Of a stretch of 64,000 nt of DNA, positions 1 to 64,000 are shown one piece after another. Numbering within the stretch: the stretch's first letter is position 1; each line of letters starts with the position of its first letter. The translations under genes and the position numbers were made by a program. Where the stretch lies: the NCBI RefSeq assembly GCF_036013955.1, contig NZ_CP107903.1:5890001-5954000 (forward strand). The letters run 5' to 3'. The stretch comes from Streptomyces sp. NBC_00459. Lineage in GTDB: Bacteria; Actinomycetota; Actinomycetes; Streptomycetales; Streptomycetaceae. Below the pieces are notes generated by a model, which was not told the origin of the DNA, searched no databases, and worked only from the letters and a program-made list of their open reading frames with translations.

Positions 1-772
1 CGGAGATGATCTCCGCCTGGTCGGCGGCCAGCTTGGTGCGTGTCGTGGTCTCGACGGTGTCCCGTGGCAGGGCCTTGTCGAGGGCCGCCTTGAGGGCGGT
101 CTGGCTCGTCCCGGCCGCCGCCTTGACGTCGATCTCGTCGTACGTGCCCACCTTGCCGAAGAGCCGCTGCGCGGTCGCCGTGTCGAAGAGGGCGAGGCTG
201 CCGCCCGCCGTCACGTTGCCGTCGTCCGTGGTGAAGATGCCGGAGAGGGTGGGGGAGAGCACCGGGCCGTCCACCGACAGGCGCACGGTGTCGCCGACCT
301 TGTAGCCGGCCCGGTCGGCGGTCTTCGCGTCGAGGGCGACCTGGCCGGCCCCCTTGGGCGCGGCGCCGTCCGTCAACGGGTAGCGGGCGTCCTTGCCGCC
401 CCAGTAGTTCCCGCCCTGTGACTGGAAACCGTCGCCGACGAGCTTGCCGTCCTTGTCGGCGATGGCCGTGAAGCCGCTCACGACACCGATGACGGAGGCG
501 GCGCCCGGAACCTTCGCGGTCTCGTCGAGCAGGGCCTGCGTCAGTTCCGGCGTCTTGCCGATCTTGTCGCCCACATCGTCCCGGTAGCCCGGCTGCACGG
601 CGACGTCGACCTGGTCGAAGCCCTTGGCGGAGCTGTTCTGGAGGGCGTTCGAGAGGGTGTTGGTGAAGACCAGGGTCCCGGACACGAAGGCGACGCCGAG
701 CATCACGGCGAGCACGGTCATCAGGAGTCTGGCCTTGTGCGCGAGTACGTTGCGCAGGGCGGTACGGAACAT
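1..772 (-). CDS. ABC transporter permease (FtsX/MacB-like), C-terminus cut by window edge
   Basis: Membrane subunit of an ABC exporter, made with the ATPase encoded just upstream. The start at 772 gives MFRTALRNVLAHKARLL, the short basic leader typical of FtsX/MacB permeases, followed by a hydrophobic segment (about residues 15-37, VLAVMLGVAFVSGTLVF). A long extracytoplasmic segment follows and runs off the window after about 257 residues; it looks like the MacB periplasmic core domain. The C-terminal membrane segments lie outside the window. It is read after the ATPase gene with an 87-bp gap, so one operon is likely. The substrate cannot be told; lipoprotein release, antimicrobial export or cell-wall signalling are all possible. 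Confidence 0.85.
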   Translation of the reverse strand, partial: MFRTALRNVLAHKARLLMTVLAVMLGVAFVSGTLVFTNTLSNALQNSSAKGFDQVDVAVQPGYRDDVGDKIGKTPELTQALLDETAKVPGAASVIGVVSGFTAIADKDGKLVGDGFQSQGGNYWGGKDARYPLTDGAAPKGAGQVALDAKTADRAGYKVGDTVRLSVDGPVLSPTLSGIFTTDDGNVTAGGSLALFDTATAQRLFGKVGTYDEIDVKAAAGTSQTALKAALDKALPRDTVETTTRTKLAADQAEIIS

Positions 773-859
773 GGGGTGTCGTCTCAGTCCGTCGGGTGAG
801 GTGAAAAGAGGGAAGGCAAAGAGGGAAGGCCCAGAAGGCCTACGGAAACTGAGGGAGCG

Positions 860-1636
860 TCAGCTGGTGCGGACGGTCCTCGTGTCCAACCGCTTCATGC
901 GGTCCAGGACGCCGTCCGCCGTCGGGCCGTACAGCTCGTCCACGATCCTGCCGTCCGCGAGGAAGACCACCCGGTCCGCGTACGCCGCCGCCACCGGGTC
1001 GTGGGTGACCATCACGACCGTCTGCCCCAGCTCCCGTACGGAGTTGCGCAGGAAGCCCAGCACCTCGGCGCCCGCGCGGGAGTCGAGGTTTCCGGTCGGT
1101 TCGTCGCCGAAGATGATGTCGGGGCGGGAGGCCAGGGCCCGGGCCACGGCGACGCGCTGCTGCTGGCCGCCGGAGAGCTGGGACGGGCGGTGGCGGAGCC
1201 GGTCGGCGAGTCCGATCATCGAGATCACCGAATCCAGCCACTCCTTGTCCGGCTTGCGGCCCGCGATGTCCATCGGGAGGGTGATGTTCTCCAGGGCGGT
1301 CAGCGTCGGCAGCAGGTTGAACGCCTGGAAGATGAAGCCGATCTTGTCCCGGCGGAGCTTGGTGAGCTGCTTGTCCTTGAGCGAGCCCAGCTCGGTGTCG
1401 CCGATGCGCACGGAGCCGGACGAGAAGGAGTCCAGGCCCGCCACGCAGTGCATCAGCGTGGACTTGCCGGAGCCGGACGGGCCCATGATCGCGGTGAACT
1501 CGGCCTGCTTGAAGTCGACGGAGACCCGGTCGAGGGCGACGACCTGTGTCTCCCCCTGTCCGTAGACCTTGGACAGCTCCGTGGCGCGGGCGGCCACCGT
1601 GGTGGTGGTCCGGTCGGCGAGGGGGGTGGTGGTCAC
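860..1636 (-). CDS. ABC transporter ATP-binding protein (MacB/LolD type)
   Basis: ATPase partner of the downstream permease, 258 residues. All nucleotide-binding motifs are intact: Walker A GPSGSGKST (52-60), Q-loop Gln near 104, signature LSGGQQQR (154-161), Walker B IIFGDEP (174-180) and the H-loop His near 212. The open frame extends upstream to 1990, but that part has no family resemblance. I chose GTG at 1636 because AGGAG lies just upstream and family similarity begins there (TTTVAARATELSKVYG). The short C-terminal tail beyond the H-loop is usual for this class. Stand-alone ATPase plus FtsX-like permease pairs are commonly controlled by two-component systems, but no regulator gene is visible here. 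Confidence 0.9.
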   Translation of the reverse strand: MTTTPLADRTTTTVAARATELSKVYGQGETQVVALDRVSVDFKQAEFTAIMGPSGSGKSTLMHCVAGLDSFSSGSVRIGDTELGSLKDKQLTKLRRDKIGFIFQAFNLLPTLTALENITLPMDIAGRKPDKEWLDSVISMIGLADRLRHRPSQLSGGQQQRVAVARALASRPDIIFGDEPTGNLDSRAGAEVLGFLRNSVRELGQTVVMVTHDPVAAAYADRVVFLADGRIVDELYGPTADGVLDRMKRLDTRTVRTS

Positions 1637-1805
1637 GGGTGGGGCTCCTGTCGGGACGGCGGTGCGCGGCGATGGGCCAGATGTGTGACGGGCCCGGGTT
1701 CGAGGTCCGAAGCTCGTGAACCCATCGTCATGGCCCGAGGTCGCCGTGTAGTCAGCCGTTGTTCCGGTTCCGAAGGCAGACTCGGGACGGACCCGGGGGG
1801 CCCGT

Positions 1806-1823
1806 GTCATACCTGGGGATGAC
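1806..1823. promoter_or_regulatory. Inverted repeat upstream of the ABC operon
   Basis: GTCAT (1806-1810) and ATGAC (1819-1823) form 5-bp arms separated by 8 bp, about 170 bp upstream of the ABC ATPase start. The spacing suits a dimeric regulator. This is a sequence observation only; arms this short can arise by chance. Confidence 0.25.
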
Positions 1824-1968
1824 GGTCGTCCCCTAGACCCTCCGGACGCTGCCATGGCAAGAACAGGTGGAGCCCCCTTGTTCGTACGGTGAAATTCCGT
1901 CATTCCGCATGCGCGCCGGGCCGCCTCGCGAAAGGCTATTGGCAAGTGCGGATGGCTCGTTCCAGGTG

Positions 1969-1996
1969 CTGATGCACCCTCAGAAGTCAATAAAAT
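1969..1996 (+). promoter_or_regulatory. Possible promoter upstream of bldA
   Basis: CTGATG (1969-1974), 16 bp, then TAAAAT (1991-1996) is the most AT-rich promoter-like pair in the 1637-2077 gap and points towards the tRNA gene. It lies about 80 bp upstream of the mature tRNA 5' end, so processing of a leader would be required. The rest of the gap shows no gene. Confidence 0.3.
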
Positions 1997-2077
1997 AAGA
2001 CAACATCGGGGCCCTCACCCGCAGTTCGGGTGGGGCGTCCCGATAGGCTCGGAACCTCGATGCGGAGCCCAGGGCCT

Positions 2078-2161
2078 GCCCGGATGGTGGAATGCAGACA
2101 CGGCGAGCTTAAACCTCGCTGCCCCTTCGCGGGCGTGCCGGTTCAAGTCCGGCTCCGGGCA
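2078..2161 (+). tRNA. bldA: tRNA-Leu(UAA), bldA
   Basis: Class II tRNA with a long variable arm. The acceptor stem GCCCGGA (2078-2084) pairs exactly with TCCGGGC (2154-2160), with discriminator A at 2161 and no encoded CCA. The anticodon stem GCGAG/CTCGC (2103-2107/2115-2119) encloses loop CTTAAAC with anticodon TAA at 2110-2112. The T-arm contains GTTCAAGTC. In Streptomyces this is the only tRNA that reads the rare UUA leucine codon; loss of bldA blocks aerial growth and much antibiotic production (established knowledge). By eye I found no in-frame TTA codon in the genes of this window, so its neighbours do not appear to be direct targets. Confidence 0.97.
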
Positions 2162-2225
2162 CTTCCGACTGCTGTATGCCGGATTTGTCGGTGCTGCCTC
2201 CATTGAGGACTTCATCGCGGAACCG

Positions 2226-2254
2226 TTGACAGCGGGCGTGTGCGGTCAGACACT
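2226..2254 (+). promoter_or_regulatory. Possible pobA promoter
   Basis: A consensus TTGACA (2226-2231) is followed after 17 bp by GACACT (2249-2254), a weak -10. The start codon lies about 75 bp downstream. The -35 is strong, the -10 poor, so confidence is modest. Confidence 0.35.
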
Positions 2255-2330
2255 CATCACAGAGAGTTCGTGAAGAAAATTTCACCACACGAACACATCG
2301 GGTGGCCGAACCGCACGAAGGGAACGACCG

Positions 2331-3506
2331 ATGCGTACCACCGTCGGCATCATCGGAGCCGGCCCCGCCGGGCTCCTGCTCGCCCGGCTGCTCCACAACG
2401 CCGGAATCGACTCGGTCGTCCTGGAGAGCCGCGACCGGGAGTACGTGGAGCGGCGGCAGCGGGCCGGGATCCTGGAGCAGGGCACCGTCGACGTGCTGCG
2501 GGCGGCCGGGGCCGGCGCACGCATGGACCGGGAGGGCCTGCGCCACGACGGCATCGAGCTGCGCTACGACAAAAAGCGCCACCGCGTCGACTTCCCCGCG
2601 CTCACCGGCGGCCGGTCCGTGATGGTGTACGCGCAGACCGAGGTCTGCAAGGACCTCATCGCCCTCCAGCAGGCGGAGGGCGGCCCGCTGCTCTTCGAGG
2701 CGGAGGCGCTCGGGGTCGAGGGGGCCGACAGCGGCAGCCCGCGCGTGCGGTTCCGGCACGAGGGGCGCGAGGACGTACTGGAGTGCGAGTACGTCGTCGG
2801 GTGCGACGGCTTCTGGGGGGTGGCCCGTACGGCGATCCCCACCGAACTCACCCGGGTCTTCGAACGGTCGTACCCCTTCGGCTGGCTCGGCATCCTCGCC
2901 GACGTACCGCCCTCGCACGACGAACTGGTCTACGCCCGCCATGACCGTGGCTTCGCCCTCCTGTCCATGCGCTCCCCGTCCGTCTCCCGCCTCTACCTCC
3001 AGGTGCCGGACGGCACGGACGCCGACGAATGGAGCAACGAGGAGATCTGGGACGAGCTGGAGCGCCGCTTCGAGACCGCCGACGGCTGGAAGCTCGACCG
3101 CGGGCCCATCACCCAGAAGTCCGTGACACCGATGCGGAGTTACGTCCACGAGCCGATGCGGTACGGACGGCTGTTCCTGGCCGGGGACGCCGCGCACATC
3201 GTGCCGCCCACCGGCGCCAAGGGGCTCAACCTCGCCGTCGGGGACGTCGTGACCTTCGCACGCGCACTCGCGCACGAGAAGGAGACGGGGTCGGCGCGGC
3301 TGCTCGACGCCTACTCCGAGACCTGTCTGCGCCGCGTCTGGCAGGCCGAGCGGTTCTCGTACGACATGACGACCCTTCTGCACCGGACCCCGGACGCCAC
3401 CCCCTTCGAGGACAGGCTCCAGCTGGCCCGGCTGGAGCGGATCGCCGGCGCCCGTTCGGCGGAGACCGACCTCGCCGAGGGGTACACGGGATTCCCCCTT
3501 GAGTGA
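2331..3506 (+). CDS. pobA: 4-hydroxybenzoate 3-monooxygenase (PobA)
   Basis: FAD-dependent aromatic hydroxylase that converts 4-hydroxybenzoate to protocatechuate with NAD(P)H and O2, feeding the beta-ketoadipate pathway. At 391 residues it matches the roughly 394 of the Pseudomonas enzyme. The N-terminal FAD fingerprint GAGPAGLLLARLL begins at residue 9, the middle DG-type motif reads VVGCDGFWG, and GDAAHIVPPTGAKGLNLA near 284 is the second FAD-ribityl motif. ATG at 2331 follows GAAGGGA. It lies alone between bldA and a membrane-protein gene; no protocatechuate genes are adjacent. A possible promoter with TTGACA at 2226-2231 lies upstream. The substrate assignment rests on close resemblance to PobA rather than general hydroxylases. 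Confidence 0.9.
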   Translation: MRTTVGIIGAGPAGLLLARLLHNAGIDSVVLESRDREYVERRQRAGILEQGTVDVLRAAGAGARMDREGLRHDGIELRYDKKRHRVDFPALTGGRSVMVYAQTEVCKDLIALQQAEGGPLLFEAEALGVEGADSGSPRVRFRHEGREDVLECEYVVGCDGFWGVARTAIPTELTRVFERSYPFGWLGILADVPPSHDELVYARHDRGFALLSMRSPSVSRLYLQVPDGTDADEWSNEEIWDELERRFETADGWKLDRGPITQKSVTPMRSYVHEPMRYGRLFLAGDAAHIVPPTGAKGLNLAVGDVVTFARALAHEKETGSARLLDAYSETCLRRVWQAERFSYDMTTLLHRTPDATPFEDRLQLARLERIAGARSAETDLAEGYTGFPLE

Positions 3507-3675
3507 CTCCACTGGATCAGCGCGCGGTCTCGGCTCTGTACCGGGTTGGTCATGGTCCTGGGGCTCCGTAGCCGGGAATGAGAGGGCCGCGTAGCGTGTT
3601 CGCGACAGGACAAGGGAAAGATCCTCCCCAAGCACTAGGGTCAATCCTTTGCCCACCTATTACTCTTGAGCCCAA

Positions 3676-3692
3676 GGCCACGCAGTGTGGCC
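3676..3692 (+). other. Small hairpin directly before the BaxI-like gene SD
   Basis: GGCCAC (3676-3681) and GTGGCC (3687-3692) form a perfect 6-bp stem with a 5-nt loop, ending only 2 nt before GGAGGA of the ribosome binding site. It could tune translation initiation. The rest of 3507-3705 holds no recognisable gene. Confidence 0.35.
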
Positions 3693-3705
3693 ATGGAGGA
3701 GTGAA

Positions 3706-4608
3706 ATGAGGAGCAGCAACCCGGTCTTCTCGCGACGGGGGTTCAGCCGCGACAACGGCTACGCGGGCTTCAACACCGCGCCGCAGGCCGGGGGCGTCGG
3801 TACGCAGTCGGGCAACCCGTACGCGGACCAGCAGGCCCAGCAGGGCGGCAACCCGTACGCGACCAACCCCTACGCCCAGCAGGACCTTCAGCACGGCGCA
3901 CCGCCGCAGGCCCCGGTCTCCACCGGCCGGATGACGATGGACGACGTCGTCATGCGGACCGCCACCACTCTTGGTGTGCTGGTCGTCACGGCGGCGCTCG
4001 CCTGGGCACTCCTGCCGGTCGACGACGCGAACATCAACCGGTCCTACGGCATCGCCATCGGCGCCGGTCTGGTCGCGATGGTCCTGGGCCTCGTCCAGTC
4101 CTTCAAGCGCAAGGCCTCGCCCGCGCTGATCGTGACGTACGCGGCGCTCGAGGGTGTCTTCCTCGGTGTCATCTCCAGCGTCGTCGACAACCGCATCGCG
4201 AGCGGCGCGGCCATGCAGGCCGTGATCGGCACGATGGCGGTCTTCACCGCCGTACTCGTGGCGTACAAGGCGGGCTGGATCCGCGTCAACCGCCGCTTCT
4301 ACGGCTTCGTGATGGCGGCCGCGCTCGGCTTCGTGCTGCTGATGGCCGTGAACCTCCTGTTCGCGGTGTTCGGCGGCGGTGACGGCCTCGGCTTCCGCAG
4401 CGGCGGCCTCGGCATCATGTTCGGCATCATCGGCATCCTGCTCGGTGCGTGCTTCCTCGCCCTCGACTTCAAGCAGGTCGAGGACGGCATCGCCTACGGC
4501 GCGCCGCGCGAGGAGGCCTGGCTCGCCGCCTTCGGCCTCACGATGACGCTGGTCTGGATCTACATGGAGTTCCTGCGGCTGATCGCGATCCTGCAGGGCA
4601 ACGACTAG
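3706..4608 (+). CDS. Bax inhibitor-1/YccA-like integral membrane protein
   Basis: 300-residue membrane protein. The first 75 residues are hydrophilic and rich in Asn, Pro, Tyr and Gln, with repeated NPYA units (GNPYADQQ, GNPYATNPYAQQ). Seven or so hydrophobic segments follow, from TLGVLVVTAALAW near residue 87 to the C-terminal TLVWIYMEFLRLIAIL. The pattern and the FKQVEDGIAYGAPREEAW stretch fit the actinobacterial BaxI_1 branch of the BI-1 family, whose bacterial members are implicated in ion leak or protease control but whose role here is unknown. ATG at 3706 follows GGAGGA; upstream in-frame starts lack a good SD. It ends at a strong bidirectional terminator. Confidence 0.85.
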   Translation: MRSSNPVFSRRGFSRDNGYAGFNTAPQAGGVGTQSGNPYADQQAQQGGNPYATNPYAQQDLQHGAPPQAPVSTGRMTMDDVVMRTATTLGVLVVTAALAWALLPVDDANINRSYGIAIGAGLVAMVLGLVQSFKRKASPALIVTYAALEGVFLGVISSVVDNRIASGAAMQAVIGTMAVFTAVLVAYKAGWIRVNRRFYGFVMAAALGFVLLMAVNLLFAVFGGGDGLGFRSGGLGIMFGIIGILLGACFLALDFKQVEDGIAYGAPREEAWLAAFGLTMTLVWIYMEFLRLIAILQGND

Positions 4609-4646
4609 TAACCGGTACGACGGCCGGTAGCTGTCGTACAGGCAAC

Positions 4647-4680
4647 GGAAGGGCCCCGGGAGCACTCCCGGGGCCCTTCC
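4647..4680. terminator. Bidirectional terminator
   Basis: A perfect 15-bp stem (4647-4661 with 4666-4680) closes a GCAC loop between two convergent genes. There is no long T-run, as is usual in Streptomyces. Confidence 0.8.
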
Positions 4681-4729
4681 GCTCGTCGTGGTGTCGGTGT
4701 GCGCCTCGGTCTCCCGGAGAGCTGTGCTC

Positions 4730-4960
4730 TCAGAGGAACTTGCGCGCGGCCCTCCTCAGGTCGTACTCGTGAATGATCGCCTTGGCGTGGCCGTACGCGA
4801 GATTGTGCTCGTGCCGGAGCCAGCTGACCTTCTCCTCGAAGCGGAAGAGGGAGGGGCCTTCGTCGACGGTGCGCAACCAGTCGGAGACTTCACGACCGGT
4901 GCAGTGGGGGATGCGGGCGAGCATGTTGCGGTGGGTCTCCTCGGAGAGGACGTGGGACAT
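4730..4960 (-). CDS. Small DUF4287-like protein
   Basis: 76-residue soluble protein. The C-terminal half, WLRHEHNLAYGHAKAIIHEYD, resembles the end of DUF4287 proteins, where a helix followed by a GHA-type motif is conserved; function is unknown. ATG at 4960 begins MSHVLSEETHRN; the frame extends far upstream without resemblance. It converges on the BaxI-like gene across a shared terminator and diverges from the 5065 gene across about 100 bp that must hold both promoters. Confidence 0.7.
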   Translation of the reverse strand: MSHVLSEETHRNMLARIPHCTGREVSDWLRTVDEGPSLFRFEEKVSWLRHEHNLAYGHAKAIIHEYDLRRAARKFL

Positions 4961-5064
4961 CGGCGCCTCCGGACGCAAAGGGGATGTAAGCCGGTCCTTC
5001 ACGCCACGGTGCCTGAGGGTTGGGTCGTTGGCAACAGTCCGGTTGCGACGCGTAGTCTCGCGGC

Positions 5065-5376
5065 GTGCTCGATACCTCGCCTTTGACGCTTGCAGTGGAT
5101 CACTTTGCCGACCGGTTGCGGGCGGCGCCGCAGAGTCGGTTGCAGAGGGGAGCCGCGGCGGAGGCGTTGGGGCTGGCCAGGGAGTTGGCACGGCGTGCCC
5201 AGCTGTTGGAGTCGCCGGGGGACGAGCCTCGGACCATGCCTGATGTGGGGATGTTCGCCGCGGCGGATCAGGTGACGGTCGCCGCGCACGATCTGGCGAT
5301 GGTGTTGCGGGGGGAGGGTGAGCTGGCCTCGGTGCTCACCCTGGTCGCGGAGGCTCAGCAGCGGGCCGGGGTCTGA
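5065..5376 (+). CDS. Conserved hypothetical helical protein (103 aa)
   Basis: GTG at 5065 opens a 103-residue frame with alternating hydrophobic heptads (LAVDHFADRLRAAPQSRLQ, then AAEALGLARELARRAQLLE) and no Cys, signal peptide or membrane segment. I do not recognise a family; it looks like an all-alpha actinobacterial protein of unknown function. Codon use (GC at third positions) fits a real gene. It stands alone between two minus-strand genes. Confidence 0.6.
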   Translation: MLDTSPLTLAVDHFADRLRAAPQSRLQRGAAAEALGLARELARRAQLLESPGDEPRTMPDVGMFAAADQVTVAAHDLAMVLRGEGELASVLTLVAEAQQRAGV

Positions 5377-5469
5377 CCGGTTCGTTCTCGGCCGGCCTTC
5401 TGCCGGTGGAGTCGAAGAGCTCGGCTCCCCTCGCTCCTGCACCTGCGAAACACACGGCACGCACCACGA

Positions 5470-6267
5470 CTACAGGGACGCTATGACCCTGTCCGCGAGT
5501 ACGTACACCGTTTCCTCGCCGCATTCGAAGGTCAGGGCGTAGGCGCCCGAGATGCCCGAGCCGCCGAGGAGGACCGGGGCCTCGCCCGTGCGCAGGGCCG
5601 CGGAGAGGCGTTCCGCCGTCTCGCGGTGGCCCGGGGTCATGCAGAGGGTCGTGCCGTCGGTGAAGACGTAGACGTCGAGGGTGCCCAGGGGGCCGGGTCG
5701 GACGTCGGCCAGGGCGGTGCGCGACTCGGCGAGGTCCTCCAGGCAGGCGACCGTACGTTCGTGGTCGTTCACGATGGGCGACTGGGCCGGTACGAAGTCG
5801 GGGTGCGAGGGGTGCCGGCGCCGGGCGGCGGCCAGTTCGGCGGACTCTCCCGCGAACTCGTCGGTGTCCGTGCTGGACTCGGTCACCGGCTCCAGGGACT
5901 CCAGGCCCGCGAAGTCCGCCGAGCGCGGCAGGAACAACTCGCTGTCGGGGAGGCCGAGCAGGGAGGGGGCGTCGGAGGCGTCACGTGCCTCCTGGGCGGC
6001 CCAGAAGGCACGCGCCTCGGCGAGCTCCCGCTCCCGCTCCTCGGCGAGCGCCTCGGCCACGGCGGCGCGTATCCGGTCGGTGTCGCCGGGAGTGCGGGCC
6101 TGCGGCACGAGACCGTGCGCGCCGACGGCGAGACTCTGGGCGGCGAGCTCGGCATGCAGGGCCGCGATCTGTCGACGCAGCCCCAGCAGGGTGCGCAGAA
6201 CGGCGACGCCCACAGCCGTGGTGATGGTGGCTGTGGCGAGCAGCAGAGCAAGAGGCGTAGCGCTCAC
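5470..6267 (-). CDS. Membrane-anchored hypothetical protein with coiled region
   Basis: 265 residues. An N-terminal hydrophobic segment (about 5-28, LALLLATATITTAVGVAVL) is followed by LLGLRRQIAALHAELAAQ, a probable short coiled coil, then a charged Ala/Glu-rich linker. A C-terminal globular part contains FTDGTTLCMTPGHRETAERLS and ends ECGEETVYVLADRVIASL. The layout suggests a single-pass protein with a cytoplasmic domain. I do not recognise the family. The stop TAG lies at 5470-5472 and the start ATG at 6267. A thiolase gene lies upstream on the same strand, separated by a terminator, so it is probably transcribed alone. Confidence 0.7.
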   Translation of the reverse strand: MSATPLALLLATATITTAVGVAVLRTLLGLRRQIAALHAELAAQSLAVGAHGLVPQARTPGDTDRIRAAVAEALAEERERELAEARAFWAAQEARDASDAPSLLGLPDSELFLPRSADFAGLESLEPVTESSTDTDEFAGESAELAAARRRHPSHPDFVPAQSPIVNDHERTVACLEDLAESRTALADVRPGPLGTLDVYVFTDGTTLCMTPGHRETAERLSAALRTGEAPVLLGGSGISGAYALTFECGEETVYVLADRVIASL

Positions 6268-6465
6268 TGACGTACTCCCGGTTCAAAGTCGACCCCCGAC
6301 TTCCTACATCAGCTTGAAGGGTGGACTAACCACCTGTCAGTGCGTAACGTCACGAAACGGACAGGACTTTGGGCCCGGGGTTTGGTATCGAACCTGCCTT
6401 GACCTGCGCAAATACCTCGCCAGAGCGAGATAGGTCACATCCTGGGGGAGATTGGATCACAAAAC

Positions 6466-6500
6466 GGCCCAGAACCCCGGTGGTTACAGGGTTCCGGGCC
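6466..6500. terminator. Terminator hairpin after the thiolase gene
   Basis: GGCCC-A-GAACCC (6466-6477) pairs with GGGTTC-C-GGGCC (6489-6500), giving 11 bp with one mismatch. It lies just downstream of the thiolase stop on the minus strand. The 6268-6465 stretch, upstream of the 5470-6267 gene, shows no gene. Confidence 0.7.
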
Positions 6501-6574
6501 GCTTTCTCACTCGGTGCGTCCGCTCGACTACCGAAACGATTCCGCCAGTTGGGGACCGACGGCGGTGCGATGGC

Positions 6575-7795
6575 TCAGCTGAGGCGCTCGATGACCATCG
6601 CCATGCCCTGGCCGCCGCCGACGCACATCGTCTCCAGGCCGAACTGCTTGTCGTGGAACTGGAGGGAGTTGATGAGCGTGCCGGTGATCCGGGCGCCCGT
6701 CATGCCGAAGGGGTGGCCCACGGCGATGGCGCCGCCGTTGACGTTCAGCTTCTCCAGCGGGAGGCCGAGGTCGCGGTAGGAGGGGATCACCTGGGCGGCG
6801 AACGCCTCGTTGATCTCGGCCAGGTCGATGTCGTCGATGGTCAGGCCGGCGCGGCGCAGCGCCTGCTGGGACGCCTCGACCGGGCCGAGGCCCATGATCT
6901 CGGGGGAGAGGCCGGAGACACCGGTGGAGACGATGCGGGCCAGCGGGGTCAGGCCCAGCTCGGCGGCCTTCGTGTCGCTCATGATCACGACCGCCGCGGC
7001 GCCGTCGTTCAGCGGGCAGCAGTTGCCCGCCGTGACCAGCCCGTCCGGACGGAACACCGGCTTGAGTCCCTGGGTGCCCTCCAGGGTCACGCCCGCACGC
7101 GGACCGTCGTCCTTGCTGACGACCGTGCCGTCGGGCAGCGTCACCGGGGTGATCTCGCGCTCCCAGAAGCCGTTCTTGATGGCTTCCTCGGCGAGGTTCT
7201 GCGAACGGACACCGAACTCGTCCATGTCCAGACGCGTCACGCCCTTGATGCGGGCGAGGTTCTCGGCGGTCTGCCCCATCGAGATGTAGGCGTCCGGGAC
7301 GAGGCCGTCCTCGCGCGGGTCGTGCCACGAGGTGCCCTCCTGCTCCGCGACGGCGGCGGTACGGGCCTCGGCCTCGGCGAAGAGCGGGTTGCGCGTGTCG
7401 GGCAGGGAGTCCGAGTTGCCCTTGGCGAACCGGGAGACCATCTCGACACCGGCCGAGATGAAGACGTCGCCCTCGCCCGCCTTGATGGCATGCAGTGCCA
7501 TGCGGGATGTCTGGAGCGACGACGAACAGTAACGGGTGATCGTGCAGCCCGGCAGGTAGTCCATGCCCATCTGTACGGCGACGATCCGCCCGAGGTTGTT
7601 GCCCTGCTCGCCGCCGGGCAGACCGCAGCCGAGCATCAGGTCGTCGATGTCCCGCGGGTCCAGCTCGGGGATCTTGGCCAGGGCGGCCTGGATGATCGTG
7701 GCGGTGAGATCGTCGGCGCGCAGCTCCTTGAGGGAGCCCTTGAAGGCGCGTCCGATGGGGGAGCGGGCGGTCGAGACGATGACGGCTTCCGGCAT
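6575..7795 (-). CDS. Acetyl-CoA acetyltransferase (thiolase)
   Basis: Thiolase of 406 residues that condenses or cleaves acyl-CoA (acetoacetyl-CoA formation or the last step of beta-oxidation). The nucleophilic Cys lies in [21 protein letters not shown] near residue 90. The C-terminal signatures [18 protein letters not shown] and [11 protein letters not shown] carry the catalytic His and second Cys. ATG at 7795 gives [18 protein letters not shown], the conserved start; the much longer open frame upstream is spurious. No partner 3-hydroxyacyl-CoA dehydrogenase is adjacent, so whether it serves degradation or biosynthesis is open. The region upstream (7796-7900) is AT-richer than its surroundings and probably holds the promoter. 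Confidence 0.93.
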
Positions 7796-7963
7796 GACGG
7801 CTCCATTGGCGACGAGGGTGTAGGCGGACCTGTAAGCAGACCTGGTTTGGAAGTTACCCGTACGTATGGCGTCGGTCACGGGTGTGGCGGTGTGACGCGG
7901 GCCGCACTTTTCTAAGCGCTTGCTCAGGAGGTCGGGGTGAGGGTGGCTCGCTGCCCCGTCGCG

Positions 7964-7991
7964 GCGGGGCCGCACATCCCTGCGGCCCCGC
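7964..7991. terminator. Hairpin after the SGNH hydrolase gene
   Basis: GCGGGGCCGCA (7964-7974) and TGCGGCCCCGC (7981-7991) form a perfect 11-bp stem with a 6-nt loop. It lies downstream of the hydrolase stop in the 7796-8054 gap, which otherwise holds only the thiolase promoter region. Confidence 0.65.
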
Positions 7992-8054
7992 GCCGCGTTC
8001 GGGGTGCGGGGCCGCATCAGGTACGGCTGCGGCGCTTCCACGCCCTCGCAGGCC

Positions 8055-9098
8055 TCAGCCGCTCGACACTCCCCTCGGGGTGGTCGGGGCGGGGGACGGG
8101 TCCGTCGCCGGGACCCGCCGCCGACGCCTGCGCTTGAGGAGTGCCCAGGGTCCTCTGGGCCCCGTGGGCATGGCCGCCGTGACCTCCGTGCCCGGCTCCG
8201 ACGCCGCCTCCGCCGCCGCTCGCGCCACCGGCAGGAAGCCCTCGCGGCGGGACGCGTCCGGGCGCTCCTCCTCCGCCGGCCACAGGCCCAGCGCCGCGCA
8301 CACCGTCGGGAGGACCGCCATCGCCGCCGTCGCGTAGCCCTCGGCGGACGGGTGGTAGTTGTCCGGGCCGAACAGTTCGCGCGGGTTGGCCTCGAACTCG
8401 GGGCCGAGCAGGTCGCCCAGCGACACCGTGCGGCCCCCTTGCTCGACGACCCCGATCGTCTGTGCCGCCGCCAGTTGCCGGGACGCCCGCCGGGCCAGCC
8501 AGCGCAGCGGCTGCTGGACGTGCTCGACGGTGCCCAGGTCGGGACAGGTGCCCACGACCACCTCGGCACCCGCCGTACGGAGTCGGCGTACCGCAGACGA
8601 CAGATGGCGGACCGAGCGCGTCGGGGGCATCCGGTGCGTGACGTCGTTCGCGCCGACCATGATCACGCAGACGTCCGGGATCCGGTCGGAGGCCGCGACG
8701 GTCAGCGCGACCTGGCGGTCCAGATCGTCGGACTGGGCGCCGGGCAGCGCCACGTTGCGCAGTTCCACCGGGCGTTCCGCGAACGCCGACAGGCCGGACG
8801 CGAGCAGCGCGCCCGGGGTCTGGCGGGCCCGGTGGACGCCCTGGCCGGCCGCCGTGGAGTCGCCCAGCAGGACGAGTCTGAGCGGGGGCTCACCGGGGGT
8901 GGCGTACCCGCGTCCGTACAGGCCGTCCGCGCTCGGCGCGTGCGGGCCGCCGCCGTTGCCCACCTGGCGTTTCGCCATCCGTACCTCGGCCAGCACCAGT
9001 CCCACGGCCGCCGCGCTCATCAGGCCGATCCCGCCACCGCCGTACGCAGCGCCGGCCGCGATCCGGCGGGCCACCCTTGCCCTGGACATGCTCGTCAT
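8055..9098 (-). CDS. SGNH/GDSL-family hydrolase, membrane-anchored
   Basis: 347-residue esterase or lipase-like hydrolase. Block I LLGDSTAAGQG (Ser near 80) supplies the nucleophile, VIMVGANDVTH the GxND block, and PDNYHPSAEGY near 265 the Asp-His pair. A hydrophobic N-terminal stretch (about 12-37) indicates secretion or membrane anchoring. ATG at 9098 follows GAGGAGG at 12 nt; a second ATG three codons downstream is possible. The C-terminal 70 residues are basic and low in complexity (RRRRRRVPATDP). The substrate is unknown; in Streptomyces such enzymes act on lipids or acylated sugars. It diverges from the cystathionine beta-synthase gene across 150 bp. Confidence 0.85.
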   Translation of the reverse strand: MTSMSRARVARRIAAGAAYGGGGIGLMSAAAVGLVLAEVRMAKRQVGNGGGPHAPSADGLYGRGYATPGEPPLRLVLLGDSTAAGQGVHRARQTPGALLASGLSAFAERPVELRNVALPGAQSDDLDRQVALTVAASDRIPDVCVIMVGANDVTHRMPPTRSVRHLSSAVRRLRTAGAEVVVGTCPDLGTVEHVQQPLRWLARRASRQLAAAQTIGVVEQGGRTVSLGDLLGPEFEANPRELFGPDNYHPSAEGYATAAMAVLPTVCAALGLWPAEEERPDASRREGFLPVARAAAEAASEPGTEVTAAMPTGPRGPWALLKRRRRRRVPATDPSPAPTTPRGVSSG

Positions 9099-9248
9099 GC
9101 GTCGCCGCCACCTCCTCGTAGCCGTACACCCACTCCTTGCCCCGTACCGACGGTCCGCCAATCGTGACGTGAGGTGAATGCCGGGGCGGAGCCTTAGGCT
9201 GGCGGCACCAATGACGACCACTTTTATGTGCGGCAACCGGAGACAACG

Positions 9249-10640
9249 GTGCAATTCCACGACTCGATGATCAGCCTCGTCGGCAACACCCCGCTGCTGA
9301 GGCTCAACAGTGTGACCGCGGGCATTCAGGCGACCGTCCTCGCGAAGGTCGAGTACTTCAACCCCGGCGGGTCCGTGAAGGACCGCATCGCCCTGCGCAT
9401 GATCGAGGCGGCGGAGAAGAGCGGGGAGCTGAAGCCCGGCGGCACGATCGTCGAGCCGACCAGCGGAAACACGGGTGTCGGGCTGGCCATCGTGGCCCAG
9501 CAGAAGGGGTACAAGTGCATCTTCGTGTGCCCCGACAAGGTCTCCACCGACAAGATCAACGTGATGCGCGCCTACGGCGCCGACGTCGTGGTCTGCCCCA
9601 CCGCCGTTGACCCCGAGCACCCGGACTCGTACTACAACGTGTCCGACCGGCTCGTGCGCGAGACGCCGGGCGCCTGGAAGCCCGACCAGTACTCCAACCC
9701 CAACAACCCCCTCTCGCACTATCACTCCACCGGCCCCGAGCTGTGGGAGCAGACGGACGGGCGGATCACCCACTTCGTGGCGGGCGTCGGCACCGGCGGG
9801 ACCATCTCCGGGACCGGGCGCTATCTGAAGGACGCCAGTGACGGGCGCGTCCAGGTCGTCGGGGCCGACCCGGAGGGGTCCGTGTACTCCGGGGGGTCCG
9901 GGCGGCCGTACCTGGTGGAGGGGGTGGGCGAGGACTTCTGGCCCACCGCCTACGACCGGACCGTCGCCGACGAGATCGTCGCCGTGTCCGACAAGGACTC
10001 CTTCCAGATGACCCGCCGGCTCGCCAAGGAGGAGGGCCTGCTGGTGGGCGGCTCCTGCGGGATGGCCGTCGTCGCCGCGCTGCGGGTCGCCGAGCGGCTC
10101 GGGCCGGACGACGTCGTCGTCGTGCTGCTGCCCGACAGCGGGCGTGGCTACCTCAGCAAGATCTTCAACGACGAGTGGATGGCCGACTACGGCTTCCTGG
10201 AGGACACCGGGCCCTCCGCCCGCGTCGCCGACGTCCTCGACTACAAGGAGCACGGCCACATCCCCTCCCTCGTCCACATGCACCCGGACGAGACGGTCGG
10301 TCAGGCCATCGAGGTGCTGCGCGAGTACGGCGTCTCGCAGATGCCGATCGTGAAGCCCGGCGCCGGTCACCCCGACGTCATGGCGGCGGAGGTCGTCGGA
10401 TCGGTCGTCGAACGCGAGCTGCTCGCCGCGCTGTTCACCCAGCGGGCCTCGCTCGACGACCCGCTGGAGAAGCACATGTCGGCGCCGCTGCCGCAGGTCG
10501 GTTCCGGTGAACCGGTCGGCGACCTGATGTTCGTCCTGGGCGCCCACGACGCGGCGATCGTGCTGGTCGAGGGCAAACCCACCGGAGTGGTCAGCCGGCA
10601 GGACCTCCTGGCCTTCCTGGCCAAGGGCGGCAACCAGTAG
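9249..10640 (+). CDS. Cystathionine beta-synthase
   Basis: PLP enzyme of reverse transsulfuration, joining serine and homocysteine to cystathionine. 463 residues. The PLP lysine is in NPGGSVKDRIALRM (Lys near 44), the phosphate loop in GTGGTISGTGR, and PTSGNTGVGLA follows the fold-II pattern. Two C-terminal CBS domains (about 330-390 and 410-458, ending RQDLLAFLA) separate it from plain cysteine synthases and suggest nucleotide or AdoMet regulation. GTG at 9249 follows GGAG at 9239-9242; an in-frame GTG at 9228 has no SD. No cystathionine gamma-lyase gene is adjacent. Confidence 0.93.
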   Translation: MQFHDSMISLVGNTPLLRLNSVTAGIQATVLAKVEYFNPGGSVKDRIALRMIEAAEKSGELKPGGTIVEPTSGNTGVGLAIVAQQKGYKCIFVCPDKVSTDKINVMRAYGADVVVCPTAVDPEHPDSYYNVSDRLVRETPGAWKPDQYSNPNNPLSHYHSTGPELWEQTDGRITHFVAGVGTGGTISGTGRYLKDASDGRVQVVGADPEGSVYSGGSGRPYLVEGVGEDFWPTAYDRTVADEIVAVSDKDSFQMTRRLAKEEGLLVGGSCGMAVVAALRVAERLGPDDVVVVLLPDSGRGYLSKIFNDEWMADYGFLEDTGPSARVADVLDYKEHGHIPSLVHMHPDETVGQAIEVLREYGVSQMPIVKPGAGHPDVMAAEVVGSVVERELLAALFTQRASLDDPLEKHMSAPLPQVGSGEPVGDLMFVLGAHDAAIVLVEGKPTGVVSRQDLLAFLAKGGNQ

Positions 10641-10665
10641 CGAAACGTCCGGTGAACGGAGCGTG

Positions 10666-10708
10666 TCGGAGCGGAACTTGCGGTGTACGTCGCGATGCCC
10701 CGCTCCGA
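10666..10708. other. Hairpin just after the CBS gene
   Basis: TCGGAGCGG (10666-10674) pairs perfectly with CCGCTCCGA (10700-10708). It lies 25 bp after the cystathionine beta-synthase stop and may be a 3' end structure or processing site. Confidence 0.45.
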
Positions 10709-10930
10709 TTCCTTTCGGACGGAGACTTCGCGGAAGTGGTACGAGGGTGTCACGTCCGCGCAGCACACGCTTAACACAGGACCGGCAGAGTAGTGGGTGT
10801 CGGCAAGGGCGGGAGCGGCTCCCCGCCCCGGCCGGCACCGAAACGGCGTCACGGACCTCCGGAGCGGCTCCCGGACCTCCACCGACGCCTAGGACGCGCA
10901 AGCCCGGCCCTGACCCGGCACGCGTCCCTC

Positions 10931-10995
10931 GCGGGGACCGCCGTCGTCCCGCCCTCCGGGCAACCGGGGGTGCGGCGGTCCCCGCGCAAGCTTTT
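10931..10995. terminator. Large terminator-like stem with T-run
   Basis: GCGGGGACCGCCG (10931-10943) pairs perfectly over 13 bp with CGGCGGTCCCCGC (10973-10985), and a T-run (ctttttg, about 10990-10996) follows. It lies between convergent genes. The remainder of the 10641-11079 gap holds no gene that I can support. Confidence 0.7.
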
Positions 10996-11079
10996 TGTGC
11001 GGCCTACGGTGCCGTTCTCCCTGAGCGCGACGACTCACAGGCAGTCAGCCGACAGCTGTCGACCGACAGCTGAGAGCCG

Positions 11080-11523
11080 TCAGTCCTCCCAGTCGCCGTC
11101 CCGGCCGGACCTCTTGTGGCGGCCGAAGAGCCACGCCGAACTGCCGGCCGCCTGGAACGCGTTGACTCCCACGATGCCGCCCCACGCGACCAGCAGGCCG
11201 GGGAGGCCCGAGATGCCGGCGCCGATGGCGGACAGGGGTATCGCCAGGACGAGCGAGACGATGGCGAAGCCGAAGCGCTCGCCGAAGGTGTCGGTGGACT
11301 TCGGGCCGCGTGAGTCACGCGCCACCACCATCTGCTGTTCGGCGAGCTGCCGCCGTACCCGGCGCTCCACCGAGCCGTCGATCCGCTGGTCGACCTTCTC
11401 CAGGAACGAGTCGACCAGCGCGGACTCGTACTCCTCGCCCAGCTCTCTGCGGGCCTGCAGGGTGGCGCTGAGTTCCTTCTTCAGGTCGGCGTCGTGCGCG
11501 CCCGTGGTGTCCATACCGGTCAT
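11080..11523 (-). CDS. Small integral membrane protein, unknown function
   Basis: 147 residues. The first 85 are hydrophilic and helical, with a heptad-like charged segment (SATLQARRELGEEYESALVDSFLEKVDQR) and RRVRRQLAEQQ. Two membrane segments follow (FAIVSLVLAIPLSAIGAGISG and GLLVAWGGIVGVNAFQAAG), ending in a short basic tail. It resembles a common actinobacterial hypothetical family whose role is unknown. Two ATG codons, 11523 and 11514, are possible; neither has a strong SD and I list the first. It diverges from the ammonia-lyase homologue over about 200 bp. Confidence 0.7.
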   Translation of the reverse strand: MTGMDTTGAHDADLKKELSATLQARRELGEEYESALVDSFLEKVDQRIDGSVERRVRRQLAEQQMVVARDSRGPKSTDTFGERFGFAIVSLVLAIPLSAIGAGISGLPGLLVAWGGIVGVNAFQAAGSSAWLFGRHKRSGRDGDWED

Positions 11524-11643
11524 GCACACCACGGTAGGGAAACGGCACCCGCCCGGCACTGGGGTTAGCCCCCCTGTTGCCCCTGGGCCGGGCCCCAGGG
11601 GACGTCGAACCGCATCGTGAGATGTGCCTTGCCCAGCCTGTAT

Positions 11644-11668
11644 AACAACATGCAGAGTGTTTGTTGTT
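11644..11668. promoter_or_regulatory. AT-rich inverted repeat between divergent genes
   Basis: AACAACA (11644-11650) and TGTTGTT (11662-11668) form perfect 7-bp arms with an 11-bp spacer, conspicuous in this GC-rich DNA. It sits between a membrane-protein gene and the lyase-rpiR operon, so it is a candidate operator, possibly of the MurR/RpiR protein. Confidence 0.5.
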
Positions 11669-11677
11669 TGAATATGT

Positions 11678-11701
11678 TGCCCATGCTCATGCCCATGCTC
11701 T
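11678..11701. repeat. Two 12-bp direct repeats before the lyase homologue
   Basis: TGCCCATGCTCA (11678-11689) is followed immediately by TGCCCATGCTCT (11690-11701), 21 bp before the start codon. It may be a tandem binding site or a slippage product in the leader. Confidence 0.5.
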
Positions 11702-11722
11702 GGTGACGGGAGTCCGCGTCTT

Positions 11723-13276
11723 ATGTCGTCTCGGATCGTGGATGTGCCGCCTCCGGCGTCCACCGGCATCGTCGTCCTTGACGGTGTCGGCCTCGGTGTC
11801 GAGGACGTCGTGCGCCTCGCGGACGGGGCCGCGCGGCCCGTCCCGGGCACCGACGCGATGAAGCGCGTCGAGGAGGTCTGGGACGTCGCCCGCCGGATCG
11901 CCGCGACCGGCCGCGTGTACGGCCGCTCCACCGGCGTAGGCGCCAACCGCAACGAGGCCGTCCCGACCGAGGCCGCCGCCGACCACGGACTGCGCCTGCT
12001 GCGCAGCCATGCCGGTGCCATCGGCAGGGAACTGCCGGCCCGGCAGGTACGGGCGATGCTCGCTGTCCGCGCCAACCAGCTGCTGGCGGGGGGCGCCGGA
12101 CTCCGGCCCGGAGTGGTCACCGCCCTGTGCGAGGCGCTGGAGAACGGGGCCCACCCCGTGATCAACGAGTTCGGATCGGTGGGCACCGGGGACATCGCGG
12201 CGCTGGCTCAGATGGGGCTCGCGCTGGCGGGGGAGCACGAGTGGATCGGGCCGGCGACGACAGCGGCGGGATCGCCTTCCCGCGGGTGGAGTGTCGCCGG
12301 AGCCCCCGAGCCCCAGGCCCTCGACAACAACGACGCCCTCGCCCTGATCAGCAGCAACGCCCTCACCCTCGGCCAGGCCGCGCTCGCCCTGCACGAACTG
12401 CGCGGGCTCATCGCCGCCACGCAGGTCGTCGCCTCGCTCTCACTGCACGCCGTCGACGGTTCCCACGAGGCGTACGCGGCGCCCGTGCACGCCGCCCGTC
12501 CGCACCGGGGTTCGGTCGAAGTTGCCCGCCGGATGCGCGAGTTGATCGGCTCTGCGGCCCGGCCCACCCCTCCCCTCGGGCGCATCCAGGACCCGTACGG
12601 CTTCCGGTGTCTGCCGCAGATCCACGGGCCCGCGCATGACGCGGCGGACGCCCTGGAGGGGGTGCTCGCCATCGAGATCAACGCCGCCGCGGAGAACCCG
12701 CTCATCTCCCCCGAGGACCTGACCGCCTACCACCACGGCGGCTTCTACCAGGCCCAACTGGCCCTCGCCCTGGACCACTTCAGACTGGCCGTCACCCAGG
12801 TGGCGCGGCTGTCCACCTCGCGCCTGTCCACCCTCAACGAGCCCGCCTTCACCCGTCTGCGCCCCTTCCTCGCCGACCACGAGCCCGCCGCCTCCGGGGT
12901 GATGATCCTGGAGTACGCGGCCGGCGCGGCCCTCGGTGACCTGCGGGCCTTCTCCGCGCCCGCCTCCCTCGGGCACGCTGTACTCTCCCGGGGCGTCGAG
13001 GAGCAGGCCAGCTTCGCCTCGCTCGCCGCCCGCCAGACACTGCGCGCGTGCGACGCGTACCGTCTCGTGGTCGGCTGCGAACTGGTCGCCGCCGTACGCG
13101 CGCTGCGCCAGCGCGATCTGCGGCCGGACCCGGACCTGCCGGCCGGACGGGCGCTGGAGCTGGCCGAGTCCGTCCTGGACGACGACTCGGCCGACCGGCC
13201 GCTCACGGACGACGTGACAGTGGCTGCGGCACTGCTGGACCGGTTCACGGAGATCTGGAGGGGGAGCGCGGTATGA
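11723..13276 (+). CDS. Aromatic amino acid ammonia-lyase family protein with non-canonical cofactor triad
   Basis: 517-residue member of the HAL/PAL fold. Family landmarks are present: VYGRSTGVGANRNEAV near 72 (catalytic Tyr region), NQLLAGGAGLRP, NALTLGQAALAL, QDPYGFRCLPQIHG near 296 and AAENPLI near 330. The cofactor loop, however, reads NEFGSVGTGDIAALAQ instead of GS(V/L)G-(A/C)SG-DLAPL: one residue is missing and no Ala/Cys-Ser-Gly remains from which the MIO group forms. The Glu and Asn of the usual EGLALLN segment are also changed (DALALIS). It may be inactive, bind a ligand or use Thr-Gly differently. Its stop overlaps the RpiR gene start (ATGA). Canonical HutH activity is doubtful. Confidence 0.8.
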   Translation: MSSRIVDVPPPASTGIVVLDGVGLGVEDVVRLADGAARPVPGTDAMKRVEEVWDVARRIAATGRVYGRSTGVGANRNEAVPTEAAADHGLRLLRSHAGAIGRELPARQVRAMLAVRANQLLAGGAGLRPGVVTALCEALENGAHPVINEFGSVGTGDIAALAQMGLALAGEHEWIGPATTAAGSPSRGWSVAGAPEPQALDNNDALALISSNALTLGQAALALHELRGLIAATQVVASLSLHAVDGSHEAYAAPVHAARPHRGSVEVARRMRELIGSAARPTPPLGRIQDPYGFRCLPQIHGPAHDAADALEGVLAIEINAAAENPLISPEDLTAYHHGGFYQAQLALALDHFRLAVTQVARLSTSRLSTLNEPAFTRLRPFLADHEPAASGVMILEYAAGAALGDLRAFSAPASLGHAVLSRGVEEQASFASLAARQTLRACDAYRLVVGCELVAAVRALRQRDLRPDPDLPAGRALELAESVLDDDSADRPLTDDVTVAAALLDRFTEIWRGSAV

Positions 13277-14223
13277 GCACGCCGAGTGCGGACGACAGCA
13301 GGGGCGCCGGTACGGGCACGGACACGGGTCCAGGTACGGACATGGGTGCAGAGGAAGCGGTGGGTGCGTCCGGTGCGGGCGGACATCTGCCCGACAGCCC
13401 CGCCGCCCGGCTCCAGGCCCTCTTCGAAGGGCACCGGCTCACCCCGACGCAGCGGCGCATCGCGCACAGCATGGTGCGCCGGGCCTCCGAGGTGCCCTTC
13501 CTCTCCAGCGTCGAGCTGGCCGAACTGGCCGGCGTCAGCCAGCCGTCCGTCACCCGTTTCGCCGTCGCCCTAGGCTTCGACGGTTACCCGGCGCTGCGCA
13601 GGCATCTGCGCGAGGTCGCCCCCGCCGAACAGAGCGCCGAGCCGGTCTCGTGCAACGAGTACCAGCAGGCCGTCGAGGCCGAGATCGAGAACCTGAAGCA
13701 CCTGGCCGAGGTGCTGGCCGACCCGCGCCCGGTGCGGCGGGCGGGCCAACTGCTCGCGGCCTCGCGTCCCTTGCCCGTCCTCGGGCTGCGCGCCGCCGCC
13801 TCCCAGGCGTACGGCTTCGCGTACTTCGCCGCCAAGGTCCATCCGGACGTACGGCTGCTCCACGAGGGCGGCACGATGATCCACGACCGTATCGACGCCG
13901 CCGTACGGGCGGGCGCCACGACCCTGCTGTGCTTCGCGCTGCCCCGGCATCCCCGCGAGGTCGTCGACACCCTCGCCTATGCGAGGGCGGCGGGGCTGAC
14001 CGTCGTCACCGTCGCCGACTCGGCGTTCGCGCCGGTCGCCAAGGTCTCCGACCTGCTGCTCCCCGCCGCCGTCGGCACCGGCCTCGCCTTCGACACCGCC
14101 TGCGCGCCGATGCTGCTCGGCCGGGTCCTGCTGGAGGCCATGTGCGACGACCTGCCCGACGCCCAGGCGCGCCTGGAGGAGTTCGACACGCGGGCGGCGA
14201 CCCGGGGGCTGTTCGTCGAGTAG
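13273..14223 (+). CDS. MurR/RpiR family transcriptional regulator
   Basis: 316 residues. A low-complexity Gly/Thr N-terminus (about 1-40) precedes an HTH_6 domain (about 45-115) with SVELAELAGVSQPSVTRFAVALGFDGY as recognition region. A SIS sugar-phosphate-binding domain follows (about 150-295), including LPVLGLRAAASQAYGFAYFAAKV. Such regulators sense phosphorylated sugars or related metabolites. The ATG overlaps the lyase stop by 4 bases, so the two are translated together, and the regulator probably controls, or responds to the product of, the lyase homologue. The inverted repeat at 11644-11668 is a candidate target. Confidence 0.88.
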   Translation: MSTPSADDSRGAGTGTDTGPGTDMGAEEAVGASGAGGHLPDSPAARLQALFEGHRLTPTQRRIAHSMVRRASEVPFLSSVELAELAGVSQPSVTRFAVALGFDGYPALRRHLREVAPAEQSAEPVSCNEYQQAVEAEIENLKHLAEVLADPRPVRRAGQLLAASRPLPVLGLRAAASQAYGFAYFAAKVHPDVRLLHEGGTMIHDRIDAAVRAGATTLLCFALPRHPREVVDTLAYARAAGLTVVTVADSAFAPVAKVSDLLLPAAVGTGLAFDTACAPMLLGRVLLEAMCDDLPDAQARLEEFDTRAATRGLFVE

Positions 14224-14335
14224 GAGTCTTCAGCGACCCTGGCGGTTCTCAGACTCGTCTCACGTTCGCTCGCTACTCTCCCGCTCCGACAGAACTGTCA
14301 GCACTGTGCCGGGATGGACGAACCGGGAGGCGGAT

Positions 14336-14929
14336 GTGGCACGCGGAGTTCGCGGAGGGCAGGGCCTGGCTCGGGTGGCCGTGGTCGTACGGGCCGGAGT
14401 GACGCCCCTGTGGTGGTACGGAGTGTTCGCGGCGGGCATCGGCGTGCTGGTGCCCGGGATCACCGGCCGCCGGATCGGGGTGATGGCGGGGGCCGCGCTG
14501 TTCATCGTCGCGGCCGGTGCCGTGGCGTGTCTGCGGCGCGGGCGCTACTCCGCGCTCGCCGCCGGTGCCGCCCGGGCCGGCAGGCACGACGTGCTCCAGG
14601 ACCGCGCGGTGACCGTGCGCAACTGGCGCCGCGGTCACCGCTGGTGGCTGCTGCTCGCCTTCGCCGCCGCGCTGGCCGGCTCCCTCGCGGTGCCCGCGGC
14701 GGGCGGAATGCTGCTCGCCGGGGCCGGTACCGGGCTGCGGCTGAAGGCCGCCTGGCTGGGCCGCCGCGAGCGCGCCGACGACGTACTGCTGTGGGTACGG
14801 GTGGACTGGCTGGGCCCGCGTTCCGGCGCCCCGGCGGGCAAGCCGGTCAAGGCCTACCGCGCCACGGGAATCGCCGCCGGCGACGCCACCCCGGGCGGGG
14901 CGCGCCGCCGCGGCGACGTACTGGTCTAG
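14336..14929 (+). CDS. Hypothetical membrane protein
   Basis: 197 residues. Hydrophobic segments at about 22-38 (WWYGVFAAGIGVLVPGI), 44-60 and 105-135 (WLLLAFAAALAGSLAVPAAGGMLLAGAG) alternate with Arg-rich loops; the tail is basic and soluble. No enzyme motif is visible and I do not recognise a family. GTG at 14336 is preferred because GGGAGG lies 5 nt upstream; the frame itself opens at 14306. It is convergent with the roadblock operon with only 31 bp between. Confidence 0.65.
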   Translation: MARGVRGGQGLARVAVVVRAGVTPLWWYGVFAAGIGVLVPGITGRRIGVMAGAALFIVAAGAVACLRRGRYSALAAGAARAGRHDVLQDRAVTVRNWRRGHRWWLLLAFAAALAGSLAVPAAGGMLLAGAGTGLRLKAAWLGRRERADDVLLWVRVDWLGPRSGAPAGKPVKAYRATGIAAGDATPGGARRRGDVLV

Positions 14930-14960
14930 CTTTCTCGTCGCTTCGGGCGTGGGGAGGGTC

Positions 14961-15335
14961 TCAGACCTCGATCTCCGCCTCGATCCGTTTCAGCTGGTGG
15001 CGGGCCATCGCCAGGTTGGAACGGTTGATGTCGAGCACCAGGTAGAGGAAGAGGCCGTTGCCGCCGCGCCCCTTCATCATGCGGATCAGGTGGTACTGGC
15101 TGGAGAGCGTGATCAGGATGTCCTCGATCTCGCCCTTCAGGCCGAGGTGCTCCATGGTGCGCATCTTCGCGCGTACGACGTCGGTGTTGCCGGCGGCGGC
15201 GACGTTCAGGTCGAACGTCTTGCTGCCGCCCATGGTGCCCAGGGCCATGCCGCTGGTGTAGTCGACGAGTGCGACTCCGGTGGCGCCCTCGATGGAGGTC
15301 AGCGCCTCTTTCAACGCGGTCTCTGTGGTGGCCAT
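14961..15335 (-). CDS. Roadblock/LC7 family protein
   Basis: 124-residue roadblock-fold protein. EGATGVALVDYTSGMALGTMGG near the start and EDILITLSSQYHLIRMMK in the middle are typical, and FLYLVLDINRSNLAMARHQL forms the last strand and helix. It is clearly paralogous to the protein at 16790-17221 (ALVDYTSGMALGT against ALVDWTSGLALGT). Roadblock proteins usually regulate Ras-like GTPases (MglB, CvnB), yet none is encoded here. ATG at 15335 follows AGGAGAGG. It is the last gene of a four-gene minus-strand operon. Confidence 0.85.
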   Translation of the reverse strand: MATTETALKEALTSIEGATGVALVDYTSGMALGTMGGSKTFDLNVAAAGNTDVVRAKMRTMEHLGLKGEIEDILITLSSQYHLIRMMKGRGGNGLFLYLVLDINRSNLAMARHQLKRIEAEIEV

Positions 15336-15361
15336 GACGGTGTTCCTCTCCTGCTTCCGGT

Positions 15362-15886
15362 TCAACTATCCGTGGTGGTACGCGCGTTGGGCGTGCCTGT
15401 CGGTGTGCGTGGCGCGCGTGGGGTTCTGGTTCGGGTGGGCATGGGTTCGGGTGTCGTAGGGGGTGCGATGGCCGGCCGGTCCGGTCCGGCCACTGCGGGT
15501 GCCGGCGCCGCCTCGGCCGCCGCGTCCACCAGCTCGCCGATACGGAGGCCGGCCCGGCGGCCCTCCAGGTGCAGCCGGCCGACGTTGACACGGTCCTGGG
15601 CGAGCAGCGTCAGAACGGCGGTACGGCCCGCCGCGTACGTCGCCACGTAGCCGTACACCCCGCGCACCAGCAGCTCGCGGAAGTCGCCCTGGCCGGTGGC
15701 GTCCGCCATCCGCACGGCGACGCTGAGCGCTGTGGCGGTGAGCGCCGCGACCGTCTCCGGTTCGACACCCGGGGTGTCCTGCACGAGGACGAGACCGTCG
15801 ACGCTGGCCGCGAGGGCGCCGGTGAGCTGGGGGACGCGGGCCCGCAACCGGCGTAGTTCGTCCATGACTTCGGCCTCGGCTGCCAT
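15362..15886 (-). CDS. MglB/roadblock-like protein with Pro/Thr-rich tail
   Basis: 174 residues. The N-terminal 115 follow the roadblock pattern: LTGALAASVDGLVLVQD, a helical TVAALTATALSVAVRMADATG and VYGYVATYAAGRTAVLTLLAQ. The last 45 residues are Pro/Thr/Arg-rich (TPEPMPTRTRTPRAPRTPTG) and probably disordered. ATG at 15886 follows GAGGAG at 10 nt; another in-frame ATG lies at 15864. It is separated from the neighbouring operon genes by 26 and 37 bp. No GTPase partner is encoded nearby. Confidence 0.8.
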   Translation of the reverse strand: MAAEAEVMDELRRLRARVPQLTGALAASVDGLVLVQDTPGVEPETVAALTATALSVAVRMADATGQGDFRELLVRGVYGYVATYAAGRTAVLTLLAQDRVNVGRLHLEGRRAGLRIGELVDAAAEAAPAPAVAGPDRPAIAPPTTPEPMPTRTRTPRAPRTPTGTPNARTTTDS

Positions 15887-15923
15887 GAGTGTCTGTCTCC
15901 TCTCGGCACGCGGGCGCTGCCGT

Positions 15924-16793
15924 TCAAAGGGCCTCCAGCGCATCCCTGAGCCTCTTCAGCAGCGTGATGTTGGGGTCGGCGAACGACGGCGGCAGTGTCC
16001 CGGGGGGAGCCGGGGGAGCCGAGGACTCGGACGGTGGTGGAGGAGCGGGGGCCGGGGGTGGCATGGCCTCCGGGGCTATGACTCCCGCGGCTGCCAGGCG
16101 CCGTACGTCCACCAGGGTGTGGAAGGCCGGACGAGCCAGCGCCAGGGCGATGTCCGCCGCCGTACGGACTCCGTTCACCAGGGCCAGTACGGCGTGCTGG
16201 CGGGCGGTGACCGTCGGCGCGGCCGGGCTGCCCGAGAGGAGCAGTGGGGCGCTGTCGGGCGCCGGGTCGGGCCAGATGCGGTGCAGCAGGGCGCGTCGGC
16301 GCAGGGTCTCGTGCTCGACCGCCGCCACCGGCACCGGGCGCACCGGGCCGAGCCAGTGCGTGTCCCCGTACTTGAAGTGCCCCGGCGTGCCGCTGGGCGC
16401 GAGGGCGAAGTACGCGGCGTCGTACAGCGCCCCCAGGTGGCACACCTCCAGGGCGCCCACGCCGATCCGGCCGCTCTCGACCAGGAACCGCCCGACCCGG
16501 TGCAGCTCGCCGGCCGCGCCGACCGCGTCCCGCCAGCCGTCCGCGTCCAGCGTGCCGTGCGCGGTGAGCAGCACATCGAGGCCCGGTACGGCCGGGCTCT
16601 CCGCGTGCACCACCTGGCCGTCGGTGAGGTAGAGCGAGCCGCGTTCGCGGACCAGGACTCCGGTTGCCCGTTCGGTGGCGAGCCGGCCGAGCATCGGTGA
16701 GACCCCGCCCCACGCCCGCTGCCGGGCCGCCGCCTTGTCCCGCACCGGCAGGCGCGGCGGCGGGGTCGTCAGATTCGTGTGCAGAGTCGTCAT
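15924..16793 (-). CDS. DUF4388 (PATAN)-like protein of the roadblock operon
   Basis: 289 residues. About residues 35-110 contain GRLATERATGVLVRERGSLYL and TDGQVVHAESPAVPGLDVLL, the glycine-turn pattern of DUF4388/PATAN domains that occur with MglA-MglB-type signalling. A helical region follows (about 215-255, VTARQHAVLALVNGVRTAAD), resembling a winged helix, then a Pro-rich linker and a short C-terminal helix (LLKRLRDALEAL). Its ATG overlaps the stop of the upstream roadblock gene (ATGA), so the two are translated as a pair. It may connect roadblock proteins to a further partner; function is inferred only from domain and context. Confidence 0.7.
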   Translation of the reverse strand: MTTLHTNLTTPPPRLPVRDKAAARQRAWGGVSPMLGRLATERATGVLVRERGSLYLTDGQVVHAESPAVPGLDVLLTAHGTLDADGWRDAVGAAGELHRVGRFLVESGRIGVGALEVCHLGALYDAAYFALAPSGTPGHFKYGDTHWLGPVRPVPVAAVEHETLRRRALLHRIWPDPAPDSAPLLLSGSPAAPTVTARQHAVLALVNGVRTAADIALALARPAFHTLVDVRRLAAAGVIAPEAMPPPAPAPPPPSESSAPPAPPGTLPPSFADPNITLLKRLRDALEAL

Positions 16794-17221
16794 CCCAGCA
16801 CCAGCCGTCCCGCCATCTCGCCGAGCCGGATGCGGGCCAGCGCGAGATTGCCCTCCGCGCGGGCCAGCCACAGGTGCAGGAACACACTGCTGTCGAAGCT
16901 CGTCGTGACGAACCGCAGAACGTGGTAGCTGTCGCGGTTGCTGATGATCAGGTCCTCGACCGGAGGATCCTGCTCCCGCCGGCCGACGGTGAACTCGTCG
17001 GCGTCGGCACCGGTCTCGTACTCCTCCTCCGGGGCGAACGCCCGGTGCTCGACGGCCAGCCGGGCCAGCTCGGCCGCCTCGGCCGCCATCGTCTCGGGAT
17101 CACCGCCCGGGGACTCCCCGACGGTGCCCAGTGCCAGCCCGCTGGTCCAGTCGACCAGCGCGGCGCCCCGGGCACCGGGCAGCCGCATGGCTTCCAGTAA
17201 GCACTCGTCGATTCCGGGCAC
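16790..17221 (-). CDS. Roadblock/LC7 family protein, first gene of the operon
   Basis: 143 residues, a paralogue of the 14961-15335 protein with an acidic insertion (FAPEEEYETGADADEFTVG) between the first strand-helix unit and VEDLIISNRDSYHVLRFV. The end, VFLHLWLARAEGNLALARIRL, matches its paralogue. GTG at 17221 follows GGGAGGGG. Upstream lie four GTTCGG direct repeats. It is the promoter-proximal gene and is coupled by ATGA to the DUF4388-like gene. Confidence 0.82.
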   Translation of the reverse strand: MPGIDECLLEAMRLPGARGAALVDWTSGLALGTVGESPGGDPETMAAEAAELARLAVEHRAFAPEEEYETGADADEFTVGRREQDPPVEDLIISNRDSYHVLRFVTTSFDSSVFLHLWLARAEGNLALARIRLGEMAGRLVLG

Positions 17222-17265
17222 CCTTGGCCCCTCCCACCTGTCCCGCTCGCGTCTGTCCGGCTGGT

Positions 17266-17321
17266 GTTCGGTCGCTCCGCCTGACGTTCGGCCGATGGAT
17301 GTTCGGCCAACCGGCGTTCGG
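17266..17321. repeat. Four GTTCGG direct repeats upstream of the roadblock operon
   Basis: GTTCGG recurs at 17266, 17286, 17301 and 17316 (spacings 20, 15 and 15 bp), each preceded by TG or CG. They lie 45-100 bp upstream of the operon start in the 17222-17462 gap, where a promoter is expected, and could be an iterated regulator site. No gene is visible in the gap. Confidence 0.45.
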
Positions 17322-17462
17322 CTGAGTGACGCAGACGCTACGCAACGTGTGCGCGAGGAGTGAGAGATCTGGCATTTTCCAGTGGAACATGCGCCAGATG
17401 ACTAAGGTAGGTCGACTGACCCCGTTTTCAGGGCAGTTGACCTGCATGTCCCCGGGAGTCCG

Positions 17463-18878
17463 TCAAGGGCGCGCGGAGGGGGAGCCGGTGGGATGGAGGG
17501 TGGTGAGCGCGGACGCGTGCGCCCCGCCGGATTCGGCCACGATCTCCGCGACGCTCTGCGGCTCCCGCACGACCGCGAAGGCGACCCCTTCGCCCCCGCC
17601 CCCGTCCATGCCCTCGGCCGGGCGTCCGCCCGCGCTTCCGCCCGGCACGAAGCCGTAGATCCCGGGACGGGCAAGGGAGTTGTACGCGTAGTGGTGCGCG
17701 AAGTAGTACGCGCCCGTGTCCAGTGCCGCCGCGTAGTCGCCCTGTTCGAGCAGCGGCAGCGCACGCCCCTCGGCCAGCAGGTCGCCCGAGAAACAGGCGG
17801 GTCCTGCCACGTCCTGCACCACGTCCGCCCCGGACTTGGGGAGCCCCTTCCCGTCGTACGCGGCGATCCTGAGCGGCCATGACGCCGGTGCGTACACCGT
17901 CCGTGTCGCGACCTGGACGCCCGCGTGCGTGACCGCGACCGGTCGGCCGCCGGCGCTCTTCGCGTACTCGACGCGCGCCACCACCGTGCCGTGCTTGGCC
18001 AGCAGCGACCGTCCGAATTCGGTCACCAGCCCGTACCGCCCCCCGAACAGCCCCGGCACCGCGTCGCTCAGCAGCCGCGCGTACTGCGTGTACGTCGGAC
18101 TCGTCGCGTCCGACGCGAAGTTGACCGGCAGTCCGCCGCCGATGTCGATGGTGTCGATCTGCTGCCGCCCGACCCGCCGGTTGATCTCCTCGGCGAGCGT
18201 GTACGTCTCCGCCACGCCCCGCACCATCAGCGACAGCGGGATGCCCTGCGACCCGGTGTGCGCGTGCAGCCTGGTCAGCCACGGGCGCTCGGCGTACGCC
18301 CCCACGATCCACTCGCGCGCCCCTTCGTCCAGCAGTGCGACCCCGAACTTCGAGGTCGCGGTGGCGGTGGACGTGGCCCCGATCGACCCTCCGCCGATCT
18401 GCGGGTTCACCCTTAGTCCGATTGGGGACCGACTGGCCGCGGACCGCATCAGCGCGTCGATCCGGTCCAGTTCCTGCGGGTTGTCGGCGTTCACGGCGAT
18501 GCCCAGCGCCAGTGCCTCGCGCAGCTCGGTGGGCGTCTTGGCGGGCGAGTCCAGCACCGTCAGCCGCGGCGGCACCCCCGCGGCCCGCGCCAGCGCCAGC
18601 TCCCCCGGACTCGCCACCTCGGCCCCGATCCCCTCCGCGTGCAGGAGCCGCAGTACGGGCACCAGCGGGGTCGCCTTCACCGCGAAGGCGTGCAGGACGG
18701 GCGTGCCGGGCGCCACGACCGCGTCGAAGGCGGCGCGCAGCTCGGCGGCGGACTCCCGGATGCCGATGACGTCGAGCAGGCCGACGATGGGTGCGTCGGC
18801 GCGGAGCAGTCCCTGCTCCACGGCGGCGCGTACGGCCTCGTCCCGGCGGCCCGTGCGATCGGAACCGTTGTTCTCCAT
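17463..18878 (-). CDS. PLP-dependent decarboxylase, DapDC/ornithine decarboxylase fold III
   Basis: 471 residues related to diaminopimelate and other amino acid decarboxylases. The PLP lysine lies in HAFAVKATPLVPVL (about Lys 68). AHTGSQG, IDIGGGLPVNF (phosphate loop), TEFGRSLLAKHG, the catalytic Cys in CFSGDLLAEG and DTGAYYFAHHYAYNS are all in order. It does not read as a standard LysA: the Cys motif is CFSGD and a Gly-rich insertion lies near the C-terminus, so the substrate is uncertain. ATG is at 18878. It diverges from hutU, sharing 187 bp with a strong promoter and operator-like repeats, so a link with histidine or arginine metabolism is possible. Confidence 0.82.
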   Translation of the reverse strand: MENNGSDRTGRRDEAVRAAVEQGLLRADAPIVGLLDVIGIRESAAELRAAFDAVVAPGTPVLHAFAVKATPLVPVLRLLHAEGIGAEVASPGELALARAAGVPPRLTVLDSPAKTPTELREALALGIAVNADNPQELDRIDALMRSAASRSPIGLRVNPQIGGGSIGATSTATATSKFGVALLDEGAREWIVGAYAERPWLTRLHAHTGSQGIPLSLMVRGVAETYTLAEEINRRVGRQQIDTIDIGGGLPVNFASDATSPTYTQYARLLSDAVPGLFGGRYGLVTEFGRSLLAKHGTVVARVEYAKSAGGRPVAVTHAGVQVATRTVYAPASWPLRIAAYDGKGLPKSGADVVQDVAGPACFSGDLLAEGRALPLLEQGDYAAALDTGAYYFAHHYAYNSLARPGIYGFVPGGSAGGRPAEGMDGGGGEGVAFAVVREPQSVAEIVAESGGAHASALTTLHPTGSPSARP

Positions 18879-18985
18879 TACGTCCCCCGTGGTGTCGAGC
18901 TCAGTTGCCGCGTGTCGATGGCTGCCGCTGGGTGCCGCTGGGTCAAGCCAAACATCCGCGGCGCGCGCGTGCTGGCGCGAGAAGG

Positions 18986-19014
18986 TATTGACTAGTTCTA
19001 TTCATGAAGTCAGG
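18986..19014 (+). promoter_or_regulatory. Promoter of the hut operon
   Basis: TTGACT (18986-18991), a 17-bp spacer and CAGGAT (19009-19014) match the Streptomyces vegetative consensus well. The predicted transcript starts near 19021, about 45 nt before the hutU ATG. Confidence 0.7.
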
Positions 19015-19024
19015 ATATGAATAT
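18997..19024. promoter_or_regulatory. Nested inverted repeats over the hut -10 region (operator candidate)
   Basis: TATTCAT (18997-19003) and ATGAATA (19015-19021) are perfect 7-bp arms 11 bp apart, and GGATAT-GA-ATATCC (19011-19024) is a second perfect palindrome overlapping the -10. A repressor bound here would block RNA polymerase; histidine or urocanate is the expected inducer. No repressor gene is adjacent. Confidence 0.6.
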
Positions 19025-19065
19025 CCACTGCAATTGTCCGCTGTCAGTCCGCTGGGAGGCAGACC

Positions 19066-20730
19066 ATGTCAGGACCCCGCCCCGTACGAGCCCCGCGCGG
19101 TACGGAACTGAGTGCCCTGGGATGGCAGCAGGAGGCCGCCCTGCGGATGCTGCAGAACAACCTGGACCCCGAGGTCGCCGAACACCCCGACAAGCTCGTC
19201 GTCTACGGCGGCACCGGCAAGGCCGCCCGTGACTGGCGCTCCTTCGACGCCATGGTCCGCACCCTGCGGACCCTGAAGCAGGACGAGACGATGCTCGTCC
19301 AGTCGGGCCGCCCGGTCGGTGTCATGCAGACCCACGAGTGGGCCCCGCGTGTCCTGATCGCCAACTCCAACCTCGTCGGCGACTGGGCCAACTGGGAGGA
19401 GTTCCGCCGCCTGGAGGCCCTCGGCCTGACCATGTACGGGCAGATGACGGCCGGCTCGTGGATCTACATCGGCACCCAGGGCATCCTCCAGGGCACCTAC
19501 GAGACCTTCGCCGCCGTCGCCGCCAAGAAGTTCGATGGCACCCTCGCCGGGACGATCACCCTCACCGCCGGCCTCGGCGGGATGGGCGGCGCCCAGCCGC
19601 TCGCCGTGACGATGAACGACGGCGTCGCGATCTGTATCGACGTCGACCCGCGCGCCATCGAGCGCCGCATCGAGCACCGGTACCTCGACGTGAAGGCGGA
19701 CTCCCTGGAGCAGGCCCTCCAGCTCGCGGTGGAGGCGCGTGACGCCCGCCGCCCGCTCTCCATCGGCCTGCTGGGCAACGCGGCCGAGCTGCTCCCGCGC
19801 ATGCTCGCCGAGAGCGCCCCCATCGACATCGTCACCGACCAGACCTCGGCCCACGACCCGCTCTCCTACCTGCCGGTCGGCGTCGACTTCGACGACCTGG
19901 CGTCCTACGCGGCGAAGGACCCGGCCGGTTTCACGACCCGGGCGCGCGAGTCCATGGCCCGGCACGTGGAGGCGATGGTCGGCTTCATGGACGCCGGTGC
20001 CGAGGTCTTCGACTACGGCAACTCGATCCGCGGCGAAGCCCAACTGGCCGGATACGAGCGGGCGTTCGCCTTCCCCGGCTTCGTGCCCGCGTACATCCGC
20101 CCGCTCTTCTGCGAGGGCAAGGGCCCCTTCCGCTGGGCGGCGCTGTCGGGCGAGGCGTCCGACATCGCGAAGACCGACAAGGCGATGCTGGAGCTGTTCC
20201 CGGAGAACGAATCCCTGCACCGCTGGATCAAGATGGCGGGGGAGCGGGTCCACTTCCAGGGTCTGCCGGCCCGCATCTGCTGGCTCGGCTACGGCGAGCG
20301 GGACAAGGCCGGCGAGCGCTTCAACGACATGGTGGCGAGCGGTGAGCTGGCCGCGCCGCTGGTGATCGGGCGCGACCACCTGGACAGCGGGTCCGTCGCG
20401 TCTCCCTACCGGGAGACGGAGGCCATGCTCGACGGCTCCGACGCGATCGCCGACTGGCCGTTGCTGAACGCGATGGTGAACGTCGCCTCGGGCGCGTCCT
20501 GGGTGTCCATCCACCACGGGGGCGGGGTCGGGATGGGGCGGTCGATCCACGCGGGGCAGGTGTCGGTGGCCGACGGCACGAAGCTGGCGGGGGAGAAGAT
20601 CCGGCGGGTGCTGACCAATGACCCCGGGATGGGTGTGATCCGGCATGTGGATGCCGGGTACGACATCGCGGAGTCCGTTGCCGACGAGCGGGGTGTGCGG
20701 GTGCCGATGCGCGAGGGGGACGAGGCGTGA
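19066..20730 (+). CDS. hutU: Urocanate hydratase
   Basis: Second enzyme of histidine catabolism: adds water to urocanate, giving imidazolonepropionate, with tightly bound NAD+. 554 residues, full length. [11 protein letters not shown] at the N-terminus, [16 protein letters not shown] (NAD+ site), [13 protein letters not shown], the active-site [15 protein letters not shown] near 410 and [11 protein letters not shown] near 485 are all conserved. ATG at 19066 follows GGGAGGC. First gene of the hut operon; its stop overlaps the start of the M20 gene (GTGA). No hutH copy with an intact triad is in this cluster. Confidence 0.96.
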
Positions 20731-22112
20731 GCCAGGTGGAGGGCGGGCGCGGCGACTCTTCGGTGGGGGCTGGGGATTCGTCACCGCCTGCCGGTTCGGC
20801 TGTGCCCACCCTCCCCCACTCTCAACTTCGTTCGAGCGGGGGGACCCCCATCGCCCCGCGAAACGACTGCCCACAGTCTGTCGGCGCCTCCTTCCAGGAG
20901 ATGTGGCGTGACCTCACCCCCATCGGGCGTCACCCCGACTCACGCGGCTATCGCCGTTACGCCTGGACGGGCGTCGATCTCGAATGCCGGGCCTGGTTCA
21001 AGGAGCAGGCCGAGAGCCGCGGGCTGGCGTACGAGATCGATCGGAACGGGAACCAGTGGGCCTGGCTCGGGGATCCCGGCGCCGGGGATGCAGTTGTCAC
21101 CGGGTCGCATCTTGACTCCGTGCCCGACGGCGGGGCTTTCGACGGGCCCCTCGGTGTCGTCTCCTCCTTCGCCGCACTCGATGAACTCCGGTGCAGGGGT
21201 GCGCAGTTCGGCAAGCCTGTGGCCATCGTCAACTTCGGGGACGAAGAAGGTGCCCGGTTCGGGCTCGCCTGTGTCGGGTCGCGGCTCACCGCCGGGGCCG
21301 TCGGTGTCGAGCAGGCCCGGCTGCTGACCGACGGGGACGGCATCACCCTGCCGCGCGCCATGGAGGCCGCCGGGTACGACCCGGACACCATCGGGCCGGA
21401 CCCCGAACGGCTCGCCCGTATCGGCGCGTTCGTCGAACTGCACGTCGAGCAGGGCCGGGCGCTCGACCTGAGCGGCGACCGCGTCGGCATCGCCAGTGCC
21501 ATCTGGCCGCACGGACGGTGGCGGTTCGACTTCCGCGGCGAGGCCAACCACGCCGGTACGACCAGGCTCGTGGACCGGCGTGACCCCATGCTGTCGTACG
21601 CCGAGACGGTCCTCGCCGCCCGGCGCGAGGCGCAGCTCGCCGGTGCCGTCGCCACCTTCGGGAAGATCAGCGTCGAGCCCAACGGGGTCAACGCCATCCC
21701 CTCTCTCGTACGCGGCTGGCTCGACTCCCGCGCCGCCGACCAGCACGCCCTCGACACCGTCGTCTCCGGCGTCGAGAAGGCGGCCCGCGAGTACGCCGAG
21801 GCCCACGGCGTCGATCTCGACGTCGTCCGGGAGTCGTTCACCCCCGTCGTCGAGTTCGACCACGCCCTGCGCGACGAACTCGCCCGACTGCTGGGCCAGG
21901 ACGGAAAGGGCACCGGACTCACCGTCCCCGTCCTCGGTACCGGTGCCGGACACGACGCCGGGATTCTGTCCGGGAGCATCCCGACCGCCATGCTGTTCGT
22001 GCGCAACCCCACGGGCGTCTCGCACTCCCCGGCGGAGTACGCCGCCGAGGACGACTGCGTGGCCGGGGTGACCGCACTCGCCGACGTACTGGAAGGGCTG
22101 GCCTGCACGTGA
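20727..22112 (+). CDS. M20-family amidohydrolase (allantoate amidohydrolase/carbamoylase type) in the hut operon
   Basis: 461 residues of the AllC/hydantoinase-carbamoylase family. Di-metal site motifs are complete: [52 protein letters not shown] and [10 protein letters not shown]. Because it is translationally coupled to hutU and hutF, and no HutG is present, it may hydrolyse N-formyl-L-glutamate to formate and glutamate (inference). GTG at 20727 overlaps the hutU stop. Family similarity begins only near residue 55 ([20 protein letters not shown]); the first 55 residues are low-complexity and include an in-frame repeat element (20811-20850). ATG at 20901 is an alternative start but its SD is too close. 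Confidence 0.85.
20811..20850. repeat. Streptomyces-type palindromic repeat inside the M20 reading frame
   Basis: CTCCCCCACTCTC at 20811-20823 and CGAGCGGGGGGACC at 20833-20846 bracket a central stem CTC-AAC-TTC-GTT-CGAG. I recall near-identical elements, with GGC/GCT instead of AAC/GTT in the stem, scattered between genes of many Streptomyces. The paired change keeps the stem. Here it lies in frame at the start of a gene. Confidence 0.6.
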
Positions 22113-23470
22113 CGCACCCCCCATCACGGACGTACTGGCTGGAGCACGCCTGGCTCGACACCAACGTCGAGCCGGGTGTCGCCCTGGATGTGCGGGACGG
22201 TCGGATCGCCGCCGTCCGGACGGGGATCGACGCCCCGCCGCCCGGCGCCGAGATCCTGCGCGGGCTCACCCTTCCCGGGCTCGCCAACGCCCACAGCCAC
22301 GCCTTTCACCGCGCCCTGCGCGGCACCGTCCAGGTCGGCTCCGGCACCTTCTGGACCTGGCGCGAGATCATGTACTCCTTCGCCGACAAGCTCACCCCCG
22401 ACAGCTACCACGCCCTCGCCCGTGCCGTGTACGCCGAGATGGCCCTCGCCGGCATCACCGCCGTGGGCGAGTTCCACTACGTCCACCACGCCCCGGGCGG
22501 CACCCCGTACGCCGACCCGAACGCGATGGGCGAGGCCCTCGTCGAGGCCGCCGCCGACGCCGGTATCCGCATCACCCTCCTCGACACCGCCTACCTCGCC
22601 GCAGGCATCCTGAACAAGCACAGCGGCCAGGCCCCGAACCGCCACCAGCTCCGCTTCTCCGACGGCACGGCCGACGCCTGGGCGGAACGCTGTTCAGTTC
22701 TCAAGGAACGGGATCACGCGCGGATCGGTGCCGCCATCCACTCCGTAAGGGCCGTGCCCGCCGGCCAGTTGGCGACCGTGGCACGCTGGGCGGAGGAACG
22801 GCGTGCCCCGCTCCACGTCCATCTGTCCGAGCAGACGGCGGAGAACGACGCCTGCCAGGCCGCACACGGCTGCACCCCCGCTCAACTCCTCGCCGACCAC
22901 GGCGTCCTCGGCCCCCGCACCACCGGCGTCCACAACACCCACCTCACCGACGACGACATCGCGCTCCTCGGCGGCAGCGGCACCGGCACCTGTATGTGCC
23001 CCACCACCGAACGCGACCTCGCCGACGGCATCGGCCCCGCCGTCGCCCTCCAGCGCGCGGGCTCACCCCTCTGTCTCGGCTCCGACAGCCACGCCGTCAT
23101 CGACCTGCTCGAAGAGGCGCGAGCCATGGAGCTGAACGAGCGCCTGCGCACCCGCACCCGGGGTCACTGGACAGCGGCGGCACTGCTCCGGGCAGCCTCC
23201 GCCGACGGGCACGCGGCCCTCGGCTGGGCCGACGCGGGCACTCTTGAGGCGGGTGCGCTCGCCGACTTCACGACGATCGCCCTCGACTCGGTCAGAACTG
23301 CGGGGCCGGTGCCTCGCCTGGGAGCGGAGACCGCGGTATTCGCAGCGTCGGCAGCGGATGTGCGCCATACGGTCGTGGCTGGCCGGCACGTCGTTCGCGA
23401 CGGGGCGCACACCCTCGTACCAGAGGTGCCGCAGGCGCTGGCGGTCGCTGTCGAAGCCCTGCGCGGCTGA
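22109..23470 (+). CDS. hutF: Formimidoylglutamate deiminase
   Basis: Amidohydrolase-superfamily enzyme of 453 residues that converts N-formimino-L-glutamate to N-formyl-L-glutamate and ammonia, the route used instead of direct formiminoglutamase. Metal and active-site motifs: [13 protein letters not shown] (HxH near 66), [33 protein letters not shown] and [15 protein letters not shown] with NERLRTR. GTG at 22109 overlaps the preceding stop (GTGA). Its product is the expected substrate of the M20 hydrolase encoded before it. Confidence 0.93.
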
Positions 23471-23529
23471 CCCCGGTACGCGCCCCCGTACGTCCCCCCG
23501 CCCGCAGGCCCGCCATCCACGAGGACGCG

Positions 23530-24807
23530 ATGAACAGCACCAGCACGCCGAGCAGTCCGGGCAGCCCGAACCGGACGAACAGTGCCACCGGCAGCACGAC
23601 CGACACCACCACCGGCACGACGACTGTCATCACGAACATCGGCAGCCTGGTCACCAACGACCCCTCTCTCGGCGACGGTTCTCCCCTTGGACTGATCCTG
23701 GACGCGGCCGTCGTCATAGAGGGCGACCGCGTCGTCTGGACCGGTGAATCCAGCAAAGCACCAGCCACTGACAATCGGGTCGACGCAGGTGGCAGGGCCG
23801 TCCTCCCGGGCTTCGTGGACTCCCACTCCCACCTCGTCTTCGCGGGCGACCGGACCCAGGAGTTCAACGCCCGTATGTCGGGGCGCGGCTATACGGCAGG
23901 GGGTATCCGTACGACCGTCGCCGCCACCCGCGCCGCCACGGACGCGGAACTGGAGGCCAACCTCACCCGCTACCTCCGCGAGGCCCTCCACCAGGGCACG
24001 ACGACCTTCGAGACCAAGTCGGGGTACGGCCTGACCGTCGAGGACGAGGCCCGCGCCCTGCGCATCGCCGCCGCCCACACCGACGAGGTCACCTACCTCG
24101 GCGCCCACATCGTGTCCCCGGACTACGCCGACGACCCGGCCGCCTATGTCGCCCTGGTCACCGGCGAGATGCTCGACGCCTGTGCCCCGTACGCCCGTTG
24201 GGTCGACGTCTTCTGCGAGAAGGGCGCCTTCGACGGCGACCAGGCGCGCGCGATCCTCACGGCGGGCAAGGCGAAGGGACTGCACCCGCGCGTCCACGCC
24301 AACCAGCTCTCGTACGGCCCCGGCGTGCAGCTGGCCGTCGAGCTCGACGCCGCCAGCGCCGACCACTGCACCCACCTCACCGACGCCGACGTGGACGCCC
24401 TGGCGAACGGCGACACGGTCGCGACCCTGCTGCCGGGCGCCGAGTTCTCCACTCGCGCCCAGTGGCCGGACGCCCGCCGTCTCCTCGACGCGGGCGTCAC
24501 GGTCGCGCTCTCCACGGACTGCAACCCGGGCTCGTCCTTCACCTCCTCCGTGCCCTTCTGTGTCGCGCTGGCCGTACGGGACATGGGCATGACCCCGGAC
24601 GAGGCGGTCTGGTCGGCCACGGCGGGGGGCGCGCGGGCCCTCCGCCGCACCGACGTCGGCCGCCTCACGCCCGGGGCGTACGCCGATCTGGTGCTCCTGG
24701 ACGCCCCGAGCCACGTACACCTGGCCTACCGGCCGGGGGTTCCGCTGGTCGGCGGGGTGTGGCGGCGGGGCGTCCAGGTGGTGGGAACCGCTGGTCAGAG
24801 GCCGTAG
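23530..24807 (+). CDS. hutI: Imidazolonepropionase
   Basis: Third enzyme of histidine catabolism, opening the imidazolone ring to formiminoglutamate. 425 residues. Metal-binding [11 protein letters not shown] (near 97), [37 protein letters not shown] and [13 protein letters not shown] are typical. The first 35 residues (Ser/Thr/Asn-rich, [14 protein letters not shown]) are an unusual low-complexity extension. ATG at 23530 follows GAGGAC. The 59-bp gap after hutF leaves it in the same operon. Its 3' end overlaps the convergent metalloprotease gene by 13 bases. Confidence 0.95.
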
Positions 24808-25673
24808 CGGTTCTTCAGGTGGCGCCAGAAGTCACGGAACATCCACTTGTCGAACTCCGTGATCTGTGTGGCGCTGCCCGCGTTCATGATGAAGCAGCAC
24901 TGGCCGGTCGGGGTCCAGTCGTAGAAGTCGTCGAGCCCGAAGGTGTGGCCGACCTCGTGCAGGTAGATGTGGATGTTCTCCTGGTCCAGCGTGTTGGTGA
25001 AGTACTCCTGGCCGACCCGCTGGCCCCAGTCGCCGCCGAAGCCGCCCGACAAGCCCTTCGTCAGCCACAGCGACTGGTCGTAGTGGCGGGACGCACCGCC
25101 CGGGCACCTGGAGTAGTTGCCGTCCTGGTGGAAGAAGCGCCCGCAGTCCGGAGCGCACTGCGGGGCACCGCCGCCGTCGAGGTTCCCGGCGTAGATGTCG
25201 ACGGAGTTGTCGGTCCACTGGAGCGTCGAGCGGTTCTTCACCGCCCAGCCGACGATGTTGACGGGCACGCTGGTGTACGGCCAGGCGTTGTGCCCCTTGC
25301 CGTTGTCCACCATGGCCGCCATCCACTTGCCGAACTGCTTCTTCAGCGCGGTGTGGATCCGGTCGCGCAGGGCGGTGCTGACAGGTGCGTCCGACTCCCA
25401 GCGGACGCAGTAGTTGATGCTTCCCCGGTTGGCCATGACCTGGTCCCAGCCGTAGTTGCGGAAGCCGTAGAGGTTCGGATAGGTCGACGAGACGTGGTTC
25501 CAGACCTCGTTCAGCGGCTGTACGAGGTTCGCGGGCGGGTTCCAGTCCTCGGCGGCCTCGGCCCGCGCCGCCGTCACGGCGGGAGCGGCGAACGCCGCCG
25601 GCAGACCGGGGGCGGCGATCAGCGCGGCCAGTGCCGCGAGGATCGCCAAGAGACGTGCGACGTGCTTGCGCAT
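24795..25673 (-). CDS. Secreted metalloprotease-like protein (HEVGH)
   Basis: 292 residues with a signal peptide ([20 protein letters not shown], cleavage probably near residue 35-40). The mature protein carries [12 protein letters not shown] (about 238-249), the HExxHxxGxxD zinc site of metzincin-like proteases, and six or more Cys likely to form disulfides ([27 protein letters not shown]). It ends [15 protein letters not shown] do not recognise a characterised homologue; such proteins are annotated as hypothetical secreted proteins in actinomycetes. ATG at 25673 follows AAAGGGAG. It probably acts outside the cell on a peptide substrate. Confidence 0.8.
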
Positions 25674-25837
25674 CGGTGAACTCCCTTTGTGGGGAACGGG
25701 ATTCACCCTCGGGTCGCCACCGGCCGCACACCGGGTTGCCGACGCCGCCCCGGCGGCATTTCACTCCCTCCCCGTCCGGCCCCGGCCGGCGGAGTGAAAC
25801 GCGCACCCGTCGGGGGAGGTTGGCGGATACGGACTTT

Positions 25838-27442
25838 TCAGCTAACGCCCGCGCGCCACCGCTGCCCCGACCCGCCCGTCAGCGGTGCGAGGGTCAGGCC
25901 GCCGTCGACGTCCGGAGTGAGCCCCGTCGCGATGGCGATCGCCGGGCGGATCACACCGTCGTCGTCCACGGTGAAGCGCAGGTTGTCGCCGTTCTCGCTG
26001 TCGCCCACCGACGCGCACTCCCAGATGCCCACGCCCTTGTCCACATCACCCCGGCTGTCCAGACAGAAGTCGGTGTCGGCGGACGAGCGCAGCAGCCCCG
26101 AGCCGGCGTCCACCGACCAGCGTTGGGTCGCGGACGACGCGGAGCAGGGCGCCGTGAGAACGTCGGTGCCCTTCTCCAGCACACCGCCCCGGATGTCCAG
26201 ACAGCGTCCGGAGGCGACGTTCACCACCTGGGCGTACGTGGCACCCGGGGCCCGGAAGACGGGCTTCGGCGTGGGTGTGGGCGTAGGGGTCGGAGTCGGG
26301 GACGGGGTCGGAGTGGTCGGCGGTCGTGAAGTCGGCGCCGGGGAAGGGGAGCCGGTGGCAGCCGGCGAGGAGGGGAACGTCGCCCCGGGGACGCTCGGTA
26401 CCGCGGTCACCGGGAGCGTCCCCGCCGCGCTCTGCGGATCCGGCGAGCCGCCGCCCCGCGAGAGCAGCACGATCAGCAGCGGGACCAGCGTCACGCCCAG
26501 CACCGCCGAGGCCAGCACGAACCGCCGACGGGACGGCCGGGCCGGAGTCCAGGGCCAACTGCCTTCCGGCTGAAGGGCGTTGGCGCGCGTGACCGTCGGT
26601 GCGTCTCGCGCGTACGCCGGGCCGCTCCACGGCAGCAGGCCCTCCCCCAGTGCGGAGCGCGGGTTGTCGCGCAGGGCGGAGAGTTCCTCGTAGGCCACCG
26701 AGCAGTGCGGGCAGATGACCATGTGGGAGTTCAGGTCCGTGCTGTGGCGGGGGTTGACCGGGCGGACCGACTCCTCGATCAGCCGGCGGAAGTCCTGGCA
26801 GCGCGGATCGTCGGAGACGGCCAGCCGGAACCGCAGACAGGCCTGTGCCAGGGCCTGGAGGGCCGAATCCGTCTCGTGCGTCACGTCCTCGCGCGTCAGG
26901 CCGAGGAGCGCGGCGGTCCGCTCCTCGGGTTCGCGCTCCACGATGCCGTACCAGATGAGGCCCTGGGTGCGGGACGGCAGCGACTGGAACGGGCCCAGCA
27001 TGGGCGGGGGCGGGATCAGCCCCGCTCCGCCCGCCGCGCTCTGCGTGCTCTGTGCGTTCTGCGTGTTCGACGGGCTGAGTGTGTTCAGGACGAGGAGCAG
27101 GCTCGGGTCGAGTCCCGCCGCGCGTTCGTCCGTCGCCCAGGTGGCCGCCAGATCGGCGGTCAGCAAGAGGAGTTGGTGGCGCCAGGGGACGCTCGGCTCG
27201 GTACCGCGTGCCGTGTCCCGGGCCGCCGCCGTGAACGCCTGGGCCGCCAACTGCCCTGCCGTGGAGTCGCTCGTCGTGCACAGGCGGGCGTAGGCGAGGA
27301 CCGATGCGCGGTGGCGGGCGCGGAGCTCCTGCAACGCCGGGTACGCGGTGGGGGAGTTGGTGCGCAGCAACTCGGTGAGGTGTGCGTCGGACGCGCCGAC
27401 GTACACCCCGTCCACCCCGCCGTGGTCGGTGTCCTGGGACAT
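25838..27442 (-). CDS. Membrane protein fusing sigma-like, anti-sigma zinc-finger and ricin lectin domains
   Basis: 534 residues. Residues 20-215 resemble an ECF sigma factor: the second part, LPSRTQGLIWYGIVEREPEERTAALL then GLTREDV, is region-4-like. Residues 240-247 read HMVICPHC, the H-x3-C-x2-C zinc motif of ZAS anti-sigma factors. A membrane segment (308-328) is followed by a Pro/Thr linker (TPTPSPTPTPTPTPTP near 378-392). The extracellular end (400-534) is a ricin-type beta-trefoil with SGRCLDIRGG and ATQRWSV repeats. The layout suggests a sensor with external carbohydrate binding and an internal sigma-like module. ATG at 27442 follows GAGGAGG. It lies next to sigI. Confidence 0.82.
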   Translation of the reverse strand: MSQDTDHGGVDGVYVGASDAHLTELLRTNSPTAYPALQELRARHRASVLAYARLCTTSDSTAGQLAAQAFTAAARDTARGTEPSVPWRHQLLLLTADLAATWATDERAAGLDPSLLLVLNTLSPSNTQNAQSTQSAAGGAGLIPPPPMLGPFQSLPSRTQGLIWYGIVEREPEERTAALLGLTREDVTHETDSALQALAQACLRFRLAVSDDPRCQDFRRLIEESVRPVNPRHSTDLNSHMVICPHCSVAYEELSALRDNPRSALGEGLLPWSGPAYARDAPTVTRANALQPEGSWPWTPARPSRRRFVLASAVLGVTLVPLLIVLLSRGGGSPDPQSAAGTLPVTAVPSVPGATFPSSPAATGSPSPAPTSRPPTTPTPSPTPTPTPTPTPKPVFRAPGATYAQVVNVASGRCLDIRGGVLEKGTDVLTAPCSASSATQRWSVDAGSGLLRSSADTDFCLDSRGDVDKGVGIWECASVGDSENGDNLRFTVDDDGVIRPAIAIATGLTPDVDGGLTLAPLTGGSGQRWRAGVS

Positions 27443-27539
27443 CCGTCCGCCTCCTCGCACCCCCGACTCAGCCCCCGTCCTGACGTACCGGCCAGTCTGA
27501 GGGTGGTCCGGGTGACGCAGGGGGTCTTTGGGAAAAGAG

Positions 27540-27576
27540 GGGAGGGGTTTCCGTAGGTAACCGGAGAACCCCTCCC
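27540..27576. terminator. Terminator after sigI
   Basis: GGGAGGGGTT (27540-27549) pairs with AACCCCTCCC (27567-27576), with further inner pairing TCCG/CGGA. On the minus strand a CTCTTTTCCC tract follows. It terminates sigI ahead of the ricin-domain gene. Confidence 0.75.
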
Positions 27577-27631
27577 GAGCGGCCGGGCCACGATGTCCGA
27601 CGGCGGATCCCTGACCGTTGTCCCTCGACGG

Positions 27632-28552
27632 TCAGTCCTCGACGGTCAGGCCCTTTCGCAGGCGCTGCAACGTTCGTGACAGCAGCCGCGACACATGCAT
27701 CTGGGAGATGCCCAGCTCTTCACCGATCTCCGACTGGGTCATGTTGGCGACGAACCGCAGCGAGAGGATCTGCCGGTCCCGGGGCGGGAGCCCGGCGATC
27801 AGCGGCTTCAGGGACTCGACGTACTCGATGCCCTCGATGCCGTGGTCCTCGTAGCCGATGCGGTCCGAGAGCGCGCCCTCGGAGTCGTCCTCGTCGGCCT
27901 GTGCGTCGAGTGAGCTGGCGGTGTAGGCGTTCGAGGCCGCCATGCCCTCCACGACCTCGTCCTTCGAGAGGTCGAGGCGTTCGGCGAGCTCGGCCACGGT
28001 GGGGGCGCGGTCGAGCTGCTGGGCCAGTTCGTCGCCGGCCCGTGCCAGGTCCAGCCGGAGCTCCTGGAGCCGGCGCGGTACGCGGACGGACCACGACGTG
28101 TCACGGAAGAAGCGCTTGATCTCGCCGACGATGGTCGGCATGGCGAACGTCGGGAACTCGACGCCGCGGCTCAGCTCGAACCGGTCGATCGCCTTGATCA
28201 GGCCGATCGTGCCGACCTGGATGATGTCCTCCATGGGTTCGCTGCGCGAACGGAAGCGGGAGGCGGCGAACTTCACCAGTGCGAGGTTGAGCTCGACGAG
28301 GGTGTTGCGGACGTACGAGTAGTCGTGGGTTCCTTCTTCGAGGGACTCCAGCCGCGCGAAGAGGGTTTTGGACAGGGCTCGGGCGTCGACCGCCCCCACC
28401 TCGTCGAACGGCGGGATCTCGGGGAGCCCGTCCAGGGCGTCGGGAACTCGCGGGCCCGGGAGGTGCTGGGCCGGCTGGTGGGAGTCCGTGTGTTCCGGAG
28501 GGGGTGTCGACGTCGCCCTCTGGGTATGGGATGCGTCGAGCCGGGGTGACAT
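27632..28552 (-). CDS. sigI: RNA polymerase sigma factor, SigB/SigF/SigI family
   Basis: 306 residues, group 3 sigma factor. Region 2 contains EPMEDIIQVGTIGLIKAIDRF and FPTFAMPTIVGEIKRFFRD; region 3 has PTVAELAERLDLSKDEVVEG; region 4 ends LPPRDRQILSLRFVANMTQ and GEELGISQMHVSRLLSR. The first 45 residues are a disordered Pro/His/Thr tail. ATG at 28552 follows GGAGG at 5 nt; longer starts (28564, 28576) are less well placed. The divergent genes encode a STAS antagonist and an RsbW-like kinase, the arrangement I recall for S. coelicolor sigI-arsI-prsI, linked to osmotic stress. Confidence 0.9.
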   Translation of the reverse strand: MSPRLDASHTQRATSTPPPEHTDSHQPAQHLPGPRVPDALDGLPEIPPFDEVGAVDARALSKTLFARLESLEEGTHDYSYVRNTLVELNLALVKFAASRFRSRSEPMEDIIQVGTIGLIKAIDRFELSRGVEFPTFAMPTIVGEIKRFFRDTSWSVRVPRRLQELRLDLARAGDELAQQLDRAPTVAELAERLDLSKDEVVEGMAASNAYTASSLDAQADEDDSEGALSDRIGYEDHGIEGIEYVESLKPLIAGLPPRDRQILSLRFVANMTQSEIGEELGISQMHVSRLLSRTLQRLRKGLTVED

Positions 28553-28647
28553 GGTGTCCTCCATGGTTCTCGGCACAAGGCTGCCGAAGCCGGTGCGTGC
28601 GGTGCGGTGTGCGGCGCCTCCAATGCCGGCCGTGTCGGGTATGTGTC

Positions 28648-28678
28648 CAGGGCCGGCTCGCTACAGGAACCGGCCCTG
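28648..28678. other. Hairpin in the sigI/arsI intergenic region
   Basis: CAGGGCCGG (28648-28656) and CCGGCCCTG (28670-28678) form a perfect 9-bp stem. The 28553-28853 stretch must contain both divergent promoters; the repeat may be an operator or a leader structure. No gene is seen there. Confidence 0.4.
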
Positions 28679-28853
28679 TACTAGCCCTACCCGCTTTCCG
28701 GAGCCCGCCGCAAGTGCGGTCTCTTCCTGTATGTCCGTATATGGGCGTTAGTTCGGGTGTCGAAGAGTGTGAGGAAGGCGTAGTGTTCGTGGACGTCAGT
28801 CGGGGGCGCGAGCGTGCGCCGGTAAGCAGACACGAGCTCGGGAGAGAGACGGC

Positions 28854-29258
28854 ATGGACCGCGAGACGGTCGGCAGCGCACAGTCTGGCCGGCTTCTGGT
28901 GGAGGTGCGCCACGAGGGCTCCAGTGCCGTCGTGACGCCGACGGGTGAGCTGGATCACCACACCGCCGACCTGTTGCGTGAACCGCTTGAGGACTGCCTC
29001 GCGAAGGGCATCGTGAGGCTGGTCGTCGACTGTGCGCGGCTGGAGTTCTGTGACTCCACGGGCCTCAACGTGCTGCTCGGCGCCCGCCTCAAGGCGGAGG
29101 AAGCCGGTGGCGGGGTGCATCTCGCCGCGATGCAGCCGGTGGTCGCGCGGGTGTTCGAGATCACGGGCGCGGACGCCGTATTCACCGTCCACGAGTCGCT
29201 CGCCGACGCCCTGGCCGACGAGCCTCCAGGGGCCCCTGGGGCCCGTGAATCCTCCTGA
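28854..29258 (+). CDS. arsI: Anti-sigma factor antagonist (STAS domain)
   Basis: 134 residues, SpoIIAA/RsbV type. VTPTGELDHHTADLLREPL and VVDCARLEFCDSTGLNVLLG give the STAS fold with the phosphorylatable Ser (DSTGLN, about Ser 64). In the unphosphorylated form it binds the anti-sigma kinase and frees the sigma factor. ATG at 28854 follows GGGAGAG. It precedes the anti-sigma gene on the same strand and diverges from sigI. The name rests on context and my recollection of the S. coelicolor set. Confidence 0.88.
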   Translation: MDRETVGSAQSGRLLVEVRHEGSSAVVTPTGELDHHTADLLREPLEDCLAKGIVRLVVDCARLEFCDSTGLNVLLGARLKAEEAGGGVHLAAMQPVVARVFEITGADAVFTVHESLADALADEPPGAPGARESS

Positions 29259-29440
29259 CCTTTCCGGCCGAGTCTCCTTGGCCGGCCGGGCGGGTTCGTG
29301 AGCGCGCTCTTTTTGGGGGGTGTTCTGTCGGTTCCGCCGGGCAGGAGACATCCTGAATACGCACACAATGACGTGCGTAAGGAACTGTGGTGAACGAAGA
29401 CCGTGTACGTGAACTGGTGAATCGGTGAGGTGAAGCGCTG

Positions 29441-29938
29441 ATGAGCACCACCCGGCCCGACTCGCCGGGCTCCCCGGAGTCCTCGGCGGGCTCCCCGGAG
29501 TCCTCCGAGTCCGGCGGCGCTTCCGGGGGGCGTCAGACCCGCAGACTGAGTCTCGTGGGCGAGAGCGGTGTCGTTCCGCTCGCCCGTGACTTCGCCCGGC
29601 AGGCGCTCTACGCGTGGGGCTGGCTGCCCGCCCCGACCGCCGACCGGCGGGCCGCCGCCGAGGACGTGCTGCTCGTCGTCTCCGAACTCGTCACCAACGC
29701 CTGTCTGCACGCCGAGGGCCCGGACGAGATGTCGCTCACCTGCGACAACAAGGTGATCCGCGTCGAGGTCTCGGACAGGGGCGCGGGCCAGCCCGCCCCA
29801 CGCACCCCGCACCGCGCCGGGCGCCCCGGCGGCCACGGGATGTTCATCGTGCAACGGCTGTGCCTGGACTGGGGAGTCGTACGGACCCCCGGCGTCGCGG
29901 GCAAGAAGGTCTGGGCGGAACTCGGCGCTCCGGCCTAG
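29441..29938 (+). CDS. prsI: Anti-sigma factor, RsbW-like ATPase/kinase
   Basis: 165 residues. After a Ser/Gly-rich N-terminus (about 1-32), an HATPase_c fold follows: N-box in LLVVSELVTNACLHAEG (about 88), D-box in VEVSDRGAGQPAP and G-box RPGGHGMFIVQRL. It is expected to hold SigI inactive and to phosphorylate the STAS antagonist. ATG at 29441 follows GAGGTGAAGCGCTG. The gap of 182 bp after arsI may hold a separate promoter. Confidence 0.88.
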   Translation: MSTTRPDSPGSPESSAGSPESSESGGASGGRQTRRLSLVGESGVVPLARDFARQALYAWGWLPAPTADRRAAAEDVLLVVSELVTNACLHAEGPDEMSLTCDNKVIRVEVSDRGAGQPAPRTPHRAGRPGGHGMFIVQRLCLDWGVVRTPGVAGKKVWAELGAPA

Positions 29939-30038
29939 TTCCCGCCGTTCCGGCGCTGGAGCACCGCTCGGATCAGGCCGAAATACCGGCGATCCGGTGT
30001 GTGCTGTGTCTTCCAACTGTTGGTCCCCCGGCGTACCT

Positions 30039-30070
30039 TGACGGCCGATCCGCGATCTGATGTGCCGTCA
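30039..30070. promoter_or_regulatory. Promoter/inverted repeat before the surface-protein operon
   Basis: TTGACG (30038-30043) is a possible -35, and TGACGGC (30039-30045) pairs with GCCGTCA (30064-30070) as a 7-bp inverted repeat. It lies 50-80 bp before the first gene of the operon; either element may set its regulation. Confidence 0.35.
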
Positions 30071-30120
30071 GAAACGCAGCCAGGGCCGCCAGGAACGACC
30101 GCCAGGAATGGGGGACGACG

Positions 30121-30855
30121 ATGTCGTACCACCGGACATGCCGCCGAACGCACCCGAAACGAAGCGCCGCGCTCGCGTCCGTCGCTGCCCTGGCCGGATC
30201 CGCGGTGCTGCTGGCCGCCCCCGCCGCCCGGGCCGAGGTCGTGGACGTCAACTACCGGTGCGACACGCCGATCGGCATCAAGAGCGCCCTCTCGTCCATC
30301 GACATCAAGGCGGTCGGGAGCGGCGGCTCCTACACGGTCACGATGTCCTGGCAGAAGGGCGTCTCGTCCAGCCCGGTGGAGCTGGGCAAGGGCGCGATGA
30401 GCCCGAGCGCCACGATCAAGCTGGGCGGCGCGGACAGCGGCACCCTGAGCGTCAGCGGGCCCGCGAACCAGGAAGCGCTCCCCGCCAACACCCCCATAAA
30501 GATCAATGACCTGAGCGGTACGTACAAGCCGTCGAAGAACGGCAAGGTCACCTTCACGGCGGGCGTCCTGACGATCAAGGCCGCCGGTACGACGACCACG
30601 TGCACGCCCACCAACAACCCCGAGCCGTCCCTGACGCTCGACGTCACGGGGGCCTCGGGCGGCGGTACCACCGGCGGCACGAGCAGCAGCGGGGGCACCG
30701 GTGCCGATCTCCCGCAGACCGGCCCCGAGGACTCCTTCGTCGCGCTGGGCACGCTCGGCGGCACCGTGCTGCTCGTGGGCGCGGCGGGCACGCTGTGGCT
30801 GACGCGCAGGAACCAGCCGGGGACGGTACGACGGCAGCCGACGGCACGCCGCTGA
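30121..30855 (+). CDS. Sortase-anchored surface protein (LPQTG) with one beta-rich domain
   Basis: 244 residues. A signal peptide (to about residue 38, ending AAPAARA) precedes one domain (about 39-170) that starts VNYRCDTPIG and closes with GTTTTCTPT; the two Cys probably form a disulfide. A Gly/Ser/Thr spacer leads to LPQTG (197-201), a membrane segment (ALGTLGGTVLLVGAAGTLWL) and a basic tail, a complete cell-wall sorting signal. The domain is repeated in the fourth gene of this operon (TYKP and TTTTCTPT motifs in common). ATG at 30121 follows GGGGGACGACG. The ligand is unknown. Confidence 0.8.
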   Translation: MSYHRTCRRTHPKRSAALASVAALAGSAVLLAAPAARAEVVDVNYRCDTPIGIKSALSSIDIKAVGSGGSYTVTMSWQKGVSSSPVELGKGAMSPSATIKLGGADSGTLSVSGPANQEALPANTPIKINDLSGTYKPSKNGKVTFTAGVLTIKAAGTTTTCTPTNNPEPSLTLDVTGASGGGTTGGTSSSGGTGADLPQTGPEDSFVALGTLGGTVLLVGAAGTLWLTRRNQPGTVRRQPTARR

Positions 30856-30893
30856 GGACCGTACGAGACCCGTACGACTTCCGGGAGCCGCCG

Positions 30894-31763
30894 ATGCGTG
30901 TCCTCTGCCCCAGCCTCAGTCACCAGCGCCTCCTCGGGCTGCTCGGCCTCGTCGCGCTGCTGTCCGCGGGGACGCCGGCCGTGGCCGACGAGGGCTGGTC
31001 CGTCACGCCCCTGGGCACCGGACGGCCGTACTTCTACGCCGAGGGCGCCCCGGGGACGGTTCTCCAGGACACGCTCTCCGTCCGCAACCCGACGAAGCGG
31101 AACCTGAACGTGCGGCTGACCGGCGGCAGTTGGCTCACGCTGGCCGCCCCCGGGGTCGACATCCCCGCCCGCACCCGCGCCGACGTGCCCTTCACCGTGC
31201 GCATCCCCGAGGGCACGCCTCCCGGGGACCGCACCGCCACGATCACCGCCCGAGCGTCGGGCCGGAGCGCGACGGTGCGTGTCCAACTGCGGGTCAGGGG
31301 CCCCCGGTTGCCCGCGCTGACCGTGGAGAACGTGACGGTACGAGGCGACCGCATCGCCTACGAGCTGGTCAACCGCGGCACCACCGACCTGACCCCGACG
31401 CTTGCCGTCCACGCGGACGGTGTCCTCGGCCCCGTCCTCGACCGGGCCCCGCGCACCCTCCCGGTACGGCTGCCTCCTGGCAGGCGCCTGGCCCTCACCG
31501 AATCCTGGTCCGGGCGACCCGGGTTCGACGCGGTCGACGTACGTCTGACGGTCACGGCGGCGGGCGGGACGGTGCGTGACGAGGCGGGCGCGTCGGTGCG
31601 GTTCGTGCCGTGGGGCGGGGTGGCGGGGGTCGCGGGGGTGCTGTCGGCGGGCGGGGCCCTCGTGGCCGTACGACGGATCGGGCGCCGTCGGCGCGATGAA
31701 CGGACGCACAGGCGCCCCGAGTTGGCGGCGAAGTCGGATGAGCTGACGGGGGCGATGACGTGA
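30894..31763 (+). CDS. Secreted single-pass membrane protein, DUF916/WxL-interacting-like
   Basis: 289 residues. Signal peptide (LLGLLGLVALLSAGTPAVA), then two beta-sandwich parts: YFYAEGAPGTVLQDTLSVRNPTKRN with DIPARTRADVPFTVRIPEG, and a second TVENVTVRGDRIAYELVNRG. A C-terminal membrane helix (GVAGVAGVLSAGGALVAV) and Arg-rich tail follow. The pattern (PG near the N-terminus, N-P-T turns, PFTVRIP) is like the DUF916 part of WxL-interacting proteins of Firmicutes. ATG at 30894 follows GGGAG. It is coupled to the next gene through TGATG. Confidence 0.7.
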   Translation: MRVLCPSLSHQRLLGLLGLVALLSAGTPAVADEGWSVTPLGTGRPYFYAEGAPGTVLQDTLSVRNPTKRNLNVRLTGGSWLTLAAPGVDIPARTRADVPFTVRIPEGTPPGDRTATITARASGRSATVRVQLRVRGPRLPALTVENVTVRGDRIAYELVNRGTTDLTPTLAVHADGVLGPVLDRAPRTLPVRLPPGRRLALTESWSGRPGFDAVDVRLTVTAAGGTVRDEAGASVRFVPWGGVAGVAGVLSAGGALVAVRRIGRRRRDERTHRRPELAAKSDELTGAMT

Positions 31764-32890
31764 TGCGGCGGATTCCTGCACTGATCGCGGTGCTGGCGAT
31801 CGCTCTCCTGATGGTGCCCACGGTCACCGCGGCAGCGGCGGACGGGCCGACCGTCAAGGTCTCCACGTCCCAGGCGGGGACCGGTGGCTCGATCGTGGTC
31901 ACCGGGGCCGGCTGGCAGCCGAAGACACTGCTGATGATGCTGATCTGCGGCCGGTCCACGCCGGCCCGCGGAGTGATCGGCGGTACCAACTCCTGTGCCA
32001 ACGCGGACGCGAGAGCCGTCACCACGGACACCCTGGGCGGCTTCAGCAAGAGCCTGCCGGTGGTCGAACCGCCGGTGCCGTGCCCGTGCGTGGTGCATGT
32101 GGCGACGGTGACCGGAGGGTCGCAGGCGGCGGCCGACGCGGTGTTCCAGGTGGCGGGCCACCCCGTGGAACCGTTGCCCGAACAGGTCGGTACGGGCCGC
32201 CTCTCGGTCCTCACCGACCCCCGGCTCGACGGTTCGAGCGGGCTGCTGACCTGGTTCGGGGCGCCGCCCACCCGGACCCTGGCGGTCACCGTCGGCAACC
32301 TCGGCACGGCGGCGGTCAAGGACCCGGTCTTCCGGATCGGCACCTCCCACGGGGTGTTCGCCCCGCAGTGGGAGGAGCAGCAGTGGCGCGGCACGATCCA
32401 GCCGGGCGGCAAGGCCCGCGTAGAGGTGCCGGTCAGCCTGGTGAGCGGGGCGCACGGTGACTACAGGGTCTCGCTGAAGTACGGCGACAAGGTGCTCGCG
32501 GAGCAGCCGTGGGGCGTGGGCCGGCCGTGGGGCGTGACCCTCTTCTGGGTCCTGGCCGGTGTCGTCGTACCGGCGGCGCTGTTCCGCGTCGGGATGGCTG
32601 TGGTGGACCGGGTACGGCCCCGCGGACCGGGCGGCGCCGGCGGGCCGGTGTCGGCGCGCCGTGGCAGGGCACTGCGGATGCCCGAACTGACGCTGCGCAT
32701 GCCGAGGGTGGGCGCGCGGGAGGACCGCGAACAACCCGCGCCGGCGACCGCTTCCACCGCCCTGCCGTGGTTCACCCCCGAGGCCACCCCGGGAGCGGGA
32801 GCGGGAACAGGGGCGGTCGTGGACACGGGCATCGACACCGGCGCGGGCACTGCGACGACCAACACGACGAAGACGAAGGGGAACACGTGA
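31763..32890 (+). CDS. Secreted membrane-anchored protein with Cys-rich immunoglobulin-like domain
   Basis: 375 residues. Signal peptide (ALIAVLAIALLMVPTVTAAAA), then VKVSTSQAGTGGSIVVTGAGW, resembling the neocarzinostatin-like/Ig-like fold, with Cys residues in LICGRS, TNSCAN and VPCPCVV. A second domain contains VLTDPRLDGSSGLLTWFG and FAPQWEEQQWRGTIQPGG. One membrane segment (GVTLFWVLAGVVVPAALFRV, about 250-270) is followed by a roughly 100-residue cytoplasmic tail rich in Arg, Pro and Thr. ATG at 31763 overlaps the previous stop; GTG at 31760 is also possible. No characterised homologue is recognised. Confidence 0.68.
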   Translation: MRRIPALIAVLAIALLMVPTVTAAAADGPTVKVSTSQAGTGGSIVVTGAGWQPKTLLMMLICGRSTPARGVIGGTNSCANADARAVTTDTLGGFSKSLPVVEPPVPCPCVVHVATVTGGSQAAADAVFQVAGHPVEPLPEQVGTGRLSVLTDPRLDGSSGLLTWFGAPPTRTLAVTVGNLGTAAVKDPVFRIGTSHGVFAPQWEEQQWRGTIQPGGKARVEVPVSLVSGAHGDYRVSLKYGDKVLAEQPWGVGRPWGVTLFWVLAGVVVPAALFRVGMAVVDRVRPRGPGGAGGPVSARRGRALRMPELTLRMPRVGAREDREQPAPATASTALPWFTPEATPGAGAGTGAVVDTGIDTGAGTATTNTTKTKGNT

Positions 32891-34203
32891 GAACCCAACG
32901 GAGACGGAGCGTGGGCGCGGCAGGGGCCCTGTTGCTGCTCGGTGGAGCGGGCGGTGTGCTGCTGGGCATGGCCGCGGCGGGGCCCGCCCAGGCCGCCGAG
33001 GTGTCGTACGCGACCAAGTGCATACCGCCGGCGGCCTCCGGCCTCGACCCGGTCAACGGCACGACCAAGGTGGAGATCACCGCGCCCGCGACGGCGAAGG
33101 TCGGCGACGAGGTCGACGTGGTCTGGAAGTTCACGCAGGCCGCTTCCAAGAACCCGGATCTCATCCCCCTGCCGGCCGACTCGGTCCAGCCGAGCGGGGT
33201 GTTGAAGGTGGCCGGGGCGCAGACCGCCGGCATCGCGATGGTCGGCCCGCGCGAGAACCCGGCGATCCCCAAGGGCGGGGCGATGGTCCTGTCCGACATG
33301 AAGGGCAAGGTGAAACTGACGGCGGCGGGGGACGTGACGCTGACGCCGGACGCGTACACGATCAACGTGTACGAGACGGACACGAAGTGTGCGCCGACCG
33401 GGACGGTGCCGTCGGCGGCGACGATCAAGGTGACGCCGGGGGACAGCAGTTCACCGTCGACGTCGTCATCACCGTCCACGTCGACCTCACCCACGCCCAC
33501 CCCGACGGATTCCGAGTCCGAGTCCGCGACCCCCACCCCGACGGAGTCGGACGACGAGAGCGAGTCGCCGAGCAGCACACCGAGCGCGACTCCGACAGAC
33601 GACGGCCAGACGGACTTCACCGGGAAACTCGTGCAGGTCCCGTACAGGTGCGTGACGCCCATCGGCGACAAGGACGTGACCTCCCCCATCCAGATCAACG
33701 CCAAGAAGAACGGCGGGAGTTACGACATCACGGTCCAGTTCAAGGGCTCGGTGATGAACAGTCCGGCAGACCTCCCGGCGGACTCGGTGAAGCCGTCCAT
33801 GGAGGTCGTCCTGGGCGGGTCCGACACGGGCACGGTCCACGTCGAGGGCCCGGCCAACACGGACCCGATCAAGACGGGCGACGCCATGACGATCTCCGAC
33901 ATGACCGGCACGTACAAGCCGGGTGCGACCGGTGAATCGACGCTGTCACCAGGCGTGTTGACGGTCAGCGCCCTCGGCACGACGACCACCTGCACCCCGA
34001 CCACGTCGATGGTCTCCCTGACCCTGGACACGGAGGAACAGGCGAGCGGAGCGTCGGGCGGTACGTCGACCACCGGCGGTCTCGCCAACACGGGCGCCGA
34101 GAACGACGGCGCCCTGAAGGCGCTGGGGCTGGTGTCCGGCACGGTGATCCTGGCGGGCGTGGCGGTGTTCACGTTCATGCCGGGACGGCGGCGCCTGCGC
34201 TGA
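32887..34203 (+). CDS. Sortase-anchored surface protein (LANTG) with two Cys-paired domains
   Basis: 438 residues. Signal peptide (about 1-37), domain A (about 38-175, from VSYATKCIPP to TDTKCAPTG), a long Ser/Pro/Thr/Glu stalk (about 180-240, TSPTPTPTDSESESATPTP), domain B (about 245-370, VPYRCVTPIG to GTTTTCTPTT), then LANTG (399-403), a membrane segment and RRRLR. Domain B is homologous to the single domain of the first operon gene. LAxTG is the form preferred by Streptomyces class E sortases. GTG at 32887 overlaps the previous stop. A terminator follows. Confidence 0.8.
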   Translation: MRTQRRRSVGAAGALLLLGGAGGVLLGMAAAGPAQAAEVSYATKCIPPAASGLDPVNGTTKVEITAPATAKVGDEVDVVWKFTQAASKNPDLIPLPADSVQPSGVLKVAGAQTAGIAMVGPRENPAIPKGGAMVLSDMKGKVKLTAAGDVTLTPDAYTINVYETDTKCAPTGTVPSAATIKVTPGDSSSPSTSSSPSTSTSPTPTPTDSESESATPTPTESDDESESPSSTPSATPTDDGQTDFTGKLVQVPYRCVTPIGDKDVTSPIQINAKKNGGSYDITVQFKGSVMNSPADLPADSVKPSMEVVLGGSDTGTVHVEGPANTDPIKTGDAMTISDMTGTYKPGATGESTLSPGVLTVSALGTTTTCTPTTSMVSLTLDTEEQASGASGGTSTTGGLANTGAENDGALKALGLVSGTVILAGVAVFTFMPGRRRLR

Positions 34204-34222
34204 ACGGTGAACGGTGACGTCA

Positions 34223-34260
34223 GGACCCCGCCCCGGAGCGTGTTGCCGTGGGCGGGGTCC
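34223..34260. terminator. Terminator after the surface-protein operon
   Basis: GGACCCCGCCC (34223-34233) and GGGCGGGGTCC (34250-34260) form a perfect 11-bp stem with a 16-nt loop between convergent genes. Confidence 0.75.
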
Positions 34261-34289
34261 GGCGTTCTCCGCCGCCTCCGATGTGCTGC

Positions 34290-34490
34290 TCACGTGCTGC
34301 TGTGGGTGTCCAGCAGATGGGCCCGGAGCCGTACGTTCGCGTCGCTGACCGCGCTGTAGTCGAACGCGGCCTGCGCGGCGCTCCGGCGTGCGGCGAGCTC
34401 CTGACAGGTCTCGCAGCCGTCCGTCGGTGAGGGCGGGCGGTACTCCTCGTAGGAGGGGTAGAGCGGCGGGCGCGGTGGGCGCGGTGTCAT
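34290..34490 (-). CDS. Tiny CxxC protein, paralogue of its neighbour
   Basis: 66 residues. A Pro/Tyr-rich N-terminus (TPRPPRPPLYPSYEEYRPP) is followed by GCETCQELAARRSAAQAA and LRAHLLDTH. The spacing C-x2-C-x28-H-x4-H fits a zinc-binding hairpin. The adjacent 57-residue protein has the same C-x2-C-x28-H spacing. ATG at 34490 overlaps the upstream stop (ATGA). Function unknown; it is part of a three-gene minus-strand unit divergent from the XRE regulator. Confidence 0.6.
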   Translation of the reverse strand: MTPRPPRPPLYPSYEEYRPPSPTDGCETCQELAARRSAAQAAFDYSAVSDANVRLRAHLLDTHSST

Positions 34491-34660
34491 GGCGCACACC
34501 CTCGTCCGTGTCTGCCGTGCTCCCTCAACTCCCGCTCACAGTCGATGACTTCGCCCGTACGACCGGCTTCGCGGGCCGCGTCCCGCTGCGCGGCCAGCGC
34601 CTCGCACACGTCGCAGGGCGGCGCCGGAGCCGTCGCAGGGGGCGTGGCGGCCGTGTTCAC
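34487..34660 (-). CDS. Tiny CxxC protein, paralogue of its neighbour
   Basis: 57 residues, PPCDVCEALAAQRDAAREAG then CERELREHGRHGRG. It carries C-x2-C-x28-H-x2-H, with the same core C-x-x-C-x-x-LAA-x-R-x-AA as the next gene. GTG at 34660 overlaps the stop of the upstream tiny gene (GTGA) and its own stop overlaps the next start (ATGA). An in-frame GTG at 34669 is possible. It is probably a small zinc-binding protein; no function is known to me. Confidence 0.6.
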   Translation of the reverse strand: MNTAATPPATAPAPPCDVCEALAAQRDAAREAGRTGEVIDCERELREHGRHGRGCAP

Positions 34661-34815
34661 ACCGACCACCGTGCGAGAGCCGCCTCCAGGGACCGCAGGA
34701 CCTCGGGCGTCGGCGCCGCCCAGGCGCCCGACGGGGTCCAGGAGGGGGCGGGGACGGCGCGGTGGGCGGTGGTGCGGGGGCGGCGGGGGAGACGGGGGAG
34801 GGAGGTCGTCGTCAT
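34657..34815 (-). CDS. Tiny basic protein, first of three overlapping genes
   Basis: 52 residues (begins MTTTSLPRLPRRPRTTAHRA, ends RSLEAALARWSV), Pro/Arg-rich then amphipathic. ATG at 34815 has a good SD (GAGGAGTGACCCG). The frame stays open far upstream but only this part has a proper start. Its stop overlaps the next gene (GTGA), which is the main reason to believe it is translated. Confidence 0.5.
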   Translation of the reverse strand: MTTTSLPRLPRRPRTTAHRAVPAPSWTPSGAWAAPTPEVLRSLEAALARWSV

Positions 34816-34939
34816 CGGGTCACTCCTCGGGTGGAGGTTCCGGCGTAAGCCTGTGCTGTGTGCGGTCGCCGGATTACGGTGCGTGTTCAGGTATGACGAG
34901 CATGCCGTCTCAAAGGGGCGGAAACGTCGTGGACAGGGC

Positions 34940-34973
34940 CGGATTTCCACGTTCGGCGGGACGGATTTCCACG
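34940..34973. promoter_or_regulatory. 12-bp direct repeats upstream of the XRE regulator
   Basis: CGGATTTCCACG occurs at 34940-34951 and 34962-34973, exactly 22 bp apart (two helical turns). The repeats lie between the divergent tiny-gene unit and the XRE gene and are a good candidate for the regulator's own operator. Confidence 0.5.
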
Positions 34974-35022
34974 GCTCCGTACAGCTACCCACATCACCCA
35001 CAGTCGCCGTAGGGGAGTCGAG

Positions 35023-35865
35023 ATGTCGCAACGACGGACCGTGACGAGTCGCAGCCAGGAGCCGCGTGCGCGCTTCGCCGAGGAACTGAAGGCGTTGCGG
35101 GAGAAGAGCGGGGACAGTCTGCGCCAGCTGAGCGAAAAGGTGGGCTGGGACTTCTCGCTGTTCGGAAAGATGGAGAACGGCCACACGCTGGGCAGCGCCG
35201 ACGTGGTGCAGGCACTTGATCAGTACTTCGGCGCGGACGGGTTCCTGGTGACCTTGTGGGAACTGGCACTGGGAGATCAGGCTCAGTACAAGGATCAGTA
35301 CCGGACGTACTTTCAGTTGGAGTCCGAGGCGCTCAGCCTGTGGCACTTCGGGTTGAGCAGTGTCCCTGGGGTCTTGCAGACACAGGAGTACGCGGCCGAG
35401 GTGCTCGCGGCAGGCGGCATTGAGGGTGAAGAACTGATCCTTCATGTCGAGGCGCGCCTCAACCGCGGCGCGAGGCTCGTGGCGGAGGGCGCGCCACGTT
35501 TCCGCACGATTCTGTACGAGTCGGTGCTGCGACTGATGTTGCGGGACGAGAAGGCATGGCGCCAGCAACTGGAACATCTGTTGGCGATGTCCGTGCGCCC
35601 GAACGTGACGGTGCAGGTACTGCCATTCAGTGCCGGGCCGTTCGCTCTGATGAACAACTACGTGATGTTCCTGGGCCTCGCGGATGGCCGTGCCGTGGCT
35701 TACACCGAGAACGACCTCCATGGTGAACTCATCGAAGAGGGAAGCCAGATCGAGCGTCTGCAGTCTGCATACGATGCAACGCGCGATCTGGCGTTGTCCC
35801 CCGCCGAGTCGCGGAAGTTCATCGGGGAGATGCTGGAGGAAGCACGATGCGATCCATCGACATGA
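35023..35865 (+). CDS. XRE-family regulator with DUF5753 (WhiJ-like)
   Basis: 280 residues. The N-terminal helix-turn-helix (about 15-75: FAEELKALREKSGDSLRQLSEK, VGWDFSLFGKMENGHTLG) is followed by a DUF5753 domain (about 95-275) with FQLESEALSLWHFGLSSVPG, QTQEYAAEVL and VLPFSAGPFALMNN. Such WhiJ-like proteins come with DUF397 partners and affect development in Streptomyces. ATG at 35023 follows GGGAG. Its 3' end overlaps the DUF397 gene by 19 bases. Codon use is less GC-biased than its neighbours (CAG, GAT, ACT appear), hinting at recent acquisition. Confidence 0.9.
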   Translation: MSQRRTVTSRSQEPRARFAEELKALREKSGDSLRQLSEKVGWDFSLFGKMENGHTLGSADVVQALDQYFGADGFLVTLWELALGDQAQYKDQYRTYFQLESEALSLWHFGLSSVPGVLQTQEYAAEVLAAGGIEGEELILHVEARLNRGARLVAEGAPRFRTILYESVLRLMLRDEKAWRQQLEHLLAMSVRPNVTVQVLPFSAGPFALMNNYVMFLGLADGRAVAYTENDLHGELIEEGSQIERLQSAYDATRDLALSPAESRKFIGEMLEEARCDPST

Positions 35866-36056
35866 GCGCCGTCGCGTGGCGGAAGAGCAGCTACAGCAAC
35901 ACTGACGCCGGCGAGTGCCTCGAAGTCGCCGACAACCTCCCCGTCGTCCCCGTCCGGGACTCCAAGACCCCCGACGCCCCCGCCCTCATACTCCGGGCCG
36001 CCGCCTGGACCTCCTTCGTCACCGCCGTACGCCACGGCCAACTCCCCACCGGCTGA
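35847..36056 (+). CDS. DUF397 protein, partner of the XRE regulator
   Basis: 69 residues. AVAWRKSSYSNTDAGECLEVA and VPVRDSKTPDAPALILRAAAW define DUF397, found almost only in actinobacteria next to WhiJ-like XRE genes; the pair resembles a regulator with its antagonist. ATG at 35847 has a strong SD (GGAGGAAGCACG) and lies inside the end of the XRE gene, so they are translationally linked. The stop codon is embedded in the terminator stem. Confidence 0.9.
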   Translation: MRSIDMSAVAWRKSSYSNTDAGECLEVADNLPVVPVRDSKTPDAPALILRAAAWTSFVTAVRHGQLPTG

Positions 36057-36079
36057 CGGACGTACGCCCGTCAGCCGGT
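36048..36079. terminator. Terminator after DUF397, shared with the POT gene
   Basis: ACCGGCTGACGG (36048-36059) pairs over 12 bp with CCGTCAGCCGGT (36068-36079), with an 8-nt loop, between convergent genes. Confidence 0.75.
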
Positions 36080-36111
36080 CACGGCGGCCGGAACGGCCGA
36101 GCGCGGCTCGA

Positions 36112-37608
36112 TCAGTTCACTTTCCCCATCAGCGCCTTCACCCTGCCCCGGTACGTCCACACCGCGGCGCCCGCCACCACCGCGAGCACCGCCTCCAGGG
36201 CCACCACGCCCATCCGGTCGAGGTTGACGCCCGCGACGGAGAGCAGGCCCGTCGTCGCGTCGCCCGCCGTGACCGCCAGGAACCAGACGCCCATCATCTG
36301 GGAGGCGTACTTCGCCGGCGCCATCTTGGTCGTGACCGACAGGCCGACCGGCGAGAGGGTCAGTTCACCGACCGTCTGGACGAAGTAGATCGCCACGATC
36401 CACATCGCCGCCGCCTTGTGTCCGTCCCCGGCGATCGACAGCGGGGCCAGGAAGAGGAAGAACGAGGCGCCGACGAGCACCAGGCCCGACGAGAACTTCA
36501 CGATCGTGCTCGGCTCCTTGCCGCGCCGGTTCAGCGCCAGCCAGAACCAGGCGAAGACCGGGGCCAGCGCCATGATCAGCACCGGGTTCACCGACTGGTA
36601 CCAGGAGACCGGGAACTCCCAGCCGAGGACGGTGTTCTCGGCGTTCCGGTCGGCGAAGATCGACAGGGTCGTGGCGCCCTGGTCGTAGATCATCCAGAAG
36701 ACGGCGGCGGCCACGAAGAACCAGATGTATGCCGACATCGACGACTGCTCGGACTCGTCGAGGTCCTTGTCGCGCTTGATCCGGGCGAGCACGACCACCG
36801 GGACGACCAGGCCGAGCAGGATCAGCGGAACCATGACCCAGTTCAGCGTGTAGTGGCCCGAGAAGCCGACGAACGCGTAGAAGACGGCCGCGACGCCCGC
36901 CCAGATCGCCGCCCTGCGCAGCGTCGTGGACTTCTCCGCGGCGGACAGCGGCGTCGGGACGACGTTCGAACGCGCGTCCAGATGGCGGCTGCCCAGCAGG
37001 AACTGGGCGAGACCGAGCGCCATGCCGAGCGCGGCCAGGGCGAAGCCGAGGTGCCAGTTGACCTTCTCGCCGATCGTGCCGATCACGAGCGGTGCGGCGA
37101 ACGCGCCGGCGTTGATGCCCATGTAGAAGACGGTGAAGCCGCCGTCGCGGCGCGGATCGTCCGGGCCGTCGTACAGGTGGCCGACCATGGTGGAGATGTT
37201 GGCCTTCAGCAGACCCGAGCCGATCGCCACGAGGCCGAGTCCCGCGTAGAAGGTGCCCGCCGTCGGCAGGGCCAGCGTCAGATGGCCGAGCATGATGACG
37301 CCACCGGCCACGGCGACGGTCCTGCGGGGTCCCCAGACGCGGTCGCCGAACCAGCCGCCCGGCAGGGCGAGCAGGTACACGAGGGAGACGTAGACGGAGC
37401 CGATCGCGGTAGCGGCCGGCACGCTCAGGTGCAGACCGCTCGGCGCTATCAGGTACAGCGGGAGCAGGGCCCGCATGCCGTAGTACGAGAACCTCTCCCA
37501 CATCTCGGTCATGAAGAGGGTGGCCAGTCCGCGGGGGTGGCCGAAGAAGGATCGTGGGGAACCGGGGGTGTCCGGTGTCAGGGATTCCTTCGTCAGGCTG
37601 GACGCCAT
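36112..37608 (-). CDS. POT/PTR-family proton-coupled oligopeptide transporter
   Basis: 498 residues, about 12-14 membrane helices. Family signatures: EMWERFSYYGMRALLPLYLI near the N-terminus (E-x-x-E-R-F-x-Y-Y proton-coupling motif, here EMWERFSYYG), GGWFGDRVWGPRR (PTR2 signature 1) and FTVFYMGINAGAF (signature 2). It imports di- and tripeptides in symport with protons. ATG at 37608 follows AAGGAACG. The leader between 37609 and about 37720 contains a U-tract terminator hairpin, so expression may be controlled by attenuation. No peptidase gene is adjacent, but two dipeptidase-type genes lie 5-7 kb away. Confidence 0.93.
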   Translation of the reverse strand: MASSLTKESLTPDTPGSPRSFFGHPRGLATLFMTEMWERFSYYGMRALLPLYLIAPSGLHLSVPAATAIGSVYVSLVYLLALPGGWFGDRVWGPRRTVAVAGGVIMLGHLTLALPTAGTFYAGLGLVAIGSGLLKANISTMVGHLYDGPDDPRRDGGFTVFYMGINAGAFAAPLVIGTIGEKVNWHLGFALAALGMALGLAQFLLGSRHLDARSNVVPTPLSAAEKSTTLRRAAIWAGVAAVFYAFVGFSGHYTLNWVMVPLILLGLVVPVVVLARIKRDKDLDESEQSSMSAYIWFFVAAAVFWMIYDQGATTLSIFADRNAENTVLGWEFPVSWYQSVNPVLIMALAPVFAWFWLALNRRGKEPSTIVKFSSGLVLVGASFFLFLAPLSIAGDGHKAAAMWIVAIYFVQTVGELTLSPVGLSVTTKMAPAKYASQMMGVWFLAVTAGDATTGLLSVAGVNLDRMGVVALEAVLAVVAGAAVWTYRGRVKALMGKVN

Positions 37609-37636
37609 GGGTCGTTCCTTGCTGGTCGGGACGCGC

Positions 37637-37671
37637 AAAAAAGACCTTCAGCGGAAAACTCGCCAAAGGTC
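37637..37671 (-). terminator. Terminator hairpin in the POT gene leader (attenuator candidate)
   Basis: On the minus strand GACCTT (37671-37666), TG, GCG, a 7-nt loop, CGC, TG and AAGGTC (37648-37643) form an 11-bp stem if TG/TG wobble pairs are counted. Six T residues (37642-37637) follow at once. This is an intrinsic terminator about 30 nt before the POT start codon; such U-runs are rare in Streptomyces. Confidence 0.65.
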
Positions 37672-37702
37672 CACAGGTGCCACTAAGAGCTTCCTTTCAC
37701 CA

Positions 37703-37722
37703 TACGACAGTTCACAGTCGTA
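37703..37722. promoter_or_regulatory. Inverted repeat upstream of the POT attenuator
   Basis: TACGAC (37703-37708) and GTCGTA (37717-37722) are perfect 6-bp arms 8 bp apart; weaker complementarity continues outward (CTTCC/GGAAG). It could be an operator or an upstream leader hairpin. The rest of 37609-37945 is AT-richer than average and holds no gene apart from a 10-codon frame (37683-37715, minus). Confidence 0.45.
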
Positions 37723-37945
37723 AATGGAAGGACTTGAGACGTGAATCACAGGTGATGGGCACGCATCAGTCACTCATTCCAAGGTAAGAGACAGAAATTC
37801 ACCGCAGAGGCACAGGTTCAGGCGCTGACGTGGGGCGGGCAGCGGCTGTGTCGTCCCGGGTGCTCTCGTCCTAGCGTCCGAAGGTAAGAATCAAGAACGC
37901 CTGGTCACACCCCAGACGGCGTCCAGGGCGGTCTACCATCAGGTC

Positions 37946-38623
37946 ATGACCCGTGTACTGCTCGCTGAGGACGACGCGTCCATCTCGGAGCCACTGGCCC
38001 GCGCACTGCGCCGGGAAGGTTACGAGGTCGAGGTGCGCGAGGACGGACCGACCGCGCTCGACGCAGGCATCCAGGGCGGTATCGACCTGGTCGTCCTGGA
38101 CCTGGGGCTGCCCGGCATGGACGGCCTCGAAGTGGCCCGTCGGCTGCGTGCCGAGGGACTCACCGTCCCGATCCTCATCCTGACCGCGCGCGCCGACGAG
38201 GTGGACACGGTCGTCGGCCTCGACGCGGGCGCCGACGACTACGTCACCAAGCCCTTCCGGCTCGCCGAACTTCTCGCCCGCGTCCGGGCCCTGCTGCGGC
38301 GCGGCGCGTCCGAGCCGCAGCAGCCGCCCGCCACGCACGGGGTGCGCATCGACGTCGAGTCGCACCGCGCGTGGATGGGTGAGGAGGAACTCCAGCTCAC
38401 CGCCAAGGAGTTCGACCTGCTGCGGGTGCTCGTGCGCGACGCGGGGCGGGTCGTCACCCGCGACCAGCTGATGCGCGAGGTGTGGGACACGACGTGGTGG
38501 TCGTCGACCAAGACGCTCGACATGCACATCTCGTGGCTGCGGAAGAAACTGGGCGACGACGCGGCCAACCCTCGGTACATCGCGACTGTTCGGGGCGTCG
38601 GTTTCCGGTTCGAGAAGAGCTAG
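37946..38623 (+). CDS. OmpR-family response regulator
   Basis: 225 residues. Receiver domain (1-115) with acidic pair EDD, phospho-acceptor Asp in VVLDLGLPGMDGLEV (about Asp 51), Thr in LTARADEVD and Lys in DDYVTKPFRLAEL. The C-terminal winged helix (about 130-222) includes LTAKEFDLLRVLVRDAGRVV and STKTLDMHISWLRKKLGDD. It is followed by its histidine kinase gene after 162 bp. I recall this pair as conserved in Streptomyces; the signal is unknown. Confidence 0.92.
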   Translation: MTRVLLAEDDASISEPLARALRREGYEVEVREDGPTALDAGIQGGIDLVVLDLGLPGMDGLEVARRLRAEGLTVPILILTARADEVDTVVGLDAGADDYVTKPFRLAELLARVRALLRRGASEPQQPPATHGVRIDVESHRAWMGEEELQLTAKEFDLLRVLVRDAGRVVTRDQLMREVWDTTWWSSTKTLDMHISWLRKKLGDDAANPRYIATVRGVGFRFEKS

Positions 38624-38639
38624 GCGACTACGCGCGTAA

Positions 38640-38750
38640 CGTTCCGGGGCTTGTGTGTCGTGCGTGGCTGTCGGCCTGCGGGGACTTCTCGCGCGGTTCC
38701 CCGCGCCCCTGGAGTGCCCCTGCGGGGCGCCCGGGGCGTGCCCCCGGGCG
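38640..38750. repeat. Streptomyces intergenic repeat with hairpin
   Basis: The response regulator-kinase gap contains ACTTCTCGCGCGGTTCCCC GCGCCCCTGG-like sequence that I recall as very common between Streptomyces genes, followed by a hairpin CGCCCGGGG (38728-38736) with CCCCGGGCG (38742-38750). It may lower kinase expression relative to the regulator. Confidence 0.5.
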
Positions 38751-38785
38751 TGCTCGTCGTTCATCTGCCATCGCCCGGAGGGGCC

Positions 38786-40060
38786 GTGCGTCGTCGTCTT
38801 ATCCAGTCCACCCTTGCCGTCGTGCTCGTGGTGATCGCCGTGTTCGGTGTGTCTCTCGTCATCGTCGAGACCCGGACGATCAGCGCGAGTGCCCAGGAGC
38901 GGGTGGACTCCGAGGCCGTGCGGCTGGCCAGCATCGTGGACAGCCGCATCCTCGGGGACGAGCAGATCAACTCCAAGGTCCTCCGCGGCCTTGTCACCGG
39001 CGACCGGTACGCCGTCGTGCGCATCCCCGGCCGCGCGCCGATCGAGGTCGGCGACCAGCCCGTCGGTGACGTCATCTCCGCCGAGGAGGACGGCGAGGAG
39101 GGCGAGACCGTCCGGGTCGAGGAACCCCGTTCCTCCGTGACCCGCGAGGTCGGCCGCACCCTGCTGATCATCGGCGCCGTCGCGCTGCTCGCCGTCATCG
39201 CCGCGGTCCTGCTCGCCGTACGGCAGGCGAACCGGCTCGCCTCGCCGCTCACCGACCTCGCGGAGACCGCCGAACGCCTCGGCTCGGGCGACCCGCGCCC
39301 CCGGCACAAGCGGTACGGCGTCCCGGAGCTCGACCGGGTCGCGGATGTGCTGGACAGCTCGGCGGAACGTATCGCCCGGATGCTCACCGCCGAACGCCGG
39401 CTGGCGGCGGACGCCTCGCACCAGCTGCGTACGCCCCTCACCGCTCTCTCCATGCGCCTTGAGGAGATCACCCTCACCGACGACCCGGACACGGTGAAGG
39501 AGGAGGCCACGATCGCGCTCACGCAGGTCGAACGCCTCACCGACGTCGTCGAACGGCTCCTGACCAACGCCCGCGATCCGCGCACCGGCTCCGCGGTCTC
39601 CTTCGACCTCGACGAGGTCATCCAGCAGCAGCTGGCCGAGTGGCGCCCCGCCTACCGCAGCGCGGGCCGGGCCATAGTCAGCTCCGGCAAGCAGCATCTG
39701 CAGGCCGTCGGCACGCCGGGGGCGGTCGCCCAGGTGCTGGCCGCCCTGATCGAGAACTCCCTCATGCACGGCGGCGGCACGGTCGCCCTGCGCACCCGCG
39801 TCATCGGCAACCAGGCGGTGATCGAGGTCACGGACGAGGGACCCGGCGTCCCGGCCGACCTCGGCGCCCGGATCTTCGAGCGCGCGATCAGCGGCCGCAA
39901 CTCCACGGGCATCGGCCTCGCGGTCGCCCGCGACCTCGCGGAGGCCGACGCGGGCCGCCTGGAGCTGCTCCAGGCCCAGCCGCCGGTCTTCGGCCTCTTC
40001 CTGTCCCGTACCCCGCTGAAGAAGCCGCTGGGGGACGAGGGGGAGCGGACGGTCCGGTAG
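38786..40060 (+). CDS. Sensor histidine kinase (HAMP, HisKA, HATPase)
   Basis: 424 residues. Membrane segments at about 8-30 (TLAVVLVVIAVFGVSLVIV) and 127-148 (LLIIGAVALLAVIAAVLLAV) enclose an extracytoplasmic domain of roughly 95 residues with an acidic stretch (EEDGEEGETVRVEEP). HAMP follows (about 150-200), then the phospho-His in DASHQLRTPLTALSMRLEE (about His 213), an N-box in AALIENSLMHGGG and a G-box ISGRNSTGIGLAVARDLA. GTG at 38786 follows GGAGG; the frame opens earlier at 38651 without an SD. It partners the upstream OmpR-type regulator. Confidence 0.9.
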   Translation: MRRRLIQSTLAVVLVVIAVFGVSLVIVETRTISASAQERVDSEAVRLASIVDSRILGDEQINSKVLRGLVTGDRYAVVRIPGRAPIEVGDQPVGDVISAEEDGEEGETVRVEEPRSSVTREVGRTLLIIGAVALLAVIAAVLLAVRQANRLASPLTDLAETAERLGSGDPRPRHKRYGVPELDRVADVLDSSAERIARMLTAERRLAADASHQLRTPLTALSMRLEEITLTDDPDTVKEEATIALTQVERLTDVVERLLTNARDPRTGSAVSFDLDEVIQQQLAEWRPAYRSAGRAIVSSGKQHLQAVGTPGAVAQVLAALIENSLMHGGGTVALRTRVIGNQAVIEVTDEGPGVPADLGARIFERAISGRNSTGIGLAVARDLAEADAGRLELLQAQPPVFGLFLSRTPLKKPLGDEGERTVR

Positions 40061-40076
40061 ACGGTGTCGTGGGCTG

Positions 40077-40661
40077 TCAGCCGACGTGCTGGCGGTGCGT
40101 CCGGCGCTCGGGAATCGTGCGTCCCTCCGGAAGGGACACCGGGTCCGCCTCTTCGAGGAACGACTCGGCGCTGGCCACAGCCTCCCGCGCCGGAAGCGTA
40201 CGGAACACCCACGTGCGGTACGACCAGAAGCGGAACAGGGTCGCGACGCCGATCCCGACGAACTTGAAGACGTTGCTCTGCAGCGGGCTGTCCAGGCCGA
40301 AGCCGTACGTCGCCGCGTAGAGCACGCCGTTCTCGATGACCAGTCCGACCGCGCTGAACAGCAGGAACAGCGTCAGTTCCTTCGTGCGGCCGCTCTTGTC
40401 GCGGTCCCGGTACGTGAAGTAGCGGAAGCCGATGTAGTTCGTGCAGATCGCGACGACCGTCGCGGTCACACTGGCGCGGACCACCGGGAGGTCGGTCGCG
40501 GTGCGCACCAGGTTGAACACGAGCAGGTTGACGAGAAGCCCCGCCGTGCCCACCGCCCCGAACTTCGCCACCTCGGCCGCGAACTGGTCGAATCGTCGGC
40601 GTACGGCGCTCCGGGGCGTCGTATGAAGCCCGTCGGAACCACTCTTGGAACCACGTTCCAT
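40077..40661 (-). CDS. GtrA-family membrane protein
   Basis: 194 residues with four membrane helices: FGAVGTAGLLVNLLVFNLV, ASVTATVVAICTNYIGFR, LTLFLLFSAVGLVIENGVLY and FVGIGVATLFRFWSYR. FRYFTYRD and FWSYRTWVF are typical GtrA landmarks. Members are thought to help move lipid-linked sugars across the membrane in polysaccharide or teichoic-acid decoration. It converges on the kinase gene (16 bp apart) and diverges from purK. Confidence 0.88.
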   Translation of the reverse strand: MERGSKSGSDGLHTTPRSAVRRRFDQFAAEVAKFGAVGTAGLLVNLLVFNLVRTATDLPVVRASVTATVVAICTNYIGFRYFTYRDRDKSGRTKELTLFLLFSAVGLVIENGVLYAATYGFGLDSPLQSNVFKFVGIGVATLFRFWSYRTWVFRTLPAREAVASAESFLEEADPVSLPEGRTIPERRTHRQHVG

Positions 40662-40801
40662 GGTCTGTCGGCCCCCGTCTGTGGGATCGCAGTGTGGGAT
40701 TTCGTCAACCCAGCCATGCTAACCACCCCCTCTGGGGGTTGCCTGTGCGCATCGAGTCACAGGCGTGTAATGCGTGCCATTCAGGCCGGGATGGCCGGGC
40801 C

Positions 40802-40816
40802 GATACTCTTGGCGGG
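40802..40816 (+). promoter_or_regulatory. Possible -10 giving a leaderless purK transcript
   Basis: GATACT (40802-40807) lies only 8 bp before the purK GTG (40816), with TTCAGG (40780-40785) 16 bp further upstream as a weak -35. If used, transcription would start at or next to the start codon. Confidence 0.35.
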
Positions 40817-41976
40817 TGACGTTCCCGGTAGTCGGCATGGTCGGCGGGGGGCAGCTCGCTCGTATGACACACGAGGCGGGCATCCCGCTCGGCATCAGAT
40901 TCAAGCTCCTCAGTGACACCCCGCAGGAATCCGCGGCGCAGGTCGTCGGTGATGTCGTCATCGGCGACTACCGCGACCTGGAGACGCTGCGCGCGTTCGC
41001 GCAGGGGTGCGATGTGATCACCTTCGATCACGAGCACGTCCCGACCGAGCATCTTCGGGCCCTGGAGGCGGACGGCATCCCCGTCCGCCCCGGCCCCGAC
41101 GCGCTCGTGCACGCCCAGGACAAGGGCGTGATGCGAGCGAAGCTCGACGAGATCGGGGTGCCGTGCCCGCGCCATCGCATCGTGCGCGACGTCGAGGACG
41201 TGGTGGCCTTCGCGGCCGAGGGCCTCCCCGAAGGCGCTCGGGGCGACGGCTTCCCGGTCGTCCTCAAGACGGTCCGCGGCGGCTACGACGGCAAGGGCGT
41301 GTGGGTCGTCCGGTCCGCGGCGGACGCCGCCGACCCCTTCCGGGCCGGCGTGCCGGTCCTGGCCGAGGAGAAGGTCGACTTCGTACGGGAACTGGCGGCG
41401 AACGTCGTCCGCTCCCCGCACGGCCAGGCCGTCGCGTACCCGGTCGTCGAATCCCAGCAGGTCGACGGCGTGTGCGACACGGTCATCGCCCCGGCGCCCG
41501 GCATCGCGGAGGAGCTGACCCTCCAGGCCACCGAACTGGCCCTGCGCATCGCCAAGGAACTCGACGTGGTCGGCCACCTGGCCGTCGAGCTGTTCGAGAC
41601 CCGGGACGGCCGCATCCTCGTCAACGAACTGGCGATGCGCCCGCACAACTCGGGCCACTGGACCCAGGACGGCGCGATCACCAGCCAGTTCGCCAACCAT
41701 GTCCGCGCGGTCCTCGACCTCCCGCTCGGCGACCCGCGCCCGCGCGCGAAGTGGACGGTCATGGCGAACGTCCTCGGCGGCGACTTCCCCGACATGTACT
41801 CCGCGTACCTGCACTGCATGGCCCGCGACCCCCAGCTCAAGATCCACATGTACGGCAAGGACGTGAAGCCCGGCCGCAAGGTCGGCCACGTCAACACCTA
41901 CGGCGACGACCTGGACGACGTGCTGGAGCGCGCTCGTCACGCAGCCGGCTATCTGAGAGGCACGATCACCGAATGA
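40816..41976 (+). CDS. purK: 5-(carboxyamino)imidazole ribonucleotide synthase
   Basis: 386 residues, ATP-grasp enzyme that carboxylates AIR to N5-CAIR with bicarbonate and ATP in purine synthesis. [15 protein letters not shown] at the N-terminus, [26 protein letters not shown] (ATP-grasp) and [21 protein letters not shown] are conserved. GTG at 40816 starts [13 protein letters not shown]; the longer frame from 40774 is not supported. The stop overlaps purE (ATGA). Confidence 0.96.
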
Positions 41977-42530
41977 GCCCCGTTGCAGAACCCGGTGCGG
42001 GCCCCCTCGTGGGCATCGTCATGGGTTCCGACTCCGACTGGCCCGTCATGGAGGCCGCCGCCCAGGCCCTGGACGAGTTCGAGATCGCGTACGAGGTCGA
42101 CGTCGTCTCCGCGCACCGCATGCCGCACGAGATGATCGCGTACGGCGAGCACGCCGCCGAGCGCGGTCTGAAGGCGATCATCGCGGGCGCGGGCGGGGCG
42201 GCCCACCTGCCCGGCATGCTGGCGTCGGTGACCCCGCTCCCGGTGATCGGCGTCCCGGTCCCCCTCAAGTACCTCGACGGCATGGACTCGCTGCTGTCGA
42301 TCGTGCAGATGCCGGCCGGTGTGCCGGTCGCCACGGTCTCGGTCGGCGGCGCGCGCAACGCGGGCCTGCTGGCGGCGCGCATCCTCGCCTCGCACGACGA
42401 GGAACTCCTCGGCCGGATGCGGGAGTTCCAGCAGGATCTGAACGACCAGGCCACCGAGAAGGGCAAGCGGCTGCGCGCCAAGGTCGAGAGCGGCGCGGGC
42501 GGCGGCAGCGGCTTCGGTTTCGGGAAGTGA
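41973..42530 (+). CDS. purE: N5-CAIR mutase
   Basis: 185 residues. Converts N5-CAIR to [32 protein letters not shown] and [25 protein letters not shown] are the class I PurE signatures, with the catalytic His in SAHR. The C-terminal [14 protein letters not shown] tail is low-complexity. Coupled to purK by ATGA and to the dipeptidase gene by GTGA. Confidence 0.96.
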
Positions 42531-43714
42531 CGTCGGTGAGCTCCCTGGAGCAGGCCCGGGAACTCCTGCGCGAGTTCCCGGTCGTCGACGGCCACAACGA
42601 CCTCCCGTGGGCGCTGCGCGAACAGGTCCGCTACGACCTCGACGCCCGCGACATCGCCACCGCCCAGAACGCCCACCTGCACACCGACATCCCGCGGCTG
42701 CGCGAGGGCGGGGTCGGTGCGCAGTACTGGTCGGTGTACGTCCGCTCGGACCTGCCCGACGCGGTGCCCGCGACCCTCGAACAGATCGACTGCGTACGTC
42801 AGTTGATCGCGCGCTACGGAGCCGAGCTGCGGCCCGCCCTGACGGCCGCCGACATGGAGGCGGGCCGGCGTGAAGGCCGTATCGCCTCCCTCATGGGCGC
42901 CGAGGGCGGTCACTCGATCGCCAACTCCCTCGGCACCCTGCGGGGGTTGTACGAGCTGGGCGTGCGCTATCTGACCCTCACCCACAACGACAACGTGGCG
43001 TGGGCGGACTCGGCGACCGACGAACCGGGCGTCGGCGGGCTGTCGGAGTTCGGCCGCGAGGTGGTCCGGGAGATGAACCGCCTCGGCATGCTGGTCGACC
43101 TCTCGCATGTCGCCGCGACGACGATGCGGCACGCGCTGGACACCTCCGTCGCGCCGGTGATCTTCTCCCACTCCTCCTCGCGCGCGGTGTGCGACCACCC
43201 GCGCAACATCCCCGACGACGTGCTGGAACGCCTGCCCGGCAACGGCGGCATGGCCATGGTGACCTTCGTGCCGAAGTTCGTCCTCCAGGCCGCTGTCGAC
43301 TGGACGGCCGCCGCGGACGACAACATGCGCGCCCACGGCTTCCACCACCTGGCCACGACCCCCGAGGCGATGAAGGTCCACCGGGCCTTCGAGGAGTCGA
43401 ACCCGCGCCCGGTCGCCACGGTCTCGACGGTCGCCGACCATCTGGACCACATGCGCGAGGTGGCCGGCATCGACCACCTGGGCATCGGCGGCGACTACGA
43501 CGGCACGGCGTTCACCCCGGACGGCCTGAACGACGTCTCCGGCTATCCGAATCTCATCGCCGAGCTGCTCGACCGGGGCTGGTCGAAGGCCGACCTCGCC
43601 AAGCTGACCTGGGGCAACGCGGTACGGGTGCTGGGCGCAGCGGAGGACGTGGCACGCGAGGAGCGGGGGAGGAGAGGGCCTTCCAACGCCACGTTGGAGG
43701 AACTGGACGGGTGA
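42527..43714 (+). CDS. Membrane dipeptidase (M19 renal dipeptidase family)
   Basis: 395 residues, zinc dipeptidase. All ligands seem present: HND in [14 protein letters not shown], Glu in [13 protein letters not shown], His in [12 protein letters not shown], and His in [15 protein letters not shown], with Asp in [11 protein letters not shown]. It may hydrolyse dipeptides, including D-containing or cyclised ones. GTG at 42527 overlaps the purE stop (GTGA); a second GTG at 42536 is possible. It is the last gene of the pur operon, followed by a strong terminator. Confidence 0.92.
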
Positions 43715-43751
43715 CGCGCCGACGCTGAACGTCCCGGGGCCGGCGTGTACT

Positions 43752-43792
43752 CCGCCCCGGGGGCGCCGAGCGCACGCGCGCCCCCGGGGCGG
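43752..43792. terminator. Terminator of the purK-purE-dipeptidase operon
   Basis: CCGCCCCGGGGGCGC (43752-43766) pairs with GCGCCCCCGGGGCGG (43778-43792), a perfect 15-bp stem with an 11-nt loop. Confidence 0.8.
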
Positions 43793-43857
43793 CATACCCC
43801 CGAACGCCCCACCCACCAGGAAGCCCCCTCGGCTCCGTGCGACGGTGACCGTATTGC

Positions 43858-43893
43858 GATCACCAGGTAGATCACGACGTGGATCACGACGTA
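43858..43893. repeat. Three 12-bp tandem GATCAC repeats before the dipeptidase paralogue
   Basis: GATCACCAGGTA (43858), GATCACGACGTG (43870) and GATCACGACGTA (43882) follow one another with exact 12-bp period. They end 12 bp before the start codon and cover the place where a promoter or SD should be, suggesting an iterated regulator site. Confidence 0.6.
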
Positions 43894-43904
43894 CGGAGCC
43901 CGCC

Positions 43905-45062
43905 ATGGCCGACCTGCAGGACGAACTGCACACCACAGCCGAGGTCGGGGAACTCGACCAGCCGGCCCCGCCGCCCGTTGCCCTGCCGGAGCTCGACGAG
44001 TACCCCGGCGACATCGGGGCGGCACTCGACCTGTCACTCCTGTCCGATCCGGACGCCGCCCGTCTCGACCGCGCGCACGCCATCCTCGCCGCACACCCCG
44101 TCGCCGACGGCTACAGCGGGCTGCCCTGGGCGCTGCGGCATCTCTCCTGGTACGACCTGGAGCTCGGCGAGGGCACCGTCGACACCGATGTGCCCCGGAT
44201 GCGGCGCGGACACGTGGGCGCGCTGTTCTGGGCGCTGCACCTGCCGGAGGGACTCACCGGCGACCGGGCCGTCGGCGCCACCCTGGAGCAGCTCGACCTG
44301 GTCAAGACGGTGGCCCGGAGCCATCCCGAGGGGTTGCGGCTCGCGGGCACCGCCGGACAGGTCACCGACGCCCGCAACTGCGGACGGGTCGCCGTCGTCC
44401 TCGGGCCCGCCGCGGCAGCCGCCCTCGACGACTCGATCGGCATCCTGCGAGTGCTGCACTCCCTGGGCCTGCGCGTGCTCACCCTCGCCGGTACGTCCTG
44501 GGCGAGCGAGGCCGGGCTCACCCGGTTCGGCGAGGAGGTGGTCCGCGAGATGAACCGGCTCGGCGTGCTGGCCGACCTCTCGGGCGCGTCCCCGGCCACC
44601 ATCGGCCGCGCCGTCACGATCTCCAGGGCGCCGGTCCTGTGCACCCGCTCCGCGGCCCGCGCCCTGCGCCCCCACCCCGCCAACCTGCCCGACGAGACGC
44701 TCGCCGAGCTGGGCGCGGCCGGCGGCCTGTGCCTGGTGCCGCTGACGGCCGAGCAGACCGGGCCGTCCGTCCGTGACGTCGCCGACCATCTCGACCATGT
44801 CCGTGCGGTCGCGGGCCCGGAGTGCGTCGGCCTGTCCGGCACCTACGACTCCGGCAGCGCCCACCCCCAGGAACTCGGCGACGCCTCCTGCTACCCGAAC
44901 CTGATCGCCGAACTCCTGCGCCGCGGCTGGACGGAACCCGACATCGGACTCCTCACCTGGGGAAACGTCCAACGCGTCCTGCGCAGCGCCGACTTCACGG
45001 CCAAGGCGGCCCAGCAGCGCCGGGAGCCGTCCACGGCACGGATCGCGGAGCTGGACGGCTGA
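43905..45062 (+). CDS. Dipeptidase-like protein lacking metal ligands (pseudoenzyme)
   Basis: 385 residues, clearly a paralogue of the preceding M19 dipeptidase ([40 protein letters not shown] shared). Each catalytic position is changed: HND becomes YSG in VADGYSGLPWALR, GAEGGHS becomes GPAAAAA, DLSH becomes [16 protein letters not shown] becomes TRSAARALRPHP and GDYDG becomes GTYDSG. It has an extra N-terminal acidic segment of about 55 residues. It cannot work as a zinc dipeptidase and is probably a binding or regulatory protein. ATG at 43905; the SD is weak (ACGGAG). Confidence 0.82.
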   Translation: MADLQDELHTTAEVGELDQPAPPPVALPELDEYPGDIGAALDLSLLSDPDAARLDRAHAILAAHPVADGYSGLPWALRHLSWYDLELGEGTVDTDVPRMRRGHVGALFWALHLPEGLTGDRAVGATLEQLDLVKTVARSHPEGLRLAGTAGQVTDARNCGRVAVVLGPAAAAALDDSIGILRVLHSLGLRVLTLAGTSWASEAGLTRFGEEVVREMNRLGVLADLSGASPATIGRAVTISRAPVLCTRSAARALRPHPANLPDETLAELGAAGGLCLVPLTAEQTGPSVRDVADHLDHVRAVAGPECVGLSGTYDSGSAHPQELGDASCYPNLIAELLRRGWTEPDIGLLTWGNVQRVLRSADFTAKAAQQRREPSTARIAELDG

Positions 45063-45084
45063 CCTTCCTCTTCTTCAGCCCTGT

Positions 45085-45444
45085 TCAGCCCGCGCAGAGG
45101 CAGAACGGGTGCCCCGCCGGGTCCGCGTACACCCTGAAGGAGCGGGCCCGGTCCTCCGTGTCCAGCGGCTTCGCGCCCAGCGCCAGCACCTCCCGCTCGG
45201 CCGCGTCCAGATCGGCCACGGTCACGTCCAGATGGAACTGCTGCGAGGCGTCGGGCGCCGGCCACTTCGGCGGTACGTGGCCCGGGGCGGCCTGGAAGGC
45301 CAGCTTCGGCCCGTCCGGGATCCGCAGGTCGATCCAGTCCTCCTCGACCTCGGGCGTGCCGCCCAGCAGTCCGGCGTAGAAGGCGGCGAGCACGCCGGGG
45401 TCGGGACAGTCCAGGACGACGGTGTCGAACTTGGCGATGGCCAT
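45085..45444 (-). CDS. VOC-family (glyoxalase/dioxygenase fold) protein
   Basis: 119 residues. VVLDCPDPGVLAAFYAGLLG, WIDLRIPDGPKLAFQ, FHLDVTVADLDAAEREVLALG and VYADPAGHPFCL make one complete VOC unit. The His in HLDVTV and the end ADPAGHPFCL are typical. Substrate unknown; such small proteins include resistance proteins and epimerases. ATG at 45444. Nothing nearby hints at a pathway. Confidence 0.88.
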   Translation of the reverse strand: MAIAKFDTVVLDCPDPGVLAAFYAGLLGGTPEVEEDWIDLRIPDGPKLAFQAAPGHVPPKWPAPDASQQFHLDVTVADLDAAEREVLALGAKPLDTEDRARSFRVYADPAGHPFCLCAG

Positions 45445-45556
45445 GGCTTCCTCCGTTGTTGCCGCTGTTACCTGTTACCCGTTGATGGGATTCATACGGT
45501 AACGGTTACCGGATGCCCGTGCATAGGAGGTAACGCGAAGAGGTACCGTCGGAGGT

Positions 45557-46066
45557 ATGAGCGAGAACGGGTCCGCGCCCGGAGGGCTGGCCCTCGTGGA
45601 GGCACTGGTGAACACCAGGGACCTGGAATCGGGCCGGGACGCGCTGGACACCGCCGAGGGGCGTGCCCCGCTGGGCATCGCGGAGATCGGCGCAGGGGAA
45701 CTGGCGGCCGTGAAGGAGCTGCGTGAGTCCCTGCGGGCCGTCTGCCTGGCCCACGCCGGGCATCCACCGCACGACACGGTCACTCCCCTGGGACAACTGC
45801 TGTCCCGCGCCCCGTTGTTGGTGACCGTCGACGAACGGGACGGCTCGGCCCGCCTGACCGCCGCCGAGGAGGGCCCGCTGCTCTCCCGCGTGGCGGCGGC
45901 CGTCGCGGAGGCGCTCACCGACGGCACCTGGCTGCGCCTGAAGGCCTGTGAGCTGCCCGAGTGCCACTGGGCGTACTACGACCGCAGCCCCGCCGGGCGC
46001 CGCCGCTGGTGCTCCATGTCGGTGTGCGGGGCGCGCGCGAAGATGCGGCGCTATCGCGCGAAGTAG
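45557..46066 (+). CDS. CGNR zinc-finger (ABATE) regulator-like protein
   Basis: 169 residues. An N-terminal helical domain (LVEALVNTRDLESGRDAL, AVKELRESLRAVCLAHAG) is followed by a C-terminal zinc finger: LKACELPECHWAYYDRS then RRWCSMSVCGARAKMRRYR. The C-x4-C ... C-x4-C spacing is that of CGNR fingers, with SVCGAR replacing the usual CGNR. Such proteins are probably stress-related DNA-binding regulators. It diverges from the VOC gene over 112 bp. ATG at 45557. Confidence 0.85.
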   Translation: MSENGSAPGGLALVEALVNTRDLESGRDALDTAEGRAPLGIAEIGAGELAAVKELRESLRAVCLAHAGHPPHDTVTPLGQLLSRAPLLVTVDERDGSARLTAAEEGPLLSRVAAAVAEALTDGTWLRLKACELPECHWAYYDRSPAGRRRWCSMSVCGARAKMRRYRAK

Positions 46067-46145
46067 AGGGTCCGGGCGCAGCGGCTGCCCGGGATTCGGG
46101 ATGCGGGTCCCGGAGGGTGGCCGGGGTGTGGAGAATGGGGCAGGC

Positions 46146-46180
46146 GCCGGTCCGGCCGACTGAGCCTCGGCCGGACCGGC
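46146..46180. terminator. Bidirectional terminator
   Basis: GCCGGTCCGGCCGA (46146-46159) and TCGGCCGGACCGGC (46167-46180) form a perfect 14-bp stem with a 7-nt loop between convergent genes. Confidence 0.8.
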
Positions 46181-46252
46181 GTCCTTCGTCGGCCGGACTC
46201 CGGCAGCCGTGAGCGGCCGACGGGCGGAAGCGACCGTCAGCCGTGGCGCCCG

Positions 46253-47596
46253 TCAGGCGGTGGGCCGCCCCATCGCCCGGTACGTCCAGCCGGCCTTCCG
46301 CCACACCGCCGGGTCGAGGGCGTTGCGCCCGTCCAGGACGAGCCGGTGGGCCACCGCCTCGCCCAGCACCGCCGGGTCCAGCTCGCGGAACTCCCGCCAC
46401 TCGGTCAGGTGCAGTACGGCATCCGCGCCCCGCACAGCCTCCAGGGCCGTGTCGGCGTACGCGAGCGTCGGGAAGAGCCGCCGGGCGTTGTCCATGCCCT
46501 TCGGGTCGTACACCGTCACCTGGCCGCCCTGGAGGTGGATCTGCCCGGCGACGTTGAGGGCCGGCGAGTCACGGACGTCGTCCGAGTCGGGCTTGAAGGT
46601 GGCGCCGAGCACCGCGACCCGCTTCCCGAGGAACGGACCGCCGCCCAGCGCCTGCCGGGCCAGCTCCACCATCTGGCCGCGCTGGCGCATGTTGATCGAG
46701 TCGATCTCGCGCAGGAAGGTCAGCGCCTGGTCGGCGCCCAGCTCACCCGCACGTGCCATGAACGCCCGGATGTCCTTGGGCAGACACCCGCCCCCGAAGC
46801 CGATCCCGGCCCGCAGGAACTTCTTGCCGATCCGGTCGTCGTACCCGATCGCCTCGGCGAGCTTCGCCACATCCCCGTCGGCGGCCTCGCAGACCTCCGC
46901 CATCGCGTTGATGAACGAGATCTTGGTGGCCAGGAAGGAGTTCGCCGACGTCTTCACCAGCTCGGCGGTCGGGAAGTCCGTGACGACGAACGGCGTCCCC
47001 TCCCCGATCGGCGTGGCGTACACCTCGCGCAGCAGCTTCTCGGCCCGCTCGCTCCGTACGCCCACCACGAGCCGGTCGGGGTGCAGGGTGTCCTGGACGG
47101 CGAAGCCCTCGCGCAGGAACTCCGGGTTCCAGGCCAGCTCGGCGTCCGCGCCGGCGGGCGCCAGTCCGGCGATCGTCCGGGCGAGCCGGTCCGCCGAGCC
47201 GACGGGCACGGTCGACTTGCCGACGACGAGGGTGGGGGCGGTGAGGTGCGGGGCGAGGGACTCGATCGCGGAGTCGACGTACGACATGTCGGAGGCGTAC
47301 TCGCCGTGCTTCTGCGGGGTGTTCACACAGACGAAGTGGATGTCCCCGAAGGCGGCGACCTCGGCCCAGTCCATGGTGAAGCTCAGCCGTCCGGTGGACC
47401 CCTCGATCCCCGCGACATGCCTGCGCAGCAGGTCGTCGAGCCCGGGCTCGTACATGGGGGCCTGCCCGCGCCGCAGCAGGTCGATCTTCTCCTCGACCAC
47501 GTCCAGCGCCAGCACCTCGAATCCGAGCTCGGCCATGGCGGCGGCGTGGGTGGCTCCGAGGTATCCGGTGCCGATCACGGTGATCTTGAGAGCCAT
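46253..47596 (-). CDS. UDP-glucose/GDP-mannose dehydrogenase family (probable UDP-glucose 6-dehydrogenase)
   Basis: 447 residues. N-terminal NAD+ fold TVIGTGYLGATHAAAMAELG; ELVKTSANSFLATKISFINA, catalytic Cys in FGGGCLPKDIRAF (about 270) and ATFKPDSDDVRDSPA are the family signatures. Oxidises UDP-glucose to UDP-glucuronate for polysaccharide or teichuronic-acid-type polymers. ATG at 47596 follows AGGAGCACCC. Its location at the edge of the LCP/GT2 block supports an envelope role. GDP-mannose dehydrogenase activity is less likely but not excluded. Confidence 0.92.
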   Translation of the reverse strand: MALKITVIGTGYLGATHAAAMAELGFEVLALDVVEEKIDLLRRGQAPMYEPGLDDLLRRHVAGIEGSTGRLSFTMDWAEVAAFGDIHFVCVNTPQKHGEYASDMSYVDSAIESLAPHLTAPTLVVGKSTVPVGSADRLARTIAGLAPAGADAELAWNPEFLREGFAVQDTLHPDRLVVGVRSERAEKLLREVYATPIGEGTPFVVTDFPTAELVKTSANSFLATKISFINAMAEVCEAADGDVAKLAEAIGYDDRIGKKFLRAGIGFGGGCLPKDIRAFMARAGELGADQALTFLREIDSINMRQRGQMVELARQALGGGPFLGKRVAVLGATFKPDSDDVRDSPALNVAGQIHLQGGQVTVYDPKGMDNARRLFPTLAYADTALEAVRGADAVLHLTEWREFRELDPAVLGEAVAHRLVLDGRNALDPAVWRKAGWTYRAMGRPTA

Positions 47597-47741
47597 GGGT
47601 GCTCCTGGAGGTGTGGCGTGGGGGCGGTCGTGCGTGCGATGGCGAGCATAGTCGCGGGCCTGCCGAGGGCTGTCGTGGCCCTTCACCGGGCAGAATCCCA
47701 CCCGGAATCCACCCTGTCGCCAAGCTCACGTATCACTCGGG

Positions 47742-47791
47742 TTGGCAGGCCCTTAAAATTTGGATTACCTACTGGGTTACTTAACGGTAGT
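47742..47791 (+). promoter_or_regulatory. Promoter and operator-like palindrome before the acyl-CoA dehydrogenase
   Basis: TTGGCA (47742-47747), 17 bp, TTACCT (47765-47770) is a possible promoter. It is followed by GTTA-CT-TAAC (47776-47785) flanked by ACT (47771) and AGT (47789), a near-perfect palindrome placed where a TetR-type fatty-acid repressor would act. Confidence 0.5.
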
Positions 47792-47830
47792 TAGCGTCAG
47801 TCATACAGCGTCTTTGGAGCGTGAGAGACC

Positions 47831-48988
47831 TTGGCCGGATCGGCTGATTTCGACCTGTACCGCCCGTCGGAGGAGCACGACATGCTCCGTGACGCGATCC
47901 GCTCCCTGGCCGAGGCGAAGATCTTGCCGTACGCCGCGGCGGTGGACGAGGAGGCCCGCTTCCCCCAGGAGGCCCATGACGCGCTGGTGGCCAACGATCT
48001 GCACGCGGTGCACGTACCGGAGTCGTACGGCGGCGCGGGCGCGGACGCGCTGGCGACCGTGATCGTGATCGAGGAGGTCGCGCGGGTGTGCGCCTCCTCG
48101 TCCCTGATCCCGGCGGTGAACAAGCTCGGCTCCCTGCCCGTGATCCTCTCCGGCTCGGAGGAGCTGAAGAAGAAGTACATGACACCGCTCGCCAAGGGCG
48201 AGGGCATGTTCTCGTACTGCCTCTCGGAGCCCGACGCGGGCTCGGACGCGGCAGGCATGAAGACGAGGGCGGTCCGCGACGGCGACTTCTACGTCCTCAA
48301 CGGCGTGAAGCGCTGGATCACCAACGCGGGCGAGTCCGAGTACTACACGGTGATGGCCGTGACCGACCCGACAAAGCGCAGCAAGGGCATTTCGGCCTTC
48401 GTGGTCGAGAAGTCCGACGAGGGCGTCTCCTTCGGCGCCCCGGAGAAGAAGCTCGGTATCAAGGGCAGCCCGACCCGCGAGGTCTACCTCGACAACGTCC
48501 GCATCCCGGCCGACCGCATGATCGGTGAGGAGGGCACGGGCTTCGCCACCGCGATGAAGACCCTGGACCACACCCGCATCACGATCGCCGCGCAGGCCCT
48601 GGGCATCGCGCAGGGCGCCCTCGACTACGCCAAGGGGTACGTCAAGGAGCGCAAGCAGTTCGGCAAGCCGATCGCCGACTTCCAGGGCATCCAGTTCATG
48701 CTCGCCGACATGGCGATGAAGATCGAGGCGGCCCGGCAGCTCACGTACGCGGCGGCGGCCAAGTCCCAGCGCGGCGACAAGGACCTCACCTTCCAGGGCG
48801 CGGCGGCGAAGTGCTTCGCGTCGGACGTGGCGATGGAGGTCACCACGGACGCGGTCCAGTTGCTGGGCGGCTACGGCTACACCCGCGACTACCCGGTCGA
48901 GCGCATGATGCGCGACGCCAAGATCACACAGATCTACGAAGGCACCAACCAGGTCCAGCGGATCGTGATGGCCCGCAACCTGCCGTAA
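47831..48988 (+). CDS. Acyl-CoA dehydrogenase
   Basis: 385 residues, FAD enzyme of beta-oxidation or branched-chain amino acid breakdown. SYCLSEPDAGSDAAGMKTRA (signature 1) and QLLGGYGYTRDYPVERMMRDA (signature 2) are intact; the catalytic base Glu is in QIYEGTNQVQRIV. The start is a TTG (47831) after GTGAGAGACC; no better start is in frame. A strong terminator follows the stop. The short-chain/isovaleryl subgroup fits the length; the substrate is not certain. Confidence 0.93.
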   Translation: MAGSADFDLYRPSEEHDMLRDAIRSLAEAKILPYAAAVDEEARFPQEAHDALVANDLHAVHVPESYGGAGADALATVIVIEEVARVCASSSLIPAVNKLGSLPVILSGSEELKKKYMTPLAKGEGMFSYCLSEPDAGSDAAGMKTRAVRDGDFYVLNGVKRWITNAGESEYYTVMAVTDPTKRSKGISAFVVEKSDEGVSFGAPEKKLGIKGSPTREVYLDNVRIPADRMIGEEGTGFATAMKTLDHTRITIAAQALGIAQGALDYAKGYVKERKQFGKPIADFQGIQFMLADMAMKIEAARQLTYAAAAKSQRGDKDLTFQGAAAKCFASDVAMEVTTDAVQLLGGYGYTRDYPVERMMRDAKITQIYEGTNQVQRIVMARNLP

Positions 48989-49006
48989 CCGGTACGGCTG
49001 CCGGTC

Positions 49007-49050
49007 ACGCGTTCGCCCCTGCCCGACGGATCGGGCAGGGGCGAACGCGT
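49007..49050. terminator. Perfect 20-bp terminator
   Basis: 49007-49026 pairs without mismatch with 49031-49050 around a CGGA loop, between the acyl-CoA dehydrogenase and the convergent LCP gene. Confidence 0.85.
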
Positions 49051-49069
49051 GTACGGCCGACCGCTGTGC

Positions 49070-50398
49070 TCAGTTGCCGGAGACCGTGACCTTCTCGTCG
49101 TTCTTCAGCTCGTTCACCAGCGTCTTCACCTTCGCCTTGTCCCAGACGAGGTTGCTGCCGGTCGAGCCCGAGATCGGCATGTTCATGGACTTGCCGTCGC
49201 CGCCCGTGACGCCCTTCATCGCCCAGAACATGTCGCCCAGGTCGAACAGGCTCATGTCCTTGTCGACGATCAGGGTGTCGAGGCCCGCGCTCATCGTCGG
49301 GTACAGCTTGAAGGGGTTCAGGATCGTGCCCGGCGTCGCGGTCTGGCTCGCCAGCGCCGCGAGGAACTTCTGCTGGTTCTTCGTACGGTCGAGGTCGCTG
49401 CCCGCGAGGGCGTACCGGGTACGGACGAAGGCCAGGGCCTGCTCGCCGTTGAGGGTCTGCTTGCCCGCCGTGAAGTTGGCGCCGGACTTCGTGTCCTTCA
49501 TCCCGCCCTTGGGGATGGTCAGCTCCACGCCGCCGACCGCGTCCACGATGTTCGCGAAGCCGGCGAAGCCGATCTCCACGTAGTGGTCGATGCGCAGGCC
49601 CGTGTTGAACTCGACCGTACGGACGAGCAGTTCCGGCCCGTCCGTCGCGTACGCCGCGTTCAGCTTCGTGTGCTTGCCGGTGCCCTTGTACGTCTTGCCG
49701 GACTCGGAGCCGACGAACGTCGGGATCTCCACGTCCGAGTCACGGGGGAGGGAGATGAGCGTCGGGCCGTTGTCGCCGGTGTGCAGGATCATCATCGAGT
49801 CGGTGCGCTTGCCCTCGGCGGACCCGGTGTGGAGCGCCTTCTTCTCCTCGGCCGACATGCCCTCGCGGCTGTCGGAACCGACGATCAGATAGTTGGTGCC
49901 CTTGCCCTCGTCCGGCCGGTCGATGACCTTGGACAGGTCGACCTGGCGGTTCAGCTTCCCGTCGGCCCAGAAGTACGTACCGACGGACACCACGACGAGG
50001 AGTGTGACCACCGTGATCGCGGTCCACTTGATGCGCTTGCGCCAGTCCGGGGCGGAGCGGGGCCCGTGGCCGCCGCTTCCCATGGCACCGGGGCCGCCCG
50101 GCCCGCCGCCCTGGCCGCCGGCGTGCGGAGCGCCGCCGTAGACCTGGCCGGTGTTGTACCCGCTGTCATAGCCGTTGCCGTAAGGATCCTGGCCTTGGCC
50201 CTGGTCACCGGCGTACGGCTGCTGCTGCGGCACCCCGCCGCCGTACGGCGGGGCGGCCGGGTTCTGGCCTCCCGGGCCGCCTTGGCCGCGCTGGACCTGC
50301 CGCATCACGCGCGCACCCTCGGGCTGTGCGTTCGCGCTGCCGCGTCCGTAGCGGTTGTTGCGGTTGTCGTCGGACCACGCATCGGGCCAATCGTTCAT
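49070..50398 (-). CDS. LytR-CpsA-Psr (LCP) family ligase-like protein 1
   Basis: 442 residues. A long Gly/Gln/Pro/Tyr-rich cytoplasmic N-terminus (about 1-120, with GVPQQQPYAGDQGQGQDP) precedes one membrane helix (WTAITVVTLLVVVSVGTYFW). The LCP domain follows: YLIVGSDSREGMS, RTDSMMILHTGD, SLPRDSDVEIP, KLNAAYATDGPELLVRTVE, GLRIDHYVEIGFAGFANIVDA and LNGEQALAFVRTRYAL. It has no LytR_C domain. LCP proteins transfer lipid-linked glycopolymers to peptidoglycan. It is the most left-hand of five in the window. Confidence 0.92.
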   Translation of the reverse strand: MNDWPDAWSDDNRNNRYGRGSANAQPEGARVMRQVQRGQGGPGGQNPAAPPYGGGVPQQQPYAGDQGQGQDPYGNGYDSGYNTGQVYGGAPHAGGQGGGPGGPGAMGSGGHGPRSAPDWRKRIKWTAITVVTLLVVVSVGTYFWADGKLNRQVDLSKVIDRPDEGKGTNYLIVGSDSREGMSAEEKKALHTGSAEGKRTDSMMILHTGDNGPTLISLPRDSDVEIPTFVGSESGKTYKGTGKHTKLNAAYATDGPELLVRTVEFNTGLRIDHYVEIGFAGFANIVDAVGGVELTIPKGGMKDTKSGANFTAGKQTLNGEQALAFVRTRYALAGSDLDRTKNQQKFLAALASQTATPGTILNPFKLYPTMSAGLDTLIVDKDMSLFDLGDMFWAMKGVTGGDGKSMNMPISGSTGSNLVWDKAKVKTLVNELKNDEKVTVSGN

Positions 50399-50517
50399 GC
50401 GGACCAGTGTGCAGTGCTGGGCTGTGCCCTATACAAGGGTCGAAGGAATTTAGGAACAGGCCTGTTGCCAAGCTGACACAAATCGCCCATGTGTACGTCG
50501 CGCATAAGGTGGACGCC

Positions 50518-51066
50518 ATGACAGACCAGGCCACCGGGGCAGAAGAGGCACCCCCGGGCAAGCCGACCTCCGCCTCCCGGACCACCCTCAGCCACATCAT
50601 GACGAACGCCGACACCAACCTCCTGGGCACGGTGCACGGCGGTGTGATCATGAAGCTGGTCGACGACGCGGCCGGCGCGGTGGCCGGCCGGCACAGCGGC
50701 GGGCCCGCGGTCACCGCGTCGATGGACGAGATGGCGTTCCTGGAGCCGGTGCGGGTGGGTGACCTGGTCCATGTGAAAGCCCAGGTCAACTGGACCGGCC
50801 GGACCTCGATGGAGGTCGGGGTACGGGTCCTGGCCGAACGCTGGAACGAGTCGACGCCGGCGACACAGGTCGGCTCGGCCTACCTGGTCTTCGCGGCGGT
50901 CGACGCCGAGGGCAAGCCGCGCATCGTCCCTCCGGTCCTCCCGGAGACGGAACGCGACGAGCGCCGCTGTCAGGAGGCCCAGATCCGCCGCACGCACCGG
51001 TTGGCGAGGCGGCGGGCGATCATGGAGCTGAGGGAACGGAGAGCGGCGGAGGGCCTGGACGACTGA
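50518..51066 (+). CDS. Acyl-CoA thioesterase (hotdog fold)
   Basis: 182 residues, BACH/YciA type. LSHIMTNADTNLLGTVHGGVIMKLVDDAAGAVA carries the N-x-x-G-x-x-H-G-G active-site motif with Asp, and TASMDEMAFLEPVRVGDLVHVKAQVN completes the fold. Hydrolyses acyl-CoA esters; chain length cannot be read. ATG at 50518 follows AAGGTGG. It lies alone between two LCP genes transcribed the other way. The basic C-terminus (IRRTHRLARRRAIMELRER) is a short helical extension. Confidence 0.9.
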   Translation: MTDQATGAEEAPPGKPTSASRTTLSHIMTNADTNLLGTVHGGVIMKLVDDAAGAVAGRHSGGPAVTASMDEMAFLEPVRVGDLVHVKAQVNWTGRTSMEVGVRVLAERWNESTPATQVGSAYLVFAAVDAEGKPRIVPPVLPETERDERRCQEAQIRRTHRLARRRAIMELRERRAAEGLDD

Positions 51067-51126
51067 TCGACGGAGTGGAAACGGGTGGGTGGGAAACCCG
51101 GTCTGGGCCGCACCGGCCTCGCCGAC

Positions 51127-52605
51127 TCACCGACACTCCACCTCGTCCCCCGTGGTCACCCCGAACTCCCCGACCCGAACCTTCCGCACCCCCTGGTGGT
51201 CCGCCCCGACAGTCACCTTCAGCACCGCCCCCTGCCCCCGCACCACCCGCAGCGAACTCCCCGGCAACGCGGCAGCCAGCGACCTCGCGGACCGGTCCCA
51301 CCGGGGGTCGTACGCGATCACCGTCCGCGTCACAGCACCCCGCTCCCGCGCGTTCACCGGCACCCGGGTCGTCCGGAACCCCGCTGCGGCCAGCGCCCGG
51401 TCCACCTTCTGTCCCAGCCCCACCGTGCGCGTCCCGTTCTCGACCTGCACCCGGATCTGCTGCGGCGCCACCTCGACCCGCACCGGCGCCCCGCTCCGAC
51501 CGCCGCCGCGACCGCCCTTCCGCACCGACAACGGCTCGTCCTCCCGCAGCGCCCGGAACAGCCGTCCCGCCTTCGCCTCGTCCCACTTCAACGTCGAACC
51601 GATGCCCTTCACGGCGTACCCCATCCGCCCGATCGGCACGGTCGTGAACTCGGACGACGACGGGGAGAAGTTCCGCATGGCCCGCCCGAGGTCCAGCAGC
51701 TCACCCGTGCCGAACTCCTTGTCCGCCCGCACCGACCCGAGCACCGCCCGGGTGATGTCCCGGAACTTCATCGGGTTCAGCAGCACTCCGGACGACGTGG
51801 ACTGCGCGATCAGCGCCGCCATGAACCGCTGCTGGCGCTGCATCCGCCCCAGGTCGGAGGAGCCGTCGGCGTGCCGTGAACGCACGTACTGCAACGCCTC
51901 CCCGCCGTTGAGCTCATGCTCCCCGGCAGTCAGGTTCAGCCCGGTGTACGAGTCCTTCAACGGCTTCGTCGTACAGATCTCGACGCCGCCCAGCACATCG
52001 ACCGTCTTCATGAAGCTGGTGAAGTCGATCTCCAGGTAGTGGTCGATCTTGACGTGCGTCATGTGCTCCACCGTCCGCACGGTGAGGTTCGGACCGCCCT
52101 CCGCGTACGCCGCGTTCAGCTTGATGACATGTCCGCCGTGCCGCTGTCCGGTCGTCCGGTCGGTGTGCGGGGGCGTCACCGCGTACGAGTCGCGCGGCAG
52201 GCTGACCACACTCGCCCGCTCCCGGTCCTCCGAGATGTGCACGATCATCATCGTGTCGGTGCAGTGGCAGGGAGCCCCGCCGAGCCGGTACTTGCGCCGC
52301 TCCGCCTCGCTGATCTTCTCCCGGCTGTCCGTACCGACCAGCAGCACGTTCATGCCGTGACCGGCCCGAGGACGGTTCTTCATGTCCTTGAAGGGGTCGA
52401 CCCGGGCGATGTCGGCGTCGAGGCTGGTGACCACCGCGTGCCCGATCCCGGCCGCTGCGAGCACCACGACGGACAGCGTCGTCACCGCCCGCATGGCCCA
52501 ACGGGGCTTCTTCCGCCGTACGGGGGGACGCGGACGCCCGGACGACGGCCGTGGCCGGCGCTGCGGGGAACCGGGGGAGCGAGGGGATGCGGGGGACGCG
52601 GGCAT
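51127..52605 (-). CDS. LCP family protein 2, with LytR_C domain
   Basis: 492 residues. A short Pro/Arg-rich tail and a membrane helix (about 38-58) precede the LCP domain: LLVGTDSREKISEAERR, CTDTMMIVHISED, SLPRDSYAVTPPHTD, KLNAAYAEGGPNLTVRTVEH and LNGGEALQYVRSRHADG. The C-terminal LytR_C-like domain (about 385-490) contains IRVQVENGTRTVGLGQKVD. ATG at 52605 follows GGAGGTG. It has its own gene neighbourhood with GT2 divergent over 150 bp, suggesting a shared cell-wall polymer job. Confidence 0.92.
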   Translation of the reverse strand: MPASPASPRSPGSPQRRPRPSSGRPRPPVRRKKPRWAMRAVTTLSVVVLAAAGIGHAVVTSLDADIARVDPFKDMKNRPRAGHGMNVLLVGTDSREKISEAERRKYRLGGAPCHCTDTMMIVHISEDRERASVVSLPRDSYAVTPPHTDRTTGQRHGGHVIKLNAAYAEGGPNLTVRTVEHMTHVKIDHYLEIDFTSFMKTVDVLGGVEICTTKPLKDSYTGLNLTAGEHELNGGEALQYVRSRHADGSSDLGRMQRQQRFMAALIAQSTSSGVLLNPMKFRDITRAVLGSVRADKEFGTGELLDLGRAMRNFSPSSSEFTTVPIGRMGYAVKGIGSTLKWDEAKAGRLFRALREDEPLSVRKGGRGGGRSGAPVRVEVAPQQIRVQVENGTRTVGLGQKVDRALAAAGFRTTRVPVNARERGAVTRTVIAYDPRWDRSARSLAAALPGSSLRVVRGQGAVLKVTVGADHQGVRKVRVGEFGVTTGDEVECR

Positions 52606-52758
52606 GGGGGAACACCTCCGCGAAGGCAGACCGGGGGGAGGGGGGAGTGGGCCGAACGTGGGATCCGTGAGCACCGTAGGCCCATACGATCTGCGGCCCG
52701 GGTCAGGGAGCGGGCGGCGCGCGTCGGTGTCCCCCGTTCGCGGTAACGTGAGCCCCCT

Positions 52759-53808
52759 ATGAACGCCAAGCCCGACGTGCAGCTGCCCGCCGTGTCCGTG
52801 ATCATGCCCGTCCTCGACGAGGAGCGGCATCTGCGCGGAGCCGTCCAAGCGATCCTCGCCCAGGAGTACGCGGGCGAGATGGAGGTCGTCATCGCCCTCG
52901 GTCCGTCCACGGACCGCACGGACGAGATCGCCGCCGAGCTGGTCCGCGAAACGGCCGGTACGAGCAAACGCGTCCACACGGTCCCCAACCCGACCGGCCG
53001 TACGCCCGCCGCGCTGAACGCCGCGATCAAGGCCTCCCGCCACCCCGTCGTCGTACGCGTCGACGGACACGGCATGCTCTCGCCCGACTACATCTCGACC
53101 GCCGTACGTCTCCTCGACGAGACCGGCGCGCAGAACGTCGGCGGGATCATGCACGCCGAGGGCGAGAACGCCTGGGAGCACGCGGTGGCCGCCGCGATGA
53201 CCTCGAAGATCGGGGTCGGCAACGCCGCCTTCCACACGGGAGGCACGGCCGGGCCCGCCGAGACGGTGTACCTCGGTGTCTTCCGGCGCGCCGCCCTTGA
53301 GCAACAGGGCGGCTACAACGTGGAGTTCATCCGCGCCCAGGACTGGGAGCTGAACTTCCGGATCCGGGAGGCGGGCGGCCTCATCTGGTTCTCGCCCGAG
53401 CTGCGGGTGTCGTACCGCCCGAGGCCCTCCGTGCGCGCGCTGGCCAAGCAGTACAAGGACTACGGCCGTTGGCGCCATGTCGTGGCCCGCTACCACGAGG
53501 GTTCCATCAACCTGCGCTACCTCGCCCCGCCCACCGCCGTGCTGGCGATAGCGGCGGGCGTGGTGCTGGGCGCCGTACTGACACCGTGGGCCTTCCTGGT
53601 GCCCGGCGGCTACCTCGCGGCCATCGCGGCGGGTTCGGTCCCGGCCGGCAAGGGCCTCTCGCTGAAGGCCCGGCTGCAGATCCCGGTCGCCCTCGCCACC
53701 ATGCACATGTGCTGGGGCTGGGGCTTCCTGACGAGCCCGAAGTCGCTTGCCCGCAAGGTGATCGCGGCTCGTCGGCCGGCGGTGCTGGACGGCGCGAACG
53801 CGGCCTGA
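52759..53808 (+). CDS. Family 2 glycosyltransferase, membrane-associated
   Basis: 349 residues. GT-A domain: VSVIMPVLDEERHLRGAVQ, VIALGPSTDRTDEIA, VVVRVDGHGML (DxD-like DGH) and FIRAQDWELNFRIREAGG (catalytic Asp and ED-type motif). Two hydrophobic segments near the C-terminus (VLAIAAGVVLGAVLTPWAF and GGYLAAIAAGSV) indicate membrane association, typical of enzymes using lipid-linked acceptors. It may build the glycopolymer attached by the flanking LCP proteins. ATG at 52759; SD weak (GTGAG). A terminator follows. Confidence 0.9.
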   Translation: MNAKPDVQLPAVSVIMPVLDEERHLRGAVQAILAQEYAGEMEVVIALGPSTDRTDEIAAELVRETAGTSKRVHTVPNPTGRTPAALNAAIKASRHPVVVRVDGHGMLSPDYISTAVRLLDETGAQNVGGIMHAEGENAWEHAVAAAMTSKIGVGNAAFHTGGTAGPAETVYLGVFRRAALEQQGGYNVEFIRAQDWELNFRIREAGGLIWFSPELRVSYRPRPSVRALAKQYKDYGRWRHVVARYHEGSINLRYLAPPTAVLAIAAGVVLGAVLTPWAFLVPGGYLAAIAAGSVPAGKGLSLKARLQIPVALATMHMCWGWGFLTSPKSLARKVIAARRPAVLDGANAA

Positions 53809-53821
53809 ACGACAACGAGTC

Positions 53822-53860
53822 GGGGGCCTGCCGTCAGTCAGTGACTGACGGCAGGCCCCC
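53822..53860. terminator. Long palindromic terminator
   Basis: GGGGGCCTGCCGTCAGTCA (53822-53840) and its complement (53842-53860) form a nearly continuous 17-19 bp stem between convergent GT2 and LCP3 genes. Confidence 0.8.
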
Positions 53861-53898
53861 ACTTGTTCCTCCGCACCCGTGACGGCCTCCGAGGCCGA

Positions 53899-55569
53899 CT
53901 ACCAGCGATAGGGGGAGTAGACCTCCATACAGGCGCCGGTGTCCGAACCGACCACCTTGTCGGCGGTGGCGGGCAGTTGACCGGCCTTCGGCGCGGTCTG
54001 CTTCGGATAGGCCTTGCCCTCACGCCAGTCGGCGCCCACGGTCACCGTCACACCCGAGACGTCCGTCGACTTCTTCACCGAACTCGCCGGAATCCCGAGG
54101 GACTTGGCGACGAGCTGGGCGTCGCCCGCCAGGTCGGCGCTCGGGTAGTTCACGACCGTCTTCTCCACGGACAGCGAACCGGACGTGTCCGCCCCCGCGT
54201 TGGTGAAGCCCTTGGCCGAGAGGATCTGGCTGATCGCGGTCGCCCGGCCGCCGACCGCGCCGAGGGTGGCCGTCCGGGTGCCGTTCCGCACGAGCACGCC
54301 GATCTGCCCGGGATCGGCCGCCGGGTCCGTGGAGGCGGTCGCCGAGGCCGCTGCCGTCGGGGCCTTCGTCGCCGCGCTGCCGCCCTTGTCGTCGAAGGCG
54401 ATGTCGTCGCGGAGCATCGTCCACATCGTCTCGGCGTCGGCGTCGGCCGTCACCAGATGGTTCGCGTTCTGGGAGTCCACGACGGTCGGGATCGTCGTCA
54501 TCGTGATGCGGTCGGTCGGCACCGACTTGAGCTGCATGCCCAGGTCGTACAGCTCCTTGACCGTGCCCAACTCCTCGGACACCGTCAGGGACTTGGTGGC
54601 CGCCTCGGCCAGACCGGTGAGCCGTCCGGCGTCCGTGAAGACGTTCTGCGCCTTCAGCGTGCGGATCATCGAGTTCATGTACATGTGCTGGGCCTTGGCA
54701 CGCCCCAGGTCGCTGTAGAAGGCATGCCGGGTACGCAGCCACTGCAGCGCCTGCTTGCCCTGGACCTTGTGCTTGCCGGCCGTGAGCTTGAGCCCGGAGC
54801 CGCCGGACACGTTGGGCAGCGGGCGGTCCCACACGTTCTGCTTCACACAGACCTCGACACCGCCGATGGCGTCGGCCATCTTCACCACGCCCGCGAAGTC
54901 GATCGTCATCCAGTGGTCGATGTAGACCCCGGTGAGGTTCTCCCAGGTGGCCAGCGTGCAGCCGGCGCCGCCCCGGGCCAGCGAGGTGTTGATGATCGCG
55001 TTGGTCGCCGCGAACTTCTCCCCGGTGTCGGGGTCCGTGCACTTCGGTATGTCGACGCGGGTGTCGCGCGGAATGCTCACCACGGCCGCGCTCTTGCGGT
55101 CGGCGGAGACGTGGAGCAGCATCTGGACGTCGCCCAGCGGCGGGTTGCCCCGGTTGGCCCTGTCACCGCCCAGTGCCACGTTGGCGTCGGAGCCACGGCT
55201 GTCCGAGCCGATCAGCAGGATGTTCAGCGGAGTCTGCCCGGCCGCGTTCGCCTCGGTCTTCTCCGCCTTGGAGTCGCCGGTGCTGCGCTTGCCCTTCTGG
55301 ATGTTGCTGTTCAGGTGCTCGTAGTACAGGTATCCGACACCGGCGGTGGCGAGTATCAGCACCGAGAGGGTCGCCGCCGACCAGCGCAGCACCTTGCGCC
55401 TGCCGGGCCGCCGCTGTCTTCCCGCCGGACCGCCACCGTTACCGCTACCGCCACCGCTGTCGCCGCCGGAGTCGCTCTCCTGCTCGTGCGAGCCGTCCCG
55501 CTGCCCCGGAACCCGAGCAGGCCGGACGCCTGGTCGCGTCCCCTCCCCGTGCACACTGCTCTGCGTCAT
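53899..55569 (-). CDS. LCP family protein 3, with LytR_C domain
   Basis: 556 residues, the longest domain spacing of the set. A Gly/Ser-rich cytoplasmic part and membrane helix (SAATLSVLILATAGVGYLYY) lead to the LCP domain: ILLIGSDSRGSDANVALGG, QMLLHVSADRKSAAVVSIP, RDTRVDIPKC, IDHWMTIDFAGVVKMADA and QALQWLRTRHAFYSDLGR. The LytR_C part (about 410-520) contains IGVLVRNGTRTATLG. Short Cys-bearing ends (GACMEVYSPYRW) may form a disulfide. ATG at 55569. Confidence 0.92.
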   Translation of the reverse strand: MTQSSVHGEGTRPGVRPARVPGQRDGSHEQESDSGGDSGGGSGNGGGPAGRQRRPGRRKVLRWSAATLSVLILATAGVGYLYYEHLNSNIQKGKRSTGDSKAEKTEANAAGQTPLNILLIGSDSRGSDANVALGGDRANRGNPPLGDVQMLLHVSADRKSAAVVSIPRDTRVDIPKCTDPDTGEKFAATNAIINTSLARGGAGCTLATWENLTGVYIDHWMTIDFAGVVKMADAIGGVEVCVKQNVWDRPLPNVSGGSGLKLTAGKHKVQGKQALQWLRTRHAFYSDLGRAKAQHMYMNSMIRTLKAQNVFTDAGRLTGLAEAATKSLTVSEELGTVKELYDLGMQLKSVPTDRITMTTIPTVVDSQNANHLVTADADAETMWTMLRDDIAFDDKGGSAATKAPTAAASATASTDPAADPGQIGVLVRNGTRTATLGAVGGRATAISQILSAKGFTNAGADTSGSLSVEKTVVNYPSADLAGDAQLVAKSLGIPASSVKKSTDVSGVTVTVGADWREGKAYPKQTAPKAGQLPATADKVVGSDTGACMEVYSPYRW

Positions 55570-55602
55570 TCCCCTGCCTCCCCACCCTTGCGCCGCCGTC
55601 GA

Positions 55603-55644
55603 ACAGGCCTGCCGCGCGTCCTGTGAGACGCAAGGCAGGCCTGT
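55603..55644. terminator. Terminator between LCP4 and LCP3
   Basis: ACAGGCCTGCC (55603-55613) and GGCAGGCCTGT (55634-55644) pair perfectly, extended inside by GCGTC/GACGC around a 6-nt loop. It follows the LCP4 stop (minus strand) and precedes LCP3, so the two LCP genes are separate units. Confidence 0.8.
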
Positions 55645-55713
55645 CAGGTCAACCGGCGCACCAAAAACATCTGGCGCAGACGCCCATTGATCAATTCGAA
55701 GTGCTCAGCTTGT

Positions 55714-57471
55714 TCAGCTGGCGCACTGCACCTTGTTCGCCGTGGACTGTCCCTCCACGGTCGGTGCCTTCGCCGGCGCGGTGAGCGAGACGCCGGCCCC
55801 CTTGAAGTCCTTGCCCAGGGTCAGCGTCATGGTCGGCAGCCCCTGGGCGTTCGTCACACTCTTGCCGGGCTTCATCGCCGAACCGGACAGCCCCATGATG
55901 GCGGCCAGCCGTCGGGCCTGGTCGGCCTGGTCGGGCGCGTACTCCAGCGTCGTCTTCGCGATCTCCGCCGGAGCGTTGCCCGCGTTCTCGGACTTCGTCA
56001 CGCCCTCATCATTCTGCAGGTAGTTAAGAACAGCCTGTGCGGAGCCGCCGACGGCACCGCCGTTCAGGATCCGGACCCGCACGTCGGCGGCGGCGGACTT
56101 GGTGCCCTTGAGGCGGGCGGCGACGGCAGCCGCCTCCTTCGCCTTCTGCTGCTTGACCGTGGTGAACGACACGTCGTTCGCGATCGCGTTGAACACCTCG
56201 GGAGCCGTCGGACCGACGACGACCGTCGCCCGGACCTTCTCCGCCGGGTTGTCGACCACCGGGACGGTCATGAAGGTGATGTTCTTCGTCGGCACCTTCT
56301 TCAGTTCGAGCGCGACGTCCTTCAGCGTGGAGACCTTGCCGAGGCCGGTGTCCACGGTCAGCGCCTTGGTGGCCGCCTCGGCGAGCTTCAGCAGCTTGGC
56401 CGGGTTGGTCAGGGTGTCGCTGGAAGCCATCTTGCGCATCAGCGAGCTGAGGAACTGCTGCTGCACCTTGATCCGGTCCAGGTCGCCCTGGTTGCCGAAG
56501 CTGTGCCGCGTACGGACGAAGGCGAGCGCCTGCTCTCCCTCGACCGTCGACTTGCCGGCGGGCAGATTCAGCTTCGATTCCTTGTCCTTGACGGCCTTGG
56601 TCACGCAGACCTCGACCCCGCCCACCGCCGTCGTCAGCGTCTTCACCGCGTTGAAGTCGGCCATCATGAAGTGGTCCGGAGAGATGCCCGTGACCTCCTT
56701 CACCGTGCGCATGGTGCAGCCGGGGTCGCGCCCGTCCTGCCCGAGGCTGGTGTTGAAGCGGACGTTCTGGGTGCCCCGGATGATCTCCTCGGTCCCGTCG
56801 GACTTGATCGTCGGACAGTCCGGGACGTCGACGATCAGGTCGCGCGGAATGCTCAGTGCGGTCGCGTTCGTCCGGTCCTTGGAGACGTGCAGCAGGATCG
56901 TCGTGTCCGCGTGCCCGACGCTGCCCGCGTCGCCGTACTTCTCGTTGCCCGCACCCGTGCGCTTGTCCGTGCCGATGATGAGGATGTTGAAGGCCTCGTC
57001 CTTGCTGAAGCCGGACTTGCCCGCCGTTCCGACATCCGTCGTCTGGACGTTGCCCTCAAGGTGCTTGAGGTACAAGTAGCCACCGGCGGCGGCGGCCACC
57101 ATGACGAAGGCCATGGTCCCGCCCGTCCAGAGCAGCACCTTCTTGGCCTTCGACTTCTTCTTCTCCGGGGCCCGTGAGCGGCGTCGCCCGGGCAGTGGCT
57201 CCTCGGGCGCACCGCGGCGCCGTCTCGGCGGCGGTACCTGCCCGGGCGTGCCGGGCACCCCGTGCGTCTCTCGCTCGCGCTCCCGCTCCGGTGCCGCCGA
57301 ACGCCCGCGTCCCGCGCCCGCGTTGGCAGGCGCAGCTCGACGAGGTCCCGGGACCGCTGATTGCGGTGCGGAGGGAGTCAGTCGCAGTTCGTATTCGCCG
57401 GTGCTCGGGTTGAGCACCCACTGGTCTGCGGGGTCGATGTCGTCCGCCCGCCCACGGCCTTGCGCGTCCAC
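55714..57471 (-). CDS. LCP family protein 4, with LytR_C domain
   Basis: 585 residues from GTG 57471 (589 from ATG 57483). GGAGG sits directly against the ATG, so it cannot serve it; it is 12 nt from the GTG. An acidic/basic cytoplasmic segment (DPADQWVLNPSTGEYELRL, then ERERERETHG) precedes a membrane helix (GGTMAFVMVAAAAGGYLYL) and the LCP domain: ILIIGTDKRTGAGNEKYGD, TTILLHVSKDRTNATALSIP, RDLIVDVPDCP, DHFMMADFNAVKTL and QALAFVRTRHSFGNQGDLDR. LytR_C (about 440-540) contains VRVRILNGGAVGG. Confidence 0.9.
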   Translation of the reverse strand: MDAQGRGRADDIDPADQWVLNPSTGEYELRLTPSAPQSAVPGPRRAAPANAGAGRGRSAAPERERERETHGVPGTPGQVPPPRRRRGAPEEPLPGRRRSRAPEKKKSKAKKVLLWTGGTMAFVMVAAAAGGYLYLKHLEGNVQTTDVGTAGKSGFSKDEAFNILIIGTDKRTGAGNEKYGDAGSVGHADTTILLHVSKDRTNATALSIPRDLIVDVPDCPTIKSDGTEEIIRGTQNVRFNTSLGQDGRDPGCTMRTVKEVTGISPDHFMMADFNAVKTLTTAVGGVEVCVTKAVKDKESKLNLPAGKSTVEGEQALAFVRTRHSFGNQGDLDRIKVQQQFLSSLMRKMASSDTLTNPAKLLKLAEAATKALTVDTGLGKVSTLKDVALELKKVPTKNITFMTVPVVDNPAEKVRATVVVGPTAPEVFNAIANDVSFTTVKQQKAKEAAAVAARLKGTKSAAADVRVRILNGGAVGGSAQAVLNYLQNDEGVTKSENAGNAPAEIAKTTLEYAPDQADQARRLAAIMGLSGSAMKPGKSVTNAQGLPTMTLTLGKDFKGAGVSLTAPAKAPTVEGQSTANKVQCAS

Positions 57472-57694
57472 GGTTGTCTGCATCCTCCGTCGGGGCCACG
57501 CGGCGCCTTTCCCCCTCCAAGGCGCTCGGGTCTCGGTCAGCCGGTGTGCACACGACACGTGTCCTGACGCACCGGATCGCTCACACTATCCGTCCAGTTG
57601 GGCGTCAAGCGACGACGGTGACAAATTCCACGTCCCTACACCTGGGCAATCCACCCATTTTCTTGAACTAAAGTGCGCCGACTTGGCAAGCGCT

Positions 57695-58843
57695 TTACCC
57701 GCAGGTGCCCCGGGTGGCCGTGTTGCCGCGGAATGCGGGTACCGGAACGGGTTCGGAGGGCGGGGTGACGGAATCACCCCGAACCGGCATTTCCCTCGTG
57801 ACGGTGATCGGCGCGTCCGTGCGCAATCGCTCGAACAGCCGCCCGGCGTCCGGCTCGACAAGCTGGTCGCGATTTGCGTCGTAGGCGTACGACTCCCGTG
57901 GAACGGTCAGGAACTGCACACGTTCGGCAGGAATGTCGCGCACACCGCGCACCAATTCGTACAAACCGCGCAGGCTGGCCAGGGCGGGGTCCGTGGTGAG
58001 CGAGGACGTGGCGGCGTCGAGCAACGGATAGAGCTTCACCGGGTTAAGCAGGACCTCGTCGCTCTGCACCTTGTTGACGAGCGCGCCGAGGAAACGCTGC
58101 TGCCGGTCCATGCGGGCGGTGTCGCTCCCGTTGCCGAGGGACTTCCGCGCCCGCACATAGCCGAGCGCCTGCTCGCCGTCGAGCGTCACCCGCCCGGCGG
58201 GCAGCCGCAGTCTGGCCTCCCGGTCGTCGACCGGCTTCGCCAGACACACCTCGACCCCGTCGACGGCGTCGACAATGTCCTTGAAACCATGGAAGTCGAC
58301 CACCATGTGATGGTCGATCCGAATGTCCGTCAGCATTTCCACGGTACGGATCGTGCAGGCCGAACCCCCCTGCTGGAAGGCCTGGTTGAACATCGTGAAC
58401 ATGGGTTCGCCCCGACTCCCGTCCGGCCGCAGGCACCTCGGTACGTCCACCATCAGATCGCGCGGCAGGGACATCGCGGTGGCGCTGCGCCGGCCGGCGG
58501 CGAGATGCAGCAGGATGGCCGTGTCCGACCGCTCGGTCCCGGAGTCCCGCCCGTACTTCCGGTTCCCGTCCCCGGCCCGCGAGTCGGACCCGATCAGCAG
58601 GATGTTCCGCGCCCCGCGCACGAGCGAGGTGGGCCGTTCCTTCTCGTACCGGGCGAGTTCGGCGGCGGCGTCATGGTCCGGTGTGATGTTCCCGTCGAGC
58701 TTGGCGTAGACCCCGAGCCCGATCCCGACGGTACCGACCGAGACGACACCGACCCCGAGAACGGCCCGCCGCAGCCAACGCCGCCGCCCGCCGACAGCGG
58801 TGACCCCGGCGCCGGGCCCGAGGGTGCCTGAGGTCTCGGTCAC
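57695..58843 (-). CDS. LCP family protein 5, without LytR_C domain
   Basis: 382 residues. Membrane helix (AVLGVGVVSVGTVGIGLGVY) then LCP domain: ILLIGSDSRAGDGNRKYGRD, DTAILLHLAAGRRSATAMSLP, RDLMVDVPRC, IDHHMVVDFHGFKDIVDA and EQALGYVRARKSLGNGS. The end (PVPAFRGNTATRGTCG) carries a lone Cys. GTG at 58843 with GAGGGGG as SD; the frame runs further upstream. The stop is TAA. About 220 bp separate it from LCP4 and from the repeat element that follows on the other side. Confidence 0.9.
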   Translation of the reverse strand: MTETSGTLGPGAGVTAVGGRRRWLRRAVLGVGVVSVGTVGIGLGVYAKLDGNITPDHDAAAELARYEKERPTSLVRGARNILLIGSDSRAGDGNRKYGRDSGTERSDTAILLHLAAGRRSATAMSLPRDLMVDVPRCLRPDGSRGEPMFTMFNQAFQQGGSACTIRTVEMLTDIRIDHHMVVDFHGFKDIVDAVDGVEVCLAKPVDDREARLRLPAGRVTLDGEQALGYVRARKSLGNGSDTARMDRQQRFLGALVNKVQSDEVLLNPVKLYPLLDAATSSLTTDPALASLRGLYELVRGVRDIPAERVQFLTVPRESYAYDANRDQLVEPDAGRLFERLRTDAPITVTREMPVRGDSVTPPSEPVPVPAFRGNTATRGTCG

Positions 58844-58919
58844 GGCTGGGCGCCCCCTCGTGGTCGTACGAGCACGTGCTCCTACGACCATGACGCGAAG
58901 GCGGCCCCGAAGGACCCCG

Positions 58920-59040
58920 CTGATGGGCCGAACGACTGAATGCCGGGCCGGGGGACGAACCCGGGGGCGCGGGGCTGCGACATGCACGGCTCCGCCGTGT
59001 GAGCGCGACAGGCCCCCACCGGGACACACCCGGAAGCCCG
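58920..59040. repeat. Streptomyces intergenic repeat between LCP5 and the TIGR03089 gene
   Basis: The 58844-59059 gap contains GGGGGCGCGGGGCTGCGACAT followed by CACGGCTCCGCCGTGTG and CGACAGGCCCCCACCGG, sequence I recall as a common Streptomyces intergenic element with an internal hairpin ACGGC-TCC-GCCGT. No gene is seen. Confidence 0.5.
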
Positions 59041-59059
59041 GAGGCAACGCCCCCGTCCG

Positions 59060-59818
59060 CTATCCGCGGCGCGTAGCCGTCACCCGCTCGTCCTCGACCC
59101 GCTTCGCCACCGCGTCCTCACTCGCCCGCTCCAGATGCCTGCACAGCACCACAGACCCCCCGGTGGCAAGCGGCGAGTACAACCCCGCGCTGACCCCGTC
59201 CCACGTGTCGTACCCCAGCCCCGACAACAACCGGGACCCGGGCCCCGTGAGCCCGAACCCCACCGCATCCGCCGCGGCCCGCTCCACGACCTCCGCCCCC
59301 GTGAACTCCGCCCCGGCCACGATCAACGCCGCCGCCTCCGGATCCACTGGCGCGTACGGCGCGAACCGGTCCCCCTGTCCCGGTACCTCCACCGCGTAGT
59401 CGGCGAAGCCGGCCGGTGCCTGCGGGAACCGCCCGCCCAACGGCCGCAGCGCGAGAGCGATCCGCTCACCGGAACACGCGCGCGCCGCGTCCAGCGTGTC
59501 CGGCCCGCTGACGACGATGTCGGCAGCGCCGGGCTCGCCCGCCATGTCCGCGACGACACCCACCGACGAACACGCCAGCAGCCACACCGCCGTCTGCCAG
59601 TGCGCGGGCAGCAGCAGCGCGACCCGGTCACCGGGTTCGGCGGACAGCTCGCCCTGGAGGAGATTGGCGGTCTTGGCCACCCAATTGGCGAAGGTGGCCA
59701 CGGACAATTCGACACGTTCACCCGTGGCGTCGTCGTAGAAGGTCACCAGGGGGCGGGCGGGGTCCGCGGCGAGCGCGGAACGCAGCAGGTCGGCAGGGGT
59801 GCGGTCGGTGGCGTTCAC
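59060..59818 (-). CDS. TIGR03089-family protein (truncated AMP-binding-like)
   Basis: 252 residues resembling the N-terminal half of acyl-activating enzymes: FYDDATGERVELSVATFANW, TANLLQGELSAEPGDRVALLLP, and LLACSSVGVVADMAGEPG. The adenylation P-loop and C-terminal domain are absent. TIGR03089 members are actinobacterial proteins of unknown role, often next to LCP and amidase genes as here. GTG at 59818 (VNATDRTPADLLRSALA). It diverges from the peptidoglycan amidase gene. Confidence 0.8.
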   Translation of the reverse strand: MNATDRTPADLLRSALAADPARPLVTFYDDATGERVELSVATFANWVAKTANLLQGELSAEPGDRVALLLPAHWQTAVWLLACSSVGVVADMAGEPGAADIVVSGPDTLDAARACSGERIALALRPLGGRFPQAPAGFADYAVEVPGQGDRFAPYAPVDPEAAALIVAGAEFTGAEVVERAAADAVGFGLTGPGSRLLSGLGYDTWDGVSAGLYSPLATGGSVVLCRHLERASEDAVAKRVEDERVTATRRG

Positions 59819-59956
59819 CCGCGCAAGAGTACGCAGGAGCGCGCGTGGCCGTGGGCGCGGCCCGGCTGTCGGAGCCACCGGTTCGGGTGAACGGGCCAGA
59901 CGACCCGTCAGTTCATCGTTGGACAGATATGTATGACTATGTCCAGGATCAGGGGC

Positions 59957-61372
59957 ATGCGTGGATATCTTTCTTCTTCCATCGGCGTCGTATGTGCAAC
60001 AGCCCTGGCGCTTCCGTTGACCCTGCTCACCACCCCGGCCCCGGCCTCGGCGAGACCCGCCGAGGCAAGACCGGCACAGATGGTCCCGGCGGCCCCCGCC
60101 GCTTCCGCCGTCCCCGGCAGCACCCAGTCGCTCCCGCTCGCCCCCAGCCCCGGCGACCGCACCATCGGCCCGGCCGCCGAACAGGGCCTGTACCGGCCGG
60201 ACGTACGGCACTTCTCGCTGGTCGGTGTCGTCTGGGACAACCCGGACACCGAGTTGTTCGGCCAGGTGCAGGTCCGTACCCGGGAGGCCGCGAGCGGTCA
60301 CTGGTCGGGCTGGCAGGACCTGGAGACGCACAACCACGAGCACGCGGCCGACCCCGACACCGCCGAACGCGTCTCGGGCCGGGTCCGCGGCTCCACGGCA
60401 CCGCTGTGGGTGGGCAGATCGAACGGCGTGGAGGTACGCGTACGGGCGGACGGCGAGGGAGACACGGGCGCCCGCTCCCCGCTCCCCGCAGGCCTGCGCC
60501 TCGAACTGGTGGACCCGGGTACGGCACCGGCAGCACCCGCGACATCCGCGCGACAGAGCGCTCGCGTCATGGGGGCGGCGGAGCCCGAGTACGCCACCGA
60601 GGCCGCGGAGTCGGACGCGGCCAACGCGGACCTCGCGCCCCTCGGCGCCACCGAGATCCCGGCACTGAACCGACAGCAGACGGAGGAAGAGGCGCTGACG
60701 CTGCAGCGGCGCCAGGAGACGGAGACGGGAGCGGGAACGGTATCGGAGGAGCGGCAGGTGAAGCCGTACATCGGCCCGCGCCCGCGGATCGTCACCCGGC
60801 GCGGCTGGGGTGCGGACGAGACGCTGCGCGAACGCGGCTTCGTCTACACGAAGAAGGTGAAGGCGGCCTTCGTGCATCACACGGCCTCGGGCAACAAGTA
60901 CTGGTGCTCGGACGCCCCGTCCCTCATCCGTGGTATCTACCGCTACCACGTGGAGAGCAGCGGCTGGCGGGACATCGGCTACAACTTCCTCGTCGACCGG
61001 TGCGGAAACATCTACGAGGGGCGCGCCGGCGGCCTGGCGAAACCCGTGATGGGCGCACACACGCTCGGATTCAACACGGACAGCATGGGGATCGCCGTCC
61101 TCGGAACTTTCGTCGACTCCAAGCCGTCCAAAGCGTCAGTGGGTGCGATCGCCCGGCTGACCGCCTGGAAGCTGGGCCTGTACGGGGTCAATCCGAACGG
61201 GAAGACATACCTGAAGTCGGGTGGTGGCAATCTCTACCCAAAGGGAAAGAACGTACGACTGAACGCGATCTCCGGCCACCGGGACGGCTTCGCCACCGAG
61301 TGCCCGGGCCGGCTGCTCTACGGGAAGCTCGGCTCGGCGCGCAAAACGGCGGCCAAATACCAGGGGCGATGA
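59957..61372 (+). CDS. Secreted PGRP-type N-acetylmuramoyl-L-alanine amidase
   Basis: 471 residues. Signal peptide (GVVCATALALPLTLLTTPAPASA) then an N-terminal beta-rich region (about 60-200: VRHFSLVGVVWDN, HWSGWQDLETHNHEH) and a linker with Glu/Gln coil. The C-terminal PGRP/amidase domain (about 270-420) has RRGWGADE, AFVHHTASGN, GWRDIGYNFLVDRCGNIYEGR, GAHTLGFNTDSMGIAVLG and ISGHRDGFATECPG; Zn ligands are His in VHH and HRD with Cys in TECPG. It cleaves peptidoglycan between MurNAc and L-Ala. ATG at 59957 has SD AGGA; 59933 is an alternative. Confidence 0.9.
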   Translation: MRGYLSSSIGVVCATALALPLTLLTTPAPASARPAEARPAQMVPAAPAASAVPGSTQSLPLAPSPGDRTIGPAAEQGLYRPDVRHFSLVGVVWDNPDTELFGQVQVRTREAASGHWSGWQDLETHNHEHAADPDTAERVSGRVRGSTAPLWVGRSNGVEVRVRADGEGDTGARSPLPAGLRLELVDPGTAPAAPATSARQSARVMGAAEPEYATEAAESDAANADLAPLGATEIPALNRQQTEEEALTLQRRQETETGAGTVSEERQVKPYIGPRPRIVTRRGWGADETLRERGFVYTKKVKAAFVHHTASGNKYWCSDAPSLIRGIYRYHVESSGWRDIGYNFLVDRCGNIYEGRAGGLAKPVMGAHTLGFNTDSMGIAVLGTFVDSKPSKASVGAIARLTAWKLGLYGVNPNGKTYLKSGGGNLYPKGKNVRLNAISGHRDGFATECPGRLLYGKLGSARKTAAKYQGR

Positions 61373-61430
61373 GGATTCGGCCGACCGGACAGCGTCTTCG
61401 GTCGGTCCTGGCAGGAAGCAGAGACGACAG

Positions 61431-62513
61431 GTGACAGAAGCGATCCTCCTGGTCGGCGGCAAGGGCACCCGGCTGCGTCCGCTCACCGTGCACACCCCGA
61501 AGCCGATGGTCCCGGCGGCCGGGGTTCCCTTCCTCACCCACCAGTTGGCGAGAGCGAGAGCGGCGGGGGTGGAGCACGTCGTCCTGGCGACCTCCTACCT
61601 GGCCGAGGTGTTCGAACCGTACTTCGGCGACGGCTCGTCGCTCGGCCTCCATCTGGAGTACGTCACCGAGGACGAACCCCTCGGCACGGGCGGCGCGATC
61701 CGCAACGTGGCCCCGCGTCTGCACTCCGGCCCGGACGACCCGGTCCTCGTCTTCAACGGCGACATCCTCACGGGCCTGGACATCAGGGCCCTCGTCCGCA
61801 CCCACGAGTCGACGCGGGCGGACGTCTCCCTCCACCTGACCCGAGTGACGGACCCGAGGTCCTACGGCCTGGTCCCCACGGACGAGACGGGCCGGGTGAC
61901 AGCGTTCCTGGAGAAACCGCAAACCCCCGAGGAGATCGTCACCGACCAGATCAACGCGGGGGCGTACGTCTTCCGCCGCTCGGTCATCGACGCGATCCCG
62001 GCAGGCCGCCCGGTGTCGGTGGAAAGAGAAACGTTCCCGGAACTACTCGCTGTGGGGGCGCATCTCCAGGGCCTGGTGGACTCGACGTACTGGCTGGACC
62101 TGGGCACCCCCGCGGCCTTCGTCCGCGGCTCGGCCGACCTGGTCCTGGGCCGAGCCCCGTCCCCGGCCGTCCCCGGCCGCTGCGGCGACCGCCTGGTCCT
62201 CCCCTCGGCCCGGGTCGCCGCCGACGCCAAACTGACCGGCGGCACGGTGGTGGGCGAGGGCGCGTTCGTGGCGGAGGGCGCCCGGGTCTCGGGCAGCACG
62301 ATCCTGGCGGGCGCGGTGGTCGAACCGGGCGCGGTCATCACCGACTCCCTGATCGGCGCGAGGGCCCGCGTGGGTGAACGCTCGGTCCTCACGGGCACGG
62401 TCATCGGCGACGGCGCGGTCATCGGCGCCGACAACGAACTGAGCGAGGGCGTACGGGTGTGGTGCGACGCAAGAATCCCGGCGGGCGCACTCCGCTTCTC
62501 GTCGGACCGGTAG
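61431..62513 (+). CDS. Sugar-nucleotidyltransferase (mannose-1-phosphate guanylyltransferase-like)
   Basis: 360 residues. GT-A nucleotidyltransferase domain with LVGGKGTRLRPLT at the start, EPLGTGGAIRNVA, VFNGDILTGLDI and EKPQTPEE; a C-terminal left-handed beta-helix with hexapeptide turns (GGTVVGEGAFVAEGARVSG, STILAGAVVEPGAVITDS). Forms GDP-mannose or a related NDP-sugar from sugar phosphate, probably for the surrounding envelope genes. GTG at 61431. Whether the base is GDP or dTDP cannot be told from sequence alone. Confidence 0.85.
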   Translation: MTEAILLVGGKGTRLRPLTVHTPKPMVPAAGVPFLTHQLARARAAGVEHVVLATSYLAEVFEPYFGDGSSLGLHLEYVTEDEPLGTGGAIRNVAPRLHSGPDDPVLVFNGDILTGLDIRALVRTHESTRADVSLHLTRVTDPRSYGLVPTDETGRVTAFLEKPQTPEEIVTDQINAGAYVFRRSVIDAIPAGRPVSVERETFPELLAVGAHLQGLVDSTYWLDLGTPAAFVRGSADLVLGRAPSPAVPGRCGDRLVLPSARVAADAKLTGGTVVGEGAFVAEGARVSGSTILAGAVVEPGAVITDSLIGARARVGERSVLTGTVIGDGAVIGADNELSEGVRVWCDARIPAGALRFSSDR

Positions 62514-62544
62514 GCCGTACCTCACACTCACCGGCCGGCACCCT

Positions 62545-62640
62545 TCAGCCGGTCCGGCGTTTGAGGACGAGCGCGTTCAGCGCGTAAGGGGGGTCTGGGG
62601 GCGCAGCCCCCAGGGATGGGACGGCTAGGGGCGGCGGGGG
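62545..62640. repeat. Streptomyces intergenic repeat with hairpin after the nucleotidyltransferase
   Basis: GGTCCGGCGTTTGAGGACGA (about 62551) and the hairpin CTGGGGGC (62595-62602) with GCCCCCAG (62606-62613) belong to a repeat I recall as very frequent in Streptomyces genomes. It probably also ends transcription of the gene before it. Confidence 0.6.
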
Positions 62641-62660
62641 CGAAGAAACCGCGCCCCGCC

Positions 62661-63677
62661 TCAGAGCCGCCCGATATCCCCCTTACGCATACGTGGCGCC
62701 CGCCTCCCCGGCGTACGCCCACTCAGCAGGATCAACCGAGCCGCCCGATGCCGCTGCCCCGCATACGGCTCCAGCAACGACAACATCACCTCGTCATCCG
62801 CGTCCCGATCCCCCGCCAGCGCGAACCCGACGATCCCCGGCAGATGCAGATCCCCCACAGTCACGGCATCCGCCGCCCCATGACTCCGCTGCACGACCTC
62901 GGCCGAGGTCCACGGCCCCACCCCGGGAACCAACTCCAACCGAGCCCGCGCCCGCTCCGGATCCAGCGTCACAGCCTCCTCGATCCGCCCCGCGACCCGG
63001 ACAGCCCGCAGAACCGTCGAAGCCCGCTTGTCGTCGACCCCGGCCCGATGCCACTCCCAGGACGGAATCAGAGCCCAGTCCCGAGCCGCGGGCACAACGA
63101 ACAACCCCTGCGGCATGCCTTCGGGCCCGGGCGCAGGCTCCCCGAACTTCCGTACGAGCAGCCGCCAAGCCCGGTAGGCCTCATCGGTCGTGACCTTCTG
63201 CTCCAGCACGGACGGAATCAGCGACTCCATGACCAGCCCGGTCCGCGTCAGCCGCAGGCCCGGCCGCCGATGCCGCGCGAGCGCGACAATCCGGTGCCGA
63301 GGTGCGAACACCTCGGGATCGTCGGCCGCCCCCAGCAACTCGGGCAACTGCTCCAGCAACCACTCGGCCCCGTGCCCCCACGCCTCCCCCCGGACCACCC
63401 CGTCCCGCAGCGCGACCCGCAGAGTGCCGGCCCCGGCAGGCGTACGGCTGGCCCGCCACACGGACCCGTCCGGCGCCGCCCGGAACGTGGGGTCGCCCGG
63501 CCCCCGCCGCAACGGCCCCAGAACCAGCCCGAGGTCGAGCGGCACACCGGGCACCCAGGTCCGCGACCGCCCCGGCGCACCGGCCTGCCGCGGCACCCCA
63601 CCGGGCACGACGACATGCCCACCCCGCACGGTCGTACGAGTGGGCCGGGAAGGCTGAGGAGAGAACCGTCCTGCCAC
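62661..63677 (-). CDS. DNA-3-methyladenine glycosylase-like (HhH-GPD)
   Basis: 338 residues. The C-terminal half is an HhH-GPD glycosylase: LIPSVLEQKVTTDEAYRAWR, LELVPGVGPWTSAEVVQRS (helix-hairpin-helix) and VTVGDLHLPGIVGFALAG, with the catalytic Asp in GDLHLP (about 260). It removes alkylated bases from DNA in base-excision repair. GTG at 63677 is chosen because AGGA lies 9 nt upstream; the frame runs to 63701. The N-terminal half resembles AlkA-type domain A. Confidence 0.85.
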   Translation of the reverse strand: MAGRFSPQPSRPTRTTVRGGHVVVPGGVPRQAGAPGRSRTWVPGVPLDLGLVLGPLRRGPGDPTFRAAPDGSVWRASRTPAGAGTLRVALRDGVVRGEAWGHGAEWLLEQLPELLGAADDPEVFAPRHRIVALARHRRPGLRLTRTGLVMESLIPSVLEQKVTTDEAYRAWRLLVRKFGEPAPGPEGMPQGLFVVPAARDWALIPSWEWHRAGVDDKRASTVLRAVRVAGRIEEAVTLDPERARARLELVPGVGPWTSAEVVQRSHGAADAVTVGDLHLPGIVGFALAGDRDADDEVMLSLLEPYAGQRHRAARLILLSGRTPGRRAPRMRKGDIGRL

Positions 63678-63793
63678 GAAAACCGTTCCTAGCACACACA
63701 AAATGGAGCCCGGAAAAACGAACCGCCGCTACGACGAACCGCCCCTACGACGAGCCGCCGCCAAGAAAACAGCAGCCCCCGCCACCCACAACC

Positions 63794-64000
63794 TCACCGC
63801 ACCTCGATGAACGCCCCCGCATCCCGGTCCACCCGAGCCCGCGGAGCCTCCGCCGGATGTCCGACCGCGACCGCGCCCATCGGATCCCACCCCGCCGGCA
63901 GCCCCAGCACCTCCCGCACGACATCCCGGCAGAACATCGTCGACGACACCCACGCAGACCCGAGCCGCTCACCGGCGAGCGCGACAAGGAAGTTCTGCAC
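63794..64000 (-). CDS. fbiB: F420 biosynthesis protein FbiB, C-terminus only
   Basis: The last 68 residues of a nitroreductase-fold domain: [33 protein letters not shown] and [19 protein letters not shown], ending GAFIEVR. This matches the C-terminal end of FbiB, the F420-0:glutamate ligase with an FMN-binding tail. The frame is open to the window edge, so the ligase domain lies outside. Gap 63678-63793 shows nothing further. Confidence 0.7.

Follow-up and report, generated by a model that had tools for sequence, protein, structure and literature searches.

What might three roadblock-type proteins do in an operon that encodes no GTPase, when roadblock proteins are understood as GTPase regulators or scaffolds? 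This question is raised by a locus in a 64,000-nucleotide stretch of the genome of Streptomyces sp. NBC_00459 (contig NZ_CP107903.1, positions 5,890,001 to 5,954,000; hereafter the window). On the minus strand of the window, four coupled genes span positions 14961-17221, an arrangement that had been proposed in a preliminary description and is confirmed by the open reading frames, a 4-base overlap between P0001 and P0002 and gaps of 37 bases (P0002 to P0003) and 26 bases (P0003 to P0004). The first gene, P0001 (16790..17221), has a GTG start and encodes a short roadblock-like protein of 143 residues. It is followed by P0002 (15924..16793), whose 289-residue product comprises a DUF4388-like domain, a winged-helix-like domain, a proline-rich linker and a C-terminal helix similar to the C-terminus of CvnC (codons 274-289, 15927..15974), by P0003 (15362..15886), which encodes a Robl_LC7 protein of the MglB/CvnB type with a Pro/Thr-rich tail (174 residues), and by P0004 (14961..15335), whose 124-residue product is a short roadblock by predicted fold. 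These four proteins are the only ones in the window to match their own family profiles. The operon had also been said to lack a GTPase and a kinase, and this holds: a search of the window with a small-GTPase family profile returned no match, and the gene calls show no kinase beside the operon, its neighbours being a PLP-decarboxylase-like gene, hut-like genes and a gene for a membrane protein.

The three proteins enter the roadblock/LC7 family on different grounds: P0003 by its profile, P0004 by its fold and P0001 by a sub-threshold match together with its homology to P0004. P0003 reaches 60.5 bits against the Pfam profile Robl_LC7 (cut-off 23), in agreement with its earlier designation as an MglB-like roadblock with a tail; its family aligns with CvnB in a profile-profile comparison (98.3%), and its relatives in the PDB include 7f8m, cvnB5 (3leq) and MglB (3t1r). 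In a roadblock tree with few columns, long branches and a bootstrap that had not settled, the P0003 families of three related gene sets form a single clade (100/99) that lies outside the CvnB clade (99/96) and towards the roadblocks linked to DUF4388 (85/94). P0001 scores 18 bits against Robl_LC7, below the 23-bit cut-off. P0004 had no match in Pfam or NCBIfam, nor a sequence-profile link to P0003 or CvnB (profile-profile 0.1%). Its AF2 model (pLDDT 86.2, pTM 0.81) shows the order H-E-E-H-E-E-E-H, and Foldseek placed MglC (7ct3) first by E-value (E 9e-7, TM 0.64, prob 1.00), with a Streptomyces roadblock (3kye, TM 0.80) and an Asgard roadblock (TM ~0.80) ranking above MglC by TM-score and with further matches to Ragulator and MglB. 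Judged from this model, P0004 is a roadblock protein, and since the P0001 and P0004 families are homologous (profile-profile 99.3%), the two can indeed be regarded as the paralogous short roadblocks that they had been taken for. A comparison of the P0004 profile with PDB sequences gave four weak ubiquitin-like matches (E ≥ 0.035), which we took as chance.

The proposed assignment of P0002 to DUF4388 fails at the Pfam cut-off and stands at the level of families: the protein scores 15.5 bits against PF14332 (cut-off 25) and its orthologue at locus L278 23.7 bits, but the P0002 family aligns over 209 columns with the DUF4388 family from loci found with PF14332 (profile-profile 98.7%). By this profile comparison, P0002 is homologous to accepted DUF4388/PATAN members over the domain. 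Its model (pLDDT 85.7) contains a winged-helix region and, behind the proline-rich linker, a helix at residues 274-288; all 28 aligned orthologues share the five terminal residues, ALEAL. The P0002 family matches CvnC over the winged helix and the tail (profile-profile 90%, E 1.7e-6), whereas none of 14 neighbour families exceeds 0.5%, and the value drops to 20.5% when the tail is removed. Pfam gave no match of P0002 to DUF742, and an orthologue reached 14.8 bits (cut-off 27). The C-terminus resembles that of both CvnC and GTPase-linked DUF4388 proteins: with a tail matrix built from these two groups, 10 of 2,352 other entries reach the median of set A, the type of gene set found in the window, and all of them are CvnC or DUF4388 proteins; with a CvnC-only matrix, nine of 2,352 others do so, six of which represent an unrelated neighbour enzyme. 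Among the three sets, the CvnC-like tail occurs in set A only, the comparison of CvnC with sets B and C yielding 1.1% and 8.3%; the distant DUF4388 family reaches 30.8%, confined to the winged-helix part.

Two further resemblances of P0002 were discarded. With the whole model, Foldseek returned nothing at E ≤ 0.001. The winged helix has chains of the GATOR1/SEA complex as its top structural matches (Z 9.2-8.4), presumably NPRL2/3, but unrelated proteins score nearly as high (Z 8.1 and 7.6), so that no kinship is claimed. The DUF4388-like domain was also considered as a c-di-GMP sensor, because its helical part is similar to the N-domains of MshE/PilF (Z 5.0-5.9) and P0002 contains one stretch like the MshEN motif. 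Among entries that include duplicates and truncations, the motif is present in 36/109 of set A, 1/10 of set B and 0/8 of set C, against 14/19 of those called for the distant DUF4388 family; given this patchy occurrence across the sets, it is not a general feature.

Profile searches on six-frame open reading frames located all four families together at 96 loci (76 named loci, nine relatives, one in the source genome itself, four class loci and six on plasmids). The named loci are the best 80 of at least 581 confirmed places, all closely related and nearly all from Streptomyces, two being Kitasatospora and 'Actinobacteria bacterium' by name. With 76 of these 80 complete and the other four truncated where their contigs end, chance is a very poor explanation for the arrangement. 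Gene calling recovered all four genes at 74 of the 80; two more show P0003 by tblastn only, at one of them (L082) spread over two frames. Short gaps and a 4-base overlap are typical of set A, as judged from medians, and many residues of P0002 and P0004 are invariant. Hut-like genes neighbour up to 67 of 77 set A loci, with the window counted in. The source genome harbours two further related GTPase-free sets, B and C, the former adjoining sigR-rsrA-like genes. At none of the 96 loci does the set include a GTPase gene, and a single flank (L131) contains one, 7.9 kb off and accompanied by CvnB and CvnC profile matches. Our results show, by sequence or predicted fold, that Streptomyces and other Actinomycetia maintain a GTPase-free set of three proteins of the roadblock type and one with DUF4388-like and winged-helix-like parts and a conserved C-terminal helix.

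Of the members compared between sets, P0004 shows the highest conservation (63-64% for set A against set B, P0002 reaching ~33%), and it matches a Deinococcus gobiensis homologue at 63% over 90% of its length. Its relatives extend to Deinococcus, Bacteroidota and Proteobacteria and are also found on plasmids; none was found in the phages searched. At L280, a Deinococcus homologue is split across two frames, and L283 has matches to the P0001 and P0002 families without one to P0004. Among 18 class loci hand-picked from 106 P0004-positive genomes, five lack any profile-matched partner, as do 11 of 21 plasmid loci, at one of which an annotated DUF4388 gene adjoins the P0004 homologue. A small GTPase gene is present at six P0004-homologue loci, which belong to some Actinomycetia and Proteobacteria and include an Acinetobacter locus whose GTPase spans the start of the record; some of these GTPases are divergent and weakly matched by Pfam.

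Outside the class Actinomycetia, where 86 of 296 genomes matched, 20 extended DUF4388 regions were chosen from 30 kept loci. A six-frame check places a GTPase gene after the DUF4388 gene in 18 of them (the GTPase of L236 included), the exceptions being a lone DUF4388 gene (L240) and a region cut by the contig start (L247). One to three roadblock genes precede the DUF4388 gene, again in 18 of the 20 regions and with three roadblocks in seven of those 18, and several of the DUF4388 proteins have a C-terminal tail similar to that of P0002. In other classes of Actinomycetota, the adjacent GTPase is CvnD-like. Genes that we take to be aroE-like and pilB/pilT-like often lie nearby. The roadblocks of these operons match the P0003/CvnB profiles, but none matches those of P0004 or P0001, indicating that the short roadblocks came from elsewhere. 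The expectation that homologous operons have no conservon GTPase holds for the four-gene homologues, but more distant relatives, namely these 18 regions and the six P0004 loci, do include a GTPase. As the distant related operons have a GTPase, the GTPase-free state of Streptomyces looks derived rather than primary, arising by GTPase loss, a direction that we infer from the distribution and not from a rooted tree.

GTPases encoded elsewhere could serve as partners. The source genome contains 12 CvnD-type and 12 DUF742 matches, and a profile that includes distant GTPases adds to the 12 conservon CvnDs no more than a single open reading frame, of 1077 aa. In the count of CvnD-type matches, which covered 73 of the 106 P0004-positive genomes, all 11 other genomes with at least two of the four genes around P0004 have 5-9 such matches, a co-occurrence of little weight because large Actinomycetia genomes tend to carry both. 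The distant-GTPase profile search covered eight genomes and a follow-up check five. Three draft genomes with a stated completeness of 100% (G294, G387 and G346) contain a P0004 homologue and no small GTPase of the CvnD kind, their weak GTPase-profile matches being open reading frames of 853-938 aa only; they gave no Robl_LC7 match, and none of the other three operon genes was seen at their P0004 loci. Their existence makes GTPase-independent action a serious rival to action on conservon GTPases in trans.

Like the conservons (CvnA-B-C-D), the operon has an MglB-type roadblock, P0003, and P0002 resembles CvnC in its winged-helix part and C-terminal helix. Unlike them, the operon has neither the CvnA kinase nor the CvnD GTPase, adds two short roadblocks and bears a DUF4388-like domain on P0002. 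Like the MglA-MglB-MglC-RomR polarity module of Myxococcus, it contains several roadblock paralogues, and P0002 has the proline-rich linker and C-terminal helix of RomR, whose helix alone binds MglC with a KD of 2.6 nM, according to the available text of PMC12719032. However, the operon has no MglA in cis, with only the 1077-aa match in the genome beyond the CvnDs, and RomR carries a receiver domain where P0002 has a DUF4388-like one; moreover, polarity is known for the Myxococcus module, whereas the operon is compared by sequence and fold alone. Ragulator (LAMTOR), whose chains P0004 matches in fold, is likewise a hetero-roadblock scaffold for GTPases, but it is eukaryotic and lysosomal, and its identity to P0004 is ~20% or less among the matches listed. 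The accessible part of a survey of MglB proteins (Wuichet & Sogaard-Andersen 2014, PMC4316618) describes a small actinobacterial clade consisting entirely of orphans that have no conservon genes beside them; with reference to Makarova 2006, it also mentions MglB genes in the vicinity of PATAN genes. P0003 resembles this clade as an MglB homologue away from GTPase and conservon genes, a likeness of gene context alone, while the clade's description in that part of the survey includes no gene set. Neither the four-gene set nor the P0004 family was found described in the open-licence literature searched, and the supposed novelty of the operon has to be qualified with regard to the orphan clade and the proximity of MglB and PATAN genes.

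The reading we favour, with a confidence somewhat short of even, is that the operon represents a derived, GTPase-less form of an old module of roadblocks, DUF4388 adaptor and small GTPase, whose roadblock-P0002 complex acts in trans on CvnDs. P0001, P0004 and P0003 would form a hetero-oligomer, by analogy with MglB-MglC or Ragulator, and the C-terminal helix of P0002 may dock this protein on the scaffold, as the RomR helix does on MglC, with its DUF4388 and winged-helix parts possibly providing input or output. The complex could then act on at least one of the 12 CvnDs, either in competition with CvnB and CvnC, to whose parts its own are similar, or as a bridge between them; in the available text of PMC8510531, CvnC9 is reported to bind CvnD9.

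A less probable, though real, possibility is that the roadblock complex needs no GTPase at all and simply holds P0002 and clients together. The absence of a GTPase from all 96 four-family sets (the one at L131 lying 7.9 kb off), the genomes rated complete that lack this GTPase family, the frequent lack of profile-matched partners of P0004 homologues and the conservation of P0004 relative to P0002 are consistent with such a scaffold, and a precedent is offered by MglC, described as a roadblock that no longer binds MglA (PMC7949163, available text); the GTPase genes at six P0004-homologue loci and the retention of a P0002 tail like those of GTPase-linked proteins argue against it. It is unlikely that P0002 instead binds DNA through its winged helix under roadblock control, with the neighbouring hut genes as potential targets. 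One P0002 orthologue is annotated as 'transcriptional regulator', and the hut-like neighbours of set A would fit; however, the operon is oriented opposite to them, their proximity may be mere synteny, other sets are located elsewhere, as set B shows, and the winged helix has its best matches in GATOR1/SEA chains.

About as unlikely is a partner GTPase, or another NTPase, that is dedicated to the operon, encoded at a distant site and so far unrecognised: the divergence of some P0004-linked GTPases leaves room for one, but the broad profile found only the CvnDs and the 1077-aa reading frame. That the operon is a decaying, functionless remnant, as the missing GTPase gene and the split P0003 of L082 might suggest, is very improbable and already contradicted by conservation, with named loci complete except where contigs end, tight spacing, many invariant residues and paralogous sets maintained. 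Going beyond the favoured model of action in trans on CvnDs, we tentatively suggest, as a rather speculative proposal, that P0004 founds a new roadblock family, which originally served within a small-GTPase switch and has become a GTPase-free signalling scaffold in several lineages, of which the Streptomyces operon would be the most elaborate form, a Ragulator-like hub with a helix-bound DUF4388 adaptor.

Collectively, these results give a predicted fold to the P0004 family, which is highly conserved and annotated as 'hypothetical', and they identify the tail of P0002 as a candidate docking helix similar to the C-terminus of CvnC, a protein of unsettled role. A three-roadblock module without a GTPase gene, complete at 76 named loci, provides a test of GTPase-free roadblock signalling or, alternatively, of a shared scaffold that would link the numerous conservon GTPases within a cell, among which cross-talk has been proposed (PMC8510531, available text).

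The four-gene operon (14961-17221) lies on the minus strand between a membrane-protein gene (14375-14929) and a PLP-decarboxylase-like gene (17463-18878) and encodes, among the products P0001 to P0004, two short roadblock proteins (P0001 and P0004), a DUF4388-like protein (P0002) and a Robl_LC7 protein (P0003). The reading frames of P0001 and P0002 overlap by 4 bases, and the remaining intergenic gaps measure 37 and 26 bases. The operon is set in a histidine-utilisation neighbourhood, with presumably hutH-like (11723-13276) and hutU-like (from 19066 onward) genes nearby, and hut-like neighbours are found in up to 67 of the 77 loci that comprise the window operon and its orthologues (set A). 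A related-locus search confirmed at least 581 places, of which the best 80 were used; nearly all named records closest to the operon in these 80 are from Streptomyces. Gene calling showed the order P0001-P0002-P0003-P0004 to be intact in 74 of the 80 loci, while P0003 was recovered by tblastn in two further loci, in one of them split over two frames, and four end at a contig edge. Six-frame profile searches detected all four families in 76 of the 80 loci and in 96 (76 + 9 + 1 + 4 + 6) of all loci examined, and profile searches found a GTPase in none of these 96 sets. In flanking sequence of up to 9 kb, a GTPase profile matched in one of the 80 loci (L131), at a distance of 7.9 kb, and this GTPase is apparently part of a conservon, since the profiles of the conservon proteins CvnB (roadblock) and CvnC (DUF742) match there as well.

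P0003 clearly belongs to Robl_LC7 (60.5 bits, Pfam); its family matches CvnB in profile-profile comparisons (98.3%), and the protein itself is related to the solved roadblocks 7f8m, cvnB5 (3leq) and MglB (3t1r). The Robl_LC7 match of P0001 is sub-threshold (18 bits, Pfam), and searches of Pfam and NCBIfam gave no match for P0004. The family of P0004 is homologous to that of P0001 (99.3%, profile-profile). An AlphaFold2 model of P0004 from 25 sequences (pLDDT 86.2, pTM 0.81) shows in succession a helix, a pair of strands, a second helix, three more strands and a last helix. Foldseek placed MglC at the top by E-value (9e-7, TM 0.64) and also retrieved Ragulator, MglB and a roadblock protein from Streptomyces (TM 0.80); every one of these matches, MglC included, has a probability of 1.00. 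The DUF4388 match of P0002 is weak (15.5 bits versus a Pfam cut-off of 25), but its family aligns over 209 columns (98.7%) with a DUF4388 family taken from loci that the Pfam model had picked up. In the P0002 model, a confident body with DUF4388-like and winged-helix-like parts is followed by a low-confidence linker and a C-terminal helix (residues 274-288). The best structural matches of the winged helix of P0002 (15924-16793) are chains of the GATOR1/SEA complex (Z about 9), with unrelated proteins scoring barely lower.

The P0004 profile matches 106 of 394 genomes and 27 of 137 genera of the Actinomycetia. Among 18 hand-picked loci of this class, the P0004 homologue stands alone in five, is joined by the family of P0001 (four), P0003 (two), P0002 and P0003 (two) or P0002 (one), and forms part of the full set in four. 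Relatives also occur in 28 of 72,556 plasmid records, with hosts including Deinococcus, Hymenobacter, Comamonas, Acinetobacter and Agarilytica, and are labelled 'hypothetical protein' among the named matches listed. One Deinococcus plasmid carries a DUF4388 gene immediately upstream of the P0004 homologue, itself split over two frames. In L251/L262 (35-1429), a single open frame, possibly with an internal start, joins the P0004 domain to a long acidic stretch that is probably disordered.

The genome, in which the window occupies positions 5890001-5954000, measures 9.76 Mb and contains two paralogous sets, both devoid of a GTPase. Set B (3611-7198 of region 6614000-6628000) directly adjoins sigR-rsrA-like genes and combines a P0004 homologue (64%), encoded on the opposite strand, with one P0001-like, one DUF4388-like and one Robl gene. 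Set C (6241-8241 of region 6415000-6429000) comprises a DUF4388-like protein, a Robl_LC7 protein and P5, a conserved protein of 137 aa that neither matches Pfam nor shows any profile link to the families of roadblocks. A lone P0004 homologue lies at 429735-430103. The same genome encodes 12 CvnD-type GTPases, each adjoining one of 12 DUF742 genes and therefore located in conservons; a broader GTPase profile added only one 1077-aa ORF. Elsewhere (3913-6548 of region 5702000-5714000), a NIT-domain histidine-kinase-like protein precedes a CvnB-like roadblock that stands by itself; neither CvnC nor CvnD was called alongside, and the pair may represent a truncated conservon.

GTPases do accompany more distant relatives. 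In Actinomycetota outside the class, a PF14332 search identified DUF4388 genes in 86 of 296 genomes, adjoined by a roadblock gene in 28 of the 30 retained loci. A CvnD-like GTPase gene lies downstream of DUF4388 in 18 of 20 extended regions chosen from these loci; of the other two, one (L240) holds a lone DUF4388 gene and one (L247) ends at the contig start. In 18 of the 20 regions, between one and three roadblocks stand ahead of DUF4388 (three in seven regions), none matching the P0004 or P0001 profile. Genes that are presumably pilB-like and aroE-like often adjoin these operons, and the proximity of presumed pilB/pilT-like genes (L228-L246) suggests a pilus switch. In six further loci, a P0004 homologue is accompanied by both a small GTPase and a second type of roadblock, and the P0001 and P0002 profiles find no match within any of them: three are from the class (L252, L263 and L264), whose operons contain a divergent small GTPase and a divergent roadblock, and three lie on proteobacterial plasmids of Comamonas, Agarilytica and Acinetobacter (the last spanning the record start). 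On the Agarilytica plasmid pSU2 (L269, 4965-7036), the P0004 homologue has a small GTPase, a roadblock and a BLUF blue-light sensor as neighbours, an arrangement suggestive of a GTPase switch that senses light. Each part of the set thus has GTPase-bearing kin, whereas the four-gene set of the Actinomycetia has no GTPase, and from this distribution across loci we infer that the GTPase was lost.

The last five residues of P0002 (ALEAL) are invariant in 28 aligned orthologues and preceded by a variable proline-rich linker, and similar ends are found in most CvnC proteins of the same genome, e.g. LLERVLSGLRKL, and in many GTPase-linked DUF4388 proteins, e.g. LISRLIDGVKGL. In profile-profile comparison the P0002 family matches CvnC at 90% (E 1.7e-6), whereas none of 14 neighbour families exceeds 0.5%; the value for P0002 drops to 20.5% without the tail. 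With a tail matrix made from CvnC and GTPase-linked DUF4388 proteins, the median of set A is attained by 10 of the 2,352 remaining entries, all of them CvnC or DUF4388; with CvnC tails alone it is attained by nine, six of them from an unrelated neighbour enzyme. Counting against a shared tail, CvnC matches set B at 1.1% and set C at 8.3%, and a distant DUF4388 family at 30.8% with the tail not included.

Actinobacterial orphan homologues of MglB that lie outside conservons, as well as MglB genes near PATAN genes, have been reported (PMC4316618). In an open-licence library, which lacks most subscription papers, we found no description of the P0004 family or the four-gene set, nor of the tail shared with other proteins or the relatives linked to GTPases in other phyla.

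We propose that P0002 is tethered via its C-terminal tail to a hetero-roadblock scaffold, because it resembles Myxococcus RomR in its layout and MglC of the Myxococcus module ranks with the closest structural matches to P0004. In RomR, a proline-rich linker reportedly connects the folded N-terminal domain to a C-terminal helix, which by itself binds the roadblock MglC with a KD of 2.6 nM (PMC12719032). Such a scaffold could be fully independent of GTPases, the main rival and a somewhat less likely one, or the operon could act in trans on the conservon GTPases. Three draft genomes (100% stated completeness) that keep a P0004 homologue and contain no such GTPase count against action in trans; they have no Robl_LC7 match either, although at their P0004 locus the other three operon genes are absent as well. 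In favour of it, all 11 other genomes in which at least two of the four genes were seen around P0004 contain 5-9 CvnD-type matches. Action in trans on conservon GTPases is the reading we tentatively consider most likely, because the tail resembles that of CvnC, a reported binding partner of CvnD (PMC8510531) that has also been put forward as a candidate GEF (PMC13343842).
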